A stretch of 64,000 nt of DNA. Source: Hydnum rufescens UP504. Taxonomy: Eukaryota > Basidiomycota > Agaricomycetes > Cantharellales > Hydnaceae. The position numbers were made by a program, and so were the translations under genes. The notes below the pieces were generated by a model. It did no database searches and was not told where the DNA came from. It saw only the letters and a program-made list of their open reading frames with translations. Where the stretch lies: contig MU129036.1 in assembly GCA_014904985.1 (NCBI GenBank), forward strand, positions 1-64,000. The letters are read 5' to 3'. This document shows, in pieces, positions 1-64,000 of the stretch; within the stretch, counting starts at the first letter, position 1; each line of letters opens with the position of its first letter.

Positions 1-1479
1 TGGGGATTGTCATTATGGCCTCAGAACAGCAAACCACTTCTTTTTATTAAGAAAACATGAAATTGCTTTTTTGGTGGTTTTTGATATCTCTGAGATTGGC
101 AAATTGACAAAAGTGAAAAGAGCAGTAATGAGAGACAAATCTAGCTGGTAAACCAGGGCAGCACCAAACTCCCATGGAGAAGCTTTCCACTTGTTATGAG
201 TCGTACTTGCAACCTCTTACATAACCCCATCACGTGACCTCATCCCCCTCACTGTAATAATGCGTTATTCGACTTCAAATATACACGGGAGTTGTCGTCG
301 TTAGACGAGGCAGATTCAAGGGGCCTGTGAACAGAAAGGGGAAAGTAATCCAACCGCTCTAAGCACTGGCTTTGAGCAGGAGGGCCACGAATGAAGCTAC
401 TAAGCACTGGCTTTGCTTCGGACAGGGGAGAAGCAAGAGGAGAGGGGGGAATGAGTCAAGGGAGGATGGTAGTAGCTGGCCAAAGGGCTCAGCTACTATC
501 TAAAAAGGGGGAGAGAGTAGTCAGCAAGTACACTAGAGGGATGTACTTACCTAACTGAGTCATGCTCATACACGACTCCCTTATCCATCTCTGCCCCATG
601 CTCTATGGTGATGGATCGCAGGTCTTGATGTGGTTGATTCGTTATGTGACTTGGTCGTGTAGTTGTTGCATGGCTTCGTTGGTTTCACAGTTCGAGCTGG
701 AGCTATGAGGTCTGGGCAAAAGAGTACTTTTTGATTCCAGCACCACTGGGACTTAGAATCCTCATGGCCATGCTATTACATAAGATACAAACGGGATGTG
801 ACGAGTATATACTTAAAGAATTGGGGGCTCTATATTACACTCACCTTATTGTAATTCCTCCCTTATTGTCCTTGATCTCTATATAAGTAGCTATCTCCAG
901 TACTCTAGCTCCTTAGAAAGATTGAGAATATATGTCTGTACCTGATTCTCTCTTCATCCATTCTCTCTTGTCTCAAGTCTCTTGGGAATTCAGTTCTTTT
1001 ACTCTGATCTCTGCATTCTTGTCTTCCGTGACATTATGTAATCATTCGCTTCACAAATCCACTCGTCAGATATATTAAGGGCTTCCCATTCCTACTCGGC
1101 CTGATTACATAATCACTCCCCTGTACTAGGAACAACCCTTAACACCACTGGATCAAGAAAGAAGTTGAAAAGAAATAAAAGAAAACACAGGATGAATGAA
1201 GGAGGGGTGTGACAGAAAGGGACTCATCACCAAGCACCATACTTATATGGCACCAACAGATCTGGAGTAGCAATAGGTCTCCAGTATGGGGAAGCTGATT
1301 TGTGGGAAAGGTATCTCTCACTGTTATCCAATTCCAACCCCACTCCTATGAGAAAGTAGGAATTCTGATCAGGGAATGAGTTGGCATTTAGAGCAGTAAC
1401 TTTACCAGTCATGGATAGCCACCTGAGATTGGGAATATTTATTAGTGAGAAGATCATCAATAGGTAGTGAGGGACTTAA
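1..1479. other. AT-rich repeat-like stretch without a recognised gene
   Basis: I recognise no protein-coding gene here. A plausible Pol II promoter-like segment (ctctatataagtagc near 878-892) is followed by a CT-rich leader ending at cttccgtgaca (about 1033). The interval from tgtgacg (796) to cgtgaca (1033) has LTR-like ends and could be a short solo LTR, but I see no clean target duplication. The remainder shows only short overlapping frames with no family resemblance. Confidence 0.4.
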
Positions 1480-1902
1480 CTAGAACTCCATCAGAGCTGT
1501 GAGGTACCTGATGTCTTTCACACCTTGCTCTTGCAAGAGCTTTTGTACTTTTTTGTCCTTCACATTCTCTTCAAAGAGTGTGTAATCTGACTCATCACTG
1601 GTAGCAGTGGGTTCGGGAGCAGACTGAGTGACAATCATGACATAGACTGCACTTGTCTTGAAATGAAAGAATGACTTGGGATCTCCACCTTTGGCCCTGA
1701 TAAAGCGATAGACAGCACTCATAGCCATTGATTGTTGACAGTTGTGAATGCCTTCTTCACTGGTATCAGCTGGTACGAGATATGGCCCATCATGCAATTT
1801 GATCTCCTGCTCATCCAAAGTTGGATCAATGCAATACCCCAATGCAAATGCCTTGGTGATTGGAATGGCCATGCCACCAAGTTTGCAGATCATGCCCCAC
1901 AT
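1480..1902 (-). CDS. Uncharacterised ORF abutting a gypsy LTR
   Basis: An open frame of about 140 codons that I do not recognise. It begins with MWGMICKLGGM and has an acidic, Lys-rich C-terminal third (EENVKDKKVQKLLQEQG). The frame stays open upstream to within a few bases of the LTR at 1931, so the 5' part of the gene may have been separated by the retrotransposon insertion and could lie beyond 17565 on the same strand. No membrane segment or catalytic motif is visible. It could be an exon of a host gene or part of another repeat family. Low to moderate confidence that it is a real coding segment. Confidence 0.35.
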   Translation of the reverse strand: MWGMICKLGGMAIPITKAFALGYCIDPTLDEQEIKLHDGPYLVPADTSEEGIHNCQQSMAMSAVYRFIRAKGGDPKSFFHFKTSAVYVMIVTQSAPEPTATSDESDYTLFEENVKDKKVQKLLQEQGVKDIRYLTALMEF

Positions 1903-1930
1903 GCTTTGCGTGATGCGTGTAGTGTGGCTG

Positions 1931-2145
1931 TGTGAGGGAACCGGATCCAGATTGGATCTGAGTCACTTGATCTCTTCGAGAAAGCACTTAGAGTCATCTG
2001 AGGGGATGGGATGACTGACCAAAGCAGCTTGATTCGAAAGGGGGGAACTCGAAAAGATATCTACATACATCTGGTATCTAGCTAATATATGAGGGGTGGT
2101 CTTGTTATGTAATAGTGTGGTGCGGCTTTAGCCAGTATCCTCACA
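1931..2145 (-). repeat. 3' LTR of the gypsy element
   Basis: A 215-bp direct repeat of 17352-17565 with only scattered substitutions. Both copies begin TGTGAGG and end CCTCACA, the inverted-terminal arrangement expected of LTRs. Because gag-pol reads on the minus strand, this copy is the 3' LTR. Just inside it, minus-strand reading gives a purine-rich run (GGGAGGGCGAC) in the position of a polypurine tract. Flanking 5-mers on the minus strand are CAGCA and CAGCC, compatible with a degenerate 5-bp target duplication. Confidence 0.8.
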
Positions 2146-3090
2146 GTCGCCCTCCCAGGAGACACATAGGGCTTGGGACTCCAGTCTAAAGTGTAAAACA
2201 AGATCGTCAATATGAGTACCTCAGGATAAGTAGCAGAATCATGTTTCAGATATTGGCAGAGTATGATTCTCTGTCACCAGAGACAGCTTCATCGGCTCCT
2301 GGCATGACGGTATCACCATCTGCTGTGTATTCACCCAGGGGGATGAAATCATCAGTGAGTGGATCAGCATCGGGGTTCTGAGTTTCATGGTGTGTGGCAT
2401 CCTCAGTGTTCTCTGTGGGGTCAGTAGGAGCAGGACCAGCCATGGTGAATGATGCAAATACAGGTACTGTGGGATTTGCGGGGGTGGCATCCAGCAGGTT
2501 GAAAGCAGGTGAGCCTAAAGGTAGCTTGTAATTATCGAGGGTATATGTCGTGTGGCCATATCTGTGATTGTGGCCATGGCCTTGTCCGTGACCTCAGTAA
2601 GAATTACTGTTGCTTGGAAAATATCAAGGACAGGGATGAGCAGGGCCTTGGGCAATCTGGTCGGCAACCCGTGAGAATGCACCCAGGATGGGGGTCATTA
2701 GCTCACGCAACATGGGGTCGCCAAATGGTTTGGAGTTGGGGTGTGGGATGCTATTTGCATAGGAACGACAGTAAGGGGAATAGCTCTCCCTACGATGCTG
2801 TCGGGATTGAGGCTCCATATGGGGGATGTGGGGAGATGGCATGGGGAAGCGCCGGCCAAAGTCCATATGTGTCAGGGCGACACTGCCGTCGAAGCCACAA
2901 ACAGAAAGAGGAAAGAGATTAATTAACCACACGCTATCGCAGTGGGAATCCTGAGAGATCAAAACTGGTGATCCCCCAACTGCGAAGGGCTATAAATACT
3001 ATTTCCTGCACACGCCTCCAACCTTCCGAGCCTTCTGCGTCTTCCATAACCTTCCAGATCCTCCTAGAATGCCAGCTCCACAGCCATCAG
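2146..3090 (-). other. 3' non-pol region of the gypsy element
   Basis: Lies between the last ORF and the 3' LTR. It has minus-strand frames of about 112 and 65-83 codons (2624-2962 and 2239-2490) rich in Pro, Asp, Glu and Thr, without a recognisable chromodomain or other domain. A plus-strand TATA-like ggctataaatact (about 2988-3000) is oriented antisense to the element and precedes a CT-rich leader. Confidence 0.35.
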
Positions 3091-3661
3091 TCAGCTCACA
3101 GCCACCATCACTAAGCTCATAAGCTGACGCAGCCGTGTACGACTTGTGCGCACCTCCACATGGCTATGCCCAACTTCCATATGTATCCCCTTACGTCTGT
3201 ATACTTCCAAGGCAGTGGTACGCTGGGTACTCAAAGGTGTCCAAAGTGTCAAATGACCGTAATGACGTGGATGGAGTACGGATTGGGACAGGTGATGTGA
3301 TTCAGGGACTGGGGGTAGAGAGGAGGAGGGGAGTCTGGATTGGCAACTCCATGGACTCACGTGGGGAGCGAGGGAACGACAGGTGCTGACAAGGGCGCCA
3401 ATGCTGCCACTGGTTGACTACCCAGCCCATAGCCCGCTGGCCAAGGCCTGATAGAACAAGGGCAATAATAATAGAGAGAAATGCAATAATGGCAAGGATG
3501 ACAATAACCCCCGTAGTGAATGGAGGGAGAGAGGAGACAAGAGCATTTGAGGAAGTAGGTGCCATATGATAGAGTCAATGAAGAATGATACTCTGACGGG
3601 TAAGTCCTTAGGCGGAAGCAAATGTCAATTTGATCCTGACATCCAGGACCACAGCATGCAT
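3091..3661 (-). CDS. Small single-pass membrane ORF downstream of integrase
   Basis: Downstream of the integrase stop, minus strand, an 87-codon frame (3565-3302) starts MAPTSSNALVSSLPP and contains one strong hydrophobic helix of about 24 residues (GVIVILAIIAFLSIIIALVL), followed by a basic or Pro-rich tail. A second frame continues to 3091. The position between integrase and 3' LTR is where some gypsy elements carry an extra, envelope-like ORF. No fusion peptide, furin site or Cys pattern is visible, so calling it envelope is not justified. It may simply be a captured or element-specific membrane peptide. Confidence 0.35.
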
Positions 3662-4409
3662 TCATTGTGCATGAGTTCGGACCCCAGGGTAAGCGGATTC
3701 ATTATTGATTAAAATGGGACTGGGGTGGGTGCCTGTGTTTAGTTCAAATGGGGAGTATCCCATTGTGTCAGAACTTGCTAGGTTCATAGCGAATTCAATG
3801 GCAGGTAGCCGTTGGACCCAATCCTTTTGGTTCAGGCTTACACACTGCCGAAGCATTTGAGTTAAGGTCCAGTTGGCCCACTCTGTGGCTCCATCCGTTT
3901 CAGGGTGGTAAGCTGTTGACATCCGTAATTCTACCCCAATGAGATTATGTAGGTGGGTCCAAAATACACTTGTGAATAAGGAGTCTTGGTCACTGATGAT
4001 CTGATCTGGTAGCCCATGTAGTTTATACACATTGTCAAACATGACCTCGGCAATATCCTTGGCCTTATACGTTTGTAGGGTTGGGACTAGGTGGACCATA
4101 GAAGAGAAATGGTCTATGATAACACAGATCATATCAAATGCACCATTATGGTTTTTTGACAGAGGAAGAGGCCCGACGAAGTCAATACCAATGGCTTGCC
4201 AGGGCCATGAGGGTACTGGCAGTGTGGATAATAAGCCAAAGGGCAATTGAGTCCATGCCTTTGAGGCATTGCAGGTGATACAGGAGGTACAGAATGCCTT
4301 CACATCTTTGTACATATCCTTCCACCAGACGTATTGGTGGAGGTAGGTAAAGGTTTTCTGTGGTCCCAAGTGGGCCAATAAGGAATGTGCATGTGATATA
4401 AGGATTTCC
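3662..4409 (-). pseudogene. Ty3/gypsy integrase (C-terminal part of pol), dead copy
   Basis: Encodes the integrase portion of a gypsy polyprotein. A zinc-binding segment is visible (HLGPQKTF... then CTSCITC), followed by the catalytic core with the first Asp in GIDFVGPLP, the second Asp in ISDQDSLF, and the Glu region in AYHPETDGATEWAN. The N-terminal side is cut off at 4410 by repeat X copy 1, and the frame ends at a TGA (3662-3664) where an Arg codon is likely. In the intact element it would join viral-type cDNA to the genome. It follows RNase H in minus-strand order, as expected for Ty3/gypsy rather than copia. Confidence 0.9.
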
Positions 4410-4610
4410 CGGTATAGAAGAAGGGTTGGGAGCTCCGATGACTGTCAAATCAAAATCTGGTTCAGCCAGTGTGTAGATAGGAGACTGTGTTTCTGTTTAT
4501 TCAAATGGGTTGGTTCACTTCAATGGTTGATCACTCTCTGCAAGATATGTATGTGTTTATTGGAGAATGGAATGTGATATGGACTAGCAATAGTCAATGA
4601 TATATCGTAG

Positions 4611-4700
4611 ATGCTTATAGGAAGGCTTATACGTCGTATGGAATGCTTATAGAAAGGCTTATGTGTGGAGGATGCTTATGGAAAGGCTTATATGTGTTTG
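4611..4700. repeat. Short tandem repeats in X copy 1
   Basis: Three imperfect copies of a roughly 30-35-bp unit built on atgcttatrgaaaggcttat. The equivalent zone of copy 2 is degenerate. Confidence 0.7.
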
Positions 4701-5109
4701 TGTTGTGTTGTTTGTTTACTGATATTTGTGTGTCCTTGTTTACGTCCTCCTAGTCAAAATGCAGATATCTGTGGGCTATAGAATGGTCAGTGCTTGGTTA
4801 GTTTGGTTAGTATGCTTCAATCTTCTTTCCTGACTCATATTTTGTTATGCTTACTTTTTCCTTGGATGTCCAGCAACTCTAACCTTAGGTTCTGCAACTA
4901 TCCTTGGCTTCAGTATTTCGTGTAGATGACTTCCAGTAGCTTGGTCTCAACAACCTTGAAGATGACTTAGCTCCAGATGGCTTTAGATAGACAGTTCTTT
5001 AGATATTAAGCAGAATGGTAGACAGTAGTTGACAGTGGTTGATTTCCAGAGTGAGGAGATGGGGGGGAACAAGAAAATCTGCTAGCTTATATACCTATCT
5101 GAAGGTGGC

Positions 5110-5330
5110 TGTGCATGGAGCAAGAACAAAAGAGTAATAAAGCTATGAGATCATAGTGATGTCATGGGGGAGTCATAGTGGAGTAGAACAAAAGAGTAAT
5201 AAAGAAATGATGTCATAATGTGGTCATAGCTGAGTCATCCATAGAGTGTGATGTCATAGTGAAGTCATAGTGAAGTCATTCATAAAGAGAACAAAAGGAT
5301 TCATAAAGGGAATGATGTCACTAATTTGCT
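5110..5330. repeat. tgatgtcatag-type repeats in X copy 1
   Basis: Repeated aacaaaagagtaataaag and gatgtcatagtg blocks. The matching zone of copy 2 (13521-13640) instead shows four direct copies of a roughly 32-bp unit (tatgaatgactcaccta...gcaaccac). Confidence 0.65.
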
Positions 5331-5437
5331 GAGCTTGTGGAGTGGTTGGAGCATGATGTCACTGGTCTTGTGATGTGTTTTGGGGCTCATGGGAAGCGAA
5401 ATTAAGGGACATCTCCAGGCTCTGGAGATTAATCTGA

Positions 5438-5530
5438 GCATAGTCCAGTGGTTAAGGTGTTTTTTTTTTGTTACTGGTTAATAAAAGGAACAAGTGCATG
5501 GTGTGGGATTCGATGCAGAGACAGCAGTTT
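5438..5530 (+). other. tRNA-like (SINE-type) A and B boxes inside repeat X
   Basis: An A-box-like tagtccagtggttaag (about 5443-5457) and a B-box-like gggattcgatgc (5506-5517) are about 60 bp apart, the spacing of an internal Pol III promoter. The same pair is conserved on the opposite strand in copy 2 (about 13316-13395). The stretch does not fold as a complete tRNA. Confidence 0.4.
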
Positions 5531-5547
5531 GCATCCGTAATAGGCGT

Positions 5548-5960
5548 GCTTGGTACCATTCGACGCGGATTTTTAACAGCTTTCTGGGCGCGGTGGTTCC
5601 GAGCAGATCGGATGCGAACTGACAGAGAAATTCATTTTTTACTGATGGGTGTTGATTCTGATAGTAATATCGTTCTGTAGAGTTCAATTTTAATTTGTTC
5701 TTCGCGTGCTTAGTACCGTTGGATGCGGATTTTTATATCTTTCTAGACGCGGTTGTTCCGAGAGGATTGAATGCAAACTGACGGAGGTATTCATTTTTTA
5801 CTGGAAATCCTGGATTTTAATAGTAAAATTGGCCTGGAGAGTGCAGTTTTGGTCCATTCAACTTGTGTTTGGTACTGTTCGAAAGGTGTGAATCATAGCT
5901 TTCTAAGCGTTATATGGGTGTACCTCTCCAATCAAAACTGACGGAGTTATAAAACGAATT
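5548..5960 (+). repeat. Diverged tandem repeat, about 160 bp unit, in repeat X
   Basis: Two and a half diverged copies of a unit containing ttggtaccattcgacgcgg, ggttccgag, ctgacagag and cattttttactg. Starts are near 5549, 5708 and 5868. The same array, inverted, is in copy 2 (about 12870-13310). Confidence 0.65.
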
Positions 5961-6076
5961 TGGTTTCTGTGCATAGCCGTAATTAATCTCATAATCGGTC
6001 ATGTGATTGTCCAATGGCTGGAAGTTGTGTAATTTCGCATTTTCTGATACTGGATGTTTTTATCTTCCACACTGGA

Positions 6077-7787
6077 TTCTCCTATCCTGATATTTCAGGT
6101 CTGGAATACAAAGAATACTGTAAGGACCATTCTCCATGTAGAGGTACTTCCCATCTTGGTATATAAAGTTTTTGTACTGTGATAGATATCCATCTGGGGT
6201 GTTGGCTACCTCTGGTGAATCCACAATTATAGAGAAGAAAGGGTCTTCAGAATATTTCCCTGCCAGATAGTCTGGAAGGACTAGTCTGGGGGCAGATCCA
6301 GAGGTCAGTGAGACCAGTAATGGAGGTCTCTTTGTTAGCTCGTCAATTTCATCGCCAAGTACATTTTCAGCTAGGGGTGACGGCTGAGAGACAGCTGATT
6401 TCTGACAGAGATGTTCTGGTACTTTAATTCTTAACTTCAGCTTTTCCATAGGGGCTGAAGTAGTTTCAGGGGGGGTGGACACCACCGGGGTCTTAGTGAT
6501 TGTGGTGGTTGGTGCCACTGGCAGTTTCCGGGGTTGTGGCTGGGCTTTGGCTGCAATAGCAGGCCGAGATGTTCGGGTGTGGAGAACCCGAGGTTGAATG
6601 GGAAGGGGTCCTGTGTCTAAGGGTCGGGTGAAAGCCATGTGTGGTGCAATTGCCTTAGATAGGATTACCCCTGGGTCAGATGAAGACTGTTCTGAGATGA
6701 ATTCGGATTTGGCTCGTTCAGTACCTAGGGGTTCATCACTGTAGATCCTGGATAAGGCATCTGGGAAACCATTGAGATTCCCTGGGAGGTACATTATGGT
6801 GAAATCATAATCACTTAGGGCATCAAGCCAGCAAGCTTGGTGAGCTGACAATTTTGACTGAGATTGAAGGAACTGGAGGGGTTTATGGTCCATGTATAGG
6901 CGGAAGTGAAGCCCAATCAAAAGATCCTTGAATCGCTTCAGAGACTCAATGATGGCTAGTAGTTCTCATTCATGTACAGGATAATTCTGTTGTGCAGAAT
7001 TGAATTTACCACTCCAAAAGGCAACAATCTGAGCAGTATCAAGGTTTTCACCTTGGCTTACTACTCTGCCTGCACCAGTAAGGGATGCATTGGTGACTAG
7101 GTTCACTGGTGGGGCTCCAGGGGCATAGTTTATGGGTCTTCGGTGATGATCATGGTAGTCCAATACAATCTGTTGGATGTCTTCAAAGGCACATTGGTGT
7201 ACTTCATCCCATTTCCAGGGCCACTTAGCACTCGTGAGAGGTGTGAGAACACCCATTGGGTGGCATAAGTCCTTGCAGCTTGGGGCAAGGTAGCCAGCAG
7301 CACTGAGAAATCCATGCAGGAGAGAGGCATTAGTAGGGATTTTCCACTTCATGATAGAGTCCACTTTGTGGGGGTCCATGACAATACCATCTTTATCAAT
7401 TACATGCCCAAGGATCTCCAATTTCTCAGCAAAGAATTGGAGTTTATCTAGTGTGGTCAGGTAGAATTTCTCCTGCCACAAGACATTGAAGACCATATGG
7501 CAGTGCTTCATGTGGTCATCAATGGAGTTAGAATATATCAGAATGTCATCCAAGTAGACATCGACAAATACACCAATATATGAGGATAAGGCAGCTACCA
7601 TGATCTGTTGGAAGGTTGCACCGGAGTTGCAGTCACCTTGGAGCATGACCAAGCTCCGCATCGTGCCATCTGGTGTCATAAGTAGATTACAGTTGACATG
7701 ATCAGGATGTACTCTAATTTGTTCATAGGCATCATGCCCATCTATCACAGTTTGGTAAGGGTGGCGTGCGATTCGGTCCAGCAGCTC
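6077..7787 (-). pseudogene. Gypsy reverse transcriptase (palm to C-term) and RNase H, dead copy
   Basis: Carries the RT palm and thumb: DGHDAYEQIRVHP near the start, then YLDDILIYSNS with the catalytic Asp pair, then the connection domain and an RNase H segment. The usual RNase H 'TDAS' is TNAS here (VTNASLTGAGR), so its first catalytic Asp is lost. The LPGNLNGFPDALSR block typical of gypsy RNase H tails is present. One in-frame TGA (6966-6968) falls where HEREL is normal. The part is bounded on both sides by repeat X, so RT is split from its own N-terminal half (14322-14863). Confidence 0.9.
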
Positions 7788-7798
7788 CCAGTGTGGAA

Positions 7799-7807
7799 GA
7801 TAAAAAC
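7799..7807. repeat. Target site duplication of element Y, left
   Basis: GATAAAAAC, repeated exactly at 12780-12788 on the other side of Y. Uninterrupted X copy 1 contains the same 9-mer once in the equivalent place, which confirms it as the pre-insertion sequence. Confidence 0.85.
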
Positions 7808-8384
7808 CAACCTGGTCAGCCACAAATGTACATCTAGTTAGATACAATGAGCCTTGCATTTAAATAGTCTAACTAGATGTTTTTAGGCGGGGGCCCCTGG
7901 GGCCTCCGGGGGTGATTTCGGACCCTCAGACAAGGGGCCCCAGGGGCCCCTGGCTCTGAACTTGGAAAAATTCACCAAAATTGGGACTTAAAGAATCAAG
8001 ACTTAGACAGGAGTAGGCTGCCCCCAAGCAGGTCAACAGGTCATACGGGCTTATCGGCAACTATGATTATTTACTTATTATTGTTGATTCTCATACATAT
8101 TATTATTATACAAGTATTATACACATCTATCTACCCTCAGCTCACCTCAGTCGCATGTTTTCATTCAGGGCTTTGCTTGGCGGGTCTTTAGTCATGGGTT
8201 TTGGTAAGACAGGTGTTCATTCAGCAGGTTTCCATGTAGGGGGTTTCGGCTGGGCTCGTGCGAGTGTTGGTTCATCAGATTGTGGCCTAAAATAATAAGA
8301 TACAAGTTAGAAATTTGAACCAGCACAAAAAGAGCAGCTTAAGCTGCTCTTTTTGCGTGGCTGTATCTACTGTGGGTGACTTAC

Positions 8385-8531
8385 CTTATATAGGACCACA
8401 CACCCGCCGCAGCGGGTGTGTGGTTTGCGTGGGTCCTTCATTCAGCGGGTTTTGATTGGGCAGGTCTTTGTTCGGCGGTTGTTCATTTGGTGGATTGCTG
8501 TTTGGGAGGGGGGGCTCGTTCAGGCGATGTC
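8385..8531 (-). other. Exon-like piece encoding PNE-type repeats (Y module)
   Basis: A 147-nt interval between a CTAG acceptor and an ATATAAG|GTAAGT donor. One frame is open and repetitive: short units such as EPPLPNS, NPPNEQP, LPNQNPLNE. It ends in the hairpin-coded THPLRRVCG and an in-frame TAA just before the donor. The next module (8633-8791, 159 nt) has the same layout with MPNEPPLPND and NLPNEPPPDE. Whether a protein is made is unknown. Confidence 0.45.
8395..8424. repeat. Exon-end hairpin CCACACACCCGC/GCGGGTGTGTGG (family)
   Basis: First of at least twelve copies of a 25-30-bp palindrome that sits just exon-side of each donor. Other copies are near 8643, 8898, 9284, 9576, 9865, 10143, 10391, 11174, 11554, 11923 and a degenerate one near 12447. 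Loop sequence varies and the stem is kept, with compensating changes in some copies. Confidence 0.8.
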
Positions 8532-10439
8532 CTAGAAAAATCGATAAAATGTTAGTTAAAATTTATAACCAGCGCAAAAAGAGCAGCAATTGCTGCTCTT
8601 TTTGCGCTGTTGCATACACTAGATCTATTTACCTTATATATCACCACACACCCGCTGCAGCGGGTGTGTGGTTGGCATGTCTTCGTTCGGCAGGTTTTCA
8701 TCAGGCGGGGGTTCGTTCGGCAGATTGTCGTTTGGGAGGGGGGGCTCGTTTGGCATGTGTTCATCCAGCAGCTTCTGGTTCAGGCGATGTCCTAGAAAAA
8801 ATTGATAAGATGTCAGTGAAAATCTATAACCAGCGCAAAAAGAGCAGCATTTGCTGCTCTTTTTGCATGGTTGCATACACTACTTACCTTATATATTACC
8901 ACACACCCGCTTTGGCGGGTGTGGTGTGGGTGGTTTTGTTTGGCGGGTGGCATTTGGCCCATGCTCGTTTGGTGGGTGGGCATTGGGTGGGCATTCGTAT
9001 GTTGGGTTTTGGTCGGGCGGGCATTCGTTCGTTCGGCGGGTTTGCTTGTTTTGTACCGCGGTCGCGTGGTTCGTACTCGGTACGGTGGCTGGTCGTCATT
9101 TATGGGGTTCGCGGGTTTCCCTTCTCGCGGGTTTCGTTTGGCAGGGTCGTGGGTCTTGATTGGGTGTTGTGACAACCTAGAATAATAAATAGGATGTTAG
9201 TAAACCAAAAAAAAAAAGAAAAGCCAGGCAAAAGGAGCAGCGTACGCTGCTCCTTTTGCGTCGTTGTACTTACCTTTAAATTACCACACACCCGCTTCGG
9301 CGGGTGTGTGGTTCCATCTGCGTTTTCGGTCGTCTCGCGTTGTGGGTTTCGTCTGGTGGGCCGATCGTGGGCGGGTGTCGTTGGTTGGGTTTTGGCGGGT
9401 TGCGTTCGTATGTTTCATTAGGCAGGGGGGGGGCTTCATTGTGAACTCAGATGATGATCTAGAATAGTAAGTAATATGTTAGCAAAAAAAAAAAAAAAGA
9501 AAAAGGAAAAGCCACGCAAAAGGAGCAGCATACGCTGCTCCTTTTGCGCGGTTGTACAGATACTTAGCTTAATATTACCACACCCGCTTCGGCGGGTGTG
9601 GTTCCATCTGCGGTTTCTGTGGTCTTGCATCGTGGGTTTCGTCGGGTGGGCCGATCGTGCAGGTTTCATTTGGTTGGGGTTTTGGCGGGTTACATTCATA
9701 CATTTCATTAGGCGGGGAGCTTCATTGTGAACTCAGATGAGGATCTAGAATAATAAGTAATACGTTAGCAAAAAAGAAAAAAAAAAGAAGAAAGAAAAGC
9801 CACGCAAAAGGAGCAGCATACGCTGCTCCTTTTGCACGGTTGTACAGATACTTAGCTTAATATTACCACACCCGCCGAAGCGGGTGTGGTTCCGTCTGCG
9901 GTTTCTGTGGTCTTGCGCCGTGGGTTTCGTCTGGTGGGCTGATCGTGGGCGGGTGTCATTTAGTTGGGGTTTTGGCGGGTTACGTTCGTAGGTTTCATTA
10001 GGTGGGGGGTTCGCAGATGACAATCTAGAATAATAAATAATACATTAGTAAAAAAGAAAAAGAAGAGAAAAGAAAAGCCGCTCAAAAGGAGCAGCGTATG
10101 CTGCTCCTTTTGCGCGGTTGTACAGATGCTTACCTTGAAATCCCCACACATCCGCCGCAGCGGGTGTGTGGTTTGCGTTGCTACCTCTCATGCCTTCGTT
10201 TGGTGCATTGCCATGGGGGCCTTGGCTGGTTGGGTCTCGTCATTTGGCACCGGGGACCAGGCCAGGACCTAGAATAATAATGAATGGTGTTAGTAAAGAA
10301 ATTCAATGCAGCGCAAAAAGAGCAGCTTTCGCTGCTCTTTTTGCGCCACAGTATCTATTGGGGCGGAGGGGAAACTCACCTTAAATAGTACCACACACCC
10401 ACCACAGCGGGTGTGTGGTCATGTGCTCGCCTTTCTGGC

Positions 10440-11160
10440 GCTGCTGGGTGTGGCTGCGTAGTTGTGCAAACCCAACACCGGCAATTGCCGGTACTCAACA
10501 AGCGCCCAAGTGCTGGTGCCACAAGGAGAATACATATTAATAACAAGTATCTGGACCTGTAATAAATACTATACAATGAATATTGATCTAAAAATGCGAA
10601 GAAGGCGATGACAATAAGTCAGGGCTCAACACGGCATGATATGCCTAATTGGAAAGTGGATTGAGCCACTTCTGTGGGTCAGAATTGGCCCAAATTTAAA
10701 TATATTAATGGTATATATGCACCCTATGTGGACGATCATTTATATCAGCTGTTCCGGGCATTTTTCAATTTTTCATGCCTTCAATTCCCTATTTAGGGAA
10801 TTGAAGGCGTGAAAAATTGAAAAATGCCCGGAACAGCTGATATAAATGATCGTCCACGTAGGGTGCATATATACCATTAATATATTTAAATTTGGGCCAA
10901 TTCTGACCCACAGAAGTGGCTCAATCCACTTTCCAATTAGGCGTATCATGCCATGTTGAGCCCTGACTTATTGTCATCACCTTCTTCATATTTTTGGATC
11001 AATATTTATTGTATAGTATTTATTACAGGTCCAGATGCTTGTTATTAATATGTATTCTCCTTGTGGCACCAGCACTTGGGCGCTTGATGAGTACCGGCAA
11101 TTGCCGGCGTTGAGTTTGCATCTTCCTCCGCATCTCCGCTACCACAACAACCGCCTGAAA
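10440..11160. repeat. Long inverted repeat at the centre of Y
   Basis: Two arms of about 350 bp, almost identical, meet at ttcaattccctatttagggaattgaa (about 10783-10808) with essentially no spacer. Differences are few single bases, for example gcaccctatgtgg against ccacgtagggtgc. The outer part of each arm holds ggcaattgccgg, itself a palindrome. AT-rich TATA-like sequence (atatatttaaatttggg) is in both arms, so the centre could act as a divergent promoter for the two outward-reading arrays. Confidence 0.85.
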
Positions 11161-11199
11161 AGGCAACCACACGACCACACACCCGCCACTGTGGGTGTG

Positions 11200-12540
11200 T
11201 GGTCACAAGGTGAGTATTTCTATGAGTAGATACAATGGCGGAAAAAGAGCAGCGAAAAGCTGCTCTTTTTCCGCTGCTTTGAATCATATACTAACATGTC
11301 GTTTATTACCATAGATTGAGGCCTTCTCCAAGGCACGACGAAACCCCACGAAACGACCGGGGCCATGGCAACACGATACGCCACAACGCGCCAAACGGTA
11401 ACACGCCAAATGACACGACATACGGCAACGCGCCGAACGAGGATGCAACGCGATGTACGCAACACGCCAAATGGCGATGCAACATACGGCAACGTGCCTA
11501 ACGGTAGCGCGCCAAACAAGGACGCAACCACGCCAAATGAGGGCTCCAGGAACCACACACCCGCTGCGGTGGGTGTGTGGTACTATATAAGGTGAGTGTC
11601 CCCCCAGTAAATACAGCCGCACAAAAAGAGCAGCGAAAGCTGCTCTTTTTGTGCTGGTCTTACTACTTAAGTACTAACCTATATATTTTTAAATTGTAGG
11701 TGTTCCTCAACCCTTGTGCGAGACCCACGCACCACGGTATCGCCCCCCGCACCTGTACATCAAACGATACCCCGCGAGACCCCCATACAAAAAACCAGGC
11801 ACGAGTCCATATAGACCCCGCACCCACACATTGAACGATACCCCGCAAGACCCCCGTACGAAAAACCGGGCACAAGTCCATATAGACACCGCCATCGAAA
11901 TGAACGACACAATACGAGGTGCCACACCCCCGCTGCGGTGGGTGTGTGGTACTAGAATGTATGTTTCGTATCTTTTAAATCTAATTTCTATGTCTACGTG
12001 GCGCAAAAAGGGCAGCGCAAGCTGCCCTTTTTGCGTCACTTCTGATTTATATATCTTTTGATTCTAGATCGCGCGACACAGACTGCCCAAGCCCCCGAAC
12101 GAGCAACCCCCCAACAACGGAACCCTGTGCGAATCCACAAACCAGCGGATACGAGCCCGCACAGACCCCACCATCCACATGACCGGTGCAGGTGCACTGT
12201 GAGGCACCATGCCTGCTCCAGTGCAAGTGTGGTACTAGAATATAGGTTCCCCCCCCCCCATAATGACAATCGCGCAAGAAGAGCAGCCACAGGTTGCTCT
12301 TCTTGTGCATTTTTGAATTTTAACTAACATATCCTTTACTCTAGGAACCAGGCCTCATGTGAATGCTCAAACTGGACCCGCGCAAGTATATGAGCCGGGA
12401 CCCAGGCGAACATACAAATGAACGCAAGGGGAGAAGAGAGTAACCCCCACTGCGGTGGGTGTGATCATTTTAAGGTATGTATTTATTCATTTTGCTACAA
12501 GTGCGCAAGAAGAGCAGCCTGTGGTTGCTCTTCTTGGGTG
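11200..12540 (+). repeat. Right arm module array of Y (five intron hairpins)
   Basis: Plus-strand modules with hairpins near 11237, 11621, 12001, 12271 and 12506. The first two have clear donors (cacaag|gtgagt; tataag|gtgagt), actaac branch points and tag acceptors (accatag near 11313, aattgtag near 11699); later ones are more degenerate (attctag near 12068, ctctag near 12343). The exon after 11313 encodes APNG, TPND, APNE, VPNG, APNK, TPNE units, the counterpart of the PNE repeats on the left arm. A roughly 70-bp direct repeat lies at about 11760-11890. Confidence 0.7.
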
Positions 12541-12589
12541 CATGGTGAGCCCCACTGGGCGAGCCTATCAATGTATATAGGAATAATAA

Positions 12590-12598
12590 CAATAATAA

Positions 12599-12630
<32 letters not shown>

Positions 12631-12632
12631 AA
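12590..12632. repeat. Microsatellite (taaa)n
   Basis: About ten copies of a 4-bp aata/aaat unit near the right end of Y. Confidence 0.9.
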
Positions 12633-12779
12633 ATGCCAGGGGCCCCTGGGCTGCTTGAGGGGCCCCTTGATTGTATTGCAGGGGCCCCCGGGGGCCCCCT
12701 GGTGTAAACCTCTAGTTAGATATAATAAATGCAATGCTCATTATATCTAGTATGATGCGGAAAAGTGGCTGACCAGCCT

Positions 12780-14321
12780 GATAAAAACATCCAGTATCAG
12801 AAAATGCGAATATCCATTGATCCCAGCCATTGGAATGATCACGTGACCTATTATGAAATCAATTACGGCTACGTGCAGAAATCGAATTCGTTCTATAACT
12901 CTGTCAGTTTTGATCAGAGAGGTACACCCATATAACTCTTGGAAAGCCACGATTCATACTTTTCAAATGGTACCAAACACAAGTCGAACAGACCAGAAGT
13001 GCACTCTCCAGACCAATATTACTGTCAAAATCCGGATTTTCAGTAAAAAACGAATTTCTCCGTCAGTTCGCATCCAATCCTCTCAGAACAACCGCGTCTG
13101 GAAAGATATAAAAAATCCGCATCCAATGGTACTAAGCACGTGAAGAACAAATCAAAACTGAACTCTACAGAATGATATTACTATCAGAATCAACACCCAT
13201 CAGTAAAAAACGAATTTCTCTGTCAGTTTACACCGGATCTGCTCAGAACCACCGCGCCCAGAAAGCTGTTAAAAATCCGCATCGAATGATACCAAGAACG
13301 TCTATTACGGATGCAAACTGTTGTTTCTGCATTGAATCCCATCCCATGCACTTGTCCCCATTATCAACCAGCAACAAAAACATCTTAACCACTGGACTAC
13401 AAACAAATTAATCTCCAAGAACTCGGAAATATCCTTTGATTTCATCTCCCATTGCCACAAATAACTTCTAGAACCTCACAGATAAGAAAGATAACACCTT
13501 AGCAACCCTTTTGTTCTGTTTATGAATGACTCACCTATCTTGCAACCACTTTATGAATGACTCACCTATCATGCAACCACCTTATGAATGACTCACCTAT
13601 CATGCAACCACCTTATGAATGACTCACCCTCCTTGACAACCCTATTGTCCTCACATATGACTCACTTAGGAGTGAGTCATATTCTTTAAACACAGCCACC
13701 TTCAGAAAGGTATAAAAGCTGGTAGATTTTCCTGTATCCCCCCATCATCTTCTCACTGGAATATACTACTGTCTACAAATCTGCTTGCATCTTAAGAGAG
13801 TACTGATCTAAAGCCATCTGGAGCTAAGTCATATACAAGGTTGTTAAGACTAAGTCACTGGAAGCCCTCTACGCGAAATACTGAGCCAAGGATAGTTGCA
13901 GGACCTAAGGTTAGAGTTGCTGGACATCCAAGGAAAGGCGAGTGAAAACAAAGTTAAGTCAGAAGAAGAGAGAAACACATTGACATACTAAATCAAGCTT
14001 AAACTAGTCTAGAGTCCTCTTTAGAATCCGCATTTTGACCAGGAGGACACAAATAGGTACCCACAGATAGCAGTAAACAGTTCAACACAACACGTATAAG
14101 CCTTTCACAAGCATCCCACGATATATCATTGACTATAGCTAGTCCATACCACAATCTTATCCTCCACTGAATACCATACCTAACTTGTTAGAGAGTGATC
14201 AACCATCAGAGCGAACCAGCCCATTGAATAAAAACAGAAATACAGTCTCCCATCTACACACTGGCTGAACCAGAGTTTGATTTGACAGTCATTGGAGCTC
14301 CCAATCCTTCTTCTATACCGG
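12780..14321 (+). mobile_element. Repeat X, copy 2 (inside gypsy RT; split by Y)
   Basis: Reverse complement of 4410-6076. Its first 20 bases lie at 7788-7807, on the far side of Y, so Y inserted into this copy. It ends at CTATACCGG (14318-14321), directly against the RT sequence coding PLLDI. A TATA box (ggtataaaagctgg, 13707-13720) with a CT-rich leader after it supports an LTR-like promoter reading rightward. A tandem array of four ~32-bp units lies at 13521-13640. Confidence 0.7.
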
Positions 14322-14863
14322 ATGTCCAGTAGGGGCAAGGCCATTTTCACCGTATTAGCATTTTGCTCTCATTTGTCAATAACAGTGCGAATACGCACTT
14401 CACCATTTGGACCAGGTTTCTTTTTGACAATTAACATCAGGGCTGCATTTGGTCCTACATGGTATTCCCAGTGGCCAGTATTAATCATGGCATCCTGTTT
14501 CTTATTCCAAAGGGGTCGAAGAGCCTCAGGGCATGTGGACCGCCAGGACTTATAGACCTTGGTTTCGTCAATGAGTGGTATGGAATGGTTGATATTATGG
14601 AGGGGAGGAAGAGGGGTTTCCTCTACAGCCTTACAGAGATCAGCGCACTCAGTGTGGAGCTGTTGCCACAGAGTTTCAATATTCTCCTTGATAATAGTGG
14701 CACAGTGAGAGGGGATGACAGAAATATCCTGACCTCGTAGTGGAAGTGGGTCTGTATTCCCAATTACAAAGTGGGAGGGATTGAACCCAAGGGTAACTGA
14801 GTGTTGGTAGAGGAAAGGTGTGCCCAGCACAATATCATATGAGTCTAGGTTCATGATATCAAA
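14322..14863 (-). pseudogene. Gypsy reverse transcriptase N-terminal part, dead copy
   Basis: Begins after the protease with NLDSYDIVLGTPFLYQH, continues through a linker and the RT finger region (AALMLIVKKKPGPNGE, RIRTVIDK), then a TGA (14369-14371) and PLLDI, where the repeat X insertion starts. Downstream residues of the same domain resume at 7787. The split point falls between the finger and palm motifs, so no functional enzyme can be made from this locus without excision. Confidence 0.85.
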
Positions 14864-15217
14864 TCATCACTGGATACGAATACCTTGCAACTCAAATAAG
14901 ACATGGGTCTCATGGTGGATCAGGGACTGAGAACCTGTAACAGCTAACTGCACCGGCAGTGGGTTAACTAAGTTCTCAACAGGTAGCTTTAGTTGGTCGG
15001 CACAAGTGGTAGAGATAAAGTCCACTAAAGAGCCAGTATCAATGAGCACTCGACAAGTATGACCATTGATGGCCACCTTCACAACCATGGAGTTAGGTAA
15101 TACCCTACTGATGTCTTTTGGGCAAGCAGTGTTTCGTTCAAGGGCTCCATTAACAAGTTTGTCCTTATGGCATTGGTGTTGTGGCATTTTGGTAGCAGCC
15201 ATGATGTGAGCCATTCA
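14864..15217 (-). pseudogene. Gypsy aspartic protease, dead copy
   Basis: The retropepsin active-site triad is visible as VLIDTGSLVDFIS, followed by the expected hydrophobic stretch and a typical ELQGIRIQ segment. In the intact polyprotein it would cleave Gag-Pol. The segment is bounded by TGA triplets at 15215-15217 and by two adjacent TGAs at 14864-14869, all in positions where Arg would fit. Confidence 0.85.
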
Positions 15218-17251
15218 TATCGCTAAGGAGCATTCAGACTGATCCATGTTCTGTAATGTCTTGATAGATACTGCATTGGTGTGTATACTGGGCTTAGCGG
15301 ATCAGTGATCAGGGCAGTCTTTCTGGACATGGCCCACTTTTCCGCAGTTGAAGCAATGGTTTTCAGCACAGTATTGGTCCATCTGGGCTGGAGTTAGGCA
15401 GCGGGTGTCTGCCACACACCCTCCACTTGGTGCCCATGCTATGGCATATGTCCAGGATTGTGCTTGTGGTTTCCAGGAACTAGTCGGGGTAACCTGGGAG
15501 ATTCCAGCCACCAAACTGGATGTTGGTTGTATGCTATCTGGTGGGCGTATTCCTTGCACTCAGCAAAGGTGCCCATGCTCTTGTTGATTGGTCCTCTGGT
15601 TATGCCGGTCTTCATAATTCAGCAGGCTTTGTGCAGACTCGACTCTCAAGGTGAGTGTTTCCAATTCTTCAATATCACCGATGTCAGGGCTGAACCCTAA
15701 TTCAGATAATCTTATATGGTAGGATTGTCTTAAGCCTCGCCAGCAACATTGAACCAGTTGCCGAGGTGTAATGTCTACAATCTGGGAGGCTATAATCTGG
15801 AGCTCACATATGTAATCACGGACTTTCAATGTGCGTTGCTCATAACTGTCAAATTTATCTCATTGCAGCTGTCAGAACTCTGGTGGGAAGCACCAGTCAA
15901 AAAGGCCCTTTGTAATGGTTTCCAAGTTCCATTTTTCGGGGTGTCTCGCAATGTACATTACATACCACTTTGATGCTTTGCCATCGAGGCAGTTTTGGAT
16001 GTGTCGAGGTATTAGGTCCCTTGGAAACTTCATCATTGCATAATAGTTACTGACCTCGGAGATCCAGCTCTCAAAGCAGTCATAGTCAGTGGTGCCATTA
16101 TACCATGAAGGAGGTGGCAGTTTAGGGATAGAGCTGCTACTGTTAGAGCGCGTAACTACCTTCCACTTCTCCTTCTCCAAGTGAGTGGATTGCTCATTTG
16201 CTTTTCCGAGTTGTAGTAGTAAGCTGTTGTTTGAATGGATTGAGGAGGTCATCACTTGGGTCCTCTCTGTCATCATCTGGATCCGCATTTCCATCCTGGA
16301 AGTATGTTCCAAGGAAAGAGTTAAGTGGGACAAAGGATGATGCATGAGGGATGTGTGGGGTGAGGGGAGTCAAGTTTTTCTCTGGGTTATCTCTGTGACC
16401 ATCATTGTTCTACGAGATTTCTTATGTTCATTTAATGCCTGAGAGGCCTTACGCTTCAATTCAAGATCATCTGGGTTAAGATCTTTGAGTAATTTATGTG
16501 TGCGATCTTGGTCATACCTATACACAGGTGGGAGGACTATGTCCTCAGGGACACAAGATGGACCTTTGCCATGACTAGAGGGGGTGGGAGACAGCAGTTG
16601 CTCTGCTTGTTCCTTCCCCCCGCTAGTTCCAGTCTCAGTAATTGTAATACCTTGCATCGCGATGTAAGATCGCTCGGAATCACTACATGGTGTCCACAGG
16701 GCATTATCACCTACTGGTTCATGCTTTACTACATTGTTGCGGAATCAGACTATCCGATCAAATTCAGCATCAGGCATTACTAAAATGTCCGTGAGGGACA
16801 GGTTCTGTTCATAGAACATTGAGTAGTCATCAGGTACTACATAAGTTGAGCGTCCTCGACCGTCTATGGTGGCTGCAGCATCAGATTTGTATTGTGAATC
16901 ACTATATATAGATGGATATATGATAGGTACGCGAGCTTCAGCTCCAGCATCTTCACAAGCTTCAGCTCTAGTGGGATCATCACTCTTGGTGGCATCACTC
17001 TTAGTGGCATCACCGGTAACTTCTTCGGCGGCATTAAATACACCCGCAACAGGTTGATGGCCCGTCGGGTGCATAGGGGTGTCCAGACTAACAGGAGGAC
17101 TCACCTTGATGTGGTCCTGGTTCACTACCGGGGATGGTTCCGAGGCACTCGAGTCATACTCGGGACCCAGGGTGTCAACAGAGAGAGATCGGTGGTTGGA
17201 TAATCGCCACCCAACTAGGGGTGTATAGTTCCTTCCAGAATGCATGATCAT
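15218..17251 (-). pseudogene. Gypsy gag with CCHC zinc knuckle, dead copy
   Basis: Starts MIMHSGRNYTPLVGW at 17251, about 100 bp inside the 5' LTR. The N-terminal third is acidic and low in hydrophobics (DATKSDATKSDDPT). The capsid-like middle has PPPSWYNGTTDYDCFESWI. The C-terminal end carries one CCHC knuckle, CFNCGKVGHVQKDC. The frame is broken by TGA codons at 16745, 16370, 15872, 15860, 15560, 15302 and 15215; between them the same frame stays open, so the breaks are substitutions and not indels. Confidence 0.85.
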
Positions 17252-17351
17252 GTTGACAGTAAAACGGGAGGGAGGGAGGGTTGACAGTAGGGTGGCCAGT
17301 CCTAAGTCGGAAGTCGATCATTAAAGGAAGCTGGGGTAAGGAGTCAAAAAA

Positions 17352-17565
17352 TGTGAGGGAACCGGATCCAGATTGGATCCGAGTCACTCGATCTCTTCGA
17401 GAAAGTGCTTAGAGTCGTCTGAGGGGACGGGATGACTGACCAAAGCAGCTTGATTCGAAAGGGGGAACTCGAAAAGATATCTACATACATCCGGTATCTA
17501 GCTAATATATGAGGGGCGGTCTTGTTACGTAATAGTGTGGTGCGGCTTTAGCCGGTATCCTCACA
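17352..17565 (-). repeat. 5' LTR of the gypsy element
   Basis: 214-bp partner of 1931-2145, TGTGAGG...CCTCACA. No obvious tRNA-complementary TGG primer site follows; the internal sequence next to it reads TTTTTTGACTCCTTACC on the minus strand. Confidence 0.8.
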
Positions 17566-20500
17566 TGCTGCTTCCGCGGCATCTTCCGTTATCTGATCTT
17601 GATCGGCAGCGGTGACAAGCGACTCGGCGTCGCTGAGTTCATTATCGCCTGCTCGTAACTGCGTACTGCATGCGGATAATGTCAGTGCGACTCATATTCA
17701 CAAAGATAGCTATCGTGATGTCCCCGTATTCTGGCTGCATGATACATGGTGCAGGCGGTGATGTTCTCTTTGAAAGCTGGCTGTTCTGACAAAGGTGAAT
17801 GAGACCAAGTTTTCAGTCCAGTCGGCAGTGTCAACAACAACATTGGCCTACTCCTGGGGTTCCTCACGGTTGTCAATTGTCTAGTCAACGCCCATAATCT
17901 CATTCACTGTGTAGTGCCTTCTCGCTTCAATTGCAAGTCGACTACATCTCGAAGTGTCTGTATACGAACTAGGGAGATTTATTGTAAACTGGTAAGCTAC
18001 ACACTACCGCTGCGCACCCTGATCACAAGCACGTTGAATCAAGTCTTGCCGAACGCACCATGTCCGAGCCCATCCCACCAACTCTCTGACCAGCTCCGGA
18101 CCTCATACCAGAACGGCACCCCAATCCAACCCCACTCTCTTATGTATATCATTCCTTCGTTACACGGTTAGACCCATTATAACCATCCTTCACTCGTCTA
18201 TAGCCTCTCGTGTCCTCTCAGATCCTCCCGCATTCTTTCACGATGACTCCTGTCTCCTTCTCATGCGTATTCCTATATGCAACATATTTTACGAAGGCGC
18301 AAGTTTCAGTCTTGAGTATTGACGGTGTATTTAAGCACTTCTCTCTCCATAACGATGTGCTTTATTGGATTCATTCTCGTACATTGCTTCGGTCGCCAGT
18401 CCTTGGGTTAAAGGGTGGAATGCTCCCTCTCTGGCATCGTGCGATCACTGAACCTGAGACACAATAATGCCAAGCTCGGTAGTGTGGAAGACATTGGTGG
18501 TTAGTAGGTCATTGTATTGTCCTTCGGGGTTAGGTGCAGAATCGTGTCCGTGCAGAGGCTGACCGAGGAGGACTTGGCTCCTCCGGTCTTGGAGCGGGGA
18601 GATTTGTAGGTGCTTCCACTGGCTTGCTGGGTTCTGCGGAGTTCGTGACTGTTTCACTCCTGATGCACACCATCCTCAAGGGTGCCGAAAGGCTACAGTC
18701 CCTTGCACGCGAGCGAGAAGTTGGGTCTAGCTGGTCTGGCATGTGACTGGTCAATTTTCCTTTTCCTTTTCGCTTGATGTGTATTAATACTCTTGGTGGC
18801 ACGACCCTCATGATCCTTAAACTCACGACGATCCCTAGTATGTGCATAAGCATAATGCCGAAGTAAAGCCGAGTTTGAACAACATATGTGACGACATGTT
18901 ATTAGTGTTTGTGCGTGGGACGACTCTCCATTACGGACTTGATGATGAATATTTGCCCAAGTTGGTTCGCCACCCCGTGAGGTTCATAGGTCCGACCGCT
19001 TAAGCGAAATATAAACGGTGAACAGTGGGCGAGGGATGGATGAGCGATGAGATGACTTAGTACCCACGCTAACTCAATGGCGTGGATTACTACTCGTCCG
19101 CAATGACGATTATTGCACGCGTGCATGGCAAAGCAAGTATTCCAGGGGAAACCCCGCCGTCGGTAGAGAGAAACGATGAGATCCAGGGAATGAGCTGTAC
19201 CCGCATGCATGCTGTAGAGGTCTGTTCTTTATCCTGAAACATGAGTTTTTTCCTCCTTCGTCCGAATTCTTGCCCAAATGCATGGCGGATTGTTGAAGAT
19301 CATAGAAAGGTTGTTCTTGAGCTGTGAAGCGAGGTGGGATGCCGAGAAAAGCATGGAAACCATTGGCCTCTCCGTACGAGTGTCTGCGGATTTCATCAAG
19401 CCTTGATTCGTCGCGTTCGAGTTCATAAGATAGGCAATTTGGAGAAATGGAAATTTCCCTCATCGTCCCGCAAGTACTGTACTGGGATTTTTCAACGATT
19501 TCCATAAGACGCGTTTCTAGGCCCTTGGCTAGTCATGCGAGGTTTTAGTTCCTGCCGCTTACTTATTTAGACGCGCGGCGCATGGGGCGTACTAGTATAG
19601 TACCTGGTGAATTCGTGGTAGAGATGATTGTTAATAAAGTAAATTACACAGTTCAAAGACAACAGCTGTGGTATTTTGGTTGGAACACATTCTAGACTGC
19701 GGTGTAGATGTAGGTGGGACGCTGGATATCGTTTTTGGTAGGCGGAAGCAACTTGCGGCCTTACTTCAACTGGATGACATCCATTCATTGCAGCAACTGC
19801 ATCTCACCACAGTTTTTTTTAGCGAAGCCGAGGGTGTTTCGGGTTACGTCGAGACTGAGAGACAGGCAACATAAGGAAATTGGGCGTCACGAGGCTCCTA
19901 CGATGATCCAATGGTCACCAGAACCCGGTCTAGCCAGTGTCTAGTGGCGCCTGGTACTGCCTAGTCCGCATCCACACCAGAGTCTGCCCGATATTGTCAC
20001 ATTGGCTTGCGGAAGTTAGTGCAAGTCCCGGAAAGGGTCCACACCACAAGGGAATCTCCGGCGAACGTTCAGCCTTCCGTGTACTTGCACAATATTTTGT
20101 AGCTACTGAGTCTCCCACCTCTTAAAGGGCCCTTTGGTCTGGCTCTGCAGATGTCTCTCCCAGGCCGGCTTAGGCTCAACGCTCTTGATCTCTGCGAAGT
20201 GCTGAAGGACTCTGGATGCAAATATCGGAACCTGGCTGGCAAGGTGGCAACTCATGACCAGTCGGGCAGCAAAATCAGGTTTGCTTCGAAGCCTCCACCC
20301 TTTTGAACCATAATTCAGTTTGCTCATGTGACACATATATCTTGATGCTTGTTGGACAATATCCTTATGGTGCTTGGACTAGCCAGCCTATCCCTAGTAT
20401 GTGAATAAGGACGATGCGAAGCCACTCACAGAATTTCGGAACTGGGCGTCACAAATAAGTAATCACAAACACGCGGGTGCTGGAGCCATACGTCAACATT
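17566..20500. other. Long stretch without a recognised gene
   Basis: Only short frames in conflicting orientations, none with a family signature. A minus-strand frame at 17682-17903 could belong to the same host sequence as 1480-1902, separated by the retrotransposon. A segment at 18886-19140 is repeated at 30296-30530. Another short shared block (ccctagtatgtg...aag) occurs near 18832 and 20392, so this looks like repeat-derived intergenic DNA. Confidence 0.4.
18886..19140. repeat. Dispersed direct repeat, copy 1
   Basis: Shares gaaatatraacsgtaaacag, ttggttcgcc, a cacgc-aa-tt-acgtgga block and tattgcac-catgcatgg with 30296-30530, same orientation, moderately diverged. The two copies bracket the duplicated JmjC genes. 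Confidence 0.6.
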
Positions 20501-20519
20501 ATTCGCGACCGGTATCACT

Positions 20520-21292
20520 CGAACGAAAAGGATGAACAAGGCAAGAAGCTTCTCCCGCAGTAAGACTGTGTATTGCGGTTGGATTGACGGCCTACCCTGG
20601 CTTAAGGGCTTTTCAGGCAGGGATTTGAAGTGGTTCCAAAGCAGATTTTACATAGATCCCAGTTCAGTGTTGACAGCCCAATATCCAACGCGAAGCACTC
20701 CTACGTATAAGATAGAGCCACCTGAGCCCCTCTCGAAGAAAGAGCCTGTCGACCCAACATCGCAATATGGTTCACAATTCCTCTGTCCTCTTCTTCACCG
20801 TCGCGGTATCGCTCTGCCCACTTTTACTATAGCGCTTATCGGCATATCTTGAGACGTTTCCAATGTGCCCACCTCCGGCCTTGCAGACATAAAATTCCCC
20901 TTCTCTCATCGCCCCCCTCCCCCCCCCCCCCACAAAACTGGCTACTACTACTTTGCCCAGCAATTCAATTCCAAGGGCCAGGGTTGGTGTCAGTTGCACT
21001 ATGGCTCCGGCCACGACCCAACTCTAGGAAAAACAGCAAGCCAATCCTCATCATTCATGCAGTCTTCTCCAGTTTCATCAAAGGCACGGCCACCGTTGAC
21101 AAAAACTGTCATCAGGGCGCTGACCGGGGTCCAGCCGTGAGCTACAGCGTGGATTTCTCGGGACCGTACAAAGGCCACTACGTCCTCGAGATTCGCAATA
21201 CCCGAGGCCTAACGTGGAGCGGTACAGTCGTGAATACTGTTACGGGGCGCCGGGTCCACGTCAGTTCGCATACGCTATCGCATGGCCCGTGA
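20520..21292 (+). pseudogene. Decayed fungal secreted beta-sandwich-like gene
   Basis: Two overlapping plus-strand frames together resemble a fungal carbohydrate-binding-like beta-sandwich family with YYFAQQF near the start and SGTVVNTVTG near the end. The first frame gives KTGYYYFAQQFNSKGQGW; the second takes over and gives IHAVFSSFIKGTATVDKNC, then GPYKGHYVLEIRNTRG and TWSGTVVNTVTGRRVH. The switch near 20985-21010 requires a frameshift or an unseen intron. A poly-C run lies at about 20918-20932, just upstream. Family assignment is from memory and weak. Confidence 0.35.
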
Positions 21293-21774
21293 AAAGGGAG
21301 TAGGAGGGGTATTACCAGGAGGCAGGTCGGTTTTGTAGAGTATTTTCTGTGGAATTCGAGGAAGATAAGTATTCATCGTTGCCGTATGTGTCGGTGGAGT
21401 TTGGGACGTCGTTAACGTCGAACCAAGGCTCGGTAGGGAGTTTGGGAGATGCCTATGAGTCTGGGAAATGTGCTGCCCAGGGGAAGGTTGGATCTAAGAG
21501 TGAGCACACTCCACAAAGGGTTGAGGTTAGGGTCGGGTTCAAGCTGGTGCAGTCTCTCAGCGCAGGGCAAAATCCATTACCATCTTCTCGTCCAGCTGGT
21601 TCGACAGGTGACTGGACAAATCCTCCTTTGCAGGAGGCATATTTATTAATAATGTGTATTATGGTAAAGCTAAGGAAAAGCTCTTTGGTGATTGTCCGCT
21701 GATCAAGTAGCGCACGTGAGGTAGCCAAACAAGAATATAAATATAGATATAGATCTACACTATGGCTCAATACA

Positions 21775-24700
21775 CTAGAATGGGGCGGCACCATGCATAC
21801 CAGGAGTTCGAGCTAGCTGAGGAGGGAGCGAGACCCCGAAATTACCTTCATCGGGATGTTTTGGAGAAGATTCCGTAGGAGGAAGAATAAGTCTCAGACC
21901 ATTATCTGCAGAGCTAGTGGGGCCCACTACGTTCTTCTGAGACGTATCTCTGTCGTCATGATTTTGGGCGGGGAGTTGATCGTCGCGCCGCGGTGCAGCG
22001 AGATAGGCTGCCGGCGGGTTCCACCTGTCCTTCAACTGCCCTTCTAGCTTCCGTTCGCGTTTTCTCAGCATCGCAACTTCCTGGTCCAATCTTTGTTCTT
22101 TCTCGCGATAGAACGCAAGCATCGCCGTGTGATACTCCTCTGTGAGCCGTTCTTTTTCTTTATTCACCTCTTGCAGGGTAGTCAGCATTCGCTCCATGTG
22201 GCGCTCCTGTGTTCGATACTCCTCGCGCATCGCCAATTCTCGCGCTTGGTATTCTTTGCGGTGGGTCAATTCTCGTGCTTGATACTCCTCGCGCTGGGTC
22301 AATTCTCGTGCTCGATACTCCTCACGCTGGGCCACAAGTCTAGCCTCCAAGCGTCGCTCGCGCTCTTGATCCTCCGCCCTCCGTTCGTCCATGCGCGCAG
22401 CCCACTGCTCGTTGTTCGCACGGAGCTGCAATTGGTGGTCCGCCACAAGTTTCAGTATGGTCTCGGATAAAGAAGAATCTCGAGGTCGATTCGCGTCCAA
22501 AGATTTCGGCAGCGAATGCGAGCTCGGTGCAATCATCCGAAGTGGATCATGATCGCCACGGTCCGGGGCATGCCAATCGCCGCCATTACTCTCTTCGGTG
22601 GTGGGTTCCTTGGCCACTGGAGTAGGACCCGCAACAATTGGAGAACTGGCCATTCGACGCGTGAAACTTGTAGAAGTGGGCGCCTGTCGCATCGAATCCC
22701 ATAAATGCGCGAACGCAACACAAAACTCTACAAGAAAATACGCACAGACGGCGGACGCATACGAGCTCTAGCCCTAGGGATCCAGATGGGGAACTGCGCT
22801 TCAATATTTTGTTGCGAACTTGTTTTGCGAATTTTGGGAGCCTTACCGCCGTGGACAGGCGTGGCAGGGTCGAAGGATCGCACTCTCTTGAGTATAGAGA
22901 TAGGTTTGGACGGGGTAGAATCATTCTCAGGACGATCAATGGACACCTTACGCTGGAGAGTTTTAGGCACGGGTGACTCGTCTGTCAAGGACGACAAGGA
23001 TCCGTCTAATAAGGATCCGATTGATAAGGATCCGTCTGATAAGGATCCGTCCGATGAGGATTCGTCCGGTGAGGATTCGCCTGATGAGGATTCGTGCCGG
23101 TCGTCTGCGACCTACGCTCCGTGGGAAATCCACCCAATCAGTACAGGATCAGAATACTGAAGGGAAGAACACAAACTTCAATAACATCATCATACCAACC
23201 CAATCGTGTACGCCCCGCATCAGCAGGTCGACAAACACGATATAGGAGGGCTGCACGAACGAGTCGGATTTCGATGTCATAGTTCAGCTCGCGCCCACGC
23301 TGATGCGCATTCCTCCACCGGGTTTCGGACTGAGTGTGCAAGAAATGATACAACTGGCAGCTCGGGTCTTTGTGAATCAGTAGAATCGCCTCGGCCACAT
23401 GCATGAACAAAGACCGGAGAGCATGGCGATAACATATGGAGCGATGACATGGAGGGCACCTCACTAAACCAATAAGAGGCACTAAGTGTTCCACTTCAGT
23501 ATTACGCGAAGGGGTGCATCGATGAATAGTCTTAGAAGCCAGGAAAAGACATGTATGAATGCGACGAGCCAGAGAATACCACAATAGATAGGGATGCTTA
23601 CTTTACTTCTAGATGAGGCAGTCGTTTTTCGCCTTTCGCGAAGCAACACGGCGGCCTTGAAGATGGCCAGGTGGGCGGACCTATCGTAATCTCTGATTAC
23701 GGAGATGAGCCGATAATCAACTGGAAGAATTGGGTCTTACTGGAGGGTCAATTCGGGCATGTCAAGAACCGAGGCAGCGTTGTTGCGGATTCGAAGGAGC
23801 TCCGGCCATGGTCTCAAGACCCTCGGTGCCATGTCCGCACACTTACAACTCCGCCCTTCGACATAACACGTCGCGCACATCGTGTAGAATTGATCGGGCT
23901 CATCTGGCGGCGTGCAGTTTTTGCACTCAAAATACGCTTGAAAAATATCCGTCGAGCAACAATCTGGATGGACGGTAAACGTTCTATTCTCGCGAGCATG
24001 AACGCCAGGTAGAACTCGCCGCATGTGAGATTCAGGTTGTTGGTTGTTTCTACAAGAAAGTGGGTATAATCGGGATGATATTCTTCAATGTGTATCTCTG
24101 ACATGAGCCGCACGAGACGCTCGAAACAACCACGCTCCATCCTTGTGAGCTCCCAATATCTGGGCGTTAGTTGCTCGATAGTCCGATGGACAAGGCGCTT
24201 CATGCGATATATGTCGGGTCGGCCGACCCTTGGAGAGAATGAGCCCATAGGCGAGCTTACATCGTGGGAGAAACATGGCTTACCGACGGTAAGCGGGCAG
24301 CTCGGAGAGAAGCGCCATTGCCATGCTTGACATGGGCATACGGGACCAAGCAACTTTGAGGCTGATGCCTCCGTGATTCACAACCTTGAGGATCGAGGCA
24401 TAATCAGATTAGGCTCTGGGCATGCATATTTCATTAAGGAAACTAACTTGATGGTACGACATGCGAGGGACGATCACCATATCTCCGAGTTTTTGTTGAC
24501 AAACATAGATCTATTCAACGGCATTCAAGATAAGGACCATGGATCGAGATGATGCGCATCTTACAGGAAAACCCGCCGCTTTAAATTCATCCAACGTAAC
24601 GGTGTGACTCTCGAGGTCAAGTTCTTTATTCCAAGAATTCCGAAACCACCGTGACGCAGAGTACGAATGTGCTGAAGGTGTTAAAAACCAGAAGGACGAT

Positions 24701-25640
24701 GTTTCCCCACAGTCCAAGATATCGCCAAGCTTTGCTCCTTTCGAACAGCTTTCTTGCGACAAGATTGGAGATGCATAGACCATAAGATTTTGACGGGTAG
24801 AAGCTGTTGAGTCTTTGTGAGCTGGTGAATACGTATCTCCTACACCTAAATAGCACGTGGTCTACATGGGTGCGATCAGCGGCTAGAATATACAACTTGA
24901 GGGATCTTACCTCAGGGCGATCCTATAAAATGTTGGAGGTGAGGGAGATCACCGACCCATCATACCACGCATTGGAATATTGATCACCTTGGGATCCGCG
25001 TACGCAAAAGTATCCCCTGTTCCCAAAGGAAGCACCCCCCCCGGAAGGCCCCCGAGCAGACCCCACCACTCTGGTGGGAATGGTAAGTGCTTTCCATACC
25101 AACGCTCCGAATCTATTCCGTGATGAATTAAATATGCATTGTACCAAAGAACAGGATTGCACAAACCTTCAGGACGTGCATACTGTTTCCCTGCAGAATA
25201 CTTGCTGAGAAGTTCGGCGATCGGCATTCGCTGGTCTTCCATGGAGTACACATTGCAGACCGAAAGGGCTATACAGGGTGCTGGCGATCAGAGATAGCAC
25301 CATCGACGATTCCTATGCCTCATACGTTCAGTGTATTTATTTGCTAGCCAGTCAGGATTGAGGACGTCCGCACTCCAGCTGAGATTCCGGTGCCAGCCCT
25401 CAATAACGAGTGGGAGACCCTGACGTTCGAACTTCTCGATAACAGCAAGTAATTTCCACTTGGGGAGAGACGCAGACACCCGGTGGACCGGTGTAAAAGG
25501 GTTCCCAAGACTGAGGATGGATTTGAGCGTCCAGTTGGCAGCACTGAGACGATTCGAAGAAGATCCCCTGGGATCCATATGTTCAAACTGGACTGTCAAC
25601 GACGAGGTGAAGAAGCCGTTCGTAGATACTGCATCGCAGG
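21775..25640 (-). CDS. JmjC-domain protein with Cys-rich and coiled-coil tail, copy A
   Basis: Multi-exon minus-strand gene. The first visible exon (25599-25330) has WTLKSILSLGNPF and GLPLVIEGWHRN, typical of agaricomycete JmjC proteins. Next exons give MEDQRMPIAELLSKYS and LPFPPEW, then YLGVGDTYSPAHKD with the HxD metal pair, SSFWFLTPSA, QKLGDMVIVPRM, and the distal His in VVNHGGISLK. A Cys-rich zinc-like module follows (CCSTDIFQAYFECKNC...CYVEGRSCKC), then a region with CPPCHRSICYRH. An acidic Ser/Asp exon (about 23110-22740) and a 300-residue coiled coil (REEYRARELTQREEY...) close the protein at 21775. Predicted role: Fe(II)/2-oxoglutarate hydroxylase or demethylase-like, probably nuclear. 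The start codon is not resolved. Confidence 0.75.
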
Positions 25641-25970
25641 GGTCCCCGAACTAACCTGGGCGGAAGCAAAAAATTATGTCACGCAAAATCTGGCTGAACC
25701 CACGGTCGAAATAGTACAGTAGGGTCGGGTTCAAGGGGGTGCAGTCTCTCTGGAGTTTGCGGCGCATGGAAAGATCCATTACCATCTTCTTGTGCAGCTG
25801 GTTCGACAACTGGACAAACCCTCCTTTGCAGAATGCATATATGTGTATTATAGTAAAGCTAAAAGGAAAAGCTCTTTGGAGATTGTCCGTTGATTAAGTG
25901 GCGCACGTGAGGTAGCCAAACAAGGGTCCGCGCAGAATATAGATATAAATCTACTCTATGGCTTAATACA

Positions 25971-28900
25971 CTAGAATGGGACGGCGCCATGCATACCAGG
26001 AGTTCGAGCTAGCTGAGGAGGGAGCGAGACCCCGAAATCACCTTCATCGGGATGTGTTGGAGAAGAGTCCGTAGGAGGAAGAACAGCCGTAAGTCCCAGA
26101 CCATTATCTGCAGAGCTAGTGGGGTCCACTACGTTCTTCTGAGACGTATCTCTGTCGTCATGATTTTGGGCGGGGAGATGATTATCGCGCGGCGGTGCAG
26201 CGAGATAGGCTGCTGGCGGGTTCCACCTGTCCTTCAACTGCCCTTCTAGCCACCGTTCGCGTTCTCTCAGCATCGCAATTTCCTGATCCAATCTTGTTTC
26301 TTTCTCGTGATAGAACGCAAGCATCGCCGTGTGGTGCTCCTCCGTGAGCCGTTCTTTTTCCTTATTCTCCTCTCGCAGGGCAGTCAGCATTCCCTCCATG
26401 CGGTGCTCCTGTGTTCGATATTCCTCGCGCACCGCCAATTCTCGCACTCGATACTCCTCGCGCTGGTTCAATTCTCGTGTTTGATACTCCTCGCGCTGGG
26501 CCACAAGTCTAGCCTCCCACCGCCGCTCGCGCTCTTGATCCTCCGCCTTCTGGTCGTCCATACGTGCAGCCCACTGCTCGTTGTTCGCACGGAGCTGTGA
26601 TTGGTGGTCCGCCACAAGCTTCAGTATGGTCTCGGATAAAGAAGAATCTTGAGGTTGATTCGCATCCATCGATTTCGGCAGCGAATGCGAGCTCGGTTCA
26701 ATCGTCCGAACTGGATCATGATCGCCACGGTCTGGGGCATGCCAATCGTCGCCACGATCACTCTCTTCGGTAGTGGGATTCTTGGCCACGGGAGTAGGGG
26801 GTCCCACAAGAATTGGAGAACTCGCCATTCGACGCGTGGGACTTGTAGAAGTGGGCACCTGTCGCATCAATTCTCATAAATGCGCGAATGCAACACAAAA
26901 TTCTAAAAATAAAAAAAATAAACTCACAGGCGGCGGAGGTATAGGGGAACTAGCCCTAGGGGTTAAGATGGGCAACTGCGCTTGAATATTTTCTTGCGAA
27001 CTGGTGTTGCAAGTTTTGGGAGCCTTACCGCCGTGGACAGGCGTGGCAGGGTCGAAGGACCGCACTCTCTTGAGTGTAGAGATAGGTTTGGACGGGATAA
27101 GATCGTTTTGGGGCAGATCAATAGACATCTCACCCCTGAGAGTTTTAGGCACGGGCGACTTCTCCTTCGTCAAGGGCGTCAAGGACTCGTTTGATGATGA
27201 GGATCCATCTGATGAGGATTCGTCCGATGAGGATTCGTCCGATGAGAATCCGTGCCCGTCGTTTGCAACCTACGCTCCGTGGTAAATCCACCCGATCAGC
27301 ACAGGATCAGAATACTGAAGGGAAGAACCCAAACCGCATTGATATCATCATACCAACCCAATCGTGTATACCCCGCCTCAGCAGGTCGACAAACAGGATA
27401 TCGGAGTGCTGCACGGGCCAGTCGGATTTTGATATCATTGTTCATCTCGTCCCCAGGCTCATGCGCGTCCCTCCACCGGGTTCTAGACTGACTGTGCAAG
27501 GAATGATACGACTTGTGGCTCGGGTCTTTGTGGATCGTTAGAATCGCCTCGGCCGCATGCAGGAACGAAGACTTGAGAGTATGCTGATAACATATAGGGC
27601 GAGGGCATAGATCACAGCTCACTAAAGCAACGATAGACACCACGTGTGGCACTTGAGATTTACGCGAAGGGGTGCATTCATCCGCAAGTTTATAAAACTG
27701 GAAAAGGCATGCATAAATGCAACGGGCCAGAGAATACCAGAATAGATGTGGACGCTTGCGCTCACTATTCGTTCTTTCCAATGCAACACGGCGGCCTTGA
27801 AGATGGCCAAGTGGGTGGATGTATTGTAATCCCTGATTACGGAGGTGAGCCGTCACAGTTGACAATCAACCGGAAGAATTGGGTCTTACTCGAGGGTCAA
27901 CTCAGGCATGCGAAGAACCGAGGCAGCGTCGTTGCGAATTTGAAGGAGCTCCGGCCATGACCACAGAACCCTCGGCGCCATCCCCGCACACTTACAACTC
28001 CGCCCTTCAACATAACACATCGTGCACATCGTATAGGACCGGCCGTAATAGCCTCGCGGTGTGCATTGTTTGCACTCAAAATAGGTTTGAAAAATACCCG
28101 CGGAACAACAATCTGGGGGAAAGAAAACTGGTAAACGTTCTATGGTCACGAGCATCAATGCCAGTTAGAACTCGCCGCATGTGAAATATAGGTTGTTGGT
28201 TGTTTCTACAAGGAAGTCCTCATAATCGGGATGATATTCTTCAATATGTATCTCCGACATGAGCTGCACGAGACGTCTGAAACAAGGGCGCTCCGCCTTT
28301 GGGAGCTGCCGATATCTAGGCGTTAGTTGCTCGATAGTCTCATGGAGAAGACGTTTCATGCGATATATCTCAGGTCGGCCGATCCTCGCAGAGAATGAGC
28401 CATAGGCGAGCCTACATCGTGGGAGAGGCATGGCTTACCGGTGGTAGACAGGCAGCTCGTACAAAAGCGCAGCTTCCAAGCTGAAAATGGACATACGGGA
28501 CCAAGCAACTTTGAGGCTGATACCTCCGTGGTTCACAACCTTGAGATTCGGGGAATAATCAGATTAGGTTCTGGGCATGCGTATTTCATAAAAGAAACCA
28601 ACCTGATGGCACGACATGCGAGGGATGATCACCATGTCCCCGAGTTTTTGTTGACAAACATAGATCTACTCAACAATATCAAGATAAGGGCCACGGGTCG
28701 AGATGATGTGCATCTCTTACTGGAAAGTTTGCCGTTTTAAATTCATCCAACGTAATGGTGTGACTCCCCAGGTCAAGGTCTTGATGCAAAGACCTCCGAA
28801 ACCACTCCGACGCAGCGTCTGAGTCTCCTGAAGAAGTTAAAAACCAAAAGGACGATGTTTTCCCAGAGTCCAAGATATCGCCAAGCTTTGCTCCTTTCGA

Positions 28901-29790
28901 AGAGCTTTCTTGCGGCGGCATTGGAGATGTATAGACCATAAGATTTTGACCAGTGGATGCTGATGAGTCTTTGTGAGCTGGTGTATACGTATCTCCTACA
29001 CCTAGATAGCACACGGTCTACATGGATTCGATCAACGGCTAGAACACACAACTTGAGGGATCTTACCTCGGGGCGACCCTATAGAATGTTAGAGGTCAGG
29101 GAGATCACCTTGCGATCATACGACACATTGGAATGTTGACCACCTTGCGATCCGTGTACGGAAAAGTATCCCCTACTCCTAAAGGAAGCACTTCGCTCGG
29201 AAGGATCCTAAGCTGCTCATCCCACTCTGGCGGGAATGGCAAGTGCTTTCCATACCAGCGCTCCGAATCTATTCTGTGATAACTTAAATATGCATTGTAC
29301 CAAAGAACAGGATTGTACAAGCCTTCAGGACGTGCATACTCTTTGCCTGCAGAATACTTGCTGAGAAGTTCGGCAATCGGCATTCGCTTGTCTTCCATGG
29401 AGTACACATTGCAGACCGGAAGGGCTATACAGGGTGCTGGCAATCAGACATAGCATAATCAACAATTCGTATGCCTCATACGTTCAGTATATTTATTTGC
29501 TAGCCAGTCAGGATTGAGGACGTTCGCACTCCAGCTGGGATACTGGTGCCAGCCCTCAATGACGAGTGGGAGACCCTGATATTCGAACTTCTGGATAATA
29601 GCAAGTAATTCATCCTTAGGGAGAGACGCGGACACCCTGTGGACTCGCTTAAGAGGTTTCCCAAGACTGAGGATAGATTTGAGCGTCCAGTCCGCAGCAC
29701 TGAGACGATTCGAAGAAGATCCCTTGAGATCCATATGTTCAAACTGGACTGTCAACGACGAGGCGAAGAAGCAGTTTCGTAGATAGATCC
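25971..29790 (-). CDS. JmjC-domain protein with Cys-rich and coiled-coil tail, copy B
   Basis: Paralogue of copy A with the same exon order. Visible: RVSASLPKDELLAIIQ, GLPLVIEGWHQYP, MEDKRMPIAELLSKYS, YLGVGDTYTPAHKD (HxD), SSFWFLTSSGD, CCSAGIFQTYFECKQC...CYVEGRSCKC, CDLCPRPICYQH, an acidic DESSSDESSSDGSSSS stretch, and the coiled coil ending PGMHGAVPF at 25971. The intron before the coiled-coil exon has a normal donor here (cct|gtgagt), whereas copy A has gtgcgt at that place. Near the 5' end, copy B carries one extra base relative to A (cgaaactgc against cgaacggc at about 29772), so its N-terminal frame may be altered. Function inferred from the family. Confidence 0.75.
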
Positions 29791-30670
29791 TAGTCCCGTG
29801 ACCAGACTCTGCTCATCGCCTCACCTTCCCAGCAACTCTCTTAGGCACTCGCAGCATGCCAAGTAGGAGACTTTTGTGACTAACATTATTGCTATTATGG
29901 AAAAGGATAGCTCAACTTGTTTCCAAAGAAATTTTGCTCAAGTGTCTAGCTCTCACGATCCACAAGCGAATGCCAGTGATACCCAATAGGATGCTTCCTA
30001 GAGCTTCACATTGTGGGAGCTTTCACAAGTGTCAATTAATTGTGAATCCAGGGCGAACCGAATTGACTTGTACAGTATTATTGAGACGTCGCCCTTCACC
30101 CTTCGTGACATTTACACCATACTGTATGCGCCCAGCTGTGATTCTTCGATCGACCATTTCTGATTGTCTTCTACAAAAAATTCTTATGGCCACAGTTAAG
30201 CTTCCCACTTCCTTCTCCACACACGCAGGGTCTTAGCTTCGAAAGTCCTAGCATTCAAACTCTAGGACAACGTATGGGACCATATAATATCAGTAATACT
30301 ATCATGTGTCAAGGGATGGGCACCCCACTGTTGATGATGAGTGTTTGCCAAAATTGGTTCGCCTCCCCATAAGGTTCGTGGGTTCGGCACACTTGAGCGA
30401 AATATGAACCGTAAACAGAGATGAATGACTACCCACGCCAAGTTATTGACGTGGAATTTAAACGCAACGATTGTCGGGTTTTCATCATTGCTCTATTATT
30501 GCACACATGCATGGGTAGCCAAGTGCTAGCATTTCAGCGGTACTGTAGCCCCGCCGTGGGCATTTTTTCCAAAACCTCCCATCCCCAACGCCATTCACGA
30601 TGCGAAATCGAAGACCAGCATCGACAATCACCTACGTACGCCGTGCGAAAGAAGGTAATATCATCCGCTC
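29791..30670. other. Intergenic stretch with a dispersed repeat
   Basis: No gene recognised. 30296-30530 is the second copy of the repeat at 18886-19140. A plus-strand frame at 29889-30236 has no family resemblance. Confidence 0.4.
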
Positions 30671-32770
30671 AATTTTGTCCAACCCACTCAACATCTACTT
30701 TCTCCTCCCGATCGAGGGAGTGATCAATGTCCTCCTCCTCATGCACGAGCTTTACTGACTTGACGCTCATTTCCTCCTCTTCGTAGAACGAAAGCACATC
30801 ATGCGTGTCGCCCACACTGATCGGCCGCGTTGTTGAATTGGCGTCTTCATCACCGTGGGCTTGGTTGCCCTTGTTGCCGGTATGAAGACTGTTCACACTG
30901 TGCTCGAGTTCGTAACTGTCAGCGATGGACGCCCACGGTCCGTGTGACGGTTATCCCGCGTAGATCCTGGAAGCATAAATCACAGGGTAGGGTAGGCGCC
31001 ATAATATTATCAGAGAATGTGCTTTCGGCAGATGAGAAGAACGACACGCACTCCTTTTCCATTTTGAGTGTCTGGACGCTCATTCCACTCATGTCGGGCG
31101 TTTACTGAACGTGTCAGAAAGGTGGGGTATAAGTGTGAGATATGTATACCGTCCCAAGCGAATGAATGAAAAAGCGTACGGGAGCTCATAAAACAATTGA
31201 CGTATAACGGAGATAGGGGCATGTTCAAAATGAGGTATAGATTATTAGGCTTGAGTATTTGACCAAAAAAAGAAAAAAAAGAAGGCGTCGAGATCAGCAT
31301 ATATTGCGAGACGCATATTCTAGGGGTTGAAACTCACATAGGCGAGCTGACATAAGTCGGAAGCAACGCGTTTAAAATTAGCCGTGACGGGTATGACACG
31401 TGATACATACGAAGATGGCTAGGTCAAGAGCAGACCAGAGGGCTGTAATTGCTCCGGTCTGGATGGTCACTAGATTCCACGGAAAATAATCAGTACAAAC
31501 GTAGGGAAGTAGGGGTTGGTCCATGAGAGCGTCACTGACACCGAGTAATTTTACTGACTATATCATCTGTAAAAGCAAACCCTGTACGTTGTCGTTTCTA
31601 AGGCACCCAGGGCAGAGGAAGCTTCCATCAGTTCACCATATTTCGGGAGCAAGAAGATACCTACGAGGTACCAAACCAAGGCGACGCTGATCATAGTGTC
31701 CGTGACAGGGGCCAGGACAAGCCAAGTGATAATGATGGCTTTGACCCTCTGGAAATCGACAATCTGTTGCACCATACCATAGCCTATACTTGTCCCGAGA
31801 CCGCATACTTGAACGAGAAGATCCTTATTTTGAAGGATAGGAACGGAGACGGAGAGCACTACCCACGGAACTGAGCAAAGGCACCGGCGCCAATAAGGAT
31901 TCCGAGCCAAATCTTCCCTGTCAGTCTCCTTATTCGCCTACGGTCGTATTGAGCCTCGCGTGTGAAGGTTCGTGATTAGGAAGAAGTTTACCATGCGAAG
32001 AAGCCTTGAACGGTCGATGTAATCAAGACAGTCATGGTGGGATCTTGGGAAGCGCAGAAGAAGCCAGGTTCTCGAGGCGGCTAATACTTGATCAATATTC
32101 GATCACGCACCAGCGTTGAGAACTAGGGGAATAGGGCTCATTTAATATGGCGCTTATGAAAAGTCAGTTACCCGTTGGACGTACCCCATGTTGCCGTCTG
32201 AATTTCTCGCCAATGACCTATACACCAGCGAAAGCATCAAGAGGAGTGGAGTTGTGATCACAAATGGTCGGCGAACCAAATTTCTGCGAGGGACGGATTA
32301 GATTCGATCGCAAATAGTTTTATGGTGAGAGCAGACACACTTCAACAGAATAGGTGTAAGTAGCGACGCAGTCAAAGACAGTGCTAACAGTGCTGCAAAG
32401 GAATAAAAATGCGACGATCATCTTAATCCATCGTGGATCTCTGCAAAGAACAAAGTCGTCAGCGATGGCTCAAGCCTCGGAAAGGGTCGCCAACCTAGAG
32501 GGATTCCGGACATATGTCTCTATGCAGAGCGTGAGTGGGACCCAATATGGAGTGTGTGGACCAGGTTGACATACGAATTTGGACGAGCATAACCCCAAAC
32601 TGGATGATAATCCCGTCGAGGATAAGCATGTACTATTGGGGCGAAATCCTGGGACGGGAACCCACCAGCCACACATTGAGAATTGTGCCGACGACTATGG
32701 GACCGACGAGACCTCGCACAGTGCCATGGTGCCGGTGGTCCGAGTATTGTTCGGGGTCTGGCGTCGACAT
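30671..32770 (-). CDS. DUF6534-type multi-pass membrane protein
   Basis: Exons on the minus strand read in order: MSTPDPEQYS...LVGPIVVGTILNVWLV; DPRWIKMIVAFLFLC...VFDCVATYTYS; LITSTVQGFFAW; RIWLGILIGAGAFAQF; KAIIITWLVLAPVTDTMISV and ALVWYL; TDDIVSKITR; VTIQTGAITALWSALDLAIF; LILNMPLSPLYVNCFMSS joined by a clean intron (gtacgc...ttcag) to LNARHEWNERP; and an acidic cytosolic tail ending EKVDVEWVGQN. This matches the common basidiomycete DUF6534 layout of about seven helices plus a variable tail. The join between the first two exons is not resolved (only about 29 nt available), and one frame change in RIWLGILIGAGAFAQF to VLSVSVPILQ may be an intron or an indel. The biochemical role of the family is unknown. 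Confidence 0.65.
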
Positions 32771-32849
32771 GCAGTGACTGCAGTAAAGGATGAAGGGAAT
32801 GGAGGGAATGCAAGGAATGAAAGAAATGAAAGCAATCAAGAAAAGGGTG

Positions 32850-33460
32850 TGCCTCGGCCCCTGTCATGTATACCATCCTAATGGGAATTGAATGCCGATC
32901 AGTCACTCGGCCACCAACCTGGAAAAAAAAACAGCGTATCCCATAGCGAATGGTGCACCCAGAGTTTACCTTCTCAGAGACGGGGGCAGTGTCCGTGCCA
33001 CTTCGAGGACTAGTACGAAGTTTGCGCCTGTGACAGCCTTATCGGGAATGAATTTGCAAATCTTTCCCGAACCGGAATCCACCCTGAACGAGTGGCAGCC
33101 AGGGACGCGTGGCACGCAAGGACCCGCGATGGCGGAGACGCAAATGGCGACGGCGACAGCGGAGACAGTTCACAGTGAGCAACAGACGACGCGAGCGTCG
33201 CGGGCGTTGCGTTCGTTGCGTGAATAGTAGCTCATCACCGCTCGGTCCTCTCGCAACCCACAACAGTCCTCAGGCACCCTCGACGCGCCCTCGCCGCACC
33301 ATGATATCATGATATTTACTGTAATGTTATTTTATCGGGTGCTATTGAGGGTCTGTGGAGTAATATAATGTATACTGGGGTATATATAACACCCGCTCAG
33401 CTCTGCTTCTTCCTATTCCTCCCTCGACATCAGTCTCTTCTCCCCTCTCATTCTTGGTGC
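32850..33460. other. Intergenic, promoter side of the GMC gene
   Basis: No gene recognised. It includes aggaatgaaagaaatgaaag-type purine repeats (32795-32835) and, near 33383-33400, a TATA-like ggggtatatataacacc about 70-80 bp before the GMC start codon, followed by a CT-rich leader. Confidence 0.5.
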
Positions 33461-33468
33461 GATACCCA

Positions 33469-36152
33469 ATGGCAGCCTCCCCCCTTTCTCTGGACTCCCT
33501 CGAGTATGACTACATAGGTAGGCGCGTGTCGCTGCCTCAAGGCCGCACGCTGTCCACTGATACTTTCCGCCGCATAGTCGTCGGCGGTATGATAGACACG
33601 CATGCTTCAGTGTCCTGCTAAGAACTTACCTACGCCCACACTATCTAAAGGTGGCACCTCAGGCCCGTTCGTATCACTCGTTTCTTCTGTGGCCCCTACT
33701 CAGTACTGCTGGAAACACCAGGTCACTGCACGTCGATTGGCTGAGGGTGAACCTAACTCGCAAGATTCTACTTATTGAGGCTGGCCCTGGGTCAGTCAAC
33801 TCAACACAAACCTTCCCCCTGAGTCTCGGAGTCTTAGAGCTGTGCGCTTAAAGAAATACGAGCCTTGTCAACTCTCGCATGGCTATGGGATGGCAGAATC
33901 TTCACTTCACTGTACGCGCAGACATTCTATATTCTGACTTGTTCCTCAACCCACTGAATATCAGGAGCACGATTGGAACTATGATACCGAGGTATATACT
34001 TTCTGTGTTTGCGAACATTCGATCGCGAATCATCTTCCCCATCTTGTTTAGTTCCAGAAACACGCCAACAATCGCGTTATTCATCTTCCTCGAGGAAAGT
34101 TCCTCGGAGGATGCAGGTAGGATTTTCTTCAGGTTGATCATGTTTATCGCGGCTTAACTTTCTATCCGCAGCGGCCTTAATGGGACTCTCATGATCAGAG
34201 GGTGCAAGGCAGACTACGATGAATGGGAGGACCTCGGGAACCCTGGCTGGTCTTGGAATGATGTTCTCCCCTTATTCAAGAAGGTGGCGACTTGTCCTCC
34301 CCACGAAATTATTCAACCTCTGAAGCAGTCCATGTTAGTCCGAGCGATTCGTCCCAACCGAGGGTTTTGACGCAGCTACCGAGTACCACTGGCACTGATG
34401 GACCACTCCTGACAACCGTCCACCCTCCGGCTCCCATCAGCGAAGCTATCCTCGATTCCTACATAGATCAGGGATTTTCTTACCGACCGGATATGTTTGT
34501 CCAAGGGGAGGGCGAGGGTGTGGGACATGTGACAAGGACTGTTCACGAAGGAATTCGAACAAGTGGGTAAGTATCCTTCGACGTCGGCTCCCTGGCGAGT
34601 TTCGTCTTACTGCTGCGCTTTTGTTTATAGAGCCGACTTCGTGAACCACAATCCTCCCGCAAATCTCCACGTTCTTCTCGAGACGACCGTCTTACGTATT
34701 GTTTTGGAGACTCTTCCTGATTCCGAACCCGCTGATTCTTCAAAGTATCGAGCTGTAGCGGTCGAAGCCGAGAGCAAGATCAAACCAGATGGGGACGTTG
34801 TGAAACTGATTACCCTTCGTGCGAAGAAGGAAATAGTAATTTCCGCTGGAGCATTCAATTCTCCCTACATCCTCATGCACAGCGGCATTGGTCCTAAAGA
34901 TCATCTCGAGGAGCTTGGCATCGACGTCAAGGTCGATCTCAAATCGGTTGGCCAGAATTTGTCCGATCATCTCATCGTCTTTCAATTCTATCTGCTCAAG
35001 TCGACCATGACGTAGGTTTTTTTTTCTCAAGTTCCTTGGCCTTTCTACGTGTTGGTGTAAAGAAGGCTGACGGTAATATGCTTAGGTATGACCATCTCAT
35101 CTACCCTCCTGGTGCGATCGATTCCACTGTAAAACAGTGGCTCGAGACCAAGGTGTGTTTCTCTCGGACCACCAATATTACCCTCTCTCATATCTGTGTT
35201 CTATCGTCTTTTTCGACGCAGTCCGGAATTATGGGACGTTTCCCCTTTGGTCCTTTTGCAGTTCTTGGTTCTTCATGGTTCATCTAACTGGATGAACCTC
35301 GTGTCATCTGACGTCCATTGCTTAGAGATTGGATAAATTGATGAAGGAAAAGCCCGAATGGAAAGCCGCCAAAGAGAAGAATCCGGAGAAGGATCCGATG
35401 GGTCAGCTTCCAGGTCAACCACACATCGAGTATTTCTCGACCGAACTATATGGTGGAGGTCCTCAACACCCCCATTTTCCTAACGAAAGAAGCCGTGAGT
35501 CATGTGCAACTGTTACTATAGACTGCATCGTGTGACGGTTTCCCATCATGTCCCACGCCCCACCGACCTGTTTAGGAAAGTTGCTTTGCCACTATCACGA
35601 TGCTTTGTGGAGCCCAATCACGTGGCTCAGTCCGCCTAAATTCCTCTGATCCGCATGTTAAACCCAAGATCGATCCCAACTACCTGGCAAATCAACTCGA
35701 TGTAGCCGTTCTAGCCGAGGGCTGCCGCTACGTGCACCAAGTCGTAACCGAAGGCACGGGGACACGGGATCATATTGCGGGTGCATGGCCTCCCTCCCGC
35801 GTTCATCCAGATGGCGATGAGGAATGGAAGGAATATGTGAGGCAGCAAGCAGGGACATGTTACCATCCTGCTGGCACGTGCAAGATGGGTCCGGCTGAGG
35901 ACAAGCAGGCCGTTGTCGATCCTAGACTCCGAGTGAGAGGCGTCAAAAGCTTGCGCGTTGCTGGTGCGCCATTTCTTTTCCCGTCATTCTTGCTGTGTCT
36001 CGCCACGTTTGACGAGGATGACTGACGTGATGGGTACTGCAGATGCATCCATCATGCCCAAGCTAAATAACGGACATACTCAAGCTCCAGCATACATGAT
36101 CGGCGAAAAGGCTGCTCAGCTCATTCTTGAAGACAATCGCATCGTCGGGTAA
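33469..36152 (+). CDS. GMC oxidoreductase (aryl-alcohol oxidase-like), possibly disrupted
   Basis: FAD-dependent GMC family enzyme. Exons give [16 protein letters not shown], the dinucleotide-binding [34 protein letters not shown] (family signature 1), [56 protein letters not shown] (signature 2), VGQNLSDHL, and the C-terminal catalytic region [11 protein letters not shown] with [16 protein letters not shown] at the stop (36150-36152). At least ten short introns are needed. Two joins do not keep frame: near 33745-33760 (GEPN to LTRKILL differs by one base) and near 35505-35600. They may be indels or unrecognised introns. Substrate could be aryl or aliphatic alcohols; I see no clear secretion signal in the first exon. 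Confidence 0.8.
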
Positions 36153-36694
36153 TCTGCGGTATAGGCATCTCCACCGGGGACTCGTTTCTTTCCTGCAAAT
36201 CAGGTCCGTACTGTACATACCCTCCGTTCTCTTTCACATTCTCTCTTTTTTTTTCTTGATCACTGGAGGAATCACTGTCATTCGTATTCGCATAACTGCA
36301 TTGTGGATTTCGCTGTACTACACACACATATCTCATTGGAGCCGTTCTGTCTGCATCCGTGCCCTTCCTTGGCACGTAATCAATGGATTCATATCGGTGG
36401 AACAATTAATTCAAATCGCGGCACATGGACTAGGCGGCCATGAAAAGAAAAATAAAACCGGGGGCCGAGAGCGAGGTTACGTATTTCCCTCTGGCTGCCG
36501 AGTAGCGCCACGACACGACACGATCATGTTGAGGTGATGAACTACATAAAAAAAAAGCGGGGCCTCGGTCGACGTGTTCGGAGACGGAAGTAAAAAAAAA
36601 AGGGCCTCGATACAAAAAAACATTACACCCAAGCAAGGAAAAAAAAAAAGAAGTGTGAAAAAAGTATATACTTCATACAGTTTCAGTTTCGATT
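36153..36694. other. Convergent 3' intergenic region with poly-A/T runs
   Basis: Between convergent GMC and ORC6-like genes. No coding signal. Several A runs (36548, 36591, 36640) and a T run (36246) are consistent with 3' UTR or terminator-rich sequence. Confidence 0.5.
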
Positions 36695-38448
36695 TCATGT
36701 TATCACGAAGTCGCGGATCGCCTCCCTATCGTACATCCTCCCCCTCCCATTCGAGGAGTCGTGCAGCATCCTCCTCCACGCATTGAACACCCTCATTTCC
36801 ATCTGCATCGGGGACTCGGGCACTTTCGGAGCAAAGTAAAAGTCCGTAGCGGGTCGCGCGATGTATTCCTCTTCCACCTTTACGCGCGGCGCCGTTGGGT
36901 GAGTTGGCGGGAAGACTTGCTGCCGGGGGTACTGCTGTTGCTGTTGCTGTAGTAGTTGCTCTTGAAGTTTCTGTTGTTGCTGTTGCTGTTGCTGTTGCTG
37001 TTGTTGTTGTTGCTGCTGCTGCTGTTGCTGTAGCTGTTGACGGTGTTGCTGCTTTCTAAGTTTCTTCTGCTTCAAAAAGGGAAGAGAATGTCAAGCAGTA
37101 AGTACCAAAAGGGGGCACGCACTATGTGGCAGTGCACAATACCTTGAGCGCTTCGTCCGAGTCGGCTCTGTCCCTGGAGGAAGGACGACCTCGCTTCACA
37201 GCAATCATGCCGCCATTTTGGGATTGGATATTTTCCCGTTCGTCGTTGCGCCCTTGACGGCGGTCTTCTATTCGTGGAGAGCCATAAGGATGCGGCGGAG
37301 GGTGGTCCAGAATGGGCGGCAGGCGTGGGTAAGACGAGTCGCCGCCCCGACTAGTGTGTATGGGCGGCAGATGCGGCAGATGACCGGAGTTTGGGTGCAC
37401 GATGGGAGGAAGGATGATACGAGAGTCGCTGTCCCTGCTATTAGGGGAGGCAGTGACCGCAGGGGCAGGAGAGCCCCCTGACCCGGACGACTGCGGGTAC
37501 AATGCCGCTGGGGGCAGGCGTGAACGTGGCTGCGGCTGAGGTGGGACGGAGTTAATAGCCGCCACCCGTTCCTGCTCTTCCGCAAGAAGCTGTTTCATCG
37601 TCTCGCTACAATGGGGATTTAGGTTAAAGTACATTCTATACAAGATGCGAGCTGTCAGACTTCATAAGGTACTTTGAAGAGAGGATAAATACCACGAACG
37701 ACTTCTGTACGTTCTCCCAGCCAAGGCCGCAGTGAAACGCCACGTCAGGCCCGTTATACGTAGGCGTCTGGCCATTAGCCTGTCCACGGTTGTATGTAAG
37801 ATTCCTTCCGACATTGTCGACATTGTCGAAGAGAAAAAAAAAAAAAGAAGTACGGACCGCGGCCACTCGGTCACATGTCCAACAAAACACCGCGCAAAGG
37901 ACCAAGATATAGTTGGCATCCCAGGTAGCTTTGTCAACAATACCGGCTTCAAAACAACTGTCTTTGAAATGGGCAAAAATTTTCGTCATGAACGGTATCG
38001 CATCCTGGCCGTCGAATTTCTTCGTCAACGATATGAAGTTGATCTTCGATTCGTCCAAATTCTTGGCGGCCCGACACATCTCCAAGGTCCGTTTGAATAG
38101 TTTATTCCCTAAACCCGATTCAGTTTGACACTGTTTTTGGGTGACCATCTTGCATCCAACCCTACCGGAAATGAATCGATATTAAAATTAAAATGAAAGG
38201 ACTGAAGCAGCCAGACAGCGAGAGAGAGAGAGGGGGGGGACCTACTCCTCGCATGCAAGATAGACAGACACTGCAGGGAGCCCAGGCGCCGCCCTCTCCG
38301 TTTCGTACACGCGCGCATTCTTCGACACTATCCTCAGCAGGATATCTTCCGCCCGCTCGGCTATTGCGAGGTCCTTGGCGAGCATTCGATGAATCTGCTC
38401 CTTGGCCTTGTCGAGATCGAGGACTGGCTGGGGAATTCCAGTTCCCAT
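36695..38448 (-). CDS. ORC6: Probable ORC6-like origin recognition subunit with poly-Gln
   Basis: Five or so exons. Exon 1 (start 38448) MGTGIPQPVLDLDKAKEQ has the TFIIB/cyclin-fold-like helix set with RAEDILLRIVSKNARVYE and GLPAVSVYLACE. Exon 2 continues the fold with KRTLEMCRAAKN and FISLTKKFDGQDAIPFM. A Pro/Ser-rich linker (PPQPQPRSRLPPAALYP) and a basic patch (VKRGRPSSRDRADSDE) follow. The last exon has a long Gln run (about 20 Q, 36940-37035) and ends with a segment rich in aromatic residues (MYDREAIRDFVIT). ORC6 helps load the MCM helicase at origins. The assignment is by fold pattern and from memory, supported weakly by the adjacent MCM5. The poly-Gln may be an extension peculiar to this lineage. 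Confidence 0.5.
36945..37035. repeat. CAG/CTG triplet repeat in the ORC6-like gene
   Basis: gct/gtt-gct triplets on the plus strand, coding a Gln run on the minus strand; mixed CAA and CAG codons, which tends to stabilise such repeats. Confidence 0.9.
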
Positions 38449-38449
38449 G

Positions 38450-39206
38450 GGCAGCTGTAGCGCTCACGGGGGTACTTGATCAGCGGATTCCGTCTCGGGG
38501 GCGGCAGAGATTATGGTGGCAGAAGGGAGCGGGCGGCTGCATCCGAGTTCCATTACCTAAGCGTTTCAATTATTTCATCAATTCGAGTCGATAGCCTTCT
38601 TGCCTTCCTCCGAGGTTCCTCCGGCCCCCCTTGGCTCCGCGAGAAATTCCTTGTTCCCCCCTTGGCTCAACGACTTCCAGGTGGGGAGCCTGTGAGGTAT
38701 CCTAGGAGGGATCTTCCCTTCGCTCCATTGAAGCCGAAATTAGGTGGGGATATTACTTCTCTCTATTAATTTTCATTCAGTTCTTAAATAGAAATAACCA
38801 ACACCCGTGGCCATAAACAGCGACTACAGCCCTGGATACGACAAATGGACCGTGTGAACTTTCTCCGCTGGGCAAAGGCGCCTAATTCTTCAGGGATGTG
38901 GATCTTGGGCCCCGCTCCTCGTGAGATCCGTGTGTATACCCCCGATCACAACGACCGCAGTTTCAATACGTGTAAAATGCTGATCGCGATGGGTATAGTA
39001 GAATGGCACTTGTTACAATACAATGATAGGGGTGGAAGGCCTCATGGACCATACCGGAGCTTGCCTGGAACATGAAAACAGCAATATAGAAGACAAACAG
39101 CGATCAATAACGACCAACCAGGCGGCGGCACAATTTTCCCATCCCGAACCTTCACACCCCAGACCTACATGGAAGTGTTGCTGTTGTGAAGCGAGTTCAA
39201 AGAGGA
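38450..39206. other. Intergenic between ORC6-like and MCM5 genes
   Basis: I recognise no gene. A plus-strand frame at 38845-39075 (MDRVNFLRWAKAPNS) lacks family resemblance. Both flanking genes read leftward, so this holds the ORC6-like promoter and the MCM5 3' UTR. Confidence 0.4.
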
Positions 39207-42149
<2,943 letters not shown>

Positions 42150-42850
42150 ACTCAAAGTTCAGGTTTGATCGCGAAAACGCGAAAAGTGACGGTCACGCGT
42201 GCGTCACAACCAGAACCTCGACATCTATGGCATTTCCCCTTGGCGAAGCTTCCCTGGACCATCCCTGTTGATACATGACTTAGCTGATGCCTGGCACGTT
42301 GAGAAAAGGCCTGGGGCGAAACGCGAAAGCTGAGGGCCTCAACCTCACTTGTACCGTTTCCGGCTTCCGGGCTCAAGCACTCACAAATTTTATGATGTGA
42401 CGTCTAATTAATTCTGTTGAGATGTTATCCCGAAGGCTTCATCAATCGTCGTAGTCCAGGTGCCATCCGTGCTAGAATACTTAAGGAACCGCCCGGGTCA
42501 ATGTTCATCGTGCTTGCGTGGGCCTGCATGGAGACGAGGGACAATTCACTGCCCCTGTGGGCATATTGTGTGGGACACGAGGAGACGACATTGCCTTTCA
42601 TGCTATGTTGTCGATTGGGAGTGTGGTAGTATTATCCCCTTATTGCTCGGCGTTCTGTCATGACACCCGACAGCCAAGATCTCTCGCTGAGAGGCGGACG
42701 AGCCAAGATTATCCGAGGGGGGTTATCCAACTTGTCCTGTTGTTTCTGTTTTTTATATCATTGCGGAAGGCCATGGGACTAAGGGAGCACTGCCGTTAGG
42801 GTGGAACGGAGTTGCTTATTAGCAATGGTTCTGTTATTATATCCGGCTAT
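42150..42850. other. Upstream region of MCM5; no gene recognised
   Basis: Immediately upstream of the MCM5 start there are several acgcg-type motifs (gtcacgcg near 42191, tgacgc-like sites), resembling MCB boxes (ACGCGT) used by fungal G1/S genes; acgcgt itself is seen at 42195-42200. The rest contains only short frames. Confidence 0.4.
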
Positions 42851-42936
42851 GCCTCGCTAGCTCAATCGGTAGAGCGTGAGACTCTTAAGCAACGACCTTA
42901 ATCTCAAGGTTGCGGGTTCGACCCCCGCGTGGGGCT
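42851..42936 (+). tRNA. tRNA-Lys (CUU), intron-containing
   Basis: Folds as a tRNA: acceptor GCCTCGC pairs with GTGGGGC, the D arm TAGCTCAATCGGTAGAG is normal, and the T arm GCGGGTTCGACCCCCGC is perfect. The anticodon stem TGAGA/TCTCA encloses loop CTCTTAA, giving anticodon CUU (Lys). An intron of about 12-13 nt (starting near agcaacgacc) sits one base 3' of the anticodon, the canonical place. A T run (cttttttcc, 42950-42956) follows as Pol III terminator. The A box lies in the D arm and the B box (GGTTCGACCCC) in the T arm. Confidence 0.95.
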
Positions 42937-42945
42937 AAAGGAAAA

Positions 42946-42957
42946 CATCTTTTTTCC
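42946..42957 (+). terminator. Pol III terminator of the tRNA
   Basis: Six consecutive T bases about 13 bp after the discriminator base. Confidence 0.85.
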
Positions 42958-42959
42958 GT

Positions 42960-43516
42960 GATGCGGTCCGACTAGGCTCAGAGGCCGAACCCGCGAACGC
43001 AAGCACCGCGACTCAACACCAACCCAAGTGAGGGGGATAAAAGTCTAGACAGGTACCAGAGGAGGGGATAAATGTGTGATTGGCGATATTTTGAGTACTT
43101 TGATCAATCTTGGGCAAACCCAGAGAACTTGGGGATTCTTTGGGGTTCCTAGACAGGAGATTTCGAGGTGCTGTTCTCTGCATGGGGGCACGTAGCCATC
43201 TTGCTGGACAATGCCAGACCGGAATCTCGGGAGTGCCTTGCATCTCCATCGGGCACTTAATTTAAACCTTTAACAAAACAATAACTTAACTAGGGGAAGC
43301 CTATTCTCCTCACCGATCGGGATCCCTTCATGTTCAGCTGCACCTTGTCCTCAACATTTCCCTCAAATCCGAAAGATTTAGATCAAATTTAGAGTGTTTC
43401 GTGCCACTTTATACTTATGGAAGAAAATTGAAGTGATCAGTTAAGCGCCCAGATTCAGAGGGCTGGGAATCAGGTCCACAAGCGCGATGCTAGATCAATT
43501 ATGCAAGACTGTGGGT
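42960..43516. other. Intergenic, diverged transposon-end-like sequence
   Basis: No gene. Near 42985-43040 a diverged match to the family A terminal repeat is visible (cgcaac-type ...gcgactcaacaccaacccaagtgagg), suggesting an older insertion. Confidence 0.35.
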
Positions 43517-44189
43517 CAGTTGAGGACTTTGGGCAACATCCGGAAGCAAAAACCGGAAATTCGGCGCCGCAACTCAACGCCGGCCCAAGTTGAGGAGTGC
43601 ATAAGCTTGTAAATACGATGTTTAGGCCCTTAAAATAAACACACATAGATTACTAGTGATGTTCTACAGCTAATTGAGAAGCTTCGAGCGGATTTGAAGA
43701 CAATACTCAGAAATTCCCAAAAAGGAAATTATTGACTTCTCCTGTGCACGAGTGCGGCTCAGGCAATGCAACCGGGAATGGGTGGTAGTGCTAAATTGGC
43801 CCCTGAACTCGAAACGGGAAGGTCCGGGTCCCACGGACGCACTCTCCTCTTATATCTTTGTCTTTTGCTGTCCACATTGATGCAACATTCCACCCCTTGC
43901 TCAAAAAATACTCGGCAGGTGCTCAGCAGAGGGGTGGTGAATAGAATTATCCATTACAGTACATCTAATTGCCAGCTGGGCTGATTTCAGAACCTGACTA
44001 CATTACTCCGGGTCTACTTACGTAAGAGGCTACTTGTTTGTCCACTCCCTCTACGTACTGAGCCTCGGATGTCTGGCAGCAAGGTCCCCCATTCTGATCG
44101 TGACAACGCTCGAGCCCCCGGAGGTCTTCTCCCGTCTGTGGATATACATCCCGGACCACTTCGTCGTCACGATCAATCCGCACCCCCAA

Positions 44190-44414
44190 GATATTCAATA
44201 GTCTTTGGTTCCTGCTCAACAAACGGCTGGCACGGAGCTGAAAATCCCCCCGGGTTGACTCGAGTCCATTTGCTAAGAGAATCTCAAGCCACTCAGACGA
44301 GTCATCTTGTGGTGTAGCAGAGCTGAGACCACTGATCGATGAGGACCTTAAGTACCGAAAAGAAATCCCCTTGGACCAATTCATCAAGCACATGCTCGGG
44401 GGTCGCATCGATGA
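44190..44414 (+). repeat. Inverted repeat arm (left) around the FunK1 fragment
   Basis: About 225 bp, reverse complement of 45157-45379 with modest divergence. It includes the first codons of the FunK1 frame (MDQFIKHMLGGRIDD). Confidence 0.85.
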
Positions 44415-45159
44415 CAGAGCCCTGAAGCAGTTATGTGATGCCAAGGCAACCAAGGAGCTTCTGAAGGAATTTTACTCTCAGGCGGGCCCAGAGACCACTA
44501 GGTACCAGCCATCTGCAAACCTGGCAAACCACTTCTTGAATTCTCGAAAGGCCTCGGCCCTGACATTTTGTCGCAACGATCCGAGGTTCATTCAAGGCCC
44601 AGTGGCGGAGCGCAAACTAGACGTCGTCCTTGTTTCCACAAAGAGTCCTCAGCTTGACCATGGTGCAGAACTCCCTAAAGGCCCCACAGTCGGATCTTAT
44701 TGGGACGATCTGCATTGGTCCGTCAAATTCAAGGTTAAAGTAACGGAGCCCGAGAAGGAAGCAGAGGCTGTGATGAGCGCGTCCAGTTCGCTTCCTGTCC
44801 CGTCCCATGGGTATACTGGCGGAACCGCGGACTTGCATATTATGAGATCCATGTCAAACGAAGATTCCCGGAAGTGGACAGCTGGCAGCCCGCCCTCTGG
44901 GCAACCACATGCCACAAAATCTCATTCCAGCGCGGACCATTCGGAAGAGCGACGACAAAGTGCCTTCTATGCACTTGAAATGCTATCTCATGGGCGATAT
45001 CGCAGCCATGTCATCAACATTATGATCCAAGATACAAGCATGCGCCTGTGGTTCTATGATCGAGTCGGAATCATCATGTCGGCAGCTTTTAGTGTTACCG
45101 ACTTGGCTCTCTTCGGCAGGGTGATGTTTGCCATGAGCTCTCTCCCCCCTAGCGGGTGA
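44371..45159 (+). pseudogene. Fungal-type protein kinase (FunK1) N-terminal fragment
   Basis: A 262-codon open frame with N-terminal features of FunK1 kinases: DQFIKHMLGGRIDD, then a middle part with WDDLHWSVKFKVKV (the usual 'V-P-V-E-F-K' zone) and FYALEMLSHGRYRSHVINIMI with LWFYDRVGIIMSAAF, characteristic of the pre-kinase module. The catalytic kinase domain (usually the following 250-350 residues) is absent: the frame ends inside the right inverted repeat arm (45159). It is therefore a truncated fragment captured in a mobile element. No catalytic activity is expected; expression is uncertain. Confidence 0.75.
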
Positions 45160-45379
45160 TCGATGCGACCCCCGAGCATGTGCTCGATGAATTGGTCCAC
45201 GGCGATTTCTTTTCGGTACTTAAGATCTTCATCGATCAGTGGTTGATCTCAGCTCTGCTACACCGCGAGATGACTTGTCTGAGCGGCTTGAGATGCCCTT
45301 AGCAAATGGAGTTGAGTTAACCGGGGGGATTTACGGCTCCATGCCAGTCGTTTGTTGAGCAGGAGCCAAAGAATATTGA
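45157..45379 (-). repeat. Inverted repeat arm (right) around the FunK1 fragment
   Basis: Reverse-complement partner of 44190-44414 (for example ttgttgagcaggagccaaag against ctttggttcctgctcaacaa). It provides the stop codon of the truncated frame. Confidence 0.85.
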
Positions 45380-45802
45380 CAAACATTCCAGAACCATTCA
45401 GTCTGCAGTCAGCCATTCAGTTTGCAGTCAGAAAGCACTATTATCTTGCCCTGGTTCGAAACCCGCGTAAGTCAAGAGATCAAATTAAGCGCCCATCCCG
45501 ATGCTCCGGCGTGAAGCATACAGGATGTTTGTAAAATCTCCCTTTAGCTTATTCCAGAGCTCCCCATTCATCCCCTGTACAAACTACCCTTTTGGAATTT
45601 TTGATTATCTTCAAATTTTTCTGGGACTTCTCAAGCCACTTTAAAATATAACTAGTAATATACTTCTGTGAATTTTATGGGCCTAAATACCATATTTACG
45701 GAGCTGCTCACGGTGGCGTTGAGTTGCAGCCCCGAATTTCCGTTTTTTGCTTCCGGATGTAAGTCCTCTTGCACCGTCGGTGTTTGCCGATAGACACCAG
45801 CA

Positions 45803-48800
45803 ATGATGCTGCCTGAGCCTCAATCTGCGGCAGAAACATACACTTTAGAGCGATTGAGGACGCTGAAGAACGCTTTAATTGGGAATCCCGTCGCAAAACT
45901 TGAGCTTGTGCAGACAGACCCTCTCGCCGTCCATCAGTAGGTAGTCGTCTCACCCAAAGGCTGCAGCGCTAAGGGAGTTGTACAGTGTGGTAAATTGCCT
46001 TAATTCTCCATCCACCAACACTCCTACTTCGGAGTGGACGCCTATCGAGGCTTCTCATGTGCTTTCTTCGCTTTGCTTTGGTCAGGTTCCTGCCCTTACA
46101 GTAGCCAATACCACCCCGCTTATTCGGTACCATTATGAACAGGTCCGCCTGAGATTGTTCGGGCTCTCTTAGACGCTCGGGCCCCCGAGGCACTTCTGCA
46201 TGCACTTTCCATTTGTGCACCCTCCGGTTCTGCAAACGCCTCAGTGGCCTTGCGCTCAGCCCTCGCTCGCGCATTCAGGTCTGTCGTTGTGGCTATTGCG
46301 AATGTGGCTGGACCACACAACGAATCCAATGGCTTGGGCCCCTTTCCTCTGAAAGGAGACACTGTTGTGATCGCGAAGCGTGCACTTGAATTAGTCTTTC
46401 AAGTCAGTAATATCTTTATCGAGTCCTTGTGATTCTTCTGACCCTGACCGCGTCTATTCGAAAAAGCTCGATTCATTAGATATCTTTCTCCCGTACTTGA
46501 CGGATTCATCCCAAGGGATAAGCATCTCCATTTGCCACCTTTTGGCATCATCTCTGCGGTCTTCCACACACCGTAGAAGCGTCGCCAATTGGATGTCCCC
46601 TTCAGAGCGGGCACTTGAGGTCAAGGGAAAACGGGGTTGGGAGAAACCTGAAACCAAAAGTCATTCAAGTGGTGGGTGGATCGCAAGAACAATGATGGAT
46701 TTGGTCAAGAGGGACGATATCAAGGCAAGTGTTCATCCCATGATTCTCTTCGTTCGTCATGCATTCATAGTGTCGGCACTCTGTATAGATGCGGGAGGCG
46801 GCACTATTGGCCCTGGCCGCTATCGCAAAGGGGAACCACGCTCTTGCGAGCTCGCTATGTCTCCCTCCCCCAGAAGCAGATAGTGAGGGTCTTCCTTTTA
46901 TTCACTTTGCTAATGTTCGACTAATGGGGTGTGGAGAAACTATACCGCTTGCGCTCCAAACACCCTATGCCATGTTCATGGATCTCTGTAAAGCTCGATC
47001 GTCCTTCGTAAGACTTGCTGCATGCTTATGGTACGTAGTCCTCCCCTTTTAGCGAATTTATTTCCGGCACGACCTCTGTTTCCCGGTTCCCGTCATTGTT
47101 AAGAATACGCTAACTGGTCTTGACACGATCAAAGCGTGACAAATGTCCTGAGAGCATCGTCTGCATCTCCACCAACGCCACGGTGGATCTCAGAAGCACC
47201 ATATACACTTGTTGGCGTCTTGAATGGCATGATAAGCAATGAAGAAGAGGTCCCAATTGTCAGAGCCAAAGCTTGTTTTATCCTCTGTTAGCATCTTTCC
47301 CCCTCCATTGCCAAACTCGACGTGCGGTTATCTGATTTTCGACGGATTACAGATCAGCTCGTGACAGACGAAAAGGAACTGGAGCGGACGGCGTATGTTT
47401 CTGGCTCGCTAAAGGCACTGGCAGCGTTGATTCAGAAGTTGATTCCACCTGCTGAGACCCCATGGTTTGAGGATGAAGCGGAGGCAATGTCCCTCCTACT
47501 AGAGGTGCATTTCATTCTCCCACAGTTTGATCACGCGGTCCTAACCCAGATTGCCCCACTTTCCAGGCAGCGCTTACTGCTACAGCATCTCTGACTCTGC
47601 ATAGGGATGATAACCGTCTAGCATTACTGCAAGACTCCCCAAACATAATCCCCCTCATTTCGCGCTCCCTTTCCCATACACGCCCGGGCGTTCGCTACGC
47701 GGCATGCCAATGCGTACGTGCGTTAAGTCGATCTGTCAGTGTCTTGCGGACAAATATCGGGGATTCCAAATTAGCGGAGGTATTGTTTGAAATCGTAAAA
47801 CATGACGGGGATGAAAGGGTTGTGCTTGTGGCGCTCATGGGTATCGCAAACATGGTAAGTCCAAATCCTTGAGTATTCGGATTTTTTTCTCTTTTTTGGA
47901 GGGAATTAAGATTCCGGCATGATCAGGTCAACGACTTTTCCCCAACTCGCAAGGTGTACACCGTTTGCCTTGGATTGCTATCTACTCACAGGATTCTTAG
48001 TCACAGTTCTAGATTTTAATAGATTCTGGGGTCGTGCGTAAACTCTCTGAGATTATCAAGACCGGCGACGAGGAAATGAAAACAAATTCAATATGGGCGC
48101 TTCGAAACGCACTCTATCACAGTACCCGAGGTGAGATGGAATCCATCATGAATGAATTAGGCTGGTCGGAATTTTCAAGGTGCGTTTTTATCGTATCACC
48201 CCACAACTTTGTCATTTAATCTTGCTCCGAAACCCTTTCCATCTAGTCTTTTATCGCATCCCAAGGCACGGATTCGGGAGATTTCATCTGCCGCGGTCAC
48301 AAATATGATGGCACGATCGGACGACGTGAAGTTCGTGCTGGAATCATTGCCGAATGTATTGTCTCTGCTGCAGCAACTGGTCCAGCCATCGATCGATGAG
48401 GCAGCCACTATTAATGTCCGTAGTATTCCCGTGTCCCTCTCGTTACTATATTAAAGCCGCTAAATGGCACCCGGCGTCCATATCAGGCACTGAAAGCGAT
48501 CTCAAACTTTTCGACTGTATACCGAGACCAAGTTATCTCTGAACCCTCCCTCCTCCGCGCAATCCGGGATTCGATTCTCCATTCCTCCCCGAGTGTGCGC
48601 AAAGCTGCAGTCGTCTGTGTCGTGAATCTGGTCGTCGGACAAACTCAGCACCAGGAGATTCGCGATGCCGAGATTGACGTTGCATTGGCCGGTCTGATTC
48701 AATCTAGATCACCTGGCAGTCCCCTTGGCACCACCGGCGCCGGCGGCAGCAGCAGTTCCGGGAACAACCTGTCAGTCACTGTATTCAACACTAGCTCTAC

Positions 48801-48891
48801 GGCCGGAGTGTTTGATGGCTTTGGGTGGGAGAACGACAAGGAGACCAAGGAGAACGCTCGTACAGCGCTGCAATCTATCAACGGGAAGTAA
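45803..48891 (+). CDS. ARMC8: ARMC8/GID5-like armadillo repeat protein
   Basis: Start MMLPEPQSAAETYTLERLR, then TLKNALIGNPVAKLELV, the N-terminal signature of ARMC8. Further exons carry ARM-type helices: VNCLNSPSTNTP, PPEIVRALLDARAPEALLHA, REAALLALAAIAKGNHALA, DLCKARSSFVRLAACL, GVLNGMISNEEEVPIVRAKA, TRPGVRYAACQCVRALSRSV, GDERVVLVALMGIANM, EEMKTNSIWALRNALYHST, SVRKAAVVCVVNLVVGQTQ, and the end WENDKETKENARTALQSING. ARMC8 (Vid28/Gid5 in yeast) is a scaffold subunit of the GID/CTLH ubiquitin ligase that recruits the substrate receptor. About nine short introns, frames consistent. Its start codon lies 32 bp after the end of a transposon. Confidence 0.85.
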
Positions 48892-50389
48892 TTAATCCCT
48901 TATCCCGTACGTTCCCGAACTCGCTAGGCTTTTGAGGGGCTCTTGAATTACGTTGTGTATGATCAATTGGGATGTAGACCCGTGTGTATCCGAGTGTAAT
49001 TAGGATCAGTTTGATTAGATATCTATCGGCTGGCCGGACGCCTTGCAGCCGATTGTCAGTAGCCATAGGACCGAAAACTGCAGTGCACAGCTTATGTGGT
49101 GTAAAACCTATTCGGTGGTTGTTTGGGCACGTACGGACGGTATTATGCCACGTATTCGTTGGCCACACAATTCCTTAAAAAGCCATTAATCACCGCGCCC
49201 CTCTATCATGTGAACAGGTGGCAGGTAAGCTCCAAATCAAGCGCCAAAAATCACATGGTAGTCGTCACCAGAACAAAAATCAATCCCCCCCCTCAATATA
49301 TACTGCGACTGTATTACATTACAGCAATGACCCGGTGGAGTTGGAGAATTGCTTATGTAATTAAATGTCACTACCAAAAAGCTATTCTTGTGCCAGAGTA
49401 CTGTACCAGCGCAGTGCGGGAGCCATGAGCGTATGGCGAGGTGGGGGTGGGGATTCGAATTCTCCATATAGTTCCAACATCGCGCGCGCGTGCGTTGGAA
49501 GAAGGGGAGAGAGGCCCTCTGACGGTGCCATCATTGTAACGGGCCCGTTGTTTTTCATATTTCGTAGTGTTGGAATACTGCTGTGGATTAGGGTTCGGCG
49601 CCGCACCGACACAGCGCATACCAGGAAAGGAAAGGCGATGATGCAAAAAAAATTTGGCGGCTGACCCTCCCCTTGAATGATTGATCGAGCGAGTGCAGTC
49701 CTTGTGCCACGAAATCTTACCGAGGGGGTGGGAGCTGCGAGCCCACGGGTGTGGGGCAATGCGATGCGATGCAATTTCCAAAGCGAGCTTTACGAAAAAG
49801 AAAAGAAAGATTATGGATGTATCGAGTGGATCTATTTGGTAAATAGATAAATAATACTGCTGCAGAGAGAGGGAGGGAGGAGGGGAAAAAAAAACACCAG
49901 CAGGGAGGAGGGGAGACTAGGTAGATGGCGGGGATGAAGCAAGAAAAAGAGGCAAAAAGGATATTACAATTGGGAGGATGCAAGAAGGATGGGCTGGTGA
50001 TAGCATGTGTAAGTATGCATGTGCGGTCTGGGGGGCATTTTTGGTCCGTAGGTTCTGGGCGCGAGCGAGGGGTGTTTGATGTTTCAAGCGGAGTTATGAG
50101 ACGGGTGCTGGGGGGAAGAATCGAGGTTCCAGAGAGGGTGAGTAAGGGCTCGGTAAAGTCGGGGCCGGGACGAAGCGGAATGGTTACTGGGATTTTAGAT
50201 ACAGGGTTGATCCGGGATTGTTTGGGCAAAAACGGATAGCTCGGCGTGCCGGCAGGAGGGCAAAGCAAGAAAAAAGCGTACATTGGAAATGGAAGGTCAG
50301 GAGACGATGAGTGTAGGCGTGGAATCAAGAGTTGTGACGAATACTTTGAACCTAGTTTGGGGCGAGGGGGGGGAGGTCAGCCGACAATA
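48892..50389. other. Intergenic, 3' of two convergent genes
   Basis: No gene recognised. Open frames at 49371-49781 and 49717-50328 are low-complexity Pro/Ser/Thr-rich with no family resemblance, and likely 3' UTR or shadow frames. Purine-rich runs lie at 49863-49920. Confidence 0.4.
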
Positions 50390-51064
50390 TCAGTCGTGTG
50401 GACGGGAAATGAAATATTGGGTTATTGAATGTCGTCGCGTACCTCTGTAGTGAGTCGAGGCTGTCTGTGACCATGGAATTCCAGAGTGGGCGGTACTCTG
50501 AAGGCATGGCCCGGACGAGGGCAAAAGAGGTGTCATTCTGGCAGGGCGAGAGGCAATACGAGACTTGAATCTAAAACCACTGTCAGGATCACGAAAGTTC
50601 CATGGGACATTATCATCACTTGCCTTCTTGGCACGAAGTCGATCAACCACCGTGTGCAGGAATTCGATGAGCCGGATATGTAAGTCGTGCAGGTCATGAA
50701 TATCGAGGGCTGTAGGAATGGTCATGTGAGGCGAGCTAGATGAGTACGATGGACATTAGACCTACTGGTGCCAAGTGCCCAAGCATCCCAAGCTGGTAGA
50801 GAGCAATACAGTTTGATGGATGAGAAGGAGCCAAGGTCCTTCATAAGAAGACTGCGAGTGCGATAAGGAATTGCGATGGTGTGGGAGGTAGGACGGGACT
50901 TACTCGATGTATGGCTCTAGGGCATCCGTGAGGGTTGAGAACTGGATAAGGTAGTGTGAGCGTTGGGGGAGTGTTGAGAGGAAGTGTGTAACCTCATTGT
51001 TAGTGTTGAGGAAAGTAAAGGGCCGTTGTACGGGTGAGGGGGAAGGGGGGATGACGGAGAGCAT
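50390..51064 (-). CDS. Uncharacterised protein, two or three exons
   Basis: Start MLSVIPPSPSPVQRPFTFLN at 51064, then NNEVTHFLSTLPQRSHYLIQ and FSTLTDALEPYIE up to a good donor (catcga|gtaagt near 50905). A later exon reads MTIPTALDIHDLHDLHIRLI, EFLHTVVDRLRAKKA and a basic tail (PHD stop at 50390). Helix-forming, no membrane segment, no catalytic motif that I recognise. The exon join is not fixed: the long gap 50900-50725 may be one intron or contain another small exon. Possibly a conserved basidiomycete hypothetical. Confidence 0.45.
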
Positions 51065-51344
51065 TGTGGACTGTGCCTGCAGTTGTGTAACCTGAGTCCG
51101 TTTTATAATATTTGTGATTCAATTCCGTTCTAAAGTTCTAGCCTCAAACCCAACAACCGCAAAAACTAGATCACGCGATAGTCACATCTGACTTCCTCGG
51201 GTTCAGGAATAAGCTTGAGTGGGCCCGCGGCGCGGAGAGGACAACACCGAAGACGTTGTGAGCGTTGGCGGGTGAGCGCTGACAGTCGCCATGTCTACAG
51301 GATGGAAGGATAGCCAATATTTGTATGGAGATAAGCAAATTGTT

Positions 51345-52954
51345 AATGTAGACTCCAGTCAGGATTCCCAGGCGTCATTGCTATAGTTGTGCAGAGTGGT
51401 CCACCAGACTTCCACTTGATTGTCGCAAGATTTGAGGGTCCACCGGGCGGCCACCTCTCACTTTAGTCTTCAGCTTTGCTTCCACCTCCGCAATTGGAAT
51501 CTCAGGACACCCGCTATGGTACAACACATGATAGCTGGAATTAGGGTACGTGAAGATAACCCTGACAAGAGGAATTGCAACAACAAAAAATACCCCTAGG
51601 GAGACATAGTGCCAAGAGACTAATATTCGGTTATTGTGCTATTAAACCGCAAAGCCATATTAGCGCATCTTCCAAAACTGCTAGTCTGACGATCACGCAC
51701 CCTCCCAGAGTCCCCACGTACATACGCTCTGGAGATACGTTCAACAGACCATGTCGTATGTTGCCAAATCCGGTACGAATATCCATATCCGACGCCGACA
51801 ACGACTATAAACCCAACAGAGAATATGAGATCGAACGTTGAATGGGCAGGAGAGGGAATCAAAGGTCAAGAAAGAGGGCTTACGGCTATGTCGATGTCAC
51901 CGTGCGTGCTCTGTACGTTCAGGTCCTTGAAGATGATCTTGGCCTGAGTATCGAGCGCATCCATTTTTGTGCGGAACCAATATGGTGCTTGGGACTTGAA
52001 TACAAAGTCCATTCGTTCGTATGTGTGGTCCCGGGGTAAGATCAGCTTCGCTTGCTACACAAAAAAGACAAGTCAGGTCAGTGCCCTGATTTTCGGTACC
52101 CAGGGAGTTATTTGATGTACTATCTTGACCCATTTCGCCCGAATGGGGGGGAACACTTTTCCGGCCAACTACCCAAGAAACGCAAAACAGCGATGAGCCA
52201 TCACGGACGCAATTATAGGAAAATAAACCATCAGAGACGAATCTACAGGCCCGCAAGGTACTACACGCACTCGAAGATTGATTTCCCCAGTAGTCTGCGC
52301 ATCCTTGTCATCATACTTTAGAGATTCCAACGCCCGATTCGTCGGCACTTCAACTAATACTTCGAATTTGATATCCGTAGCATCCGGATCGCCAGCGACG
52401 ATGTCCATCGTGCCGTTCGCCCAGGTGCCAAGGCTGGAGAACCGATAGTATGGAAGAGTAGCAGGTAATATTGTGGAATATCGTTGGGCGATGTATCGTT
52501 GAGGATTGGGCGCAAACTCTTGTGGCTGCGGAATCACGACCAAGCAATGATCAAAAAAGGCAATATTCGTGAAGCGTGAGTGGCAGGCGCATGTATTGAG
52601 GGAAAGAGAAGGGAGGGAGATATACACTGTGCGAAGGGGTGGAACACTCACCACGCGCTCGGTTTGCAATGGGATACGGTCACTGAAGCCATGCGGATAG
52701 TTCCACCATCCCAAGAACAAGAAGACAGCAACCACCCCAATGATTGTGAATGGACTCATAAGCCTTCGGCGAATGATACCAGGAAGTAATCGCTGCTTTC
52801 CCTTGATATTATGAATGTCAATATGAACCCCAGCATCGCTATGTGCTGTGCCAGCCACGACGGGGGAAGGAAGGTCAAGAGGCCTAGGTCGAGCACTGTA
52901 CGACGATAGTCCTTTCTCAATGACGATCGGTCGAATATCATCGGGGACGCTCAT
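51345..52954 (-). CDS. Uncharacterised single-pass membrane protein
   Basis: Start MSVPDDIRPIVIEKGLSSYS at 52954. A cytosolic N-terminal part (about 65 residues) is followed by one clear transmembrane helix (FTIIGVVAVFLFLGWW) and a long extracytoplasmic part. Exons: SDRIPLQTERV, then QPQEFAPNPQRYIAQRYSTI, RFSSLGTWANGTMDIVAGDP, KFEVLVEVPTNRALESLKYD, GEINLRVRVVPC, and downstream ACK-like AKLILPRDHTYERMDFVFKS, FKDLNVQSTHGDIDIA, NVSPERTYVGTLGG. The 'STHGDI' and 'VGTLGG' strands suggest a beta-helix or adhesin-like repeat as in fungal DUF7330-type proteins; this is a guess. The C-terminus is unresolved near 51345-51600. Confidence 0.5.
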
Positions 52955-53596
52955 GTCTGTTTGTTGGCAAAGTTCGACAATGCTGAGTCGTTTTTGGTTT
53001 CGGGAGGTATGGCTGTGTCTGGCAATATCCGCCCCGACTCGGCCGCTCGTGTGGCCAACCTAAGGCTCCACGGAGTTAGTATTAATCATAATACCTCATT
53101 AATTATAGAAATATCGTACAAGCGCCAGAAATACCCCCAGAGAGGTTGGATACCATTTCTAGGCGCCCCTTTGGGACAAATGAAGAAATGGCGGAAACTC
53201 CCACTTCCGATTGGTCACTTATACATTACATAAGGCATAAGGATCTCCCGAGCCCTAGCCCGCCTGACTGCGGGAGGACCTGGATGCAAGAACTATTCCT
53301 GATCTTTCTAGACATCGAGCTCCAAATTTTTGAAATTAAAGGCCAACACGAGTCTGAAGAATGAGCTAGAATGCTATTGGGAAGGCAAATTCACACCCTC
53401 TGGATTGGTACTTGTTGGTCAGCACATTTGCCGACCCAAAAATAAGTTGGGCGTGAGGACATGTCTATTTACTATATACTCGCATGGAACCCACGCATAA
53501 AGCTTCCTAGTTTGGTAAGAATATTCTCGGCAAGTTGCGGTGGTGGTAGGTGTAGTAATTGACTTTGGGCAACATCCGGATGCAAATCCGGAAACT

Positions 53597-53604
53597 CTGC
53601 TCGC
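53597..53604. repeat. 8-bp target duplication of the nested MITE, left
   Basis: CTGCTCGC, exactly repeated at 54384-54391. Confidence 0.9.
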
Positions 53605-54383
53605 TAGTGTTGCCGCGACTTGCGCTCAAAGCCGACTCGAGCATGAGCCGAGTCGGATACAAGCGGAGCCAAGTCGCCGCAAAGTCGAGCTGAGCTGTCA
53701 AATTAACTGAGCCAAGCTGAGCTGATGTAGTTGACTCGAGCCGACTTGAGTCGAAAAGTGTCTACATAATGAGCCTTTCCCAGGTATGACAGCATTTATC
53801 ATGACACTATAGTTCCACTACCTGTAGACTGTCTTACAGTTAGATAATCTCTTGTCAGTGACGAGGCTAGGTGTGTCAAAGGATCCAGGCTGAATGGACT
53901 GTAGTCCTGGGGTGCAGGATATAGGCTACATGATTGTACAGGACCCTATGTTGGGCAAATTATTCCTAGACCAACAGGGGGGGGGAAGGGGAGGTGTGGG
54001 TGCAAAAAAACCGATGCAAAACTAGACATGAGTGATATTATCAGGGGTTGCTCAAGCGAGTGTGATCGAGAACACGTGGCTTAATCACCTGACCGCTTAT
54101 GTAACCATCTGAGGCCTCGTTTCCACCCGTTTCCAAGAAGCATTCACCCTGATCTGACAGAAATACTACAAATTTTGGAGCATATGGTATCAGTTCTAGT
54201 GACAACTAGTGACAATGAGCTATATAATAAAACTCAGTATTGGATCAACTCAAGTCGACTGGAGTCGACTCCACCGACTGCGCTTGGCTCGACTCTCGGG
54301 GTCAAAGCTGAAGCTGACGGAAACCGCCGGAAGTTGAAGAAAGTCGAGCAGAAGCCGAGCGGAGCCGAGTCGCGGCAACACTA
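53605..54383. mobile_element. hAT-like MITE (779 bp) nested in family A copy 2
   Basis: Terminal inverted repeats TAGTGTTGCCGCGACT...AGTCGCGGCAACACTA, with exact 8-bp target duplications CTGCTCGC on both sides. An 8-bp duplication and TAGTGTTG-type ends are hallmarks of hAT superfamily derivatives. Subterminal regions (53630-53760 and 54240-54370) are rich in short gagtcgactcgag / gagccgagtc motifs in opposite orientations, as expected for transposase-binding repeats. The interior has no reading frame of interest, so it is non-autonomous. Confidence 0.9.
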
Positions 54384-54897
54384 CTGCTCGCCAGCAACTC
54401 GGCGGCGGATCCAGATGGTGTTATATACATACGAAACTACTGTTGGTTGTATCCATTACTATGGCGTAGTCGTCAGTGTGGTAATGTACCATTTTTTGGC
54501 ATTTCCCCGGTTCGAAACGTGCGCAAGTCAAGAGATCAAATTAAGTGCCCATCACAGTGCTCCGCCATGAAGCATGCAGGATGTTTGGGAAATCTCCTTT
54601 TAGCTTATTCCAAACGTTATCTCAACTCCACATTCATCCCCCATATCAACCACCCTTGCGTGCGCGAGAAGTGAGATATTTCCTTTTTGGGAATGTTCGA
54701 TTATCTTCTTTAAATTCACCCGGGACTTCTCAACTAGCTTTAAAATATAACTAATAACCTACTCCTGTAAATTTTACAGGCCCAAATACCCTATTTACCG
54801 ATTTACACACCCCTCACCTTCGGCCGGCGTTGAGTTGTGGCGCCGAATTTCCGGTTTTTGCTTCCGGATGTTGCCCAAAGTCCTCAACTGGTAGGTC

Positions 54898-57290
54898 TTA
54901 GTCGCTCACGCAAGGGGGTGTAAGGAATCAAACTCTCAGGTCGAATTATGAACTTAAGACTTGAGGGGGGGGGGGTACCCTTGAAATCCGCCTATATCCG
55001 TCGGAGCCGAGGCGGACATATGGACGTAACGGATGTAAGACCAAATATAGGCATTAGTTTAGCCCGATGAGAACTTGGCACATGACCTGACTGTGCGGGC
55101 ATCACCAGCAAGTCTCTTATCTGCCTAGGACTGCCGTATCAATGACCAAAAAGAAGAATTATTATTTGACCTCAGAGTCAGCGTCATTTCTATTTTCTCC
55201 AGGAACCAAATTCAAGTCTCTATTCTAGGTCAATGAATATGGCTCTGACTGGGTGGAGGGGTGTCCAAATGTTGAAGGATCACTGTTAAGCACTCAAGGA
55301 TTCATGCAACAATCAGAGCTCAGGCTAACAAGGGTTTGGTACATCCTGAGACACTATACGAGGATGATGCTGACTAAGCAATGAGTCGCCTGTCCCCCAA
55401 TTCCAACATGAAATGCCACTAAGAGGTCAAGTGACCCAAAATTGCAATACTGGTCAACAGGACTGAAGATAGACAGGTCTGTGGATGGGGATTAGCAGCT
55501 AAATAGGTGGCAAAGGGTAGAAGCGTGACCTCGGTTATCACCTGCAGCTTGATTACCAATGTATTACCGCTTAAAACTATCCAGAAGCCTCATAAAGCAT
55601 TCCTAAGTTCCCCCAGTGACTCCCTAAAATGAGGTCAAAAAAAGTATTTAGGGTCCCCAGAGGGGTACCTATGTTCCCGGATTTGATCACGTGCACCCCT
55701 TGCGCTCACGTTCTACTCCAGCATAGGTAGTCTCAACCATCGCTCGCCGTCGAGTGCTGGCGATTGCAGTCGATTAATTGCTTCTGAAATCGTAATGATC
55801 CATTTCATATTGCGAACCGCATCGTTGTGGGCCTGGGTACGCACTCCACATAAGCCTCGTTGCGTGCGTGCTGTCCACGTCGTGTCGACACCCCTTGGAC
55901 AAGGGGCCTATCCGCATTGTCCGGTCACTAATCAGCAGACATAGTCCTATCCCTTCCACCCCATTGCTCTACTCCTGGGCCTCCAGTCCCTATGATATAA
56001 CGATGCGGTTTCATCACTAATGTTCCGCTGCTTTTGAATTGCGCCGGGGTTACTATCTCCTCCCCGTGTTTCCCTATTCTGCTGGTTCTTCGCAGCCATC
56101 TGGAGCCGGTATCTATTCTCCCCCATTAGAGTTCTATAGGACCGGGGGCAGCTGTCTGGCTCTATTTCTAGGGCTATCTATCCTTAACAATGTCCGGGCG
56201 TGATACAGGATATTCTTGGAGTCACCCAACTGGTCGTTAGTGAATTTGTAGGTACCTGTCGCAAAATAGGTATATAGCTTTCACGAGGGTTTGCAGCCTT
56301 GAATTGTCGGAGGAGGAGGTCATGTTCTCCATGAAACACAGCCCGCGCGGGGGGTTCAGGGTTATCGATAGCGGGGGATCCCCTTTTATTTCCAAGGATA
56401 CGGCTGCCAAGGCCACGCACACAAACTTAATTCCCCCGGCAGTCCGTGGCCCGTCCTTTGACTTGCCCAACAAAGGGGGTGCTGTGGGGAATTTGAAAGA
56501 CCGTTCATTTGGACAACGATACCTGGAGATACTTTGATATAGACGCAGAGACAGGCGAGATGTCGCGCGATGCGAAAGAGGCGTCAATAACAAGGCTTGT
56601 AGTCTGGCTGAACACGAAGAGGTTAATGGCTGTGTGGGGCACAGAACTAGAGGACAACGCGAGATCGAGACTAGGATGAGGCCCAAATTCAAAGCGCGAT
56701 GCGTTCCACCGAAAACCGTCATGGCCGTAAAAGCGAGATAGAGTATATATGCAGGCTACCCCCTTGTTTATTTCCTTTAAACCGTCATCCCGCGCTTCAC
56801 GCCAGTACCCAAGTATACTCTCCACCAGGCAAGGAACAATGCCAAGGACAGAGATCCCCTGATCATACCGCTAACTACAGCACCTGAGCACGTATCAAGC
56901 ATCAAGAAAACGCACCCTAAGAGACGAGTCTTCCTGGATTTAGACATCTAGTGGCCACTCGCTTCCCCACCCCCTTCAAGAATTATCGACTCGCAAGATA
57001 GTTATTCATCTCTGCCTAGAGCCTGTGTTTGAAGACACAAACCTATTCGCGTGTACTACTATGCTACCTCGAATGAGTTCCCCCCGCTATGTTCTCGGGG
57101 AGAAAATATGCGATGACTGTGAAGGGCTCAGGTTCGATTGTCATGTTTACACTGTACCATCAACTAAAGTAACAAGGCTTTCAAATCCGCATGATTTCGG
57201 CTCCACTGCGCACATAAATCCAATGTTTTGGGAGGTTAAACCTCTTCCTTCATTGTAAACCCCACTCGTGTCTTCCCTGCTCGCCTGGAA
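54898..57290. other. Stretch without a recognised gene
   Basis: A poly-G run (54964-54975) and scattered short frames. Minus-strand frames at 56184-56825 are open for 78-161 codons but show no family signature and overlap one another. Nothing can be assigned with confidence. Confidence 0.35.
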
Positions 57291-57297
57291 CCCGTGC

Positions 57298-58813
57298 TCA
57301 TAGTTCATGGCGCACCTCCCCATCAGTAAGTAAATGAGTAGATAAATGATGAATGAACGCCTTCGACGGGTCGCGGCCATAGAGTCGGTTCCCGGGAGGA
57401 TCCACAGCCTGCCGACTATAGGGATAAAATATCGCAAACACATCGTGTGCACGAAACTGCACAATTGTCTTGTCAGTTGCGGATTGAGTGAATACATTGG
57501 AAGAAAACCCAACTACTGGATCGGTATTTAGGCCATCTTCGATCTGCCTCGCCAGGTCACTCATCGATTGACCCGGATCTCCTACTAAGATGGGATAATT
57601 TTTGTATGCGACAGCACCACGAACTAGAGCCTCGTTCGTCGGGGAAAAAGTTACTATCCCTCGCGCTTTCAATCCAGTGCTTGCGATCAGTATTAATGCC
57701 ATACTGAAAGAAACGTGAGACCGAAGATATCCACGTACTACTGGTTGCGGTTATTTCTATCTCCAACCAATTCTCAATCCCCCTTGCATTCAACAATCTT
57801 ACATGAACGAAACCGTATTCGCGTACTAAAGGTTCGGCGGAAGAGTTAGAGTCATGGACACGACGCCGTGATCTGCTGACTCTGTATTCTCTACTACACA
57901 GGCGCAAGGTTTGGATGAGACCGAAGCGGTGATCCATGACCCGTCTGGATTGTACGGCCCAATCCAAAAACGGAAGTAGGGCGCATGAACAGTTTGATAC
58001 AATACCCAATGGGCGCACCGCCGCCTCCATCGTGCTGACTGAATACATTGGGAGTGCAGTCGCCTAGAGTCAGAAGGAAGGGTGGAATAATACGAATTAG
58101 GAAATATGTAACTACTGATGGCCCCAATGCGAGAGAGGCGCACACGAAATTTGTCCAAAATGAGATGGATGCCTTCCGCGAATAAGTTCAGGTCACCCCC
58201 AGTATTCTCGCGTTCACTGGAAAAGAACCGGCGCCTATGTTCATCGGGCGATATCGACTGATTCATCGTCCAGGAAGTGTCCTGCAACTTCCTGCACATG
58301 GGTTGGCCCGATGACATCCTCCAGTCAATCCTGAATGAATTCCATGTTATAATTCAACCCTCACCTCCCGAGCCTGCGGAGCTGGTGTAAAAGTTCAGGA
58401 GAGAATAGATGCGATTCCGTATAACCAAGGGGTCCCAAAAGCTCTGCAAGGAGACGAATGTCACTCTCCAGGTGTCGCAGTGTTCTTTCATCAGTAGCGG
58501 GAGTCTAGATCGATCCCGAACAAGAGCACGACAAGCAGGATGAACAAACACAGTCATATATTTCGACATATCGTCCCACTGACAACATTTATTTCCTTGA
58601 TGACATTCAGGAAAGCACGGATCCCGCTCTCGCACCACTAATGCCAATAGGAATCTCCCTGAGTGCGTTCTCCACAGATACTATTGCATTCGTGGAGATG
58701 CTCTTGGGGAGTTGGGGGTGCACATTGCGCTTCGGGTCTCGGGGTTTGCGGAGTGTGAAGAATGCAAGTAAGCGCCGAGTCCATATCTGCCTTGGTCTAC
58801 TTGTATCGTTCAT
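57298..58813 (-). CDS. Uncharacterised multi-exon locus
   Basis: Minus-strand frames with plausible codon use form a series: MNDTSRPRQIWTRRLLAFFT (58813), LPKSISTNAIVSVENALREI, a middle exon with RNRIYSLLNFYTSSAGS, then FFSSERENTGGDLNLFAEGI and HLILDKFRVRLSRIGA, HAPYFRFWIGPYNPDGSWI, and finally ARGIVTFSPTNEALVRGAVA with VFTQSATDKTIVQFRAHDVF. The penultimate motif 'FSPTNEALVRGAVAY' is reminiscent of the C-terminal part of fungal Hsp70-like ATPases, but no ATPase motif is visible upstream, so I do not assign it. Exon joins were not resolved; one or two genes are possible. Confidence 0.3.
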
Positions 58814-58829
58814 TGTGGGTGATAGAAAC

Positions 58830-59431
58830 TGAGTGACTGGAAAGACCGCGGGTTGGGGAAGACACGGTCAGAACGGAAAGAGCGAATGAGCTGGTCTAGT
58901 ACAGCCTCCATAATTTTGAAGTTGGGCACGCCTTGCCTCGGAAGACGCCGAAGAGGATCGACTGCACATCAGTTGTCCCCAGCATCCCTCTAGGCTCCCT
59001 GCTGTTTTGATTTCCCATCTATTGTTAATCTATTATAATAGGTTATAATATCTTACATTTTCTAATATATAGGTTTTTTTCAAGCAGCTTAATAGGTGGA
59101 GCCATAGGCCAGCTCGCCCAAATCTCGCGACCCGCTCATACAATGAAAATCAGTTTTTTTTTTTTCGTAAACGAAGAGTGAGGTAGAACACAATGTGATG
59201 AGATACGCAGTACAAGTGAAATCCCCGACCAGGAGGAAGAAGGAAGAAAAGGGCATGGACGTTTACAGAAAGGTACGCATGGAGGCAGCCCAGGGTTGCA
59301 CAGATTACAATGCATGGAGAGTGGGGGGGGGGCGGGGGAATGGAAGACATCAGGTCGTGCAGAAAATATTTGGGAAGATTGTCGGGGTCTTCGTCATTGT
59401 CGTAAGCGGATAGGTGCGTGAAGGTCGTTCT
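58830..59431. other. Intergenic, AT-rich
   Basis: No gene. Includes ttctattgttaatctattat-type AT-rich sequence (59018-59080) and a T run (59153-59165). Confidence 0.5.
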
Positions 59432-60654
59432 TCAGGGAGATGATAGAATGACCGCCAAGAATTGCTCATAATCCAACGACACCCTTCCGGTGCGATTTAC
59501 ATCAAGACTATCAATCCCGATTCCATGAGCAGGAGTGAGGAAGTGAGAGGAGGCAGGTAAAAGAGACGACGAGATAACAAGAAACATTACCTTTGGAAAG
59601 TTTCCGTGAGAGTCTTGATAACGACACACGCACGTACAAACCTATCCAAAAGGTACACGTGTATGTTTATGAAAAACACCACAAGTACAGAAGATGGACG
59701 AACCGATCAAAAGTCATACCGGCAGTCGCTCGGGGACCATACAAGGGTTGATGGGATTGATTTAAGGGTACGGTGGCGTACTTCGTCTCCACCAAGCTGA
59801 GCAGATAGGGGGTGAGTCTATAGCCGAACCGTCCAAGAGCGTTGGCGAGCTCCTCGCCCTCTATCGATCCAGACGAGTCTGTGTCGAAATGTCGAAACAC
59901 ACTGAATTGGGGGTGGGTTCACCACAAGCAACACCTCGGAGAACGAATGAAGAGCTCACTTCTGCCACTCTGAATAAATGAAGAACCTTAGTCGGACCAA
60001 GACGTCGGGGACAGCAAGTTTGGGATAAGGACTCCACCTTGAATGTACTTCCACATCCCGCAGAACTCTTGGAAAGACAGGGATCCTGTCTTCCTAACGT
60101 CCTAGTGTAGGAAATCAATAACGCCACCGATATGGCTGGGTAGCGAACGGAACCCACGAAGATATTCAGTAACATCTTGCATCTACAGCAAAGTTGAATG
60201 AGCTGTCCAAGCAATAAATCAAGAGATCTGGCGTGGCACGCACGTATCAAGATCAAAGGCTGCTGAGAACACTGATTAGATGAGGTGCGCGAGACAGTGG
60301 ACAAGATGACCTACGGGACCAATTGCCGTTGACTAAGGCCCTCTGGAGTTCATCCACGTAGATTGATCCAGATCTACGTGATCCATCAGGAAATAGTCGG
60401 GGAACACATTCGCTTTAGGAGTCTCAGACGCACCGGTCAGTATCCACAGCCGTAAACCAGCCCCAAAGCACAGGATCGGCTCCAGGAGGCGGGGCAGGGA
60501 TTCCAAATGTCCCGGGGGGATTAGGATATTGCACGGAGTCGGGATAGCCAGGATTTACGCCGCCAGTGTAACTAGGAACAATTTGGGCTGGAAGGCCGGC
60601 GTTGAAGCTGGAACGACGGCGGGAAACATTTTGATTTGGATTGAGATAGGACAT
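59432..60654 (-). CDS. PEF1: Penta-EF-hand calcium-binding protein (ALG-2/Pef1-like)
   Basis: Start MSYLNPNQNVSRRRSSFNAG, a Pro/Gly/Tyr-rich N-terminus (GTFGIPAPPPGADPVLWGWF), then five EF-hand units spread over short exons: AVDTDRSGSIYVDELQRALV (EF1, joined across a gtgcgt...acgtag intron), KMLLNIFDVRKTGSLSFQEF (EF2), VFRHFDTDSSGSIEGEELAN (EF3), the FGYRLTPYLLSLV helix with GMTFDRFVRACVVIKTLTET (EF4 region), and LDVNRTGRVSLDYEQFLAVI (EF5). The DxDxSG-type calcium loops are intact in EF1 and EF3; the EF2 loop (DVRKTG) has lost acidic positions. PEF proteins bind membranes or partner proteins in a calcium-dependent way; yeast Pef1 acts in polar growth and cation homeostasis. Confidence 0.9.
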
Positions 60655-61183
60655 GGCTACAGTCGTAGGACTTGATCGCGAGGAGGAGGAGGAGGATAAG
60701 GGTGGGCTGCTATTTATGAGATTACATAGGTCACGATACAGATATGCATCCTATATGCATTTTAGATGGCCTCCACGCCGGAACATTACATCCATCCAAG
60801 ATATCGTGGGAGATACGGCATATATGATTACAATCTACACGCCAGAACACGAGGGAGATCCCCCAAAAAAGTTTCAACACCGTTTGCTCTCATTTCTGCA
60901 AGCTGAAGACGCCAGCCTCAGCAGGGCGAACTCAGAGGGGATTGGGATCGATCCTAACCAGATCGCAAGGGTTATTCCAGAGTATTTTTCGCCAGGGTTC
61001 TCACAAGGCATTAAGCGCCCGACGAGTATTGTTACTAACCTGCAACCCAGTATGGCTAAAGTCCTCCAGAAGTCCGGATTGATGGAGAAATGGACCGGGC
61101 ACAGTCTTCCGGTGGATCCAAAAGTATTGAATATTGCTATCAATGATTTTCGATCACATCGCAGGCCACCGCGTGGATGTTGA
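60653..61183 (+). CDS. Uncharacterised ORF divergent from the PEF gene
   Basis: A 176-codon frame whose first ATG overlaps the PEF start codon on the other strand, so the true start is probably later (for example the Met at about 60758, MHFRWPPRRN). It contains DIVGDTAYMITIYTPEHEGD, RANSEGIGIDPNQIARVIPE and RPTSIVTNLQPSMAKVLQKS, with no motif I recognise. A further frame at 61208-61456 (GAWPVEDEVDPYRFDIEDLS) could be the same gene across an intron or frameshift. It lies directly upstream of the helicase gene. Confidence 0.35.
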   Translation: MATVVGLDREEEEEDKGGLLFMRLHRSRYRYASYMHFRWPPRRNITSIQDIVGDTAYMITIYTPEHEGDPPKKFQHRLLSFLQAEDASLSRANSEGIGIDPNQIARVIPEYFSPGFSQGIKRPTSIVTNLQPSMAKVLQKSGLMEKWTGHSLPVDPKVLNIAINDFRSHRRPPRGC

Positions 61184-61436
61184 GACCAAGGAGGCCATAG
61201 TAAGGCCATGACGGCATCAGCTAGATCAAGGATGGGCGCCTGGCCTGTGGAAGACGAAGTTGATCCTTATCGCTTTGATATCGAGGATTTATCGGATGTG
61301 CCTTTACCCTTCATAGTTGTATCATATATAGAATATAGGGTGCAATGGCTCGATCGACCACCTCGGGATTGCACCTATTCTGGAGTGTTGCCTCGCTCCC
61401 ACGGCACGGCACTTGCCAGCACAATTTTGCCATTCA

Positions 61437-64000
61437 TATGTCGGATTTTATCCTGACTCTCGATTCTGATCTTGAAGAAGATGCCCTGTTGCCTCGGAAT
61501 AATGCCAAGTCTACGAAAAGGACCTAAGTCTAAGAAACCTTCAGGCAACGTACCTGTTCCAGACGAAGAACCAGCTGCATTAGATCCAGAGTTCAATTTT
61601 GACGTCGGCGGAGGACTCGATGAGACGTGGAACTTGGGTGTTCAGAATGATGTTGTTCAAGTGGGAACGAAAGCCTGTGAGTCGTTTATGAGTCCATCCT
61701 TGATTTCATTATCTGGGTCGAAAGCTCAGACAATCTTCACGCCAAGATCCCAATATCTGTGGATGACATTATTGAGCGGAGGAGGGATATTACGAAGCCA
61801 CGAAGGCATAAAGTCACCATAGGCTCTGATGTGCAAGATGATAGCTCACAAGACGATCAAATTAGTGGTCTATCCGAGAGCGAAGGCGATGAGGATGGTG
61901 AGCATTCATTAATGAGTATTGGTATGCTCTTTATGCTGAGTTCCTGGTAGAATTTGGAAATGGCGTCGATGGTGGTGATGAGTCCAACGCGGGTGATGAT
62001 GACGATCCATTGAATTCCAGCGATGATGCTGAAGATGTCGAAGGGTCGAGTGCCCCAAGCGACGAGGAGGGAAATTCGGATTCGGATGTCGACTCTGAGG
62101 AAGAGACTCAAGCAGAGAAAGACCGTAAAGCTGCATTACTTCGCTGCTCCAGAAGACAGAGCAACAGACAATGCATCGTCCTTCAGTGCTCTGAATCTCT
62201 CTCGTCCATTGGTCCGAGCGCTCACAACCTTGTCATTTTCCACACCTACTCCAATTCAAGCCTCAACGATACCCGTTGCCCTCGAAGGTCATGATGTCCT
62301 TGGCTCCGCTGTTACTGGATCCGGAAAGACCGCCGCATTCATGATTCCCTCCCTCGAACGTCTCATGTACCGCGAACGCGGTGGCCCCGGTGAGATTCGC
62401 GTTCTCATCCTTGTCCCTACCCGGGAGTTGGCTGTGCAATGCGCGGATGTGGGCAAGAGTCTTGCTCGATTCACGGACGTTACATTTGGTGTGGTCGTAG
62501 GTAGGTTTTCGTGTGCCAATTTCCCCAAAGTTTTTTTCTCTGATCTTCTGTTGCCGCAGGTGGATTGTCTGTGAAGACCCAAGAAGCCACGCTGCGCTCC
62601 CGACCGGATATTCTAATCGCGACTCCAGGCCGTCTCATTGATCACCTTCAGAACACTCCATCTTTCTCCCTCGCCGCTATTGATATCCTCATTCTCGATG
62701 AGCAGATAGAATGCTTTCAGATGGATTCGCTGCGGAGCTGCAAGAGATCATAACAGCTTGTCCGAGGTCCCGGCAAACGATGTTGTTTTCTGCGACGATG
62801 ACCGACGACGTGGATTCGCTTGTTCGACTCTCGATGAATCGTCCCGTACGGCTATTCGTCGACCCGAAGAAGAGTCCTTGCACGAGGCCTCGTGCAAGAG
62901 TTCGTTCGTGTCAAGCGGGAGGCTGAACGCCAGGCAATTTTGATGGTCCTGTGCAGCCGAACATCGAGGCGGAACACGATCGTGTTCTTTCGCAGCAAGA
63001 AGCTTTGCCATCAGATGAGGGTCGTTTTTGGGTATCAGGTCTTCGAGCTGCTGAACTTCATGGAGATTTAACTCAAGAGCAGGCGGGTTTTCTCACGCGG
63101 ACGGTTTAGTCAAGGTGCTTTGAACTCATCCCCGTCGGTTATAGAGATTATTGTCTCTGCGTCGCTTCCGCGATGGTGAGGTCGACTACTTGCTAGCGAC
63201 CGACCTCGCTTCTCGCGGTCTCGACATTAAGGGGATGGACACCGTCATCAATTACGACATGCCGACTCAGATTGAATTGTACCTGCACCGTGTTGGACGC
63301 ACTGCTCGTGCTGGCGAGAAGGGACGGTCAGATTTTTTTTTTGCTAAGCTTTCACTTTCTTCATCTACTGATGCAGCGATTGGATACTGTTGATCGTAGC
63401 TCCATTTCTTTAGTCGGGGAGGCAGATCGCGCTATGTTAAAGGTGGCGATAAAACGGAGTGAAAATGACAAGGTTCGACATCGTCTGGTTCCAGATGAGT
63501 CTGCCAAGGCGATGCTAGCCAAACTGGAAGCCGTAAGGAATGAGGTGTCCGAAGTTCTCAAGGAAGAGCAAGAGGAGAAAGCGGTGAGTTTATGACGCGT
63601 TCCGTTGGACCCTCAAGTTAGTTGACATGCATTTGCTTCAGATTCGCCGCGCAGAAATGGAACTGAAGAAGGGCGAAAACATGATTGAACATCAAGACGA
63701 GATATTTTCTCGTCCAAAAAAGACGTGGTTCACTTCTGGCAAGGAAAAAGCCCAGGCGGAGAGTGCGTGTTCACATCTGTTTGATGCGTCCTTTGGTTCA
63801 TATCGTATCGTGGTTATTAGGCATAAGCAAAGAGCAATACGAGGCTGGGTTCCAAAGCCACAAAAAAATGACAGACGAAAAGAAAAGGAATCGATCAGGA
63901 CGAGCCCCCTCCTAAACGCGAGAAATTTGCTGGTCTGTCGCGGAAGGCGAAAACGACGGAAGCTCGCTGCAGAGGCCGATAAAGAGTTCAACGACCAAGG
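61437..64000 (+). pseudogene. DRS1: DRS1/DDX27-like DEAD-box helicase with multiple frameshifts (3' end outside window)
   Basis: A nucleolar DEAD-box RNA helicase for 60S ribosome assembly. MSDFILTLDSDLEEDALLPR is a typical Drs1 N-terminus. An acidic region follows (DEDG, SNAGDDDDPLNSSDDAEDVE), then the Q motif (LTTLSFSTPTPIQ), motif I AVTGSGKTAAF, motif Ia PTRELAVQ, motif Ib TPGRLIDHL, motif [25 protein letters not shown], and [10 protein letters not shown] (motif VI). The C-terminal coil ([26 protein letters not shown]) is characteristic. Frame is lost at least seven times, each by one base, including inside the DEAD motif (gatgagcagatag for an expected DEAD codon run, 62697-62709). It is therefore either a pseudogene or affected by consensus errors. 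Confidence 0.85.

Follow-up and report, generated by a model that had tools for sequence, protein, structure and literature searches.

Foldback and palindromic MITEs carry a long central palindrome together with inverted termini, and repeat-bearing long non-coding RNAs of the Xist A-repeat type present tandem GC-rich hairpins joined by unstructured linkers. Counterparts of both designs are found in element Y, which lies in the 64,000-nucleotide stretch of Hydnum rufescens DNA analyzed here (hereafter the window). Y also resembles introners and MITE-like introns, as both feature repeated hairpin-bearing introns tied to a DNA transposon. Passages of PMC12730594 on the Kyakuja–Dileera–Zisupton (KDZ) transposons and their relatives give Zisupton an 8-bp target duplication and the Kyakuja families 7-bp duplications and no inverted repeats; hAT elements likewise make 8-bp duplications, and hence this length is not specific to KDZ. 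Y shares with non-autonomous KDZ elements the CA..TG ends, the 8-bp duplication (that of Zisupton in the same passages) and termini like those at loci matching PF18758. Among the papers that literature searches listed, we recognized none, going by titles and the opening lines of abstracts, as a description of such an element.

We read Y as, on balance, probably a transposase-less transposon moved by KDZ enzymes and housing two divergent spliced non-coding units with hairpin-structured introns. That it is transcribed, spliced and mobilized in trans is what we infer from sequence.

Borders, termini and copies of element Y

The preliminary description placed Y at 7808–12779; the start stands, but the end shifts by one base, giving a span of 7808–12780 (Table 1). 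Its inverted termini are present as described, though imperfect. Target duplications were scored in five elements with paired ends: three are perfect (8/8 in the window element Y, L009 and L011) and two agree in 7/8 bases (L024 and L027). These duplications enclose the whole element. Genome-wide, the Y-terminus pattern occurs at 304 + 309 places (control 0). The earlier proposal of a non-autonomous DNA element is supported: Y apparently lacks autonomy, exists in many copies and is flanked by target duplications. The suggested search for copies in the same genome revealed a large family, as detailed below by its hairpin cores.

Both Y ends resemble the termini at three out of three KDZ loci, which had been picked because a terminus lay near, and the ORFs at these loci match PF18758. 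The best terminus match covers 102 bp from the right end, with 83% identity to a KDZ transposase locus (E 4.5e-26). Given that termini of ~100 bp are common to Y and the KDZ loci, the best reading of Y is that of a KDZ-type element without autonomy. No KDZ locus yielded a full element bounded by two ends and a target duplication, the second end being absent from the stretches fetched.

Table 1. Features of element Y, with positions in the window; introns and unit boundaries are predicted
Feature	Position	Strand	Details
Left target-site duplication ATAAAAAC	7800..7807	.	
Left terminus CAACCTGGTCAGCCAC	7808..7823	+	with adjoining ~90-140 bp resembles termini at three KDZ loci
Left-unit last-exon region	7890..8238	-	AATAAA/AATAAT-like cluster, then GGGGCCCC repeats towards terminus
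Left intron 8	8287..8384	-	GTAAGT..TAG; hairpin A 8324-8357; upstream hairpin B 8395-8424
Left intron 7	8532..8632	-	GTAAAT..TAG; hairpin A 8568-8611; hairpin B 8643-8672
Left intron 6	8792..8887	-	GTAAGT..TAG; hairpin A 8835-8866; hairpin B 8898-8927
Left intron 5	9177..9273	-	GTAAGT..TAG; hairpin A 9224-9263; hairpin B 9283-9312
Left intron 4	9459..9567	-	donor CTAAGT; hairpin A 9512-9551; hairpin B 9577-9602
Left intron 3	9745..9855	-	donor CTAAGT; hairpin A 9800-9839; hairpin B 9865-9890
Left intron 2	10025..10133	-	GTAAGC..TAG; hairpin A 10078-10117; hairpin B 10144-10171
Left intron 1	10269..10379	-	GTGAGT..TAG; hairpin A 10307-10350; hairpin B 10390-10419
Palindrome left arm	10465..10791	-	proposed promoter and exon 1 start, left unit
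Palindrome right arm	10794..11120	+	proposed promoter and exon 1 start, right unit
Right intron 1	11210..11314	+	GTGAGT..TAG; hairpin A 11238-11274; hairpin B 11173-11204
Right intron 2	11592..11699	+	GTGAGT..TAG; hairpin A 11615-11658; hairpin B 11552-11581
Right intron 3	11959..12067	+	GTATGT..TAG; hairpin A 11996-12041; hairpin B 11919-11952
Right intron 4	12245..12344	+	degenerate donor, start +/- one base; hairpin A 12272-12308; decayed hairpin B near 12208-12236
Right intron 5	12475..12580	+	GTATGT, no clean branch; hairpin A 12504-12538; hairpin B near 12443-12462
AATAAA-rich stretch past last right intron	12581..12640	+	poly(A)-signal-like
Right terminus GTGGCTGACCAGCCTG	12765..12780	-	
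Right target-site duplication ATAAAAAC	12781..12788	.	

Intron modules in Y and across the family

The 13 outward-reading modules, eight minus-sense on the left and five plus-sense on the right, are as first described. Their order of exon, hairpin B, donor, hairpin A, branch site and acceptor holds overall, but three donors are off consensus. Thus, a GT donor is in place in 10 of the 13: two left modules (introns 9459–9567 and 9745–9855) have CTAAGT where the others are GTAAGT-like, and the fourth right module combines a degenerate donor with a decayed hairpin B. The fifth right module is without a clean branch site.

The hairpin-A core GAGCAGC-N4-GCTGCTC has nine matches in the window (shuffles 0.00) and, across a genome of 63 Mb, 4,921 places (reversed pattern, 1), while the hairpin-B core has six matches in the window (shuffles 0.00) and 1,441 places genome-wide (control 0). 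With both cores far above their shuffled and reversed controls, chance is excluded. An exact hairpin 14-mer occurs 2,085 + 2,058 times in the genome; the few sites fetched, among the first 100 places, lie inside the Y family, and therefore no hairpin target elsewhere in the genome is proposed. Outside this genome, the palindrome was seen in 0 viral contigs and, as a single copy each, in two bacterial MAG contigs. An Rfam search of positions 7500–13000 of the window returned 21 matches up to E 1, every one under its gathering score.

We assembled 247 modules with a profile score of at least 70 from 21 loci (the window and L009–L028). The donor pattern GTRNGY lies between the hairpins in 180 of them (shuffles: mean 14.7, maximum 30; reversed 41; antisense 15), a count from a stricter pattern than the earlier, looser one that gave 188, and is absent from 67. 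A CTNAY branch site plus YAG follows hairpin A in 222 modules (shuffles: mean 117, maximum 139; reversed 41) and was counted 144 times in a longer antisense region; the high shuffled and antisense counts make this a weak motif when used on its own. Donor, branch site and acceptor occur together in 163 modules, with the donor or the branch plus acceptor missing in 84. The branch-to-acceptor distance is 21 nt (IQR 1.5), and the predicted introns have a median length of 103 nt (5–95% range 87–114; n = 170). The module design displays the signals of a spliceosomal intron, namely GT, CTNAY and YAG at fixed spacing.

T accounts for 10.6% of exon bases (88 exons) versus 44.9% of the rest of the intron (163 introns), and 85% of the exons have at most 15% T versus 1.5% of 150-bp control windows. 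Nearly all exons finish in hairpin B just before the donor, as placed by a permissive hairpin finder that misplaced hairpin B in at least one module (L021). Hairpin A has a stem of ~16–20 bp and a loop usually of 4 nt. A search of the genome for processed, intron-less copies with two junction types found none; since retrocopies are rare, this is weak evidence either way.

Central palindrome and proposed two-unit layout

The central palindrome was correctly described and consists of two 327-bp arms that are 96% complementary, with 2 nt between them.

Inside its termini, Y resembles a pair of divergent non-coding transcription units, each with many introns, that share one palindromic promoter. 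AATAAA-like clusters lie ahead of both termini in all five elements with both ends known, as counted without a chance control. The longest ORF in the predicted spliced left unit has 108 aa (shuffles: mean 124, maximum 266) and that in the right unit 128 aa (shuffles: mean 100, maximum 188), and exon lengths are distributed 33/27/28 by remainder. Coding exons are ruled out by these remainders and by ORFs that do not exceed the longest in shuffles.

Two earlier ideas about the use of the modules are not supported. The first, that splice signals mask Y in host transcripts, is rejected: the modules read outward, such that a transcript crossing Y meets one half in antisense, and AATAAA-like clusters close off each half before the terminus. 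An insertion of this kind would more likely truncate a host transcript than get spliced out of it. The second, that Y is a source of introner-like introns, finds no support: the duplications flank the element as a whole, and in three stretches fetched around seemingly isolated hairpins, further family modules are close by.

Conservation and covariation

Donors and the remaining intron bases change at similar rates when near copies are compared (18/455 versus 106/2941), and copies thus decay freely after insertion. Between diverged copies, changed positions amount to 52/433 in the donor, 25/308 in the branch site, 6/177 in the acceptor, 262/2638 in hairpin A and 229/2125 in hairpin B, as against 195/892 in the branch–acceptor spacer, 579/2508 in the other intron sequence and 1668/7056 in exons. 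Acceptor, branch site, donor and hairpins thus show ~2–7 times fewer changes than the spacers, in alignments some of which may pair non-orthologous modules. The splice-like signals noted originally are therefore kept between diverged copies, but the check for random decay gave a divided answer, as donors are not spared between near copies.

Both hairpins covary: 20 of the 29 pairs with double changes count as covarying versus 9.4 in shuffles, and 0/500 shuffles reach 20. Own arms pair better than swapped arms, at 0.947 versus 0.890 for hairpin A and 0.916 versus 0.861 for hairpin B, when controls are re-optimized (maxima of 30 controls 0.895 and 0.869); optimizing the register per hairpin overstates the gap (A, 0.936 versus 0.791; B, 0.883 versus 0.595). 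The module alignment comprises 42 of 60 references preselected for long stems, which biases its paired fraction upward. At A-U pairs of hairpin A, the sense strand shows G.U in 24 cases versus A.C in 7 (p = 0.003), while the wobble bias of hairpin B (9 versus 3; 87 versus 73) is not significant.

Proposed mechanism and alternatives

In the scenario we favor, KDZ transposases would recognize the shared ~100-bp termini and move Y in trans. Two divergent non-coding units would begin in one promoter region, symmetric by virtue of being palindromic, traverse the arrays of duplicated intron modules and stop at the AATAAA-like signals before the termini. Hairpin A would fold the mid-part of the ~103-nt intron, bringing donor and branch site together, and the combination of U-poor, A/C-rich exons with U-rich introns would keep splice choice clean.

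The hairpin-B center lies a median of 24 nt upstream of the donor (IQR 23–25; n = 163), and ~24 nt upstream of the donor is the deposition site of the exon junction complex (EJC). By its position on this site, hairpin B may exclude or displace the EJC, a conjecture that we regard as doubtful. A search restricted to Mago_nashi and Upf2 found matches to both in the genome. EJC deposition can shift by up to 10 nt with sequence and structure, according to passages of PMC5240381, and so hairpin B may move the complex rather than remove it. Lacking the EJC, a stop-rich, multi-junction non-coding RNA would be spared EJC-linked decay. The wider picture of a transposon whose spliced non-coding RNAs are shielded from the EJC by junction hairpins, and thereby escape nonsense-mediated decay and splicing-coupled silencing, is just as speculative; if true, the shield would be a parasitic answer to junction marking. 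Counting against the EJC reading, the fixed spacing of hairpin B could merely reflect descent from one short-spacer module.

Alternatively, hairpin B might act before splicing, with B and A framing a single-stranded donor and raising splice efficiency, and with the −24 register as a by-product of a ~10-nt spacer. This is possible, if somewhat unlikely: the donor is flanked by two stable hairpins in nearly all aligned modules, the B–donor spacing is tight and both hairpins are conserved between diverged copies, but the distance from donor to hairpin-A center is loose (IQR 12.5 versus 2 for hairpin B), leaving the donor tightly framed on one side only. The mature RNA could also be a scaffold whose GC-rich B hairpins and A/C-rich linkers repeatedly bind a host or transposon protein, the introns serving only RNA processing or export. 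The regular repetition of hairpin B, its conserved stem sequence and the U-poor linkers would suit such a role; however, this improbable reading is without a known protein partner and leaves hairpin A and the −24 register unexplained.

Still less probable is that the palindromes work as DNA, as binding sites or recombination hot spots, with the splice-like signals being relics of a captured host gene. Template correction can maintain perfect palindromes without RNA selection, and the palindrome arms within a copy are indeed alike (0.94–1.00 in 18/20 copies; 0.85 and 0.87 in the remaining two), but in diverged copies the spacers accumulate more changes than the branch site, acceptor and donor, exons are U-poor at every one of the 21 loci, and the G.U over A.C bias of hairpin A is on the sense strand. 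Least probable is processing of hairpin A into small RNAs as the actual product. Although hairpin A is conserved in sequence as well as pairing and the genome has Piwi-domain matches, its stem is self-complementary and below the usual length of a Dicer substrate, and the few further sites fetched, all of the same family, showed no separate target.

Comparison with known systems

If transcribed and spliced, Y would be a high-copy transposon with intron structure itself, and not a protein, as its cargo, and a single genome would then offer one intron in thousands of natural versions for the study of how structure affects splicing. It would also provide a testable case of structure placed exactly on the EJC site, with a bearing on how transposons face RNA surveillance in fungi. 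Compared with KDZ elements, Y is without a transposase, and its interior consists of intron modules that diverge from a central palindrome, an arrangement for which the abstract, section 3.2.1 and other passages of PMC12730594 hold no description. In contrast to introners, Y is mobile as an entire 5-kb element, and at the few sites examined no intron module was seen in a host gene. Whereas foldback and palindromic MITEs share its palindrome and termini, the palindrome of Y is a small central part, and the bulk is made up of two unequal module arrays. Finally, Y departs from RNAs of the Xist A-repeat type in having its hairpins coupled to splice donors and in being a transposon with many copies.

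Insertion site and copy number of Y

Our search of the genome (63.2 Mb, 539 contigs) showed that Y, an element with inverted termini, a central palindrome and 13 outward-reading modules (exon, exonic hairpin B, donor, intronic hairpin A, branch site, acceptor), has many relatives: at least 591 matches were obtained, a lower bound as only the best candidates were scored. Counted as exact patterns, the terminus occurs at 304 + 309 places, the hairpin-B core at 1,441, the exact hairpin-A 14-mer 2,085 + 2,058 times and the palindrome-arm motif at 195 forward and 190 reverse places, all against a control of 0. The hairpin-A core GAGCAGC-N4-GCTGCTC has 4,921 places, every one counted on both strands, against a control of 1. 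Among 100 listed places of the arm motif, 18 are unpaired, and 41 divergent pairs show the 208–212 bp spacing of an intact palindrome. Modules are present in all 20 further stretches fetched with family copies. Four of these display paired termini with a target duplication (perfect in L009 and L011, with one mismatch in L024 and L027); in the other 16 such a pair was not found. The preliminary description had proposed a check for further copies and target duplications, and both exist, the duplications at Y and these four stretches. Y itself is inserted in a Ty3/gypsy-type reverse transcriptase (RT) ORF. A separate stretch, L041, combines arrays of modules, one entire palindrome centre and an extra single arm within 10 kb, which suggests nested or neighbouring insertions.

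Coordinates of Y, surrounding ORFs and sites in other stretches
Feature	Location	Strand	Remarks
Y	window 7808-12780		ends CAACCTGGTCAGCCAC and GTGGCTGACCAGCCTG; flanking 8-bp duplication ATAAAAAC
Ty3/gypsy-type ORFs	window 3662-7859	minus	integrase zinc-binding and weak core, RT and RNase H matches
Matches in the RT ORF hosting Y	window 6966-7859		Pfam RVT_1 and RNase H matches
Further ORFs	window 14369-16369	minus	by eye like another gypsy-type polyprotein
ORF pair	window 21775-22767 and 25971-26873	minus	closely similar; long charged stretches, probably coiled-coil; apparently a local duplication
GTTGCTGACTAG-like sites	L023:6874-7767		seven beside an element copy, spacing mostly ~160 bp
Related terminus ending ..TGACCAAGGTG	L042:1151; L043:2052		close to decayed modules; may represent another type of terminus within the same superfamily
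Exact hairpin-A sequence	L045:4442-4473; L046:5662-5693		a single occurrence in each of two contigs of bacterial MAGs; intrinsic-terminator-like form, taken as chance

Two predicted divergent transcription units

The palindrome arms contain blocks conserved across families, with strings that we take to be TATA-like and CCAAT-like motifs. In all five elements whose two ends are known, the outermost module of either half is followed by a cluster of AATAAA-like strings in an A+T-rich stretch and then by the terminus. Together, arms and clusters are arranged like a pair of divergent Pol II-type units, which are thus predicted. This bears on the earlier suggestion that Y masks itself in host transcripts: in a crossing transcript one half of Y would be antisense, and the transcript would run into the AATAAA-like clusters, so Y as a whole is not built for splicing-out. 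The other suggestion, an introner source, would need lone modules in host genes; three stretches around seemingly isolated hairpins held further modules and gave it no support. Processed intron-less copies were not found with the two junction types sought in the genome.

The two arms of a copy agree at 0.94–1.00 in 18 of the 20 copies with both arms (0.85 in L012 and 0.87 in L014). In the most separate copies the arms are closer to each other than to any other copy compared (0.96 versus 0.91 in L016, 0.99 versus 0.88 in L026, 1.00 versus 0.95 in L028), and in recent pairs such as Y and L009 orthologous arms agree better than a copy's own two. This pattern fits a slow homogenisation of arms.

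Module anatomy

In the sense direction, modules comprise a U-poor exon, hairpin B (type CACACCCGC-N4-GCGGGTGTG), mostly 4–12 nt, AAG|GTRAGT, hairpin A (type GCAAAAAGAGCAGC-N4-GCTGCTCTTTTTGC), a U-rich stretch, CTAAC, about 21 nt and TAG. Of 247 modules scoring at least 70, a donor was found in 180, branch site and acceptor (alone a weak signal, judged by controls) in 222, and both in 163. The median intron length is 103 (5–95% range 87–114, n = 170). Exons between modules (n = 88) consist of 34% A, 35% C, 21% G and 11% T, with T at 7–18% in each of 21 loci (some with only two exons), and introns minus hairpin A (n = 163) contain 45% T. The exons look non-coding, because their lengths spread over the three remainders (33/27/28) and no spliced frame of Y exceeds the longest in shuffled sequence.

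Decay and conservation

Most differences between Y and its near copies (matches of at least 84% identity; L009–L018) are C-to-T and G-to-A changes, the majority at CpGs of Y (for example 120/142 in L009, 209/259 in L010). All 10 near copies have decayed further than Y, which is thus the least decayed among those compared. The strong decay, mostly at CpG sites, points to methylated cytosines that are deaminated in inserted copies. Donors are not spared in near copies (18/455 versus 106/2941 bases in the remaining intron), and change is more frequent in hairpins and exons (221/2795, 195/2107, 962/9845) than in introns, as expected of such CpG-rich parts.

Diverged copies better reflect the source lineages. 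Here, changes affect the acceptor at 6/177, branch site 25/308, hairpin A 262/2638, hairpin B 229/2125, donor 52/433, palindrome 1466/8449, branch–acceptor spacer 195/892, other intron 579/2508 and exon 1668/7056 positions; given the relatedness of the copies, the chance that non-orthologous modules were aligned in places and the anchoring of alignments in conserved parts, these counts carry no p-value.

Hairpins as RNA and the −24 register

Three comparisons address the hairpins as RNA. First, in 42 aligned modules, preselected for long stems, both-side changes with pairing kept occur at 20 of 29 pairs (shuffle mean 9.4), in 76 cells versus 24.6 in shuffles, with a covariation score of 0.247 versus 0.141; none of 500 shuffles scored as high, and the signal is lost when the partner is slid. 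Second, in a wider module set set against re-optimised swapped arms, the pairing excess is smaller, yet beyond all 30 swaps. Third, upkeep purely as a DNA palindrome would make no distinction between G.T and A.C mispairs. On the sense strand, at A-U pairs, hairpin A (201 distinct, non-independent sequences) shows 24 G.U versus 7 A.C (p = 0.003), and hairpin B (178) a non-significant 9 versus 3. The same test at G-C pairs, confounded by CpG decay, gives 148 versus 95 for hairpin A (p = 0.0008) and 87 versus 73 for hairpin B (p = 0.30).

The donor follows 24 nt after the centre of hairpin B (IQR 23–25, 5–95% range 21–29, n = 163 modules). Scored at even positions, hairpin B covers exon positions −16 to −34 in 95% or more of 180 modules. 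In 79 of 80 sampled predicted spliced junctions that were foldable, the stem arms span roughly −36 to −28 and −20 to −12 around a loop near −24. Sections of PMC5240381 and PMC6224609 put the exon junction complex (EJC) at −20 to −24, and the genome has Mago_nashi and Upf2 matches. That hairpin B would exclude the EJC is a specific, testable reading, albeit an unlikely one. Citing Mishler et al., a passage of PMC5240381 states that sequence and structure can shift EJC deposition by up to 10 nt; therefore, a shift instead of a loss is also possible. A serious if doubtful rival is that the two hairpins frame the donor, although the donor lies at a looser distance from hairpin A (IQR 12.5) than from hairpin B. 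The register could also stem from descent from a single ancestral module whose spacer was short.

Probable relationship to KDZ transposons

The termini link Y to Kyakuja-Dileera-Zisupton (KDZ) DNA transposases, of which the genome has at least 154 matches. Together with the retrotransposon ORFs and the introns, these many KDZ transposases give the impression of an agaricomycete-like basidiomycete. The right-end 102 bp of Y matches the terminus at the KDZ locus L034 with 83% identity (E 4.5e-26), the left end aligns with that terminus at 69% across 150 columns, and both match L035 and L036 at 72–75% over 88–105 columns. These three loci, picked for a nearby terminus, contain ORFs matching the KDZ profile PF18758 (in L034 only its C-terminal part), adjoined in L035 and L036 by ORFs matching CxC1; a second end with a duplication was not found for them. 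Modules are absent from all eight KDZ loci retrieved (L029–L036), several of which have short flanks. In the literature searched we recognised no element with a Y-like interior, which is not proof of its absence from print; in the main text of PMC3411680, on Laccaria elements, the terms KDZ, Zisupton and palindrom- do not appear. Passages of PMC12730594 describe KDZ elements with TET genes, with 8-bp duplications for Zisupton and, for Kyakuja, 7-bp duplications and CA..TG ends without inverted repeats.
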